25,043 bases of DNA from a virus: positions 34,283-59,325 of IMG/VR virus record IMGVR_UViG_3300030103_001568; one strand, 5' to 3'. The notes beneath the pieces were generated by a model. It searched no databases and was not told the origin of the DNA. It was given only the letters and a program-made list of their open reading frames with translations. Made by a program: the position numbers and the translations under genes. The first letter of the stretch is position 1, and each line of letters starts with the position of its first letter. Below, one piece after another: positions 1 through 25,043 of the stretch.

Positions 1-2688
1 TCTGAACAAGTATTAAACTTCATGGAAAGTCCCTTTACTAACATAAGAAAATGGTTTAAAGATTTTAGAACTAATTTTATTGATTCTTATGACAGTATTG
101 TTAAAGCAACAAAAGACCAAGTAGCTAGAAATAAGTTAATAGAAGAGCTTGAATCTAATGCTGTAAGCTCCGCTATAAAAACTATTAGATTAGCTGAAAA
201 ATATAGAGCTATCTTTAAACAGATGCTAACTATAGGGCACGTTAGGTCAAAAGTTACAGACGAACAAGGCAATGAAACAGATGCTAGTACCAATGTTACT
301 GATACTGAAATAAAAACAGTTTACAATCCAGGCTTTGAGGGTGATACAGGCACAGGTGGTTTCATGCAAATCATAGCTCCTTTGTATCTAGATAATAAAG
401 TAGATAAAGAAAGAATATGGGGCTACTACGAAAGAGTAAAAAGAGATGAGGTGATTAAAAATCGTAGAAACCCTGATGGAACTTTAAGTAATCCTGATTA
501 TACAAGTCCTTTTAATGAGAAAGACATTGCCAACATTAGAAAAATAGAACAGCAGTATCCAGAAATAGTTGAAGTAAGTGAAAATTATCAAGCCTGGAAC
601 AATTCATTAGTTAATTTTGCACAGGAAAAAGGTTTATTAAATAGAGAACAAGCAGAAAGATGGATAGCTGAATCAAGCTACTTCCCATTCTATAGAGAAA
701 TGGTAGAGGATACAGGTGTCAAAGGACCAAGAATTGCTGTAGGAGCATTACCAAACAACCCACTTAACATCAAGTTAAAAGGCGGAGAAAGTGAAATAGA
801 CTCTGATCCTGTAGAGTCTGTATTAAGAAACTCCATGTCTATCTTAGCTGCATCTATGAAGAATGATGGTGTTTCAAAGCTTATAAGAAACTTTGAAATA
901 AACGGACAAGCAAGAAGAATTGATAAAAAAGAAGCAGTAGGTAATCCTAATGTAATCTTTGCTTTCAAAGATGGTCAAAAAGAATTTTATGAAGTAGATG
1001 ATATTGATTTGTTTAATTCATTAGAAAACTTTGGCGGTATTACTATGGACCCTTTGGTTAACTTTATTAGTATGCCATCAAGATTTTTAAGAGAAACTGT
1101 TACCAGAGACCCTGGCTTTATTGCAGTAAACATATTAAGAGATACTCTTTCAAGTGCGGTGACTTCTGGTTCAGACTTTGTTCCTATCATTGATTCAGTT
1201 GCGAATATGTTTGGCGACATCAGTCAATTAGAAAGATTTGGTGTCATAAGTGGATATGACTTTGCTAATGATGAGGGAGATGTAAAGAACTTCCTTATGA
1301 AAGAGTTTAGAAAGCAAGGCATAAACCCTAACAATAGCATGATGCCACAAAACTTATTGTTTAAAGTTTGGGATGGTCTTGGTGATCTTACAACAAAATC
1401 AGATGGTGCTACTCGTAAAGCAGTATATGATGATGTCTATAAAAAATTAAAAGAGGCAGGGAAAACAGAAGGCGAGGCTCAATCAGAAGCATCTTATCAG
1501 GCATTAGAGATTATTAACTTCGGCAGAAGAGGCAACTCTGTTTTATGGAAAATAATAACTTCTGGTATACCTTTCTTAAATGCAAGAGTTCAAGGTCTTG
1601 ATGTTTTATATAGAGGTTTTACAGGTCAATACTCTGCTATTGAAGGCACTTACAAAGACATGACTCAGGATGAAATAAAATCTGAGATACAAAAGAAAGC
1701 TTTAATGAGAGGTGCATTCCTTACTGCTTTGACAGGCGTTTACTATATGCTGATGTCTGACCGAGAAGAATATAAGAACTTAAGAAGAGAAGTAAGAGAT
1801 GATAATTGGATTATCCCAACACCATTTGATTACTCAGTTAAGATACCTATACCTTTTGAAGTTGGTATGTTGTTTAAAGCTATACCAGAAAGATTCTTTG
1901 ATATGACTATGGGAGAAGAAGCATTTACTAGACCAGCAGTAGATGATTTCTTAACTTCAACTGCAAGACAAGCAAAAACTTCTTTGAACCTGCCTTTCTT
2001 CCAACCAGGAGCAGGTATTCAAATATTAAAACCTTTTACTGAGGCATTCATAACCAATAGAAATACATATACAGGTCAAGAGATAGTGCCTTACTATAAG
2101 CAAGGTTTATTACCAGCTTATCAATCAACAGAAAGAACAAATGAATTAGCTAGAGTTTTAGGTGAAGCATTCAACATATCTCCTGCAAAATTAGAACATG
2201 CTGCTAGAGGATACACAGGGACTATAGGTTCTTATATTCTTATGTTGGCAGATTTAGCAACTAGACAAGCAACAGGTAGTCCATCATTACCATCTAATAT
2301 GAGACTTGTTCCTGTATTTAATAGATTGCTTAAGGATTCAGATAGGTCTGGTGGTGGATTACAACAACAATTTTATGAATTAAGATCAGAAGTTAATGAA
2401 GCTGTGCAAACCATGAATAAATTACAACAAGAAGGCAGACTAGATGAGTTAGCAGCTTATCGTGCTGACATGATGGGTGTTGAAAATGTCAAAGAGTCTG
2501 TCAGAAGAATAGATAAATACTTGACTGATTGGAGAGAGAGAAGAAGAAAATTATTACAGTCTAATATCAATGCAAGTTTGAAAGCAGAATTGTTACAGCA
2601 ATTAGAGTTTGAAAGAGATCAAAGACTTGCAATGATAAGAGTATTAAGAAAACAAGCCAATGTGCCTGTAACTCAGTTCTTCAACTAA
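1..2688 (+). CDS. Large polyvalent protein, C-terminal part with LPD38-type region (5' partial)
   Basis: The reading frame is open from the first base, seven sense codons before the first ATG at 22, so the gene almost certainly continues upstream and only about 895 C-terminal codons are seen. The stretch at about 1100-1620 resembles the large polyvalent protein-associated domain LPD38 known from giant phage and conjugative-element proteins. It contains an RDTLSSAVTSG segment, an alanine/glutamate-rich helix, the FGRRGN motif and SGIPFLNARVQGLDVLYRG near 1561-1617. A short hydrophobic helix follows near 1711-1755, and the C-terminus (from about 2390) is charged and probably coiled. Such proteins are often thought to be injected with DNA or to protect it on entry; that role is inference. 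The gene converges with the leftward operon across 78 bp in which I see no clear terminator. Confidence 0.75.
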   Translation, partial: SEQVLNFMESPFTNIRKWFKDFRTNFIDSYDSIVKATKDQVARNKLIEELESNAVSSAIKTIRLAEKYRAIFKQMLTIGHVRSKVTDEQGNETDASTNVTDTEIKTVYNPGFEGDTGTGGFMQIIAPLYLDNKVDKERIWGYYERVKRDEVIKNRRNPDGTLSNPDYTSPFNEKDIANIRKIEQQYPEIVEVSENYQAWNNSLVNFAQEKGLLNREQAERWIAESSYFPFYREMVEDTGVKGPRIAVGALPNNPLNIKLKGGESEIDSDPVESVLRNSMSILAASMKNDGVSKLIRNFEINGQARRIDKKEAVGNPNVIFAFKDGQKEFYEVDDIDLFNSLENFGGITMDPLVNFISMPSRFLRETVTRDPGFIAVNILRDTLSSAVTSGSDFVPIIDSVANMFGDISQLERFGVISGYDFANDEGDVKNFLMKEFRKQGINPNNSMMPQNLLFKVWDGLGDLTTKSDGATRKAVYDDVYKKLKEAGKTEGEAQSEASYQALEIINFGRRGNSVLWKIITSGIPFLNARVQGLDVLYRGFTGQYSAIEGTYKDMTQDEIKSEIQKKALMRGAFLTALTGVYYMLMSDREEYKNLRREVRDDNWIIPTPFDYSVKIPIPFEVGMLFKAIPERFFDMTMGEEAFTRPAVDDFLTSTARQAKTSLNLPFFQPGAGIQILKPFTEAFITNRNTYTGQEIVPYYKQGLLPAYQSTERTNELARVLGEAFNISPAKLEHAARGYTGTIGSYILMLADLATRQATGSPSLPSNMRLVPVFNRLLKDSDRSGGGLQQQFYELRSEVNEAVQTMNKLQQEGRLDELAAYRADMMGVENVKESVRRIDKYLTDWRERRRKLLQSNINASLKAELLQQLEFERDQRLAMIRVLRKQANVPVTQFFN

Positions 2689-2766
2689 AATTGACCTCCT
2701 CAGATGCCCTGTAACGCATTTTATTGGGGTAAGTAATACCAAAGCATACCTTAAATATAAATGTTT

Positions 2767-3150
2767 TTAGGATATTCCTGGTGAAGCCATACGAGCAACT
2801 TCATCTAAAACCCCTTCCATCTTGTTATATTCGTCTATTGCCTTCTCTTCTTTGAGTTGTTTGACCAAAAAGAAGTCTTTATGCTCTGGGTGTTCTGCAT
2901 GAAACAGTCTTGCATAGAAAGCTATGTGGTCATTACTAATCTTAAACTCATCACACCCTGTTGTTTCTACTTCTTTATTCCATCTGATTCTATTTATGAT
3001 AGCCCATTGTGAATATCTATTCCTTCCAGCTTCAATAGCTTCAAAAGAATATTTAACGAATAGATCATAAACATCTGGATTAGCTTTGTGCCAATCCCAC
3101 CATTTAAGTTTTCTTTCGTGTAGTTTTCTTTTCTGTTCTTCTATAAACAT
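2767..3150 (-). CDS. Conserved-looking small phage protein, unknown function
   Basis: A 127-residue, basic-then-acidic protein of unknown function. It carries a tryptophan-rich segment KWWDWHKANPDVYDLF and a helix ending RYSQWAIINRIRWN, a pattern I associate with small phage proteins near recombination nucleases. I could not attach a domain name. The ATG at 3150 is preferred because GGGGAAG lies just upstream (GGGGAAGAAAG-ATG). The in-frame extension to 3192 would run through a well-formed small gene at 3104-3235 in another frame. This is the last gene of the leftward recombination operon. It is 46 nt nested with the preceding gene, which suggests translational coupling. Confidence 0.75.
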   Translation of the reverse strand: MFIEEQKRKLHERKLKWWDWHKANPDVYDLFVKYSFEAIEAGRNRYSQWAIINRIRWNKEVETTGCDEFKISNDHIAFYARLFHAEHPEHKDFFLVKQLKEEKAIDEYNKMEGVLDEVARMASPGIS

Positions 3151-3235
3151 CTTTCTTCCCCTTATTAAAAATTCTTTCCCAATTATCTTCAAAAGATTTA
3201 TGGTCCTTTGTTCTGTTTCTACTTCCCTTGCTCAT
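3104..3235 (-). CDS. Small basic phage protein of the SKGSRNR...DNWERIF type
   Basis: A 43-residue protein beginning MSKGSRNRTKDHKSF and continuing EDNWERIFNK, then a lysine/arginine-rich tail. The layout of Ser-Lys-Gly-Ser-basic start, an F..NW..IF core and a lysine end is one I recognise from very small conserved phage proteins, but no function is known to me. It starts inside the last codons of the preceding 40-residue gene (17 nt overlap) and ends inside the next gene. Its existence moves the start of the downstream 127-residue gene to 3150. The short length and the lack of a strong Shine-Dalgarno site keep confidence moderate. Confidence 0.6.
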   Translation of the reverse strand: MSKGSRNRTKDHKSFEDNWERIFNKGKKDVYRRTEKKTTRKKT

Positions 3236-3341
3236 CTATTTCCCACTCATCTATTTGTTCTAATAGTGTTTCAGGATTTATCAATTCATCTCTACTATTA
3301 GTTTCTTCTAAATAATCTTTTATCTTTTGTATTAGTTCCAT
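3219..3341 (-). CDS. Small acidic hypothetical protein (40 aa)
   Basis: The protein reads MELIQKIKDYLEETNSRDEL and continues acidic and helical to EWEIDEQGK. It has a textbook ribosome-binding site, GGAGGTGGTTAACAAA-ATG, and sits between overlapping small genes on both sides. No family is recognised. The many Glu, Asp and Leu residues suggest one or two amphipathic helices, perhaps a small protein-binding adaptor (inference). The strong Shine-Dalgarno site is the main support for it being translated. Confidence 0.55.
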   Translation of the reverse strand: MELIQKIKDYLEETNSRDELINPETLLEQIDEWEIDEQGK

Positions 3342-3424
3342 TTTGTTAACCACCTCCAAAGTTTCTTTAAGTCAGCATCAAGAGATTCCAACATTAACAG
3401 CATGTTCTTTAGTCCTTCTTTCAT
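3332..3424 (-). CDS. Very small hypothetical protein (30 aa)
   Basis: The ORF MKEGLKNMLLMLESLDADLK continues to a Trp-rich end (KLWRWLTKWN). It starts 2 nt past the stop of the 62-residue gene (TGA-T-ATG) and overlaps the next gene by 10 nt. No strong Shine-Dalgarno site is present, so translation would depend on coupling. The amphipathic pattern with Trp at the C-terminus could associate with membranes, but that is speculative. It fills the only gap between two better-supported genes. Confidence 0.4.
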   Translation of the reverse strand: MKEGLKNMLLMLESLDADLKKLWRWLTKWN

Positions 3425-3425
3425 A

Positions 3426-3614
3426 TCATTTCCATTCTTCATATTCTTCCCAAATTCGGTCATCATAAAATCTCTTCAATGGCTTGTAAGCATTAAGAAC
3501 CTGGACTGGCAATACTCCCCCACCATCAATTACATATTGAATTTCCCTTGCTAGTTTTCTTGCAAGACGTATTTCTTGCACCTCTCTCATAATCTGATGT
3601 TTTTGTAAATACAT
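3426..3614 (-). CDS. Small hypothetical protein (62 aa)
   Basis: A 62-residue protein with a basic helical first half (KHQIMREVQEIRLARKLARE), a glycine turn (DGGG) and an acidic-aromatic end (DDRIWEEYEEWK). No domain is recognised. Its start at 3614 has a good Shine-Dalgarno site (GAGGA, 7 nt spacing) that overlaps the stop of the Ref-like nuclease gene, so the two are co-translated. Its position within the recombination operon suggests an accessory role in DNA metabolism, as an inference from context only. Confidence 0.65.
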   Translation of the reverse strand: MYLQKHQIMREVQEIRLARKLAREIQYVIDGGGVLPVQVLNAYKPLKRFYDDRIWEEYEEWK

Positions 3615-3617
3615 TTA

Positions 3618-3917
3618 CTATTCCTCCAATAATTTATTTACTTGTTCTAGTAACTCAACTTCTTTGCCATATCGTTTAACAAACTCTGCCTTGTAAGGAT
3701 GTCTTGATACATAAATAGGATTGTTCTCTCCTCTTCTGTGATGTTCAAAGCAAAGAGGTAATATCTGCAAGTGTGCATCCTTCTTTGTTTTACCATTGAT
3801 GTGATGAATCTCACAAGGCACATAACCCATGCCCATATTGTGACAAACTATACAACCAAGTTGTGATACAGCATCCATGTGTTGCTTTTCTTTTTTGTTA
3901 GGAGTTCTACCTTTCAT
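3618..3917 (-). CDS. Ref-like HNH nuclease (RecA-dependent nuclease family)
   Basis: A 99-residue protein with a zinc-HNH layout: CIVC at residues 22-25, CEIHHI at 35-40, then PLCFEHHRRG at 54-63 and a HPYKAEFVKRYG-x-E segment at 73-86. This order matches the Ref (recombination enhancement function) family of phage P1, a RecA-dependent HNH nuclease that cuts at displacement loops, and its many phage relatives. Length is close to the single-domain members. Cysteines 22, 25, 35 and 56 may bind a structural zinc, and the HH pairs supply catalytic and metal ligands. The ATG at 3917 is preferred over a TTG one codon earlier. It overlaps the upstream resolvase-like gene by 11 nt. In this operon it probably helps recombination or genome processing. 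Confidence 0.8.
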   Translation of the reverse strand: MKGRTPNKKEKQHMDAVSQLGCIVCHNMGMGYVPCEIHHINGKTKKDAHLQILPLCFEHHRRGENNPIYVSRHPYKAEFVKRYGKEVELLEQVNKLLEE

Positions 3918-4242
3918 CAAATAGTTTTACGAAGTGTTCAGCATCTATAACAACCAGGGGCTTAGTTCGGTTCTTTTTAATTACAACCAATGGTTCATAT
4001 CCCTTGCAGTTTTCACTTGCTTGGTCGTATGCATTCCAAACATTAACCCTCTCCTGGTTCTTACATTCAATGCTATATGGAAACCTATCTCTAGATTGTT
4101 TGCCCATAATAATATCTTCGCCTTGACTACCCATAGGTCTTGACTCTAAATCATCTTTATCTAGACCTAATGCATTTACTAATAAATCAGTAAACCATTG
4201 TTGTAGTTTCCTGCCTTTTGCTTTTGCACTTGAAGTTTTCAT
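3907..4242 (-). CDS. PD-(D/E)XK nuclease, Holliday-junction-resolvase-like
   Basis: A 111-residue protein beginning MKTSSAKAKGRKLQQW. It shows an SxPMGSQGEDI segment (residues 35-44) and IECKNQ (58-63), which fit the acidic residue and E-x-K catalytic elements of the PD-(D/E)XK fold. The SSAKAKG start and the GxxGEDI...ECKNQ spacing match small phage enzymes often labelled resolvase-like. Branched-DNA cleavage is the likely role, given neighbours for annealing and end resection. A longer N-terminus to 4308 is possible in frame but would overlap a membrane peptide gene and lacks a ribosome site. The ATG at 4242 forms an ATGA overlap with that peptide's stop. Confidence 0.75.
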   Translation of the reverse strand: MKTSSAKAKGRKLQQWFTDLLVNALGLDKDDLESRPMGSQGEDIIMGKQSRDRFPYSIECKNQERVNVWNAYDQASENCKGYEPLVVIKKNRTKPLVVIDAEHFVKLFDER

Positions 4243-4337
4243 AAAGCAATTATAATCTTTACCATTGCCCACCAAAAGTAAATACAAAAAGCAAACATCA
4301 AAATCCAAGCAAACAATTTAAACCAATCAATCCTCAT
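4239..4337 (-). CDS. Single-pass membrane micropeptide (32 aa)
   Basis: The ORF starts MRIDWFKLFAWILMFAFCIY and ends in a short basic-hydrophobic tail. Residues 8-26 are an uninterrupted hydrophobic, Trp/Phe-rich helix of transmembrane length, with Arg2, Asp4 and Lys7 before it and Lys27 after it. The ATG lies inside the stop region of the preceding gene (GATGAGGATTGA), and the stop forms an ATGA overlap with the nuclease start, so both junctions are coupling-type. No Shine-Dalgarno site is strong. Function is unknown; small phage membrane peptides can be holin-like, superinfection-exclusion or sensor peptides, but nothing here decides it. Confidence 0.55.
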   Translation of the reverse strand: MRIDWFKLFAWILMFAFCIYFWWAMVKIIIAL

Positions 4338-4569
4338 CAAAATGCCCATACATTTTTACAAATTTATTTAATTGTTCTTCTCCTGAAAGCCTTTCAAAAA
4401 ATTTAGAATCATCTCTTACACGATCATTAATTAATTGCCATCTTTCAAAATTTGTGCTGTGATCTTGCCTATGGTTGTATTTAAAACCTATAGCCTCTGT
4501 ATCAAATACCTCTTTTTTAAAGACAGGTCTAAGCTTGTCAGCTAACTTAATAATTTTCTTATGCTCCAT
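4327..4569 (-). CDS. Hypothetical protein (80 aa)
   Basis: The protein begins MEHKKIIKLADKLRPVFKKE and continues with an aromatic, charged middle (FKYNHRQDHSTNFERWQLIN) to an acidic end (HFDED). No domain is recognised. The ATG at 4569 overlaps the stop of the upstream gene and follows GGAG with 4 nt spacing, which is better than the in-frame extension to 4620. It sits between small unknown genes and the resolvase-like nuclease in the recombination operon. Confidence 0.65.
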   Translation of the reverse strand: MEHKKIIKLADKLRPVFKKEVFDTEAIGFKYNHRQDHSTNFERWQLINDRVRDDSKFFERLSGEEQLNKFVKMYGHFDED

Positions 4570-4900
4570 ATCTCTCCATTTCTTTTCTCTTGGAAACCAT
4601 TTGCGTTCTCCATTCTTCAAACCCTATTTCTAAAGCTTTTAATTTTACTCTAAGCCCTGTTAGTAGTGCTTTGTTTTTTGCATGTAACAACCTAGCTTCA
4701 TACAATTCTGGTTGATTCTCTGCCCATGTATCCTGGGCACTTGTAGTTTTTATACCTTCTCCAAGTGCTTTGGTTTTAAGGACAGCTAATATTTTTTTAA
4801 CATCTGCATCTGATTTGAGAGACTCGTATTCAGCTTTCTCAATCAGAGGTGCAATGTCTCTAATCTTCTGTAACCAAGTCTCTCTTATCTCCTCAGACAT
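4559..4900 (-). CDS. Hypothetical helical phage protein (113 aa)
   Basis: A 113-residue, almost wholly helical and highly charged protein starting MSEEIRETWLQKIRD and ending ALEIGFEEWRTQMVSKRKEM. The K-A-L-G-EG-KT-SAQ-WAE-P-Y-LA sequence of the middle is reminiscent of small conserved phage proteins next to ssb-like genes, but I cannot name the family. Its ATG overlaps the upstream stop as TAATG. It overlaps the downstream 80-residue gene by 11 nt. Confidence 0.7.
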   Translation of the reverse strand: MSEEIRETWLQKIRDIAPLIEKAEYESLKSDADVKKILAVLKTKALGEGIKTTSAQDTWAENQPELYEARLLHAKNKALLTGLRVKLKALEIGFEEWRTQMVSKRKEMERYGA

Positions 4901-5142
4901 TAAACACCTAACCTATCTTTAGCTACTTCTTGGTCTTGCTCATTCATATAAAAGAACAAGTAGTCCATAAGTAAGTTATGTGATGTAGTATTGAAACCAT
5001 CTTTTACATTTGAAAACTGTTTCATTAATGTCCTGTAGTTATTAACAAACTCCCACATAACCATTTCATCTACATTAGACTCAATCTCCATGATTAAGTC
5101 TTTGCCATAAATAGGTGTGACACTAGAAAGGGATTTCTTCAT
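4900..5142 (-). CDS. Hypothetical protein (80 aa)
   Basis: The protein begins MKKSLSSVTPIYGKDLIMEI and runs through an aromatic helix-rich region (MVMWEFVNNYRTLMKQF, LLMDYLFFYMNEQDQEVAK). The start at 5142 is chosen over 5193 because AAGGAGG lies 6 nt upstream, inside the last codons of the SSB-like gene. No family is recognised. The gene is translationally coupled on both sides (20 nt overlap upstream, TAATG junction downstream) and so probably works with the SSB-like protein and the annealing protein. Confidence 0.65.
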   Translation of the reverse strand: MKKSLSSVTPIYGKDLIMEIESNVDEMVMWEFVNNYRTLMKQFSNVKDGFNTTSHNLLMDYLFFYMNEQDQEVAKDRLGV

Positions 5143-5452
5143 CACTTCCTCCTTGTGTTTCATCAACCTGACTTTCTCCTTCAATAGGATCACCTGCTAT
5201 TGCTTCACAGCTTGTCCACATATAAACAGTTTTTTTGCCTGTGTTTTGATTCACATTTTTGCTTTCCCTGTTCCATTGTGCAACATCTATTACAGGCTTC
5301 TTACCACTCTTACGAACATCTACAAGCTTTTGTAGAAAATCATCATCTAACTCAATCTTACCTTTATGGTCTGGTTGATTCGGTGCTGACTTGAATGTGT
5401 TTTGATACACATTGCCATCAATTTTTATATTATCGTATTTACTTTCACTCAT
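5123..5452 (-). CDS. Putative single-stranded-DNA-binding-like protein with acidic SSB tip
   Basis: A 109-residue protein with a compact, strand-rich first 85 residues (NIKIDGNVYQNTFKSAPNQP, KKPVIDVAQW, KKTVYMWTSCEA), then a disordered Gly/Glu linker and the terminal sequence DEEIPF. Bacterial SSB proteins end in an acidic tip finishing in Ile-Pro-Phe (DDDIPF in E. coli), through which partners bind. Such an ending next to an annealing protein and an exonuclease strongly suggests ssDNA handling. I do not see the classical OB-fold signature clearly, so the binding domain is inferred from length, context and tail. The ATG at 5452 has AAGGAG 7 nt upstream, overlapping the stop of the annealing protein gene. 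Confidence 0.6.
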   Translation of the reverse strand: MSESKYDNIKIDGNVYQNTFKSAPNQPDHKGKIELDDDFLQKLVDVRKSGKKPVIDVAQWNRESKNVNQNTGKKTVYMWTSCEAIAGDPIEGESQVDETQGGSDEEIPF

Positions 5453-5885
5453 CATTAATCTCCTTTGATTTTTGTTTTAGTGTTTCAACGACTTTTTTAT
5501 AGGTATCGTTATCAACCTTTTCTAATCTTTTTAATGACTTGGCATTAGACTTCCAATAACTTTCAAGAGCTTCCTTCGTATCATGTATCTGAGCAGTCTG
5601 GATAAATCCCTCTGAAAATAAAGAAGCCCATGCTTTATCTTCAACATCTTCTTCTTTTACTTCTTTAACTGTAGGCTTCTCCCACTTCTCTTTCTTAGGT
5701 GCAGTCTCTTCAGCATTAAAGTTTGTGTCCTCACCTGCATAGATATAGTGACCAAGACCCAGCATAGCTAAACACTTAACTAAACATCTCATCTTCGCAT
5801 TTGATACTGCCATAGCATCTGGTTTTACAATAGCTTGATTCTTGTGGTTCATAACAGGCAACCACATTTCTCTCCACAGATACAC
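5445..5885 (-). CDS. DUF1071-type single-strand annealing protein, C-terminal portion after frameshift
   Basis: This frame contains the second half of a DUF1071 (Rad52-like SSAP) domain: REMWLPVMNHKNQAIVKP, then a segment A-VSNAKMRCLVKCLAMLGLG and YIYAGED, all diagnostic. A lysine/glutamate-rich linker (EETAPKKEKWEKPTVKEVKE) and a helical C-terminus ending KEINDE follow. The first half of the same domain lies in another frame at 5776-6105. The frame is closed upstream by TAA at 5892-5894 and no normal ribosome site precedes the GTG at 5885. The piece is therefore most likely the tail of one protein, joined by a frame change near 5862-5880, rather than an independent gene. Single-strand annealing proteins pair complementary ssDNA after 5'-3' resection. 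Confidence 0.75.
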   Translation of the reverse strand: MYLWREMWLPVMNHKNQAIVKPDAMAVSNAKMRCLVKCLAMLGLGHYIYAGEDTNFNAEETAPKKEKWEKPTVKEVKEEDVEDKAWASLFSEGFIQTAQIHDTKEALESYWKSNAKSLKRLEKVDNDTYKKVVETLKQKSKEINDE

Positions 5886-6105
5886 GACACCTTACTTCCG
5901 CAGTTCCATCTGGAAATTGAATGTAAGGAATACCGCTCTCTTTATCCTCATAAAATCTATATTGTGCTTCTGGATAATTCTCAACAAATATACCCCAAGC
6001 CCATGCCCACGATAAGTAAGACAGGTTCATTTTCTTTTCAATGTGTTCGGAACAATCTATTTTAGATAAAGTATTCCAAACATCTTTATAAGTAACATCA
6101 CTCAT
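5776..6105 (-). CDS. DUF1071-type single-strand annealing protein, N-terminal portion (frame-disrupted)
   Basis: The first 80 residues are the N-terminal half of a DUF1071/SSAP domain: YKDVWNTLSKIDCSEHIEKK, then LSYLSWAWAW (residues 28-37), YPEAQYRFYED, and a strand ending TAEVRCRVSVE. After about residue 78 the sequence loses family resemblance, while the expected continuation (MWLPVMNHKN...) appears in the next frame. Removing one A from the AAA at 5867-5869 would join them cleanly as VSVE-R-MWLPVM. The cause could be a sequencing or assembly indel, a real mutation, or a programmed +1 frameshift. The start at 6105 is firm: GGAG with 7 nt spacing, overlapping the exonuclease stop by 8 nt. 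Confidence 0.75.
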   Translation of the reverse strand: MSDVTYKDVWNTLSKIDCSEHIEKKMNLSYLSWAWAWGIFVENYPEAQYRFYEDKESGIPYIQFPDGTAEVRCRVSVERNVVACYEPQESSYCKTRCYGSIKCEDEMFS

Positions 6106-6979
6106 TTATTTTCTCCATATTAAATTGATCGCAGAACTCTGCGACATTACAATAATTGCCTTCGCAACGACTACTCTTGCCTTTGCGTTCAACAATATTT
6201 ACATCATCTAGATTTTTACAATACATTTCTGCATCATCTTTAGATGTAAAAACTTTCAATGCTCGTTTATTTTTCCCTTTCATAACTGCATATTTATCAT
6301 CTTGTTTCCACCTGTCCTTGTCAGAGCATAAGGGTAGCTCATCATGGATAGTGTATTTAGCTTGTGCACTTAGATGCAGTTCTATTCTTTCAAGCATAAA
6401 TTTTTCTGTTTGTTCTATAGTCCATGTTGGAATATCAACAACATGTATAGCACATTGAGGGTAGTCTCCTCCTCTCCTCATGGCTTCATTTGCATTCCAA
6501 TCTCTTAGTATTGCAACCACTTGTAATTTCTTTACAAGGTCTCCTGTGGTCTTATATTGCATATATCTATACATGTTAAGTTGCGATACCCAATCGTTAT
6601 CCTCTTCTAAAAATATGATCTTCCAAACACTCGTTACCTTATAATCTTTTAAACAGTTCTCAGCAACAACAAAGCTATCTGTTTGACCACTAACAGTAAG
6701 ACCGCCTAGCTCAACAAACATTCTTTTTTCTGTTTCAATGCCATCTACATTCTCATTAGCTCTTTCTAAAATGCCATGAATAGATTGACCCACTAGCTTC
6801 CATACCTCATCTTTGTAATCAACAACAATTTTTTCATCATGCTTTTTTCTAAGCAAATTTATTCTAGGTGGTTGTAATAGTCCTGTTACAGATATTTCTG
6901 CATCTCCCCTGGAATAGCTATCGTTGTGTATAGCTCTAACTATTTCTGCTGGAATTGAGTGTTTGTTTGTGTATCTCAA
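6098..6979 (-). CDS. RecB/Cas4-like PD-(D/E)XK exonuclease with Fe-S cysteines
   Basis: A nuclease of about 293 residues. Motifs in order, counting from the TTG at 6979: H68 in GQSIHGILE, D101 in SGQTDSF, D112-Y-K114 in KDYKVTS, and Q133-x3-Y in WVSQLNMYRYMQY. These are the RecB/Cas4 nuclease-family elements. Cysteines C218, C272, C277 and C283 (LCSDKDRW plus CEGNYCNVAEFC) match the Fe-S cluster arrangement of Cas4/AddB-type nucleases. It probably resects DNA ends to feed the adjacent annealing protein. No ATG fits. TTG at 6979 is preferred over TTG at 7003 because GGGGAAG precedes it and RYTNKHSIPAEIVRA is the usual kind of N-terminus. It is nested 44 nt with the upstream gene. Confidence 0.85.
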   Translation of the reverse strand: MRYTNKHSIPAEIVRAIHNDSYSRGDAEISVTGLLQPPRINLLRKKHDEKIVVDYKDEVWKLVGQSIHGILERANENVDGIETEKRMFVELGGLTVSGQTDSFVVAENCLKDYKVTSVWKIIFLEEDNDWVSQLNMYRYMQYKTTGDLVKKLQVVAILRDWNANEAMRRGGDYPQCAIHVVDIPTWTIEQTEKFMLERIELHLSAQAKYTIHDELPLCSDKDRWKQDDKYAVMKGKNKRALKVFTSKDDAEMYCKNLDDVNIVERKGKSSRCEGNYCNVAEFCDQFNMEKINE

Positions 6980-7151
6980 GTTTTCTTCCCCAAAGTTCTT
7001 CAAAAATTTGTCTAGCTTTCTTTAGACTGTAGACTTCTACTTCAAATCCAAGCTTTCTCTCATAGCTTTTTTCATCTGTATTTAATCTATACCAATCACG
7101 AAAGTTTTGCTCATGTGATTTAGTCTCATCATAATGAAATTTAAACTCCAT
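6936..7151 (-). CDS. Hypothetical protein (71 aa)
   Basis: The protein begins MEFKFHYDETKSHEQNFRDW and ends in a basic, polar tail (EIHKQTLNSSRNS) that overlaps the exonuclease gene by 44 nt. The start at 7151 forms a TAATG junction with the upstream gene and has GGAG 9 nt upstream. It is preferred over 7166. No family is recognised; the aromatic/acid first half and basic second half would suit a small DNA- or protein-binding factor. It belongs to the recombination operon. Confidence 0.65.
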   Translation of the reverse strand: MEFKFHYDETKSHEQNFRDWYRLNTDEKSYERKLGFEVEVYSLKKARQIFEELWGRKLEIHKQTLNSSRNS

Positions 7152-7429
7152 TAGTTTATTCTCCATATGCCAAGACCATAAGAATTATCTTCTTGCAATA
7201 AAACAGTTTTAAATTTTACCCTTGCTGATGTTATAGGGTTACTGTTTATAGAGAAACGATAAAGTATTTGTCTCACCTTGGCTTTTTCATTATTAAGTTC
7301 TTTCTTAGAATTAAATGGGACTTCTATGTAGTCTCCTTTTTCCATACTATCTAGGGGTAAACTATATTTTCCTGGTCTGCCTCTAGTGTCCTTGTATGGA
7401 ACATTCTTCATTATTTTTATTTCATTCAT
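7151..7429 (-). CDS. Small putative DNA-binding protein with RGRP motif (92 aa)
   Basis: This is the first gene of the leftward recombination operon. It contains KDTRGRPGKYSLPLDSMEKG, in which RGRP is the core of AT-hook minor-groove binding motifs. A DYIEVPF strand and a C-terminal ARVKF...YGLGIWRI strand follow. The RGRPxKYPLDxMExGD-like layout recurs in small phage proteins near replication genes. DNA binding is inferred from the motif. ATG at 7429 has AGGAG with 8 nt spacing and lies about 33 nt downstream of the predicted start site of the promoter at 7469-7497. As the promoter-proximal product it may be the most abundant of the operon. Confidence 0.7.
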   Translation of the reverse strand: MNEIKIMKNVPYKDTRGRPGKYSLPLDSMEKGDYIEVPFNSKKELNNEKAKVRQILYRFSINSNPITSARVKFKTVLLQEDNSYGLGIWRIN

Positions 7430-7468
7430 ACATGCATCTCCTATGTGCGTATATTAATAGTTAATAAA

Positions 7469-7497
7469 ATGATAAAGACCTCCTTTACAAAAGTCAA
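7469..7497 (-). promoter_or_regulatory. Sigma70-type promoter for the leftward recombination operon
   Basis: On the minus strand TTGACT (7497-7492), a 17-nt spacer and TATCAT (7474-7469). It matches the consensus well and predicts a start near 7462, giving a leader of about 33 nt before the ATG at 7429. It overlaps a rightward promoter at 7484-7512. Confidence 0.75.
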
Positions 7498-7512
7498 TAC
7501 TTTATGTATTAT
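7484..7512 (+). promoter_or_regulatory. Sigma70-type rightward promoter, predicted leaderless start
   Basis: TTTACA (7484-7489), a 17-nt spacer and TATTAT (7507-7512). The predicted start falls at about 7519-7521, on or next to the ATG at 7521, and that ATG has no Shine-Dalgarno site. The -35 lies inside the spacer of the opposing leftward promoter and vice versa, so the two should exclude each other. Confidence 0.7.
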
Positions 7513-7520
7513 TTTTAGAT

Positions 7521-7775
7521 ATGGAAGAAACAAGATTATCAATAGCATTTTTAAATCAAGTTATTAGGGACATTGCAAGTTCAAATAATAAGATTAAAGC
7601 TGGGGCAGTAGACTTTATTCTTACAAAAGAATTTAACAATATGTTAAATGCCTACGAAATAGATAAGCCTAAGTTTCTATTAGCAATGAGTGAGTTACAG
7701 AAGTATCCAGATGAGTCTAGAATGAAAGTGGCAAACGAAATGTGCGAAATGTTTAAGAATAAATATACTAACTAG
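7521..7775 (+). CDS. Hypothetical protein (84 aa), probable leaderless first gene of replication operon
   Basis: A helical 84-residue protein starting MEETRLSIAFLNQVIRDIAS, with SSNNKIKAGAVDFIL in the middle and a basic C-terminus (MCEMFKNKYTN). No domain is recognised. The ATG has no ribosome-binding site but sits 8 nt after a good -10 element, so a leaderless transcript is predicted. It is divergent from the recombination operon and precedes the primase-helicase gene. A regulatory or replication-accessory role is plausible from position only. Its stop codon falls inside the first CTAGG-N5-CCTAG palindrome. Confidence 0.75.
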   Translation: MEETRLSIAFLNQVIRDIASSNNKIKAGAVDFILTKEFNNMLNAYEIDKPKFLLAMSELQKYPDESRMKVANEMCEMFKNKYTN

Positions 7776-7818
7776 GATATACCTAGATAGATATATATAA
7801 GGACTAGGTAATACCTAG
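7772..7818. promoter_or_regulatory. Two palindromic operator-like sites upstream of primase-helicase
   Basis: CTAGG-ATATA-CCTAG at 7772-7786 and CTAGGTAATACCTAG at 7804-7818 (the latter a perfect inverted repeat about its central base). Centres are 32 bp apart, about three helical turns, so both face the same side of the helix. Four related sites lie between the terminase genes (16896-17086). Binding by a phage regulator is inferred. Confidence 0.6.
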
Positions 7819-7841
7819 GAGTATAAAGGAGAAACAAAAAA

Positions 7842-9596
7842 ATGCAAACACAAAATAGAATTGAGAGTGAAAATATTTTGAGGGCAGTTCAATCTACTAA
7901 TCAAACATCAAGCTTAGAACAAGGACAATACAAAATAAAATGCCCAGAATGTTCTAGTCAAAGATCAAACAAAAACGACAGGTCCTTATCTGTAAAAATA
8001 GATAGTGACCATGTTGTTTATAATTGTCACCATTGTCTAATAGAGGGGGCAGTTTCACTTACGAAAAACTATAAACCGAGGATTACTAAGATGAAGGAGA
8101 CACCAAAAAATATTGTCATACCAAGCCCTGTCAGAGGGGAACAAGCAGAAAAATTTTTAATAGACAGGGGCATTGATATTGATATTGCAATAGATTCTGG
8201 TTGTATTCCTACAATAAAAAACAACCAACCTGTTTTAGCTTTTACTTTTAATGATGATGGTGCTGTTAAATACAGAGCAACAGAAGATAAAAAGTTCTGG
8301 TGGGAGGGCAATAGCCTTACTTTATGGGGCAAACAATACAAGAAAAAAGAAGTGCCTCACATGGAGAAAGTAATAATAATTACCGAAGGAGAGTTTGACA
8401 CACTAGCTATTAGAACTGCATTCAAAGATAGGTTTACTGTTGATTGTTTTTCAGTTCCAAATGGGGCATCTGCAAAAATATCAGAAGGTAAGATTGATCC
8501 AAAAGAAGATGGCAGGTTCAAATATGTTTGGAATGAGAAAGATAAGTTTGATGAAGCAGAAAGAATAATACTTGCAACAGACAATGATGATGCTGGTCTT
8601 GCCCTGAAAGAAGAATTAGCCAGGAGATTGTCTAGAGCTAAATGTTATTTTGTAGACTTTGAAGATTGTAAAGATGCTAATGAATACTTAATAGAAAAAG
8701 GAGACAGCAAACTTAGAGAACAGATAATAAATGCTGAACCTATGCCATTAAAATATCTTAATACCATTGAAGATTATGAAGATGAGCTAGAAAGTTTATA
8801 TCAGAATGGCAATCCAAGAGGGGTATCCACAGGATATAAAAGCCTTGATGATTTATTTACTTTGAAAGAGGGCAGTCTTGTTGTAGTTACAGGGCTTCCA
8901 AATATGGGTAAGTCAAACTTTGTTACACAGCTTACAGTAAATGTTGCTAAGAAGTATGGTTTAAAGACTTGTTTTTGTTCTTTTGAAATGCCACCAGCAT
9001 TACATTCAGCACAGCTTATGCAGATAATAAACGACAAACCCTTCTATGAATTAGAGGGCGGACACCCAAGAATTACAGAGCAAGAAAAACAAGAGTCTTT
9101 AGACTTCATTAAAGACCATTTCTTATTTATGGATTTCAAGATGGGGGCAGACATAGATACAATCCTGGAGTCAGCAGAGGCAAGTGTTCAGCGTATGGGT
9201 AGCAGAATACTTGTTGTTGATCCTTTCAACTTTATACAAAGACCTAATGATGGCATGGTTACAGACCAAGTATCTGAAATGCTAAACAAACTATTAGTCT
9301 TTGCTAAAGAAAAAGATGTATTAGTTTTCTTTGTTTGTCACCCAGCAAAACCAATGGATAGAAGTAAAAAGTTCGTGCCAACAGGCATGGATATATCTCA
9401 CAGTATGAACTTCTTTGCTAAGTGTGACTTGGGAATTACAGTTCACAGAGGAGAAGAAGCAGTTGAAATACATTGTTGGAAATCTAGGTATTATTGGCTT
9501 GGTAAACAGGGCGTGTGTAAAATGACTTATAATCCTGTTGCAGGAACATATGGAGAGTATGAAAAAATTGACAAAAAATACAACTTTAATTTCTAG
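7842..9596 (+). CDS. Bifunctional DNA primase-helicase (T7 gp4/Twinkle-like)
   Basis: A 584-residue protein with the expected order of domains. An N-terminal zinc-binding domain has C34-P-E-C37 and C62-H-H-C65. A Toprim primase follows, with EGEFD at 182-186 and DNDDAG around 247-252. After a linker (about 300-330) comes a RecA-like DnaB-family helicase with Walker A GLPNMGKSN (351-359) and Walker B RILVVDPF (D460). A conserved FFVCHPAKP segment (497-505) and late Arg/Lys residues complete it. It primes lagging strands and unwinds the fork as a hexamer. All catalytic motifs are intact, and length is near T7 gp4 (566). The ATG has AAAGGAG upstream with a rather long spacer. It follows two palindromic operator-like sites, suggesting regulated expression. 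Confidence 0.92.
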   Translation: MQTQNRIESENILRAVQSTNQTSSLEQGQYKIKCPECSSQRSNKNDRSLSVKIDSDHVVYNCHHCLIEGAVSLTKNYKPRITKMKETPKNIVIPSPVRGEQAEKFLIDRGIDIDIAIDSGCIPTIKNNQPVLAFTFNDDGAVKYRATEDKKFWWEGNSLTLWGKQYKKKEVPHMEKVIIITEGEFDTLAIRTAFKDRFTVDCFSVPNGASAKISEGKIDPKEDGRFKYVWNEKDKFDEAERIILATDNDDAGLALKEELARRLSRAKCYFVDFEDCKDANEYLIEKGDSKLREQIINAEPMPLKYLNTIEDYEDELESLYQNGNPRGVSTGYKSLDDLFTLKEGSLVVVTGLPNMGKSNFVTQLTVNVAKKYGLKTCFCSFEMPPALHSAQLMQIINDKPFYELEGGHPRITEQEKQESLDFIKDHFLFMDFKMGADIDTILESAEASVQRMGSRILVVDPFNFIQRPNDGMVTDQVSEMLNKLLVFAKEKDVLVFFVCHPAKPMDRSKKFVPTGMDISHSMNFFAKCDLGITVHRGEEAVEIHCWKSRYYWLGKQGVCKMTYNPVAGTYGEYEKIDKKYNFNF

Positions 9597-10083
9597 TTTA
9601 AAAGTTAATGACATAGGAAGTCAGAAGCTACATGAAAGACATGAAGTAGCTGTCGTCAGTATCAATAATTCTAGAATGGGAAGGGCGATAGTCTTAGACC
9701 AACACCTTATAGACCGACTGTATAAACAAAAATATATAGATGAACAAGAACACTTGGTAGCCGACAGATACTTAAATATGATAGCTAAGTCTATATCGAC
9801 AAGCTCAGTTTGTATGATGTTGCAAAAAGGTTTCTCACCGACTGCCTACACTTATACTGTGCCACGATCAGTTATGTTGGTAGGAGTGCAAAGAAAATTA
9901 AGAAAAGATATAGGGAATAAACAAGAAAGAATATTCTGGAAAATTATGATAAATAATCCCAAGCATATATCAGAAGATATTTTGGAATTAATAAAAGATG
10001 CTTGTGAAAGTTTACAAGCTTATTGGTATGTAGGAGTTAATTCTCCTGTTTCTTTGCTTGAACAAGCAATCCAAGACCACTAG
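9550..10083 (+). CDS. Hypothetical protein (177 aa) downstream of primase-helicase
   Basis: The middle segment LDQHLIDRLYKQKYIDEQEH, followed by LVADRYLNMIA, resembles a helical pattern seen in small phage or prophage DNA-binding proteins (start-Leu-Tyr-x-x-Ile-x-x-x-Gln-x-x-Ala-x-x-Tyr). The C-terminus ILELIKDACESLQAYW is helical. Function is unknown; a replication or regulatory role is inferred from its overlap (47 nt) with the primase-helicase gene. Start candidates are ATG 9550 (AGGA, 4 nt spacing) and ATG 9559 (GGAG, 3 nt spacing); a TTG at 9538 is less likely. It ends convergently, overlapping the ribbon-helix-helix gene by 47 nt. Confidence 0.65.
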   Translation: MESMKKLTKNTTLISSLKVNDIGSQKLHERHEVAVVSINNSRMGRAIVLDQHLIDRLYKQKYIDEQEHLVADRYLNMIAKSISTSSVCMMLQKGFSPTAYTYTVPRSVMLVGVQRKLRKDIGNKQERIFWKIMINNPKHISEDILELIKDACESLQAYWYVGVNSPVSLLEQAIQDH

Positions 10084-10249
10084 GTTTTTCATCTAGTGTT
10101 ATATTGTTTTCTTTAGCTGTCTTGTTAATCATATAGATAATCTGTTTGTTAAGACTTCTGCTTTCGCTTTCTGCAAGTTTATGAGCTAACTCATAAGTCT
10201 TTTCATCACATCTAATGAATAAGCTCTTGTTGTTTGTAATCTTCTTCAT
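10037..10249 (-). CDS. Ribbon-helix-helix (Arc/CopG-like) DNA-binding protein
   Basis: A 70-residue protein. KSLFIRCDEKTYELAHKLAE is a strand with alternating residues followed by helix A, and SRSLNKQIIYMINKTAKE is the turn plus helix B of a ribbon-helix-helix fold. Such proteins dimerise and insert the antiparallel ribbon into the major groove at inverted or tandem repeats. This one is a candidate reader of the CTAGG palindromes or of the 9-bp iterons (inference). It starts inside the preceding gene (38 nt overlap) and its 3' end overlaps the convergent rightward gene. Confidence 0.7.
   Translation of the reverse strand: MKKITNNKSLFIRCDEKTYELAHKLAESESRSLNKQIIYMINKTAKENNITLDEKPSGLGLLVQAKKQEN
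10078..10098 (+). other. Small inverted repeat at convergent gene ends
   Basis: CACTAG (10078-10083) pairs with CTAGTG (10093-10098) across a 9-nt loop. It directly follows the rightward gene stop and is trailed by a T-rich but interrupted stretch. It might slow rightward transcription; it is a poor intrinsic terminator. Confidence 0.3.
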
Positions 10250-10514
10250 CTGGTATAACTAATCCTATCATTATCATTTCTCCACCATGCTCAAAATAAT
10301 GTTTATGAGTAAGCTGGTCTACTGCACTAGCTAAAAGGTGTTCGTTAGCAAATCTCGGTTCGTTTAATAAGCTTATTGCCCAAGCCAGAGCATCTTCAAA
10401 AGTCTCATGTTCCCACACAAAGTTTCTCCAAAGACCAACGCTTTCTCCTTTACTACCTATATATTCTTCATTCTTAGTTATAATATAAGTGTGTCTAACT
10501 ACTGCATATTTCAT
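10212..10514 (-). CDS. Hypothetical protein (100 aa), predicted leaderless
   Basis: The protein starts MKYAVVRHTYIITKNEEYIG and contains WEHETFEDALAWAISLLN and HKHYFEHGGEMIMIGLVIP. The mixed strand-helix-strand pattern suggests one small globular domain, but the family is not recognised. The ATG at 10514 has no Shine-Dalgarno site and lies 7 nt from a good -10 box, so its mRNA should be leaderless. It is cotranscribed with the ribbon-helix-helix gene, which starts within its last 38 nt. Confidence 0.7.
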   Translation of the reverse strand: MKYAVVRHTYIITKNEEYIGSKGESVGLWRNFVWEHETFEDALAWAISLLNEPRFANEHLLASAVDQLTHKHYFEHGGEMIMIGLVIPDEEDYKQQELIH

Positions 10515-10521
10515 ATGGTAA

Positions 10522-10549
10522 ATGATAGCATAGTGTTATCTTTATGCAA
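10522..10549 (-). promoter_or_regulatory. Sigma70-type promoter with leaderless geometry
   Basis: On the minus strand TTGCAT (10549-10544), a 16-nt spacer and TATCAT (10527-10522), then 7 nt to the ATG at 10514. The -10 hexamer is identical to that of the recombination operon promoter. The transcript start should coincide with the first codon. Confidence 0.65.
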
Positions 10550-10812
10550 AACAGAAGCAGGGGAGAAGAAAGGAGTAAATTAATTCCCCCCACAACTGAA
10601 AGCTAGTTTTTTATTGGTTTGAGACTTTGAAACTAGCAAAACAGTTGCCTCGCAATGTTGTGTTTTGTTATTTATCGACATTGAAACACCCACGCAATGA
10701 GAAAAAATCAGTCTAGATACTTACACTTTTAAAGTCGTCCAACAGTCAGTATCAATACTGTTGGGGAGACTACAAAGCATTCTAATCTACTGACAACTTA
10801 ATGCCTTCAATC
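10550..10812. other. Gene-free stretch with several inverted repeats (structured RNA or cruciform candidate)
   Basis: No credible ORF. It holds a bipartite hairpin: CAACTG (10593-10598) and GCTAGTTT (10602-10609) pair with AAACTAGC (10630-10637) and CAGTTG (10642-10647). A second repeat is CAATGT (10653-10658)/ACATTG (10678-10683), or alternatively GTGTTT (10660-10665)/AAACAC (10684-10689). The third is an 8-bp stem CCAACAGT (10739-10746)/ACTGTTGG (10757-10764) with a 10-nt loop; inside it is the perfect palindrome CAGTATCAATACTG. CGCAATG occurs twice (10651-10657, 10693-10699). None of the hairpins has a terminator-like T tract. A non-coding RNA, an operon 3' end or an origin element are all possible. 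Confidence 0.5.
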
Positions 10813-11064
10813 TCATGCTTCTCCTGTTACACACTTTCTCATGTGTGCTTTACTAAATTTAAAGTTTTTGTATTCAAAATCTTCCAGGCATTCAAGACAA
10901 GAATATCCTGTTTCATACATCTCAACCCAACCCTTGTTCTCGTATTCACCATTGATGAAGTGTATAAAAATATATCTTCCTACCACGCCAAACTCTTTAA
11001 AGTCTTTGTTTTCTAAAAACATACCCCTGTTGCCAAAATATTGAATTATGTCTGCTTTACTCAT
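10813..11064 (-). CDS. Small protein with possible C2HC zinc site (83 aa)
   Basis: Last gene of the leftward mini-gene operon. Residues C56-x2-C59 and H74-x3-C78 (YSCLECLEDFEYKNFKFSKA, then HMRKC) could ligate zinc. The first half has an aromatic/glycine-rich strand pattern (GVVGRYIFIHFINGEYENKG). Function unknown. ATG at 11064 has AGGAGG with about 6 nt spacing inside the last codons of the upstream gene. That upstream gene therefore ends KEVSDE. Confidence 0.65.
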   Translation of the reverse strand: MSKADIIQYFGNRGMFLENKDFKEFGVVGRYIFIHFINGEYENKGWVEMYETGYSCLECLEDFEYKNFKFSKAHMRKCVTGEA

Positions 11065-11350
11065 CACTTACCTCCTTTAATGCTTTTAAATTTTTTAAAA
11101 ATTCTTCTTCTGGACTGATCCAAGAGTTATATTTTTCTTTAACAAAATCTTTCAGTTCTTTTTCTTTATCTTCTTGATTTAGTTCTGAAACAAATTTTTT
11201 AGCTAGATAACTAATAACAGCAGACCTTGACTTAAACTTTAATAATTTTTGCAAAGAACAAAGCATCTCGTTTGTTGTAAAAGGAACAGATAAATTAGCC
11301 CCAAACCTACCATGCTTTTCTAATAAAGTTAGTTTTTTCTTCTTACTCAT
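11057..11350 (-). CDS. Putative ribbon-helix-helix-like regulator (97 aa)
   Basis: After a lysine-rich start (MSKKKKLTLLEKHGRFGA) the segment NLSVPFTTNEMLCSLQKLLK and the following FKSRSAVISYLAKKFV have the strand-helix-turn-helix spacing of MetJ/Arc-type proteins. An acidic helical tail ending KEVSDE follows. DNA binding is probable but not certain. The start at 11350, the second of two tandem ATGs, has GGAGG at 6 nt. The SD and tandem ATGs encode the EEEYDE end of the upstream gene. Confidence 0.6.
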   Translation of the reverse strand: MSKKKKLTLLEKHGRFGANLSVPFTTNEMLCSLQKLLKFKSRSAVISYLAKKFVSELNQEDKEKELKDFVKEKYNSWISPEEEFLKNLKALKEVSDE

Positions 11351-11549
11351 CATATTCCTCCTCAATCTTTAAATCTTCTACAGGGTAGCCCATGTATCTT
11401 AATTGCTTTATAACTCTTGCTTTGCTTTGGTCAGATAACTCATGCCAAAAGTCATTCGTAATCCATTGGATAACTTCTTCTAATCTTTCATTAGTATCAA
11501 AGTTTTCAAACATAATTCTTTCCTCTGATTTATGTATTAATATTGACAT
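11343..11549 (-). CDS. Hypothetical acidic protein (68 aa)
   Basis: The protein reads MSILIHKSEERIMFENFDTN at its start, then a helix with two Trp (EEVIQWITNDFWHELSDQSK) and a segment RVIKQLRYMGYPVEDL before the acidic end EEEYDE. No domain is recognised. ATG at 11549 has GGAGG 6 nt upstream within the previous gene's last codons (YGGK). An internal ATG after AGAGGA would give a 56-residue form. Confidence 0.6.
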   Translation of the reverse strand: MSILIHKSEERIMFENFDTNERLEEVIQWITNDFWHELSDQSKARVIKQLRYMGYPVEDLKIEEEYDE

Positions 11550-11749
11550 CATTTACCTCCATAAAGTTTTATAAGAGTGTCTTGATCTAAAGATTTTTTT
11601 AAATCAACTATATTGTCTATCGCTTTTGTAATCTGTTTGCTTATATGTTCTAAGTCTTTATTTAATTCTTTTGTGCTTTCAAAATTATCATCTTGTAAAC
11701 AAGCAACAGATATTTCAGCTTCTCTAAGCAGTTTTAATACTTCATTCAT
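11549..11749 (-). CDS. Small helical protein (66 aa)
   Basis: The protein starts MNEVLKLLREAEISVACLQD and shows heptad-like Leu/Ile spacing through LNKDLEHISKQITKAIDNIV, suggesting a two-helix coiled coil. No family known. ATG at 11749 has GGAGG with 6 nt spacing, inside the last codons of the zinc-ribbon gene (EEVIDE). It is similar in size and helical character, but not clearly in sequence, to the genes at 11887 and 12080. Confidence 0.6.
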   Translation of the reverse strand: MNEVLKLLREAEISVACLQDDNFESTKELNKDLEHISKQITKAIDNIVDLKKSLDQDTLIKLYGGK

Positions 11750-11894
11750 CAATCACCTCCTCATAACAAACACCACAAAGCATTTTATCAAAAGTCACTT
11801 CATCAAAATCTTTATAACCTTTATCTTCATAATTGTTTTTATCTGTTATGTATTCAGCTTTATAGCCACACCTATTACAACAACCTCTACTCAT
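11742..11894 (-). CDS. Zinc-ribbon mini-protein (50 aa)
   Basis: The ORF begins MSRGCCNRCGYKAEYIT and ends MLCGVCYEEVIDE. C6-x2-C9-G and C40-G-x-C43 form a classical two-knuckle zinc ribbon, with a short acidic insert between. Such domains mediate protein or nucleic-acid contacts; phage examples can target host RNA polymerase, but the target here is unknown. ATG at 11894 (second of tandem ATGs) has GGAGG at 6 nt. The gene fills what would otherwise be a gap between 11752 and 11887 and overlaps both neighbours by 8 nt. Confidence 0.7.
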   Translation of the reverse strand: MSRGCCNRCGYKAEYITDKNNYEDKGYKDFDEVTFDKMLCGVCYEEVIDE

Positions 11895-12093
11895 CATTCA
11901 CCTCCTCTTCTTCATATCTGAATCTGTGCAAAGTTTCTTTTTGTATGGTTAGTCTGTTTATTACACTATCTAGAATGCTTTTATCTCTTGTCCTGTTTTT
12001 AGAAAGTAACCCATCTTTTTTTATAATTTTCAAGACATCTACTAACACTTCAAGATTATTTTCAGCTTCTCTTGTTGCTCTAAAAATATCCAT
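11887..12093 (-). CDS. Small helical protein (68 aa)
   Basis: The protein starts MDIFRATREAENNLEVLVDV, continues as amphipathic helices with a basic centre (SKNRTRDKSILDSVINRL), and ends EEEEVNDE. No family recognised. It has a strong Shine-Dalgarno site (AAAGGAGGTGA) ahead of tandem ATGs at 12096/12093. The acidic ending is encoded by the next gene's SD/start cassette. Confidence 0.6.
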   Translation of the reverse strand: MDIFRATREAENNLEVLVDVLKIIKKDGLLSKNRTRDKSILDSVINRLTIQKETLHRFRYEEEEVNDE

Positions 12094-12289
12094 CATTCAC
12101 CTCCTTTAATTTTTTACTATGTTGTCGCCAATATGAAATAAAGTTTTCTAGTGTTTCTAGATGTTCTTCAATCTTGGTATCTTCTTTTATGTTGTAATGA
12201 ACTCTATCAGCAAATATATTATCAATTTCTGTATAGGCTCTTTCTAACTTCTGTAAATCATCTATTAAGAAATTTTTTAATCTACTCAT
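12080..12289 (-). CDS. Small helical protein (69 aa)
   Basis: The protein starts MSRLKNFLIDDLQKLERAYT, is helical throughout (IEEHLETLENFISYWRQHSK) and ends KEVNDGYF. ATG at 12289 overlaps the upstream stop (AATGAGTAG); the ribosome site is a modest AAAGG. Function unknown. It overlaps the next gene by 14 nt. Confidence 0.6.
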   Translation of the reverse strand: MSRLKNFLIDDLQKLERAYTEIDNIFADRVHYNIKEDTKIEEHLETLENFISYWRQHSKKLKEVNDGYF

Positions 12290-12491
12290 TGTTTTTAACC
12301 TTTTCAATTTCATTACCAACCTTTTCACAACAAGACATGCAAAACCAATCACATAAATCTATATTTGTGTTATTGGCTTCCCATTGTTCAATTGTTTCCT
12401 CTGAACATTCTAATATTTCAACAATATCCATAATCATATTTTCATACTCATCTTTCGTATTACATACATTACAAATTCTTATATCGCTCAT
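12282..12491 (-). CDS. Zinc-ribbon mini-protein (69 aa)
   Basis: The protein starts MSDIRICNVCNTKDEYENMI; the second cysteine knuckle lies in DLCDWFCMSCCEKVG. CNVC plus the C..FCMSCC cluster indicates a zinc ribbon with an unusually long acidic-helical insert (MDIVEILECSEETIEQW). ATG at 12491 with GGAGGTGAAGAG upstream is chosen over 12566. Its SD encodes the VEVKR end of the upstream gene. Molecular target unknown. Confidence 0.65.
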   Translation of the reverse strand: MSDIRICNVCNTKDEYENMIMDIVEILECSEETIEQWEANNTNIDLCDWFCMSCCEKVGNEIEKVKNNE

Positions 12492-12763
12492 CTCTTCACC
12501 TCCACTACATGTTCTGCCAGAGTTTTTACACTCCAACCAACTCCAATAGTCCAACCTTCGTCCCATAAATCAAACTCTTTAGGCTCATTAATCGCTAGAT
12601 AAATGCCCCTCAAAAAAGCATAATTTAAGTCCTTTGCACTACCATTAAAACTGTCTCCTTTGTTGTGAATAAACTTCCACAAAGTTTCATCATATGAATC
12701 AGCTTTTATAATTAAGTCTTGTGCTTTTTCATATACAGATTCGCTTACAATTTTCCAAGTCAT
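12488..12763 (-). CDS. Hypothetical protein (91 aa)
   Basis: The protein starts MTWKIVSESVYEKAQDLIIK, with an acidic-aromatic middle (FNGSAKDLNYAFLRGIYLA) and a Trp-rich stretch (FDLWDEGWTIGVGWSVKTLA). No domain recognised. The ATG forms an ATGA overlap with the stop of the DUF2958-like gene and has GGAGGG upstream, so the two are coupled. Confidence 0.65.
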   Translation of the reverse strand: MTWKIVSESVYEKAQDLIIKADSYDETLWKFIHNKGDSFNGSAKDLNYAFLRGIYLAINEPKEFDLWDEGWTIGVGWSVKTLAEHVVEVKR

Positions 12764-13077
12764 AGTCCCTCCCTTGTTTCATCAAGATACTTAACAACAC
12801 TTTTTTCAGGTGTCCAATGTATATCCCTTTCAATCTTCATGCCTAAAGGTAGCTCAATGCTTTCTAATTCATCAAGCCCCACATAGCCCAGCTCTGGAAA
12901 GCCCAAACCTAAATCACATAAACCATATAACAAACCATTACTTTCGTTATACTCTGATATTAACCAAGTGGCAGAACCAACAGGATTAAAGAGCTTCAAG
13001 TAAGGCAACCGATCTTCTGGCTTACGCTTTTTGTTGCTATCCAACAATCTTTTTATTTCTTTAGTAATAAGTTTCAT
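12760..13077 (-). CDS. DUF2958-family protein
   Basis: A 105-residue protein beginning MKLITKEIKRLLDSNKKR, with a FNPVGSATWLISEYNESNG core, LLYGLCDLG and ELGYVGLDELESIELPLGMK-IERDIHW. This order matches DUF2958, a small domain of unknown function common on plasmids, integrative elements and phages. It is complete for the family. A ribosome site (GGAGG, revcomp of 13080-13084) lies just upstream of the ATG, immediately after the previous gene. Confidence 0.8.
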   Translation of the reverse strand: MKLITKEIKRLLDSNKKRKPEDRLPYLKLFNPVGSATWLISEYNESNGLLYGLCDLGLGFPELGYVGLDELESIELPLGMKIERDIHWTPEKSVVKYLDETREGL

Positions 13078-13086
13078 AATTCCTCC

Positions 13087-13548
13087 CTATTCGCCATTTA
13101 AGTATCCAGCAAATTGCATACCATCTTCTCTGTAAAACCAAGATATATGAATATCCTCATTTATATCAGCAACTATTTCATTAAGCTTTGAATAAATACC
13201 TTCAGGTGGAGACCATGCTGTGTCGAAGTCATATCGCAAAACATCTTCTTCATGTTCATGGTTAATATCTCCAACACTCCATTTAGTTCCCCAATTCGAC
13301 AGTCTCCATTCATACCATCTATCATCTTGTTTACCTGTGCTTTTAAATCTCCAAAATGAAAATCTCTCATCTTCATCATCAAAATAAGGCAACTCCCCAT
13401 CTTTGTTAGGAATATTCTTCCAATCAGGTTCAGGGGCAATCTTATTAAAATCAAAAATAGATTCCTTTGATTTCAATAGCTTCTCAATCTTCTTTATATC
13501 TTTTGCATCACCTGTGATACAAACTTCATTACTACACCAATTTGGCAT
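13087..13548 (-). CDS. YubB/Api92-like ferredoxin-fold protein
   Basis: A 153-residue protein starting MPNWCSNEVCITGDAKDI, the typical opening of DUF1281/Api92-like (YubB ferredoxin-like) proteins of phages and plasmids. It continues with FDFNKIAPEPDW and a W..NWGTKWSVGDIN segment and ends DGMQFAGYLNG, all family-like. The biochemical role is unknown. ATG at 13548 has AGAAGGAG upstream and is preferred over 13578. It overlaps the preceding gene by 17 nt. Confidence 0.8.
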   Translation of the reverse strand: MPNWCSNEVCITGDAKDIKKIEKLLKSKESIFDFNKIAPEPDWKNIPNKDGELPYFDDEDERFSFWRFKSTGKQDDRWYEWRLSNWGTKWSVGDINHEHEEDVLRYDFDTAWSPPEGIYSKLNEIVADINEDIHISWFYREDGMQFAGYLNGE

Positions 13549-13771
13549 CTTTCTTCTCCTTTTTATTAATAATCTCATGGATTAATTCCATAAGCTCTTC
13601 TCTGATTTCACTACATTTCATAAAACCAGCATCTTCAACGCCTGTATATTTATCAACGATATTTTCAATATCCTCAGTAAGACAAGCGAAACCATTTGTA
13701 TTAAGGGTAAGTCTTTCATCAACATTACCTTTCTCATCAATATATTTACTTACATATACATATTCATTCAT
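13532..13771 (-). CDS. Hypothetical protein (79 aa)
   Basis: The protein starts MNEYVYVSKYIDEKGNVDER after tandem ATGs (13774, 13771) preceded by AAGGAG. It contains LNTNGFACLTEDIENIVDKY and a helical EIREELMELIHEIINKKEKK tail. No family recognised. The SD/start cassette encodes the EKEIDDE end of the upstream zinc protein. Confidence 0.6.
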   Translation of the reverse strand: MNEYVYVSKYIDEKGNVDERLTLNTNGFACLTEDIENIVDKYTGVEDAGFMKCSEIREELMELIHEIINKKEKKDAKLV

Positions 13772-14000
13772 CATCAATCTCCTTTTCTTCGTAATAAGTC
13801 CAATAATAAGAGCGAGAATCTCCTTTTTCTTCCCACTCTTCTTTTGCTTCGTTAAATGCGTTTACTCCTAAAACTTCTTCAACACATTTTTCAGAGCATA
13901 CATTTTCGCTATCACCGACTATATAAACTCCTTTCTCTTGGTCTAGTTTGTCAATATTAGAATTACAAACTTCACAACTTACAATCCATGTATCAGTCAT
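13764..14000 (-). CDS. Zinc-binding mini-protein (78 aa)
   Basis: MTDTWIVSCEVCNSNIDKLD carries CxxC, and ENVCSEKCVEEVLG carries a second C-x3-C pair. The spacing and the SEKC followed by a helix suggest a treble-clef or MYM-like zinc site. The rest is acidic and aromatic (RSYYWTYYEEKEIDDE). The start at 14000 with GGGAG upstream is better than 14033. Function unknown. Confidence 0.65.
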   Translation of the reverse strand: MTDTWIVSCEVCNSNIDKLDQEKGVYIVGDSENVCSEKCVEEVLGVNAFNEAKEEWEEKGDSRSYYWTYYEEKEIDDE

Positions 14001-14004
14001 ATCA

Positions 14005-14241
14005 TTACTCCCAAATTTCGTTATTAAAATCATCTTCTTGTAGTTCAGGAAATCTCTTTAATGAACATTTAATACAGTAATCTTGACTTTCAATACTGAA
14101 TGCCCATTCACCCACAGACAGAGCATCAGGGTAAATTGTCATGTTTTTTTTGCCCCAATCCAATCTATCGTTTTCGATTATCTCTGTCTGTCCAGCAACA
14201 TCAATTTCAGTATTACAATCATCACAAAAATACTTAATCAT
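14005..14241 (-). CDS. Zinc-ribbon mini-protein (78 aa)
   Basis: The protein begins MIKYFCDDCNTEIDVAGQTE and has DYCIKCSLKRFPELQED near the end. The two CxxC knuckles, C6/C9 and C57/C60, frame a strand-rich insert. Start at 14241: GGAGGCGAAAG precedes the ATG and overlaps the upstream stop, so 14334 is rejected. One of at least four cysteine-paired mini-proteins in this operon. Confidence 0.65.
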   Translation of the reverse strand: MIKYFCDDCNTEIDVAGQTEIIENDRLDWGKKNMTIYPDALSVGEWAFSIESQDYCIKCSLKRFPELQEDDFNNEIWE

Positions 14242-14443
14242 CTTTCGCCTCCTCTGCTCGATAGCCATACCAACTACCACAATTAATTTGTTTCCAATCG
14301 TGGACATCATTATCATCACGCATATCGTTTTCACACATTAGCTCTGCATCTTTAGAGCTAGTGGCATTGACATAAGTGACATAGTAAACAGGTTGGACTG
14401 CTGTCACTCGGTATAATTTAACTTTATCTTTATCTTTACGCAT
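14234..14443 (-). CDS. Hypothetical protein (69 aa)
   Basis: The protein starts MRKDKDKVKLYRVTAVQPVY, with a strand-rich centre (YYVTYVNATSSKDAELMCEN) and a Trp/Gly segment (QINCGSWYGYRAEEAKDD). The layout resembles small strand-helix-strand domains that sense or modify partners, but no family is recognised. Start at 14443 overlaps the upstream stop; GGAG lies 10 nt away, which is long. Confidence 0.6.
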   Translation of the reverse strand: MRKDKDKVKLYRVTAVQPVYYVTYVNATSSKDAELMCENDMRDDNDVHDWKQINCGSWYGYRAEEAKDD

Positions 14444-14714
14444 TTTCTGTAATCTCCTCCTTGATTTGACAATCACCAAGAATGTCTAACTCGTAAGTGC
14501 CTCTGTCTATTTCTTCGACATGATATTCACCATTTACATATTTAGATTTGGTTCTTTGGTCTTTATAAAATTTTACAAAGTAATCAGCTTTAGGATTTTC
14601 AGTATGTAATTGGAAGAGATGAATAATCATCTCAACATAATTAGTATGTTTCTTGATTTCATTATCTGATGTATCAAGACATATATAATATTCGTTTAAT
14701 ATTTCTAGTCTCAT
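14436..14714 (-). CDS. Hypothetical protein (92 aa), first gene of mini-gene operon
   Basis: The protein starts MRLEILNEYYICLDTSDNEI, contains NYVEMIIHLFQLHTENPKAD and a strand region ending ELDILGDCQIKEEITENA. No domain recognised. It is the promoter-proximal gene of the sixteen-gene leftward operon, about 31 nt from the predicted transcript start. AGGAG lies 13 nt before the ATG, a long spacer, so initiation may be weak or the true start may differ. Confidence 0.6.
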   Translation of the reverse strand: MRLEILNEYYICLDTSDNEIKKHTNYVEMIIHLFQLHTENPKADYFVKFYKDQRTKSKYVNGEYHVEEIDRGTYELDILGDCQIKEEITENA

Positions 14715-14751
14715 AATATTTAATTTACTCCTTAAATAATTAATACTTCAA

Positions 14752-14780
14752 ATAGTATATCAAGATAAACTAAATGTAAA
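14752..14780 (-). promoter_or_regulatory. Sigma70-type promoter for the mini-gene operon
   Basis: On the minus strand TTTACA (14780-14775), a 17-nt spacer and TACTAT (14757-14752), predicting a start near 14745. The -35 sequence is the same as in the rightward promoter at 7484-7512. The 9-bp iterons lie just upstream of it. Confidence 0.7.
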
Positions 14781-14822
14781 CAAAAAGATTAATATATTTT
14801 CAACGCCTGTCTAAATAAGCCC

Positions 14823-14858
14823 AGCGACAGTCTCGACAGTATCGATAGTCTCGACAAT
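14823..14858. repeat. Four 9-bp tandem iterons upstream of mini-gene promoter
   Basis: Units AGCGACAGT (14823-14831), CTCGACAGT (14832-14840), ATCGATAGT (14841-14849) and CTCGACAAT (14850-14858), followed by a decayed CTCAATAAA. Consensus is roughly NTCGACAGT. The array lies between the terminator at 14908-14935 and the promoter at 14752-14780, where an operator or replication iteron would be expected. Confidence 0.6.
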
Positions 14859-14907
14859 CTCAATAAATATAAAAATCCACGATCAGTTCAGGTAGTAAAT
14901 TTAGGAC

Positions 14908-14935
14908 AAAAAAAACCCCTCAAAAGAGGGGCTTT
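14908..14935 (-). terminator. Intrinsic terminator of the 14956-15745 gene group
   Basis: On the minus strand CCCCTC-TTTT-GAGGGG followed by eight T. It lies just past the stop at 14956, in the right orientation to end leftward transcription before the next promoter. Confidence 0.85.
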
Positions 14936-14955
14936 AATAGGGGGCTTTGTTTATA

Positions 14956-15258
14956 TTATTTCACCTCCAAGATTTTGCCATGATGTTTTATATCAAACTT
15001 TAAATGATACGCCAGAAGGTCATAGATTAATAAATCCCATTCATAGTCATAAGCCTCCTTCCATATCTCGTTTTTATATCTGCCCCCATCTAAGTAGTCT
15101 TGATTTAGAAAATAATCATAGTCAATCTCGTTATCCTCCGACCAATGCCCATAGGCTTCAAAAGTTCCTTCTTTAAGTTCTAACTTAAAACAAAACTCAT
15201 GGTGTTCAACTCTATCTTCGTAGAGTTCTTTTATTTGTTCTTTTGTCATTCCTCCCAT
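14956..15258 (-). CDS. Hypothetical acidic protein (100 aa)
   Basis: The protein starts MGGMTKEQIKELYEDRVEHH and is rich in Asp, Glu, Tyr and Trp (YGHWSEDNEIDYDYFLNQDY, IWKEAYDYEWDLLIYDLLAY), ending HGKILEVK. The strongly acidic surface is reminiscent of DNA mimics, but no family is recognised and that is only a thought. ATG at 15258 has GGAGG 7 nt upstream and a TAATG-type junction. Its last codons repeat the same GGAGGTGAAATAA cassette although no gene follows. Confidence 0.65.
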   Translation of the reverse strand: MGGMTKEQIKELYEDRVEHHEFCFKLELKEGTFEAYGHWSEDNEIDYDYFLNQDYLDGGRYKNEIWKEAYDYEWDLLIYDLLAYHLKFDIKHHGKILEVK

Positions 15259-15521
15259 TATTTCACCTCCAAGAATTGAGCAGTATGCGAACCTTTAGGC
15301 AGTAATGCTCTTTTAAGTAATTCACCATCAACATAAAAGCGATACTCCCTATCACCATTATCTAGAATCTTATGAGTTGTTTTATGTTTTAAGAAAACAT
15401 GAGAATTGCTGGAACTTGTCCCCACTCGCACTTCTACTTCTCCTCTTTCTTTAACTCCATAAGATTTGCCACCTTTATAAATACATGATGTGACTATGTT
15501 CCATATTGGGTAAGATTTCAT
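15258..15521 (-). CDS. Hypothetical protein (87 aa), strand-rich
   Basis: The protein starts MKSYPIWNIVTSCIYKGGKS, followed by GVKERGEVEVRVGTSSSNSH and HKILDNGDREYRFYVDGELL. The dense beta pattern and the phrase TSSSNSHVFLKHKTTHK give the look of a conserved small phage domain; I recall similar phage and plasmid proteins but no function. ATG at 15521 forms TAATG with the upstream stop and has GGAGG 7 nt away. Confidence 0.65.
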   Translation of the reverse strand: MKSYPIWNIVTSCIYKGGKSYGVKERGEVEVRVGTSSSNSHVFLKHKTTHKILDNGDREYRFYVDGELLKRALLPKGSHTAQFLEVK

Positions 15522-15745
15522 TAGCAAACCTCCAATTCTTCTAATTCCATATAGTCATCACTATCGGCTAAATACTCGACAACCTCAGACCAATACTTAA
15601 AGGGTTGATTTGTGTCGTAATTCCAATTTTCCATTACTTGCTCATTGTCTTGCGTTTTGACAATGATATTATTTTCATCAGTTAAAACCCCATAGCAATT
15701 TATAATAAAATTACCAGCACAGTTTTTATACTTTATTACTTTCAT
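15521..15745 (-). CDS. Hypothetical protein (74 aa)
   Basis: The protein starts MKVIKYKNCAGNFIINCYGV, then DENNIIVKTQDNEQVMENWN and an acidic end (SDDYMELEELEVC). No family recognised. ATG at 15745 has AAGGAG with 7 nt spacing; the extension to 15802 is not supported. It lies downstream of the terminator at 15816-15840, so it needs its own promoter or readthrough. A TTCAAA-17-TATAAG pair just upstream is a weak candidate. Confidence 0.6.
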   Translation of the reverse strand: MKVIKYKNCAGNFIINCYGVLTDENNIIVKTQDNEQVMENWNYDTNQPFKYWSEVVEYLADSDDYMELEELEVC

Positions 15746-15815
15746 TTTTTTACTCCTTATAAAATTTCTGTTTCGTTCTTTGAACTCCTCAGGGTGAACC
15801 AATATTCACCGACAG

Positions 15816-15840
15816 AAAAGGGGGGCGACATTACCCCCCT
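15816..15840 (-). terminator. Intrinsic terminator after the 15845-16147 gene
   Basis: On the minus strand GGGGGG, an 8-nt loop (TAATGTCG), CCCCCC and TTTT. It begins 4 nt beyond the stop of the leftward gene at 15845. The short T tract may allow readthrough into the next gene. Confidence 0.75.
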
Positions 15841-15844
15841 TGAA

Positions 15845-16147
15845 TTATTTTTCATAGTTCTCCTTTAGTATCTGCATCATCTCATCATAATTACGCCCCA
15901 TATATGTCAGGTAATTTCTCACGCCTTCCATATTAGTAAATTCATCTGTATCTATAATATATTCATCAAAGCCATCATTTAAGTTCTCCTCCTTTCCGAA
16001 TATCTCGACAAAATAATTACCTGTGCCTAAATAATCATCATCTCTTCTTATTTCTATTCTTGACACGACTGAATAACCTTCGCCTTTCTTGAAAGTTCTA
16101 AAGCCCTTCTCAATAAAATTTTTACTTTCTAAATCTTTACTACTCAT
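15845..16147 (-). CDS. Hypothetical protein (100 aa)
   Basis: The protein starts MSSKDLESKNFIEKGFRTFK, with strands GYSVVSRIEIRRDDDYLG and NYFVEIFGKEENL and a helical end (RNYLTYMGRNYDEMMQILKE). No domain recognised. AAGGAG lies 8 nt before the ATG. It is transcribed alone from a promoter divergent from the terminase operon and closed by its own terminator, a layout typical of a separately controlled accessory gene. Confidence 0.7.
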   Translation of the reverse strand: MSSKDLESKNFIEKGFRTFKKGEGYSVVSRIEIRRDDDYLGTGNYFVEIFGKEENLNDGFDEYIIDTDEFTNMEGVRNYLTYMGRNYDEMMQILKENYEK

Positions 16148-16178
16148 ATTAATTACTCCTTATTAAATAGTTAAGACC

Positions 16179-16207
16179 ATTAAATCAAATAACCAACTAA
16201 TAATCAA
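16179..16207 (-). promoter_or_regulatory. Sigma70-type leftward promoter
   Basis: On the minus strand TTGATT (16207-16202), a 17-nt spacer and TTTAAT (16184-16179); start predicted near 16172, giving a leader of about 25 nt with AAGGAG. It is back to back with the rightward terminase promoter. Confidence 0.55.
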
Positions 16208-16210
16208 TCT

Positions 16211-16239
16211 TTTAATGAATCATTCTTCCCCTGTATTAT
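16211..16239 (+). promoter_or_regulatory. Rightward promoter of small terminase gene, predicted leaderless
   Basis: A clear -10 TATTAT (16234-16239) stands 6 nt before the ATG at 16246, with a weak -35 TTTAAT (16211-16216) at 17 nt. There is no Shine-Dalgarno site, so the mRNA probably begins at the start codon. The weak -35 suggests an activator. Confidence 0.5.
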
Positions 16240-16245
16240 CCAACT

Positions 16246-16710
16246 ATGAGCAAACCAAATCTAAGGGTAATTAAAAACAATCTCACAATTAAGCAAGAGA
16301 CCTTCTGCAATCTTATTGTTTCAGGTGAGATAGGCACACAGAAAGAAGCATACTTCAGGGCTTATGATGTTGAGCTAGATGAAAAAGGGAATATACCTCA
16401 ATGGGTAGAGAAAGAAGCGACAGTATTATTACAACACCCCAAGATTACCCAAAGGATAAATGAGCTTATTAAGGTCAAAGAAAACAGATTACTAGCCTCC
16501 ACTACTAAAACGAAAGAATATGTTTTAAAGAAGTTGTATGAGCTTGTAGAGACTGAGAACAACCCACAAGCCAGAATAAGAAGCCTAGAGTTACTCGGTA
16601 AATCAATAGCTATGTTCACAGATGTCCAAGAGACTAAGGACACAAGAACAAAAGACCAAGTAGAACAAGACATAGAAGCCAAGCTGAAAGAATTAGAAAG
16701 CCTCACATAA
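16246..16710 (+). CDS. Terminase small subunit
   Basis: A 154-residue protein. LTIKQETFCNLIVSGEIGTQ-KEAYFRAYD is the helix-turn-helix DNA-recognition region of terminase small subunits. QHPKITQRINELIKVKENRL is typical of the next helices, and a helical, charged oligomerisation/tail region follows, ending IEAKLKELESLT. It recognises the packaging site and loads the large subunit. It lies 391 bp upstream of the large subunit, an unusually wide gap that holds a terminator and palindromes, so the two are probably transcribed separately. The start has no ribosome site (leaderless prediction). Confidence 0.85.
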   Translation: MSKPNLRVIKNNLTIKQETFCNLIVSGEIGTQKEAYFRAYDVELDEKGNIPQWVEKEATVLLQHPKITQRINELIKVKENRLLASTTKTKEYVLKKLYELVETENNPQARIRSLELLGKSIAMFTDVQETKDTRTKDQVEQDIEAKLKELESLT

Positions 16711-16836
16711 AAGAACCACCCCCTTTTCCACATAAGTAAGTCAGTCAGATAATACCCCCACCCCCCCTAGCCAGACAACAGTTACCTGTCATCATATATA
16801 TACTGTGATCTGCACAAATAATTACTTAATTTTGCC

Positions 16837-16856
16837 AGGGGTACCCCCTTTTTTTA
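16837..16856 (+). terminator. Intrinsic terminator after small terminase gene
   Basis: AGGGG-TAC-CCCCT followed by a T-rich tract (16849-16855). The stem is short but GC-only, in rightward orientation. Confidence 0.6.
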
Positions 16857-16878
16857 TTTTGATAGCGTTTTGATAGCG
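16857..16878. repeat. 11-bp direct tandem repeat
   Basis: TTTTGATAGCG occurs twice head to tail, followed by an alternating TA tract. It may be a protein-binding site for packaging or transcription; the role is unknown. Confidence 0.6.
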
Positions 16879-16895
16879 TTATATATATAAATTTG

Positions 16896-17086
16896 TTAGA
16901 ATTAACCTAGGGTCCCATACATAGGGGTAGAATATTATGCAAAAATCTGTTGACAATCATGTGAAGAGGGGTCAATATGGTAGAATATTCATATTCCTAT
17001 GGAGTAAATCTAGAAAATACCTAAGATTTAGAAAAATTCTAACTAGGAATTTCCTAATAGAAAAAGTTATATTAGATATTACCTAG
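16896..17086. promoter_or_regulatory. Cluster of four palindromic operator-like sites upstream of large terminase
   Basis: TTAGA-ATTAA-CCTAG (16896-16910), CTAGA-AAATA-CCTAA (17010-17024), CTAGG-AATTT-CCTAA (17043-17057) and TTAGA-TATTA-CCTAG (17072-17086). All share YTAGR, an AT-only 5-bp centre and CCTAR with the pair at 7772-7818. The last three are spaced 33 and 29 bp centre to centre and end 15 bp before the large terminase ATG. Confidence 0.6.
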
Positions 17087-17101
17087 TATTAGGAAGGAAT
17101 A

Positions 17102-18598
17102 ATGAAGCCAGAACTTATATCAAAAATTAGAGCCTTGCCTCCAGAACAACAAGAGGAGTTCATAGACGATATCTTAGCCTATGAGAGAGAGGTTCGTAAG
17201 GATCAAGTTAGAAACAGCTACATGAGCTTTGTAAAGAGCCAATGGAGTGCCTTTATTGAAGGACCACACCATGAAATTATGGCTAAAGCTTTTGAAAGAG
17301 TAGCTAATGGTGAGTTAAAACGCCTTATTATTAACATGCCACCCAGACATACCAAGTCGGAGTTCGCATCTTACCTATTACCTGCATGGTTTTTAGGTAG
17401 ATACCCAGAAAAGAAAATAATTCAGACAGCTCATACCGCAGAACTTGCAGTAGGCTTTGGTAGAAAGGTTAGAAACCTAGTGGATAGTGAAGATTTTAAA
17501 GAAGTATTTAGCGATGTAAGTCTTAGATCAGACTCTAAGGCTGCTGGTCGTTGGAATACGAACAAAGGTGGCGAGTATTTCGCTATCGGTGTTGGTGGTG
17601 CTGTTACTGGTAAAGGTGCAGACCTTCTTATTATTGATGACCCCCATTCAGAACAAGAAGGAGCTAGTGCTGATCCAGCAGTATTCAACAAGACGTTTGA
17701 ATGGTACACATCTGGTCCTCGTCAACGTCTGCAACCAGGAGGTGCCATAGTCATTGTTATGACTAGATGGAACCAAAAGGATTTGACAGGACAAGTAGTA
17801 GATGCATCTATCAAACGTGGTGGTTCTGATGAGTGGGAAGTCATAGAACTTCCTGCCATCATGCCCTCTGGTAAACCTCTTTGGGAAGCTTTTTGGAAGC
17901 TAGAAGAGTTAGAGGCTTTGAAGTCTGAACTGCCAACAAGTAAATGGATGGCACAATACCAACAAGACCCAACCTCAGAAGAAGGTGCTTTAGTTAAGCG
18001 TGAATGGTGGAATGTATGGGAAAGTAGAGAACCACCTGATTGTGAGTTTATAATTCAATCTTGGGATACAGCTTTTATGAAACATGAAAGAGCTGACTTT
18101 AGTGCTTGCACTACCTGGGGAGTATTCTACAGAGAAGGTGATGATGGACTATTGGCACCTAACCTGATACTACTAGATGCTTACCAAGAGAGATTAGAGT
18201 TTCCAGAATTAAAGCGTAAAGCTATGGAAATGTATCAAGAAAGAAAACCAGATGCATTTATTATTGAAGCGAAAGCAGCAGGTATGCCACTCATATTTGA
18301 ATTGAGAGCTATGGGCATTCCTGTACAAGAGTACACACCAAGTAGAGGTAATGACAAGATATCAAGAGTTAATGCAGTCTCAGACCTATTCGCATCAGGC
18401 GTAGTCTGGGCACCCCAAACAAGATGGGCAGAAGAAGTAGTAGAGCAGTTTGCTGGATTCCCTAATACGGAACATGACGATTTAGTTGATAGCAGTACGC
18501 AAGCTCTGTTAAGATTTAGACAAGGCGGATTTATACCTATTTATTCTGATGAAGAAGATGAACCATTAGAACATAATAGAACTGCAAATTATTACTAG
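17102..18598 (+). CDS. Terminase large subunit
   Basis: A 498-residue packaging motor. The ATPase domain has a variant Walker A PPRHTKS (80-86), Walker B LLIIDD (175-180) and coupling motif VMTRWNQKDL (219-228). The C-terminal RNase H-like nuclease has D322 in QSWDTA, E389 in IIEAKAAG and the HDDLVDS cluster (458-464), so all catalytic acids are present. It cuts concatemers and pumps DNA into the prohead through the portal. The ATG follows AGGAAGGAATA, part of the last palindrome-flanked promoter region. The length is typical of large subunits. Confidence 0.95.
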   Translation: MKPELISKIRALPPEQQEEFIDDILAYEREVRKDQVRNSYMSFVKSQWSAFIEGPHHEIMAKAFERVANGELKRLIINMPPRHTKSEFASYLLPAWFLGRYPEKKIIQTAHTAELAVGFGRKVRNLVDSEDFKEVFSDVSLRSDSKAAGRWNTNKGGEYFAIGVGGAVTGKGADLLIIDDPHSEQEGASADPAVFNKTFEWYTSGPRQRLQPGGAIVIVMTRWNQKDLTGQVVDASIKRGGSDEWEVIELPAIMPSGKPLWEAFWKLEELEALKSELPTSKWMAQYQQDPTSEEGALVKREWWNVWESREPPDCEFIIQSWDTAFMKHERADFSACTTWGVFYREGDDGLLAPNLILLDAYQERLEFPELKRKAMEMYQERKPDAFIIEAKAAGMPLIFELRAMGIPVQEYTPSRGNDKISRVNAVSDLFASGVVWAPQTRWAEEVVEQFAGFPNTEHDDLVDSSTQALLRFRQGGFIPIYSDEEDEPLEHNRTANYY

Positions 18599-18606
18599 GA
18601 GAAATT

Positions 18607-21096
18607 TTGGCTATAGATAGATTACAACCACAAACACCTGTCGAAGGGTTAGTGGAACAAGACGAACAAGAACAAGGATTAGAAATAGAAATAGAAAATC
18701 CTGACTCTGTTAGTATTGAAACAGAGGATGGAGGAATGATTATTGACTTTGATCCTCAAGGAGAAAAACAAAATGCATACGCTGGTTTCTATGAAAACCT
18801 TGCTGAGTATATTGATGATGATGAGTTACAAAGTATTGGCTCAGATTTATGTTCTGCTTTTGATGCTGACAAAGATTCTCGTAAAGAATGGGAAGAAAGT
18901 TATACACAAGGTCTAGATCAACTAGGACTTAAGGTAGAAGAAAGAACCCAACCATGGAACGGAGCTTGTGGTGTGTTTCACCCAATGCTTTCAGAAGCAG
19001 TAATTAAGTTTCAGTCTCAAGCTATCTCAGAGATATTTCCAGCTAAAGGACCAGTTAAAACGCAAATAGTAGGTAAGATTACCGAAGAGAAAACCAAACA
19101 ATCAGAAAGAGTTAAAGATTATTTAAACTATCTTTTAACTTATGAAATGAAAGAATACAGAACAGAGACAGAGAAACTCTTGTTTCATCTACCTCTAGCT
19201 GGTTCTGCATTTAGAAAAGTTTACTATGACCCTAACTTAGAAAGACCATGCGGACACTTTGTTCCAGCAGAAGATATGGTTGTAAACTATGGAGCTGCTG
19301 ACTTAGAGACTTGCGAAAGAGCAACTCATGTTATGAAGAAAAGTAACAATGACCTTCGTAAGATGCAAGTAAGTGGTTACTACAGAGATGTAAGTGTTCC
19401 AGATTCAGCACCATCAGCAAGTGATATTGTTGAGAAGTACAATAAAATGACTGGTGAACAAGACAGTTATGCTTATGATAACAGGCACACTATCTTAGAA
19501 ATGCAAGTCAACCTTGACTTACCAGGTTTTGAAGATGAAGTAAATGGAGAGCAAACAGGTATAGCTCTTCCTTACATAGTATCAATAGATTATCCAAGCG
19601 GTATCATTCTTAGTATCAGAAGAAACTATTTAGAGAATGATGAAAGAAAAGAAAAAAGAAATCACTTTGTTCATTATCAATACTTACCTGGAATAGGTTT
19701 TTATGGTTTTGGACTAATACATTTAATAGGTGGCTTGAGCAAATCAGCTACAAGCATCCTAAGACAGTTAGTTGATGCAGGGACACTCTCAAACTTGCCT
19801 GGAGGTTTAAAAGCCAGAGGTCTCAGAATCAAAGGGGATGACACCCCAATCATGCCTGGAGAGTTCAGAGACGTTGATGTACCTGGCGGAGCAATAAAAG
19901 ATAACATCACATTTCTTCCATATAAAGAACCAAGCGGCACCCTGTATCAACTTCTTGGCACTATCGTAGAAGAAGGCAGAAGGTTTGCAAGTATCAATGA
20001 TATGAAGATATCTGATATGAACAACCAAGCTCCTGTAGGAACTACGTTAGCTCTTATAGAAAGAAACATGAAAGTTATGAGTGCAGTCCAAGCAAGACTA
20101 CACGCTTCTATGAGAAGAGAGTTTGATATCTTAGTAGACATAGTAAAAGACTTTACTGACCCTTCATATCCTTATGCTGAGTCAGAAGAAGAATCTATAA
20201 AGCGTGATGATTTTGATGCAAGAGTAGATGTATTACCTGTATCTGATCCTAATGCTTCAACTATGGCTCAAAGGATTATGCAGTATCAAGCAGCTATGCA
20301 ATTAGCACAGTCTGCTCCACAGATGTACAACTTACCAGAATTACACAGACAAATGCTTGATGTGCTTGGTATAGAAAATACATCAGAGATAGTACCAACA
20401 GATGAAGATATAAAACCTGTTGATCCTATAAGTGCAGTACAGAATATTCTTAATGGAGAACCTGTTAAAGCTTTTGAGTTTCAAGACCATGATGCACACA
20501 TACAAGCAGTTACTTCTGCTCAAAGTGATCCAAAGATTTTACAACTTATGGAAAACAATCCAATGGCAGGGAATATTCAAGCAGCAGGTATGGCATATGT
20601 AACTGAACATCTTTCTATGAAGTATAGAGATCAGATAGAAAAAGAAATGGGTATTGAGCTACCACCACCAGGAGAAGAGTTACCTGCTGAAATTGAAAGC
20701 AAACTATCTGCTCTTATGGCGGAAGCTGCTCAAAGAGTTACTGATAGCAATATGCAATCAGTTGAACAAGAAAGAATACAAGAGCAAATGCAAGACCCAA
20801 TTATTCAAGCAAGAATGCAAGAGCTGCAAATTAAACAAATGCAAGCTGAAAGCAAAGCTCAAACAGACCAGGCTAAATTACAACTCGATGCTCAGAAAGC
20901 TGCTCAGACTGCTGAGATTGAGAAACAAAGAATTGCATCTCAAGAGCGTATGGCAGGAGCATCTATTGGTCAAAAGATGGCTAGTGATCTCTTAGATGCT
21001 GAACAAGATAATAAAAAACAAGCTGCAAAAGATTATGAAAAAGGTGTTGACATAGGTATTAAATTAGCCGAAGATAGCACTAAGAATGATAAATGA
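18607..21096 (+). CDS. Portal protein with extended Gln-rich coiled-coil C-terminus
   Basis: An 829-residue protein directly after the large terminase. An acidic N-terminus is followed by DADKDSRKEWEESYTQGLDQ and RTQPWNGACGVFHPMLSEAV (114-132), then a large body and, from about residue 700, a Gln/Lys/Ala-rich coiled coil. Gene order and the W-N-G-A/T..HP-ML-EA-I-FQ phrase support a portal of the large (over 700 residue) podovirus or siphovirus type. It forms the dodecameric DNA channel. The start is TTG, with AGGAG 5 nt upstream; the next residues MAIDRLQPQ fit a natural N-terminus. The last 11 nt overlap the next gene. Confidence 0.85.
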   Translation: MAIDRLQPQTPVEGLVEQDEQEQGLEIEIENPDSVSIETEDGGMIIDFDPQGEKQNAYAGFYENLAEYIDDDELQSIGSDLCSAFDADKDSRKEWEESYTQGLDQLGLKVEERTQPWNGACGVFHPMLSEAVIKFQSQAISEIFPAKGPVKTQIVGKITEEKTKQSERVKDYLNYLLTYEMKEYRTETEKLLFHLPLAGSAFRKVYYDPNLERPCGHFVPAEDMVVNYGAADLETCERATHVMKKSNNDLRKMQVSGYYRDVSVPDSAPSASDIVEKYNKMTGEQDSYAYDNRHTILEMQVNLDLPGFEDEVNGEQTGIALPYIVSIDYPSGIILSIRRNYLENDERKEKRNHFVHYQYLPGIGFYGFGLIHLIGGLSKSATSILRQLVDAGTLSNLPGGLKARGLRIKGDDTPIMPGEFRDVDVPGGAIKDNITFLPYKEPSGTLYQLLGTIVEEGRRFASINDMKISDMNNQAPVGTTLALIERNMKVMSAVQARLHASMRREFDILVDIVKDFTDPSYPYAESEEESIKRDDFDARVDVLPVSDPNASTMAQRIMQYQAAMQLAQSAPQMYNLPELHRQMLDVLGIENTSEIVPTDEDIKPVDPISAVQNILNGEPVKAFEFQDHDAHIQAVTSAQSDPKILQLMENNPMAGNIQAAGMAYVTEHLSMKYRDQIEKEMGIELPPPGEELPAEIESKLSALMAEAAQRVTDSNMQSVEQERIQEQMQDPIIQARMQELQIKQMQAESKAQTDQAKLQLDAQKAAQTAEIEKQRIASQERMAGASIGQKMASDLLDAEQDNKKQAAKDYEKGVDIGIKLAEDSTKNDK

Positions 21097-21289
21097 TATC
21101 AAAGAGCAATCACTTTCTGAATATTTAGGAAGTAGAATACGAACATTGATGAACGATCATGCGGACCAGGTAGCTGGTGGTGGTTGTAAAGACTTTGCTT
21201 CGTACCAAAGACTCTGTGGTGTTATTGAAGGTCTAGCCCTTGCAGAGCGTGAGATGTTGGACTGGAAAGAAAAATTTATGAAAGACTAG
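21086..21289 (+). CDS. Small phage head-module protein (67 aa)
   Basis: The protein starts MINDIKEQSLSEYLGSRIRT and continues MNDHADQVAGGGCKDFASYQ, then RLCGVIEGLALAEREMLDW. The phrase H-AD-VAGGGC-F-YQ-L-GVIEGLALAER-LLD recurs in small proteins found between portal and scaffold genes of marine phages as I recall, but no function is known. It is coupled to the portal gene by overlap. Confidence 0.75.
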   Translation: MINDIKEQSLSEYLGSRIRTLMNDHADQVAGGGCKDFASYQRLCGVIEGLALAEREMLDWKEKFMKD

Positions 21290-21317
21290 GACTCGATACC
21301 TTTATATCGTGCAAAAT

Positions 21318-21680
21318 ATGACTGAGAAAAAAGACAACAAAGCAAGTCAACTTCCAAAGCCTCAAGGCTATCGTTTATTAATAGCATTACCAGAAATTAG
21401 TGATACTACTGATGGTGGCATTATTAAACATACAGCAGATACCAAAAAAGCAGAAGAAGTCGCAAGTGTTTGTGGTTATGTTCTTGAACTCGGACCAGAT
21501 GCTTACAAAGATCAAAACAGATTTCCTAATGGACCTTATTGTAAAAAAGGTGATTGGGTTATTGTAAGACCTTATTCAGGCACTCGTATTAGCATACATG
21601 GTAAAGAGTTTAGAATAATCAATGACGATACAGTAGAAGCTGTCGTTGAGGACCCAACAGGAGTGGTAAGAGCAGTATGA
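21318..21680 (+). CDS. GroES-like co-chaperonin (Cpn10)
   Basis: A 120-residue protein. After a polar leader, LPKPQGYRLLIALPEISDTT, then GGIIKHTADTKKAEE corresponds to the GroES mobile loop with its hydrophobic tripeptide. CGYVLELGPDAY and CKKGDWVIVRPYSGTRI are the two conserved strand turns, and the HGKEFRIINDDTVEAVVE end matches the Cpn10 C-terminus. Viral co-chaperonins (T4 gp31, RB49 CocO) let host GroEL fold capsid protein. The gene is in the head operon, ATGA-overlapping the scaffold gene, which fits that task. ATG 21318 is chosen over GTG 21309; neither has a ribosome site, but the hairpin CGATA-CCTTTA-TATCG lies just upstream. Confidence 0.8.
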   Translation: MTEKKDNKASQLPKPQGYRLLIALPEISDTTDGGIIKHTADTKKAEEVASVCGYVLELGPDAYKDQNRFPNGPYCKKGDWVIVRPYSGTRISIHGKEFRIINDDTVEAVVEDPTGVVRAV

Positions 21681-22750
21681 GTGAAGAAGTCGTAAACAAA
21701 GAAGAAGAAATTACTACAGATAGTTTCTTTGGTGTAAAACATGATTTAGTTACTGATTCAAAAGATAGTGAAGAAGTAGAAGTAGAAGTTATAGAAGAAG
21801 ATTCTAATTTGCCTGATCCAGCAGATGTTAAAGTAAAAACAGAAGAATCAGCAGAACCAGAAGTTAAGACAGAAGAAGTTGTTGTAACTGATGAAGATTT
21901 AGATAAAGAAATAACTGATTACAGCGAAAGAGCTGGCAAAAGAATTAATCAATTAAAGTACGAGTTCCATGAAGAGCGTAGAGCTAAAGAAGCATCATCT
22001 AAAGAAAAAGATGAAGCAGTAAGAAGGCTTAAAACTTTGATGGAAGAAAATCAAAGATTACAAAAATTTGTTAATACAGGTAGTCAGGCTTTAAATCAAC
22101 AAGCATTACAAAATGCACAATGGGCAAAATACAATGCTCAATTACAATTAAAGAAAGCTTATGATGATGGCAATACAGAAGAGTTAGCAAAAGCTCAAGA
22201 GCTATTATCAAAAGCAACACTAGCAGAACAACAAGCAGGAAGCTATGCTAATCAAGTTGCTCAATACGCTGAAACACAACCTGCACCTGCAACACAGCAG
22301 ACACAGGGACAAGAGCAAACAACAGAAGCAGAAAAACCTAAAGACCCAGCATTAGAAGCATGGTCACAAAAAAATCCATGGTTTATGGGCACAGACCCTG
22401 CACACAGAGACATGACAGCTTATGCTATGTATGTAGATCAAAAACTACAACAAAGTGGCATAAACCCAGAAACTCAATCTAGTGAATACTACGCAGAAGT
22501 AGATAAGCAAATGAGACAAGAGTTTCCACAGTTTTTTGGGGTTCAATCAGAACCAGCACAAGTAGCAGAACAAACGAAAGTTGAATCTGCTCCTGTGTCA
22601 AAAGAAGCATCGACAGTAGTCGCACCAGTATCGAGGACAACTGGTAAAACACCTCGCAAAGTACAGCTTTCGGCTGAACAAGTTAGACTAGCACGACAAC
22701 TTGGAATTACGCCAGAGCAGTATGCCAATCAACTATTAAAGGAGAACTAA
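21677..22750 (+). CDS. Capsid scaffold protein
   Basis: A 357-residue, very acidic and helical protein. The N-terminus (residues 1-75) is Glu/Asp-rich and probably disordered. A basic coiled coil (RINQLKYEFHEERRAKEASS, EAVRRLKTLMEENQRLQKF) and a Gln/Ala-rich middle follow. The C-terminus has TGKTPRKVQLSAEQVRLARQ and a short helix ending YANQLLKEN, like the basic capsid-binding end of phage scaffolds. Position between portal and capsid genes supports the call. It directs prohead assembly and is lost before packaging. Confidence 0.8.
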   Translation: MSEEVVNKEEEITTDSFFGVKHDLVTDSKDSEEVEVEVIEEDSNLPDPADVKVKTEESAEPEVKTEEVVVTDEDLDKEITDYSERAGKRINQLKYEFHEERRAKEASSKEKDEAVRRLKTLMEENQRLQKFVNTGSQALNQQALQNAQWAKYNAQLQLKKAYDDGNTEELAKAQELLSKATLAEQQAGSYANQVAQYAETQPAPATQQTQGQEQTTEAEKPKDPALEAWSQKNPWFMGTDPAHRDMTAYAMYVDQKLQQSGINPETQSSEYYAEVDKQMRQEFPQFFGVQSEPAQVAEQTKVESAPVSKEASTVVAPVSRTTGKTPRKVQLSAEQVRLARQLGITPEQYANQLLKEN

Positions 22751-22819
22751 ATGGCAGAAGATAAGAAAATAGCAGAAGAAGTGAAAACTGAATCTGATGT
22801 AGTGCGTACCCCCAAATGA
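22751..22819 (+). CDS. Short 22-codon ORF, probable N-terminus of the next head protein in another frame
   Basis: MAEDKKIAEEVKTESDVVRT continues PK and stops. It has a strong AAGGAG site 6 nt before the ATG, whereas the following gene has none. The ORF ends at a CCCCCAAATGA run, where the next gene begins as an ATGA overlap. Adding one C to the C5 tract (22809-22813) would fuse the two frames into one protein of about 160 residues with a normal charged N-terminus. Either a tiny coupled leader peptide or a frameshifted single gene. Confidence 0.5.
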   Translation: MAEDKKIAEEVKTESDVVRTPK

Positions 22820-23226
22820 ATACTATGGACTGGGAAAACCCAGTCAACCTACCAGCTCCCACACCTCAACCAGGATGGGTTTTTAGATGGGTTAGAACTG
22901 CTTTACTAGGTGAAGCTGATAATCCAAATGTATCCAGAAAGTTTAGAGAAGGTTGGATTCCCTGCAAAGCAGAGGACCATCCTGAACTAAGTATCTTAAT
23001 GGACCATAAATCCGAATGGGCGACTAAGGGTAATATAGAGGTAGGCGGACAAATCTTATGTAAGATTCCAGAAGAGAAAGCAAAAGCTAGAGATGAATAC
23101 TTTGCTGGACAAGCAAAAAATCAAATTGATTCTGTAGACAATGCTTATTTCAAGGACAATGATCCAAGAATGCAGAAGGAAGTTTACGAAAGAAAAAGTA
23201 AAACCAGTTTCGGTAGTGATTCATAA
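22816..23226 (+). CDS. Small head-module protein (136 aa), unknown function
   Basis: The protein starts MNTMDWENPVNLPAPTPQPG and continues with WVFRWVRTALLGEADN, VSRKFREGWIPCKAEDHPEL, IEVGGQILCKIPEEKA and a tail ending KSKTSFGSDS. This phrase order (GW-FR-VRT, D-N-NVS-FREGW-P-AEDHPEL, GG-LLCK-P, T-FG) is one I know from conserved phage proteins lying just before capsid genes. The role is not established; a minor head component is likely. No ribosome site precedes this ATG. Confidence 0.75.
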   Translation: MNTMDWENPVNLPAPTPQPGWVFRWVRTALLGEADNPNVSRKFREGWIPCKAEDHPELSILMDHKSEWATKGNIEVGGQILCKIPEEKAKARDEYFAGQAKNQIDSVDNAYFKDNDPRMQKEVYERKSKTSFGSDS

Positions 23227-23263
23227 TTTTATAATTTTAATTTAATTTTATTGGAGAAATACT

Positions 23264-23851
23264 ATGGCAGATGTAGCCTCACCTTTTGGTGCAGTACCTG
23301 TAAGCTCTTTAGTATCTTGTGCATACAACGATAAAATAGTCCATTATAAAATTGCCAGCGGATATAACACAGATGTTTTCTATGGCGACTTTGTAAAATG
23401 GCATGACAACAACCCTAATACCACAATCCAAAAGGATACTGGTACAGCTACGTTGACACCCATTGGAGTATTTTTAGGATGTTCATATACTGATCCAGTT
23501 TCAGGTGAATTTAGACAGTCTCAATATTATCCTGCTAATACAGCAGCTAGTGATATTGTGGCTTATGTGCAAAGTGATCCCTTCGTTGTTATGAAGATGC
23601 AATGTGATGGACCTGTTGACCAAGATGACCTTGGTAAAAACGTAGAGGTAAATCAAAACGCAGGATCAACTTTGATTGGTACTAGTAAAAATGATATTGA
23701 TATATCAACCGCAGCGACAACAAATACGTTGCCTCTTAAGATTATTGACTTTGTTGATGGTCCTACTAAAGCGGTAGATCAGGCTTTCCCTGAAGTGCTA
23801 GTTTCTTTTAACGTAGGGCACCAGTTGCTCAACCCAACAGGAATAGGATAA
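23264..23851 (+). CDS. Head decoration/minor capsid protein
   Basis: A 195-residue protein beginning MADVASPFGAVPVSSLVSCA, followed by HYKIASGYNTDVFYGDFVKW and a strand-rich body with IGVFLGCSYTDPVSGEFRQS. The SPFG-P-...-Y-I-SGY-T-IF-GD-V pattern is that of proteins placed immediately before the capsid gene and often called decoration or head fibre proteins. The beta-rich fold fits a capsid-surface stabiliser. A strong site, TTGGAGAAATACT, precedes the ATG, fitting high expression. Confidence 0.7.
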   Translation: MADVASPFGAVPVSSLVSCAYNDKIVHYKIASGYNTDVFYGDFVKWHDNNPNTTIQKDTGTATLTPIGVFLGCSYTDPVSGEFRQSQYYPANTAASDIVAYVQSDPFVVMKMQCDGPVDQDDLGKNVEVNQNAGSTLIGTSKNDIDISTAATTNTLPLKIIDFVDGPTKAVDQAFPEVLVSFNVGHQLLNPTGIG

Positions 23852-23861
23852 GGAGTAAATT

Positions 23862-24773
23862 ATGGCAGCTATTTCAAGAGCAAATCAGCTTCACCAATTA
23901 CTACCAGGACTTAATGCCCTGTTTGGTGAAGAATATCAAAGTTACGACAATGAGCATGAGCAAATCTATGATACAGAGAACTCAGAGCGTTCATTTGAGG
24001 AAGAGCTAAAAATCTCAGGATTTGGTGCAGCTCCAGTCAAAGCGGAAGGTTCACAGATTCTGTATGATACAGCTCAAGAATCATTCGTGGCTAGATATAC
24101 ACACGAAACTATTGCAATGGGATTTGCAGTTACAGAAGAAGCAATGGAGGATAACCTTTATGTTTCTCTTAGCGGTAGATATACCAAAGCATTAGCAAGA
24201 GCAATGGCTTATACAAAACAAGTAAAAGCAATGGCACCACTTAACTTAGGTTTCACAACCTTTAATTCAGGTGACGGAGTATCATTATTTAATACTGCTC
24301 ACCCATTAGTAAGTGGCGGAACAAATGCAAACAGACCAGCAGTAGGTGCTGACTTGAACGAGGCTTCTTTAGAAGATGCTATCATTCAAATCGGTGGATG
24401 GACTGATGAAAGAGGTCTTAAGATTGCAGCACAAGCTAGAAAGCTTATTGTTCCATCAGCTTTACAGTTTGTGGCAACTAGATTGCTTAAATCTGAATAT
24501 CAACCAGGTTCAGCAAACAATGACGTTAACGCTATTGTTTCAACTGGAGTCTTACCAGAAGGTTTCTCAGTTAATCATTATTTAACTGATACAAACGCTT
24601 TCTATTTGATGACAGATGTACCTGATGGTATGAAGCACTTTGTTAGGTCCCCAATGCAAACAAGCATGGATGGTGACTTCAACACAGGTAACGTAAGATA
24701 TAAAGCAAGAGAAAGATACTCATTTGGTGTATCTGATCCGCTTGGTATCTTCGGATCACCTGGTAGTTCATAA
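23862..24773 (+). CDS. Major capsid protein, HK97 fold
   Basis: A 303-residue protein. Features of HK97-type capsids related to Mu gpT: an N-terminal helix (RANQLHQLLPGLNALFGEEY), an E-loop-like polar region (EEELKISGFGAAPVKAEGSQ), a spine-helix region (GRYTKALARAMAYTKQVKAM), the phrase LFNTAHPLVSGGTNANRP and an A-domain with KLIVPSALQFVATRLL. The C-terminus RYSFGVSDPLGIFGSPGS is compact. AAGGAG precedes the ATG, 10 nt after the decoration gene. A strong terminator follows at once, which should help make this the dominant late product. Confidence 0.9.
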   Translation: MAAISRANQLHQLLPGLNALFGEEYQSYDNEHEQIYDTENSERSFEEELKISGFGAAPVKAEGSQILYDTAQESFVARYTHETIAMGFAVTEEAMEDNLYVSLSGRYTKALARAMAYTKQVKAMAPLNLGFTTFNSGDGVSLFNTAHPLVSGGTNANRPAVGADLNEASLEDAIIQIGGWTDERGLKIAAQARKLIVPSALQFVATRLLKSEYQPGSANNDVNAIVSTGVLPEGFSVNHYLTDTNAFYLMTDVPDGMKHFVRSPMQTSMDGDFNTGNVRYKARERYSFGVSDPLGIFGSPGSS

Positions 24774-24783
24774 GAACTTTAAA

Positions 24784-24808
24784 GGGGAGCTTCGGCTCCC
24801 CTTTTTAT
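24784..24808 (+). terminator. Strong intrinsic terminator after the capsid gene
   Basis: GGGGAGC-TTCG-GCTCCCC followed by TTTTTATTT. A perfect 7-bp GC-rich stem with an ultra-stable UUCG tetraloop. Confidence 0.95.
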
Positions 24809-24868
24809 TTATTTAATAAATCCCTTTCTTTTTAAGTTTTTTAAGTATATAGTCAAAGAATAGTTTTG

Positions 24869-24884
24869 GCATATACAAATATGC
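24869..24884. repeat. Perfect inverted repeat in the leader of the next gene
   Basis: GCATAT-ACAA-ATATGC lies 24 bp before the ATG at 24908. It may be an operator or mRNA hairpin; no T tract follows. Confidence 0.45.
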
Positions 24885-24907
24885 TGGTCTCATGGAGGAC
24901 TGAAATT

Positions 24908-25043
24908 ATGGCAAGTAAAGTTTCAAGCGTTAATGAATTACCGCTTAATATAACCAAGAATAGACCTGATGCACAATCAATAGTGCAAGGTGTAACAGAC
25001 AGAAGTTTGGAAGGCAATGCACTTCCTTTTTATAATAGACAAG
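24908..25043 (+). CDS. Start of a downstream structural gene (3' partial)
   Basis: The ORF begins MASKVSSVNELPLNITKNRP and stays open for 45 codons to the window end. GGAGG lies 9 nt before the ATG. It is separated from the capsid gene by the terminator. From phage gene order it is probably a head-completion, adaptor or tail gene, but the visible part does not identify it. Confidence 0.7.
   Translation, partial: MASKVSSVNELPLNITKNRPDAQSIVQGVTDRSLEGNALPFYNRQ

Follow-up and report, generated by a model that had tools for sequence, protein, structure and literature searches.

HTVC023P-type pelagiphages (HTVC027P, HTVC023P and 023Pt_psg01) and DSL-LC04 encode large terminases that are 52-60% identical to that of the phage record analysed here and, like it, carry runs of small genes between their replication genes and terminase. 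In the related phage HTVC027P, the early-expressed genes are all of unknown function (PMC12753301). No gene of the array described below was matched in these four records, and their primase-helicase also differs from the one encoded here. DNA polymerase A is a core gene of HTVC023P-type phages (PMC9599517), and a search that included positive controls found no match to it in this record, which may be incomplete; the record has the terminase relatedness of the HTVC023P type but no detectable core polymerase. HMO-2011-type podoviruses (HTVC115P, HMO-2011 and the CRP phages) have capsid, terminase and replication genes unlike those of this record, yet they are connected to the array through L168, which carries a near-identical copy of one array gene, g9. 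Moreover, HMO-2011 and CRP-207 carry an Api92-like gene and CRP-212 and CRP-3 a DUF2958 gene, two families also represented in the array.

Three described forms of gene exchange bear on this locus. Mycobacteriophage mosaic modules can consist of one gene found across otherwise unrelated genomes (PMC3029335), and here too homology is confined to one gene whose surroundings are otherwise different. Unlike in that system, marine podovirus lineages exchange near-identical single genes whose order varies downstream of a conserved control block, and in one case a truncated neighbour has been left. The cross-family transfers reported for pelagiphages (PMC9599517) likewise link distant marine phage lineages, but move whole metabolic or secretion modules rather than single small genes. 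The anti-defence genes of plasmid leading regions (PMC11541004) share the idea of early, exchangeable small genes; the present case concerns a phage rather than a plasmid, and Pfam, PHROGs, NCBIfam and PADLOC searches of the array turned up no known anti-defence gene.

The window, a 25,043-nucleotide stretch of a marine bacteriophage record, contains 16 minus-strand genes of 50-153 codons each at 14714-10813, between the primase-helicase gene (7842-9596) and the terminase genes. The ORF calls bear out the first-pass annotation, which had placed 16 same-strand small genes here and was right to see a real accessory array with two families frequent in mobile elements. It had also called the genes overlapping, which holds for 13 of the 15 junctions (mostly by 4, 8, 11 or 17 nt, varying with the choice of start) but not for the remaining two, where 4 and 9 nt separate the genes. 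Alternative starts exist for g11 (12096), g12 (11897) and g14 (11552 and 11513). A Shine-Dalgarno (SD) match of at least 4 nt precedes all 16 starts and one of at least 5 nt precedes 14 of them, compared with 7% for matches of at least 5 nt at other ATGs on the same strand (n=114; control range 7-18%). The products are mostly acidic. A megablast search with the whole window returned no matches, and an Rfam search gave nothing above threshold.

Upstream of the array, on the same strand, lies a block of three elements. A terminator-like hairpin followed by a T run (14912-14935; 10 pairs, 5 of them GC) closes an upstream mini-array, u1-u4; at the corresponding site the sister contig L003 has a T-rich stem that is shorter. 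A 9-nt tandem repeat, ATTGTCGAG ACTATCGAT ACTGTCGAG ACTGTCG (14824-14859), is a possible operator that is kept in L003 and also present in L065. Finally, a putative sigma-70-type promoter, TTTACA-17-TACTAT (14780-14752), has its position and spacing kept in L003, where it reads TTGACT-17-TAGTAT. The proposal that one promoter serves the array is backed by a site within a region conserved in this one comparison, but not by a sigma-70 scan, which gave 25 matches against 30.6 in shuffled sequences and hence no excess. Beyond g16, the minus-strand non-coding region 10599-10812 folds better than shuffles (z -2.2), a T-run near 10706-10700 marks the likely transcription end, and pieces of the region recur in L173, L175 and L187.

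Individual array genes are common to unrelated ocean phages as near-identical copies in permuted order and with different neighbours. For the 38 occurrences outside this record, the upstream neighbour was unchanged in 1 of 34 testable cases and the downstream one in 1 of 28, the sole pair retained in either direction being g3-g4 in L068. The similarity of the shared genes is bounded by the SD and the stop codon: identity has dropped to background some 25-30 nt upstream of the start and 15 nt downstream of the stop. The sharpest single case is g9 (12282-12491, 69 aa), which lies within 238 identical bases common to L168, a record with an HTVC115P/HMO-2011-type capsid. Searched in full, L168 had no match to the terminase or capsid of this phage. 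The downstream breakpoint in L168 falls inside g10 (12080-12289, 69 aa, probably helical), leaving a 13-codon g10 stub; L187 and L173 carry g10 relatives in another order. As for integron-type features, most junctions in the array overlap, leaving no room for an attC-type recombination site, and the L168 breakpoint is within a gene.

The sister L003 gives the complementary picture: its terL gene has 91% DNA identity to that of this phage, yet its array is almost wholly different, with only g6 and a distant version of u3 shared and the repeat and promoter region kept. Array genes turn over far faster than terL. Those with usable relatives show dN/dS values of 0.07-0.67 or saturated silent change, indicating that array genes with relatives are under purifying selection. 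The exchange of single-gene cassettes downstream of a conserved promoter region is the strongest feature of the locus, and it is one that the first-pass annotation missed.

Relatives are spread unevenly over the remaining genes. At the promoter-proximal end, g1 (14436-14714, 92 aa) has relatives in L120 (49%) and L175 (47%), g2 (14234-14443, 69 aa) a weak one in L170 (32%) and g5 (13532-13774, 80 aa) one in L073 (52%). The relative of g11 (11887-12093, 68 aa) in L169 has 91% protein identity and that of g16 (10813-11064, 83 aa) in L175 has 95%, while g13 (11549-11749, 66 aa) has a 47% relative in L175. Independent relatives were not found for g8 (12488-12763, 91 aa), whose sole relative is a near-identical contig, or for g14 (11343-11549, 68 aa) and g15 (11057-11350, 97 aa), the latter being the only basic product (pI 9.3). 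An impression that g15 might be a ribbon-helix-helix protein was backed by no search and was dropped. Searches of g4, g9 and g16 against INPHARED phages gave no matches.

Two products belong to, or approach, named families. The suggestion of a DUF2958 member is confirmed by g7 (12760-13077, 105 aa), which matches PF11171 over residues 3-102 with 103.9 bits against a cut-off of 21 (8e-30). The companion suggestion of an Api92-like member is upheld for g6 (13087-13548, 153 aa) by a strong match to PHROG 20518 (1.5e-26), but its score against the Api92-like/DUF1281_C model PF18406, 22.0 bits, is just below the Pfam cut-off of 22.8. The confident structural model of g7 (pLDDT 94.7) predicts a small, mostly-beta fold, and assignment of function from it was rejected as too weak, with a best Foldseek E of 0.46 and a best VIA-align Z of 4.8, which is within that tool's uninformative range. 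Sequence searches of g6, g7 and g15 against solved structures yielded nothing useful, and a search of the accessible literature on DUF2958 and Api92 found no functional paper. Two of the six plasmids inspected have an ArdC-like zincin gene no more than 4 kb from DUF2958. Both families occur so widely that their role may be an ordinary one.

We read the region as a fixed accessory-gene expression platform loaded with exchangeable genes, and give this reading a probability of about 0.62. The conserved upstream block would drive the 16 genes as one message, probably early in infection. Each gene brings its own SD, so that the exchanged unit would be an SD plus its ORF, and since most genes overlap the next at start and stop, translation is probably coupled. 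Units would be gained, lost and swapped among marine podovirus lineages by random joining followed by selection, while the upstream block stays in place. The products probably serve host takeover or counter-defence; tools directed at bacterial hosts would be expected to show this kind of exchange. For the first-pass interpretation of the array, the support is indirect: fast turnover, purifying selection on genes with relatives, mostly acidic products and the account of early genes in HTVC027P. Pfam, PHROGs, NCBIfam and PADLOC identified no known anti-host or anti-defence protein among them, a PADLOC scan of ten array products gave no convincing defence-family match, and none of the structure searches of array products pointed to function. 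Weak matches from the four sequence resources, including AdenylateSensor, FliL, THP2, LYR-like and Tin, were treated as chance.

The sharp limits at gene borders could instead reflect directed exchange, in which short homology at the repeated SD/start/stop junctions links incoming cassettes and a Sak-type annealing protein of the phage joins them there, so that borders are targeted by mechanism and not by selection alone. The record does encode a Sak-family annealing protein (5445-5885; 4.2e-21) and a RecA-dependent nuclease (3618-3917), and Rad52-like recombinases are known to produce phage mosaics (PMC3945230). Furthermore, identity over the 15 nt immediately preceding the start is higher than in SD-aligned controls, and GGAGGTGAWTGATG was counted 10 times in the retrieved loci, where base composition predicts 0.03, a count that SD selection alone would raise too. 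The shared junctions, however, measure 9-20 nt, which falls short of the 23-27 bp over which Red-beta is reported to pair (PMC3945230), and the breakpoint inside g10 with its stub is not at a gene border. Searched without a positive control, the 15 partner records gave no Sak match. Starts that close both other reading frames were considered as a hallmark and set aside, their enrichment being only mild (14% in overlapping genes against 6-10%). We regard directed exchange as unlikely. A broader proposal, that different marine podovirus lineages share a pool of single-gene counter-host cassettes with standardised SD-start-stop junctions, which could be inserted in whatever order downstream of a fixed early promoter with the help of the phage's annealing recombinase, is similarly doubtful.

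In a second alternative, the array genes do not act on the host but are used in replication or DNA metabolism of the phage itself. The position of the array between primase-helicase and terminase genes would suit such a role, as would the mostly-beta DUF2958 model, which weakly matches Sm-, Tudor- and KOW-like domains among others; small cysteine-pair proteins, moreover, often act in nucleic-acid transactions. Close sisters, however, are without nearly all of the array genes, which must therefore be dispensable for basic replication, and turnover far above that of terL also speaks against this role. We consider it improbable.

The first-pass annotation had described the array as enriched in cysteine-pair zinc motifs, with four clear cases (14005, 13764, 12282 and 11742) and a C2HC-like site at 10813. 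Two CX2-4C pairs are indeed found in 4 of 16 array proteins, whereas just 1 of the record's 53 other small proteins has them (one-sided hypergeometric p about 0.009). In related viral loci, however, the rate is 8.1% of 593 small array genes against 7.4% of 865 others, so the enrichment is local and no property of such arrays, and cysteine-pair motifs are not supported as the trait that defines this one. Three of the four cases stand: all four cysteines are kept in g4 (13764-14000, 78 aa; C9-C12-C35-C39) in 8 of 8 sequences, in g9 (two CXXC pairs) in 7 of 7 and in g12 (11742-11894, 50 aa; two CXXC pairs) in 4 of 4. The fourth, g3 (14005-14241, 78 aa), has two CXXC pairs that are both lost in L068, one of its two relatives, and partly kept in L058. 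The C2HC finger at 10813 is ruled out by conservation, C56 and H74 of g16 occurring only in the two closest of 6 sequences and being replaced in the other four. Judging from these conserved residues, some array products may bind zinc and g4 probably does; its model has a treble-clef-like order of elements, at a confidence (pLDDT 58) too low for structure search. That the array consists mainly of related cysteine-pair proteins sharing a single biochemical role is very improbable despite the excess within the record and its three conserved members, given that 11 of the 16 products lack such a motif, those with cysteine pairs do not resemble one another, the fifth site is not conserved and the rate in arrays of other phages is at background.

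Single-gene mosaicism in phages is already known, and this array, read as an expression platform for exchangeable genes, adds a variant of it. If the early genes of abundant ocean phages are mostly of unknown function and yet are swapped singly between lineages, their exchange network would flag candidates for screening in host takeover and defence evasion and would also hint at which phages have common hosts. The sharp limits of similarity at gene borders, together with the one truncated stub, provide concrete data on the long-standing question of whether phage mosaics come about through directed recombination at junctions or through random joining plus selection.

All sixteen ORFs proposed by the first-pass annotation for the minus-strand array (g1-g16, 14714-10813) are present, 13 of the 15 junctions overlap, and each start is preceded by a Shine-Dalgarno (SD) match of 4-8 nt (at least 5 nt at 14 of the 16), as compared with 7% among 114 other same-strand ATGs. 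The twelve genes with usable relatives encode selected proteins, given dN/dS values of 0.07-0.67 or, for g3 (14005), saturated silent change. For g2 there is a weak relative only, g8 has no relative found except in a near-identical contig, and a search of single array genes returned none for g14 or g15. The predicted DUF2958 gene (g7, 12760-13077) is confirmed, as is the Api92-like gene (g6, 13087-13548) by a strong match to PHROG 20518 (1.5e-26), its Pfam score being slightly below the cut-off (22.0 against 22.8 bits). At least 144 DUF2958 relatives occur in IMG/VR, and the confident model of the g7 product (pLDDT 94.7) is a small mostly-beta fold with no clear match found among solved structures; it deserves structure determination. 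Small proteins opening MGTRCNI or MSTRSLI (L003:3820-4257, with no Pfam match, and L087:4513-4995, both in compared viral loci) recur near Api92-like/DUF2958 genes in such arrays.

The array genes travel singly, as searches with individual genes show, a feature that the annotation had overlooked. Among other viral loci, L168 has g9 (12282) within a 238-base run identical to the window, L169 and L170 carry it at 93-96% DNA identity, g11 (11887) is 92% identical in L169, g12 (11742) 84-90% in four contigs and g10 (12080) 89% in L187, and the g16 (10813) protein is 95% identical in L175; as a yardstick, the terminase gene is 91-93% identical to the two closest sisters, the near-identical contig left out. 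Setting aside g6 and g7, 38 occurrences were counted in loci other than that contig. The neighbour upstream could be tested in 34 of them and is unchanged once; the one downstream could be tested in 28 and is likewise unchanged once, the pair g3-g4 in L068 accounting for both. Gene order is permuted, with g12 followed by g10 in L187, g10 by g9 in L173, and g1, u4, g16, g13 in L175. Averaged over 24 pairs, identity stays near background (0.17-0.38) until about 16 nt before the start. Over the final 15 nt it reaches 0.52-0.57, where unrelated SD-aligned controls give 0.33-0.38; the ORF's first 30 nt stand at 0.7-0.9, and by 15 nt past the stop codon the value is back to about 0.3. This rise and fall show that the exchange unit is the SD plus its ORF.

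An upstream mini-array of four genes (u1-u4, 14956-16147, minus strand) behaves in the same cassette-like way, with u1 and u2 at 66-74% in L068, u3 at 66% in L169 and u4 at 49% in L175. The non-coding region after the array (10599-10816, minus strand) folds better than shuffles (z -2.2), has no match in Rfam or INPHARED, and is matched at L173:8878-8995, L187:3909-4026 and L175:4855-4967. In L173 its outer parts lie only 21 nt apart, and it is the middle part that L175 and L187 match, so this non-coding DNA also seems modular. Unrelated small proteins (g4, g11, g12, g15, and others in the L003, L173 and L187 arrays) share EVxDE or DDE C-termini because their final codons double as the next gene's SD and start, and the tail thus seems to be determined by the downstream cassette.

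The window makes up the right-hand 25 kb of a record of 59,325 bases, whose large terminase shows 52-60% identity to its counterparts in the Pelagibacter phages HTVC027P and HTVC023P and in phages 023Pt_psg01 and DSL-LC04. Because it encodes a DnaB/Toprim primase-helicase and a Sak annealing protein, with no detectable DNA polymerase A, despite this terminase likeness, the record is a mosaic relative of HTVC023P-type phages and not a clear member. CsgG, FecR and CHASE2-adenylate cyclase genes are consecutive in virus record G000:C1 (14019-18135; L076, L194), a curli-secretion-type set reported earlier from pelagiphages (PMC9599517); the CHASE2-cyclase also occurs in the L168 record (L193:6345-8075).

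L168 belongs to an HMO-2011-type phage. Its full 48.5-kb record has no match to the window's terminase or capsid protein, contains DNA polymerase A, and encodes a capsid protein that shares 58% identity with its HTVC115P counterpart and 45% with the HMO-2011 one. Behind its g9 the first codons of g10 persist (MSRLKNFLIKDGE, then a stop), a stub from which we infer descent from a window-like g9-then-g10 arrangement, the remainder of g10 having since been lost. Exchange might have been aided by the Sak-family annealing protein encoded in the window's own record, and mosaics are made by Rad52-like recombinases (PMC3945230), but the shared junctions of 9-20 nt fall below the 23-27 bp Red-beta pairing length (PMC3945230), and the L168 stub is consistent with imprecise joining, then selection.

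The control region, probably a fixed platform, stays while array genes change. The sister contig L003 (terL 91% identical in DNA, terS 92% in protein) shares only g6 (69%) with the array and, upstream, a distant u3 (32%); its intergenic region nonetheless retains a T-rich stem, a promoter-like site with the 17-nt spacing unchanged, and the 9-nt tandem GTCGA repeat, which is also present in L065, another compared locus. A small basic protein (10037-10249, minus strand) weakly matches Arc-like repressors (PHROG 228, 8.5e-4) and could regulate the repeats at 14824-14859.

The array had also been described as enriched in cysteine-pair zinc motifs. Two cysteine pairs occur in 4 of 16 array products versus 1 of 53 other small proteins in the record, and over related viral loci the rates are 8.1% for small array genes and 7.4% for other small genes; cysteine-pair richness is a local trait. 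The motifs stand for the 13764, 12282 and 11742 products, whose four cysteines are retained by every relative, but not for 14005, where both pairs are gone in one of two relatives. The C2HC reading of the 10813 product was abandoned, since the proposed first C and H are replaced in 4 of 6 sequences.

Beyond what is established here, namely real genes under selection, single-gene exchange and a conserved control region, the whole array would form one transcript, expressed early, with neighbouring genes translated in coupled fashion. Its products may act on the host: the array is dispensable between sisters and turns over rapidly, the products are mostly acidic, the related phage HTVC027P has early genes without known function (PMC12753301), and DUF2958 lies near ArdC-like genes in 2 of 6 inspected plasmids, all of which we counted as indirect support for host-directed roles.

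Single-gene mosaicism is already known in mycobacteriophages (PMC3029335), and in pelagiphages whole modules are known to cross families (PMC9599517). What these comparisons add is the movement of near-identical single accessory genes, in permuted order, across marine podovirus lineages and behind a conserved control block, comprising a terminator-like site, a 9-nt repeat and a putative promoter.
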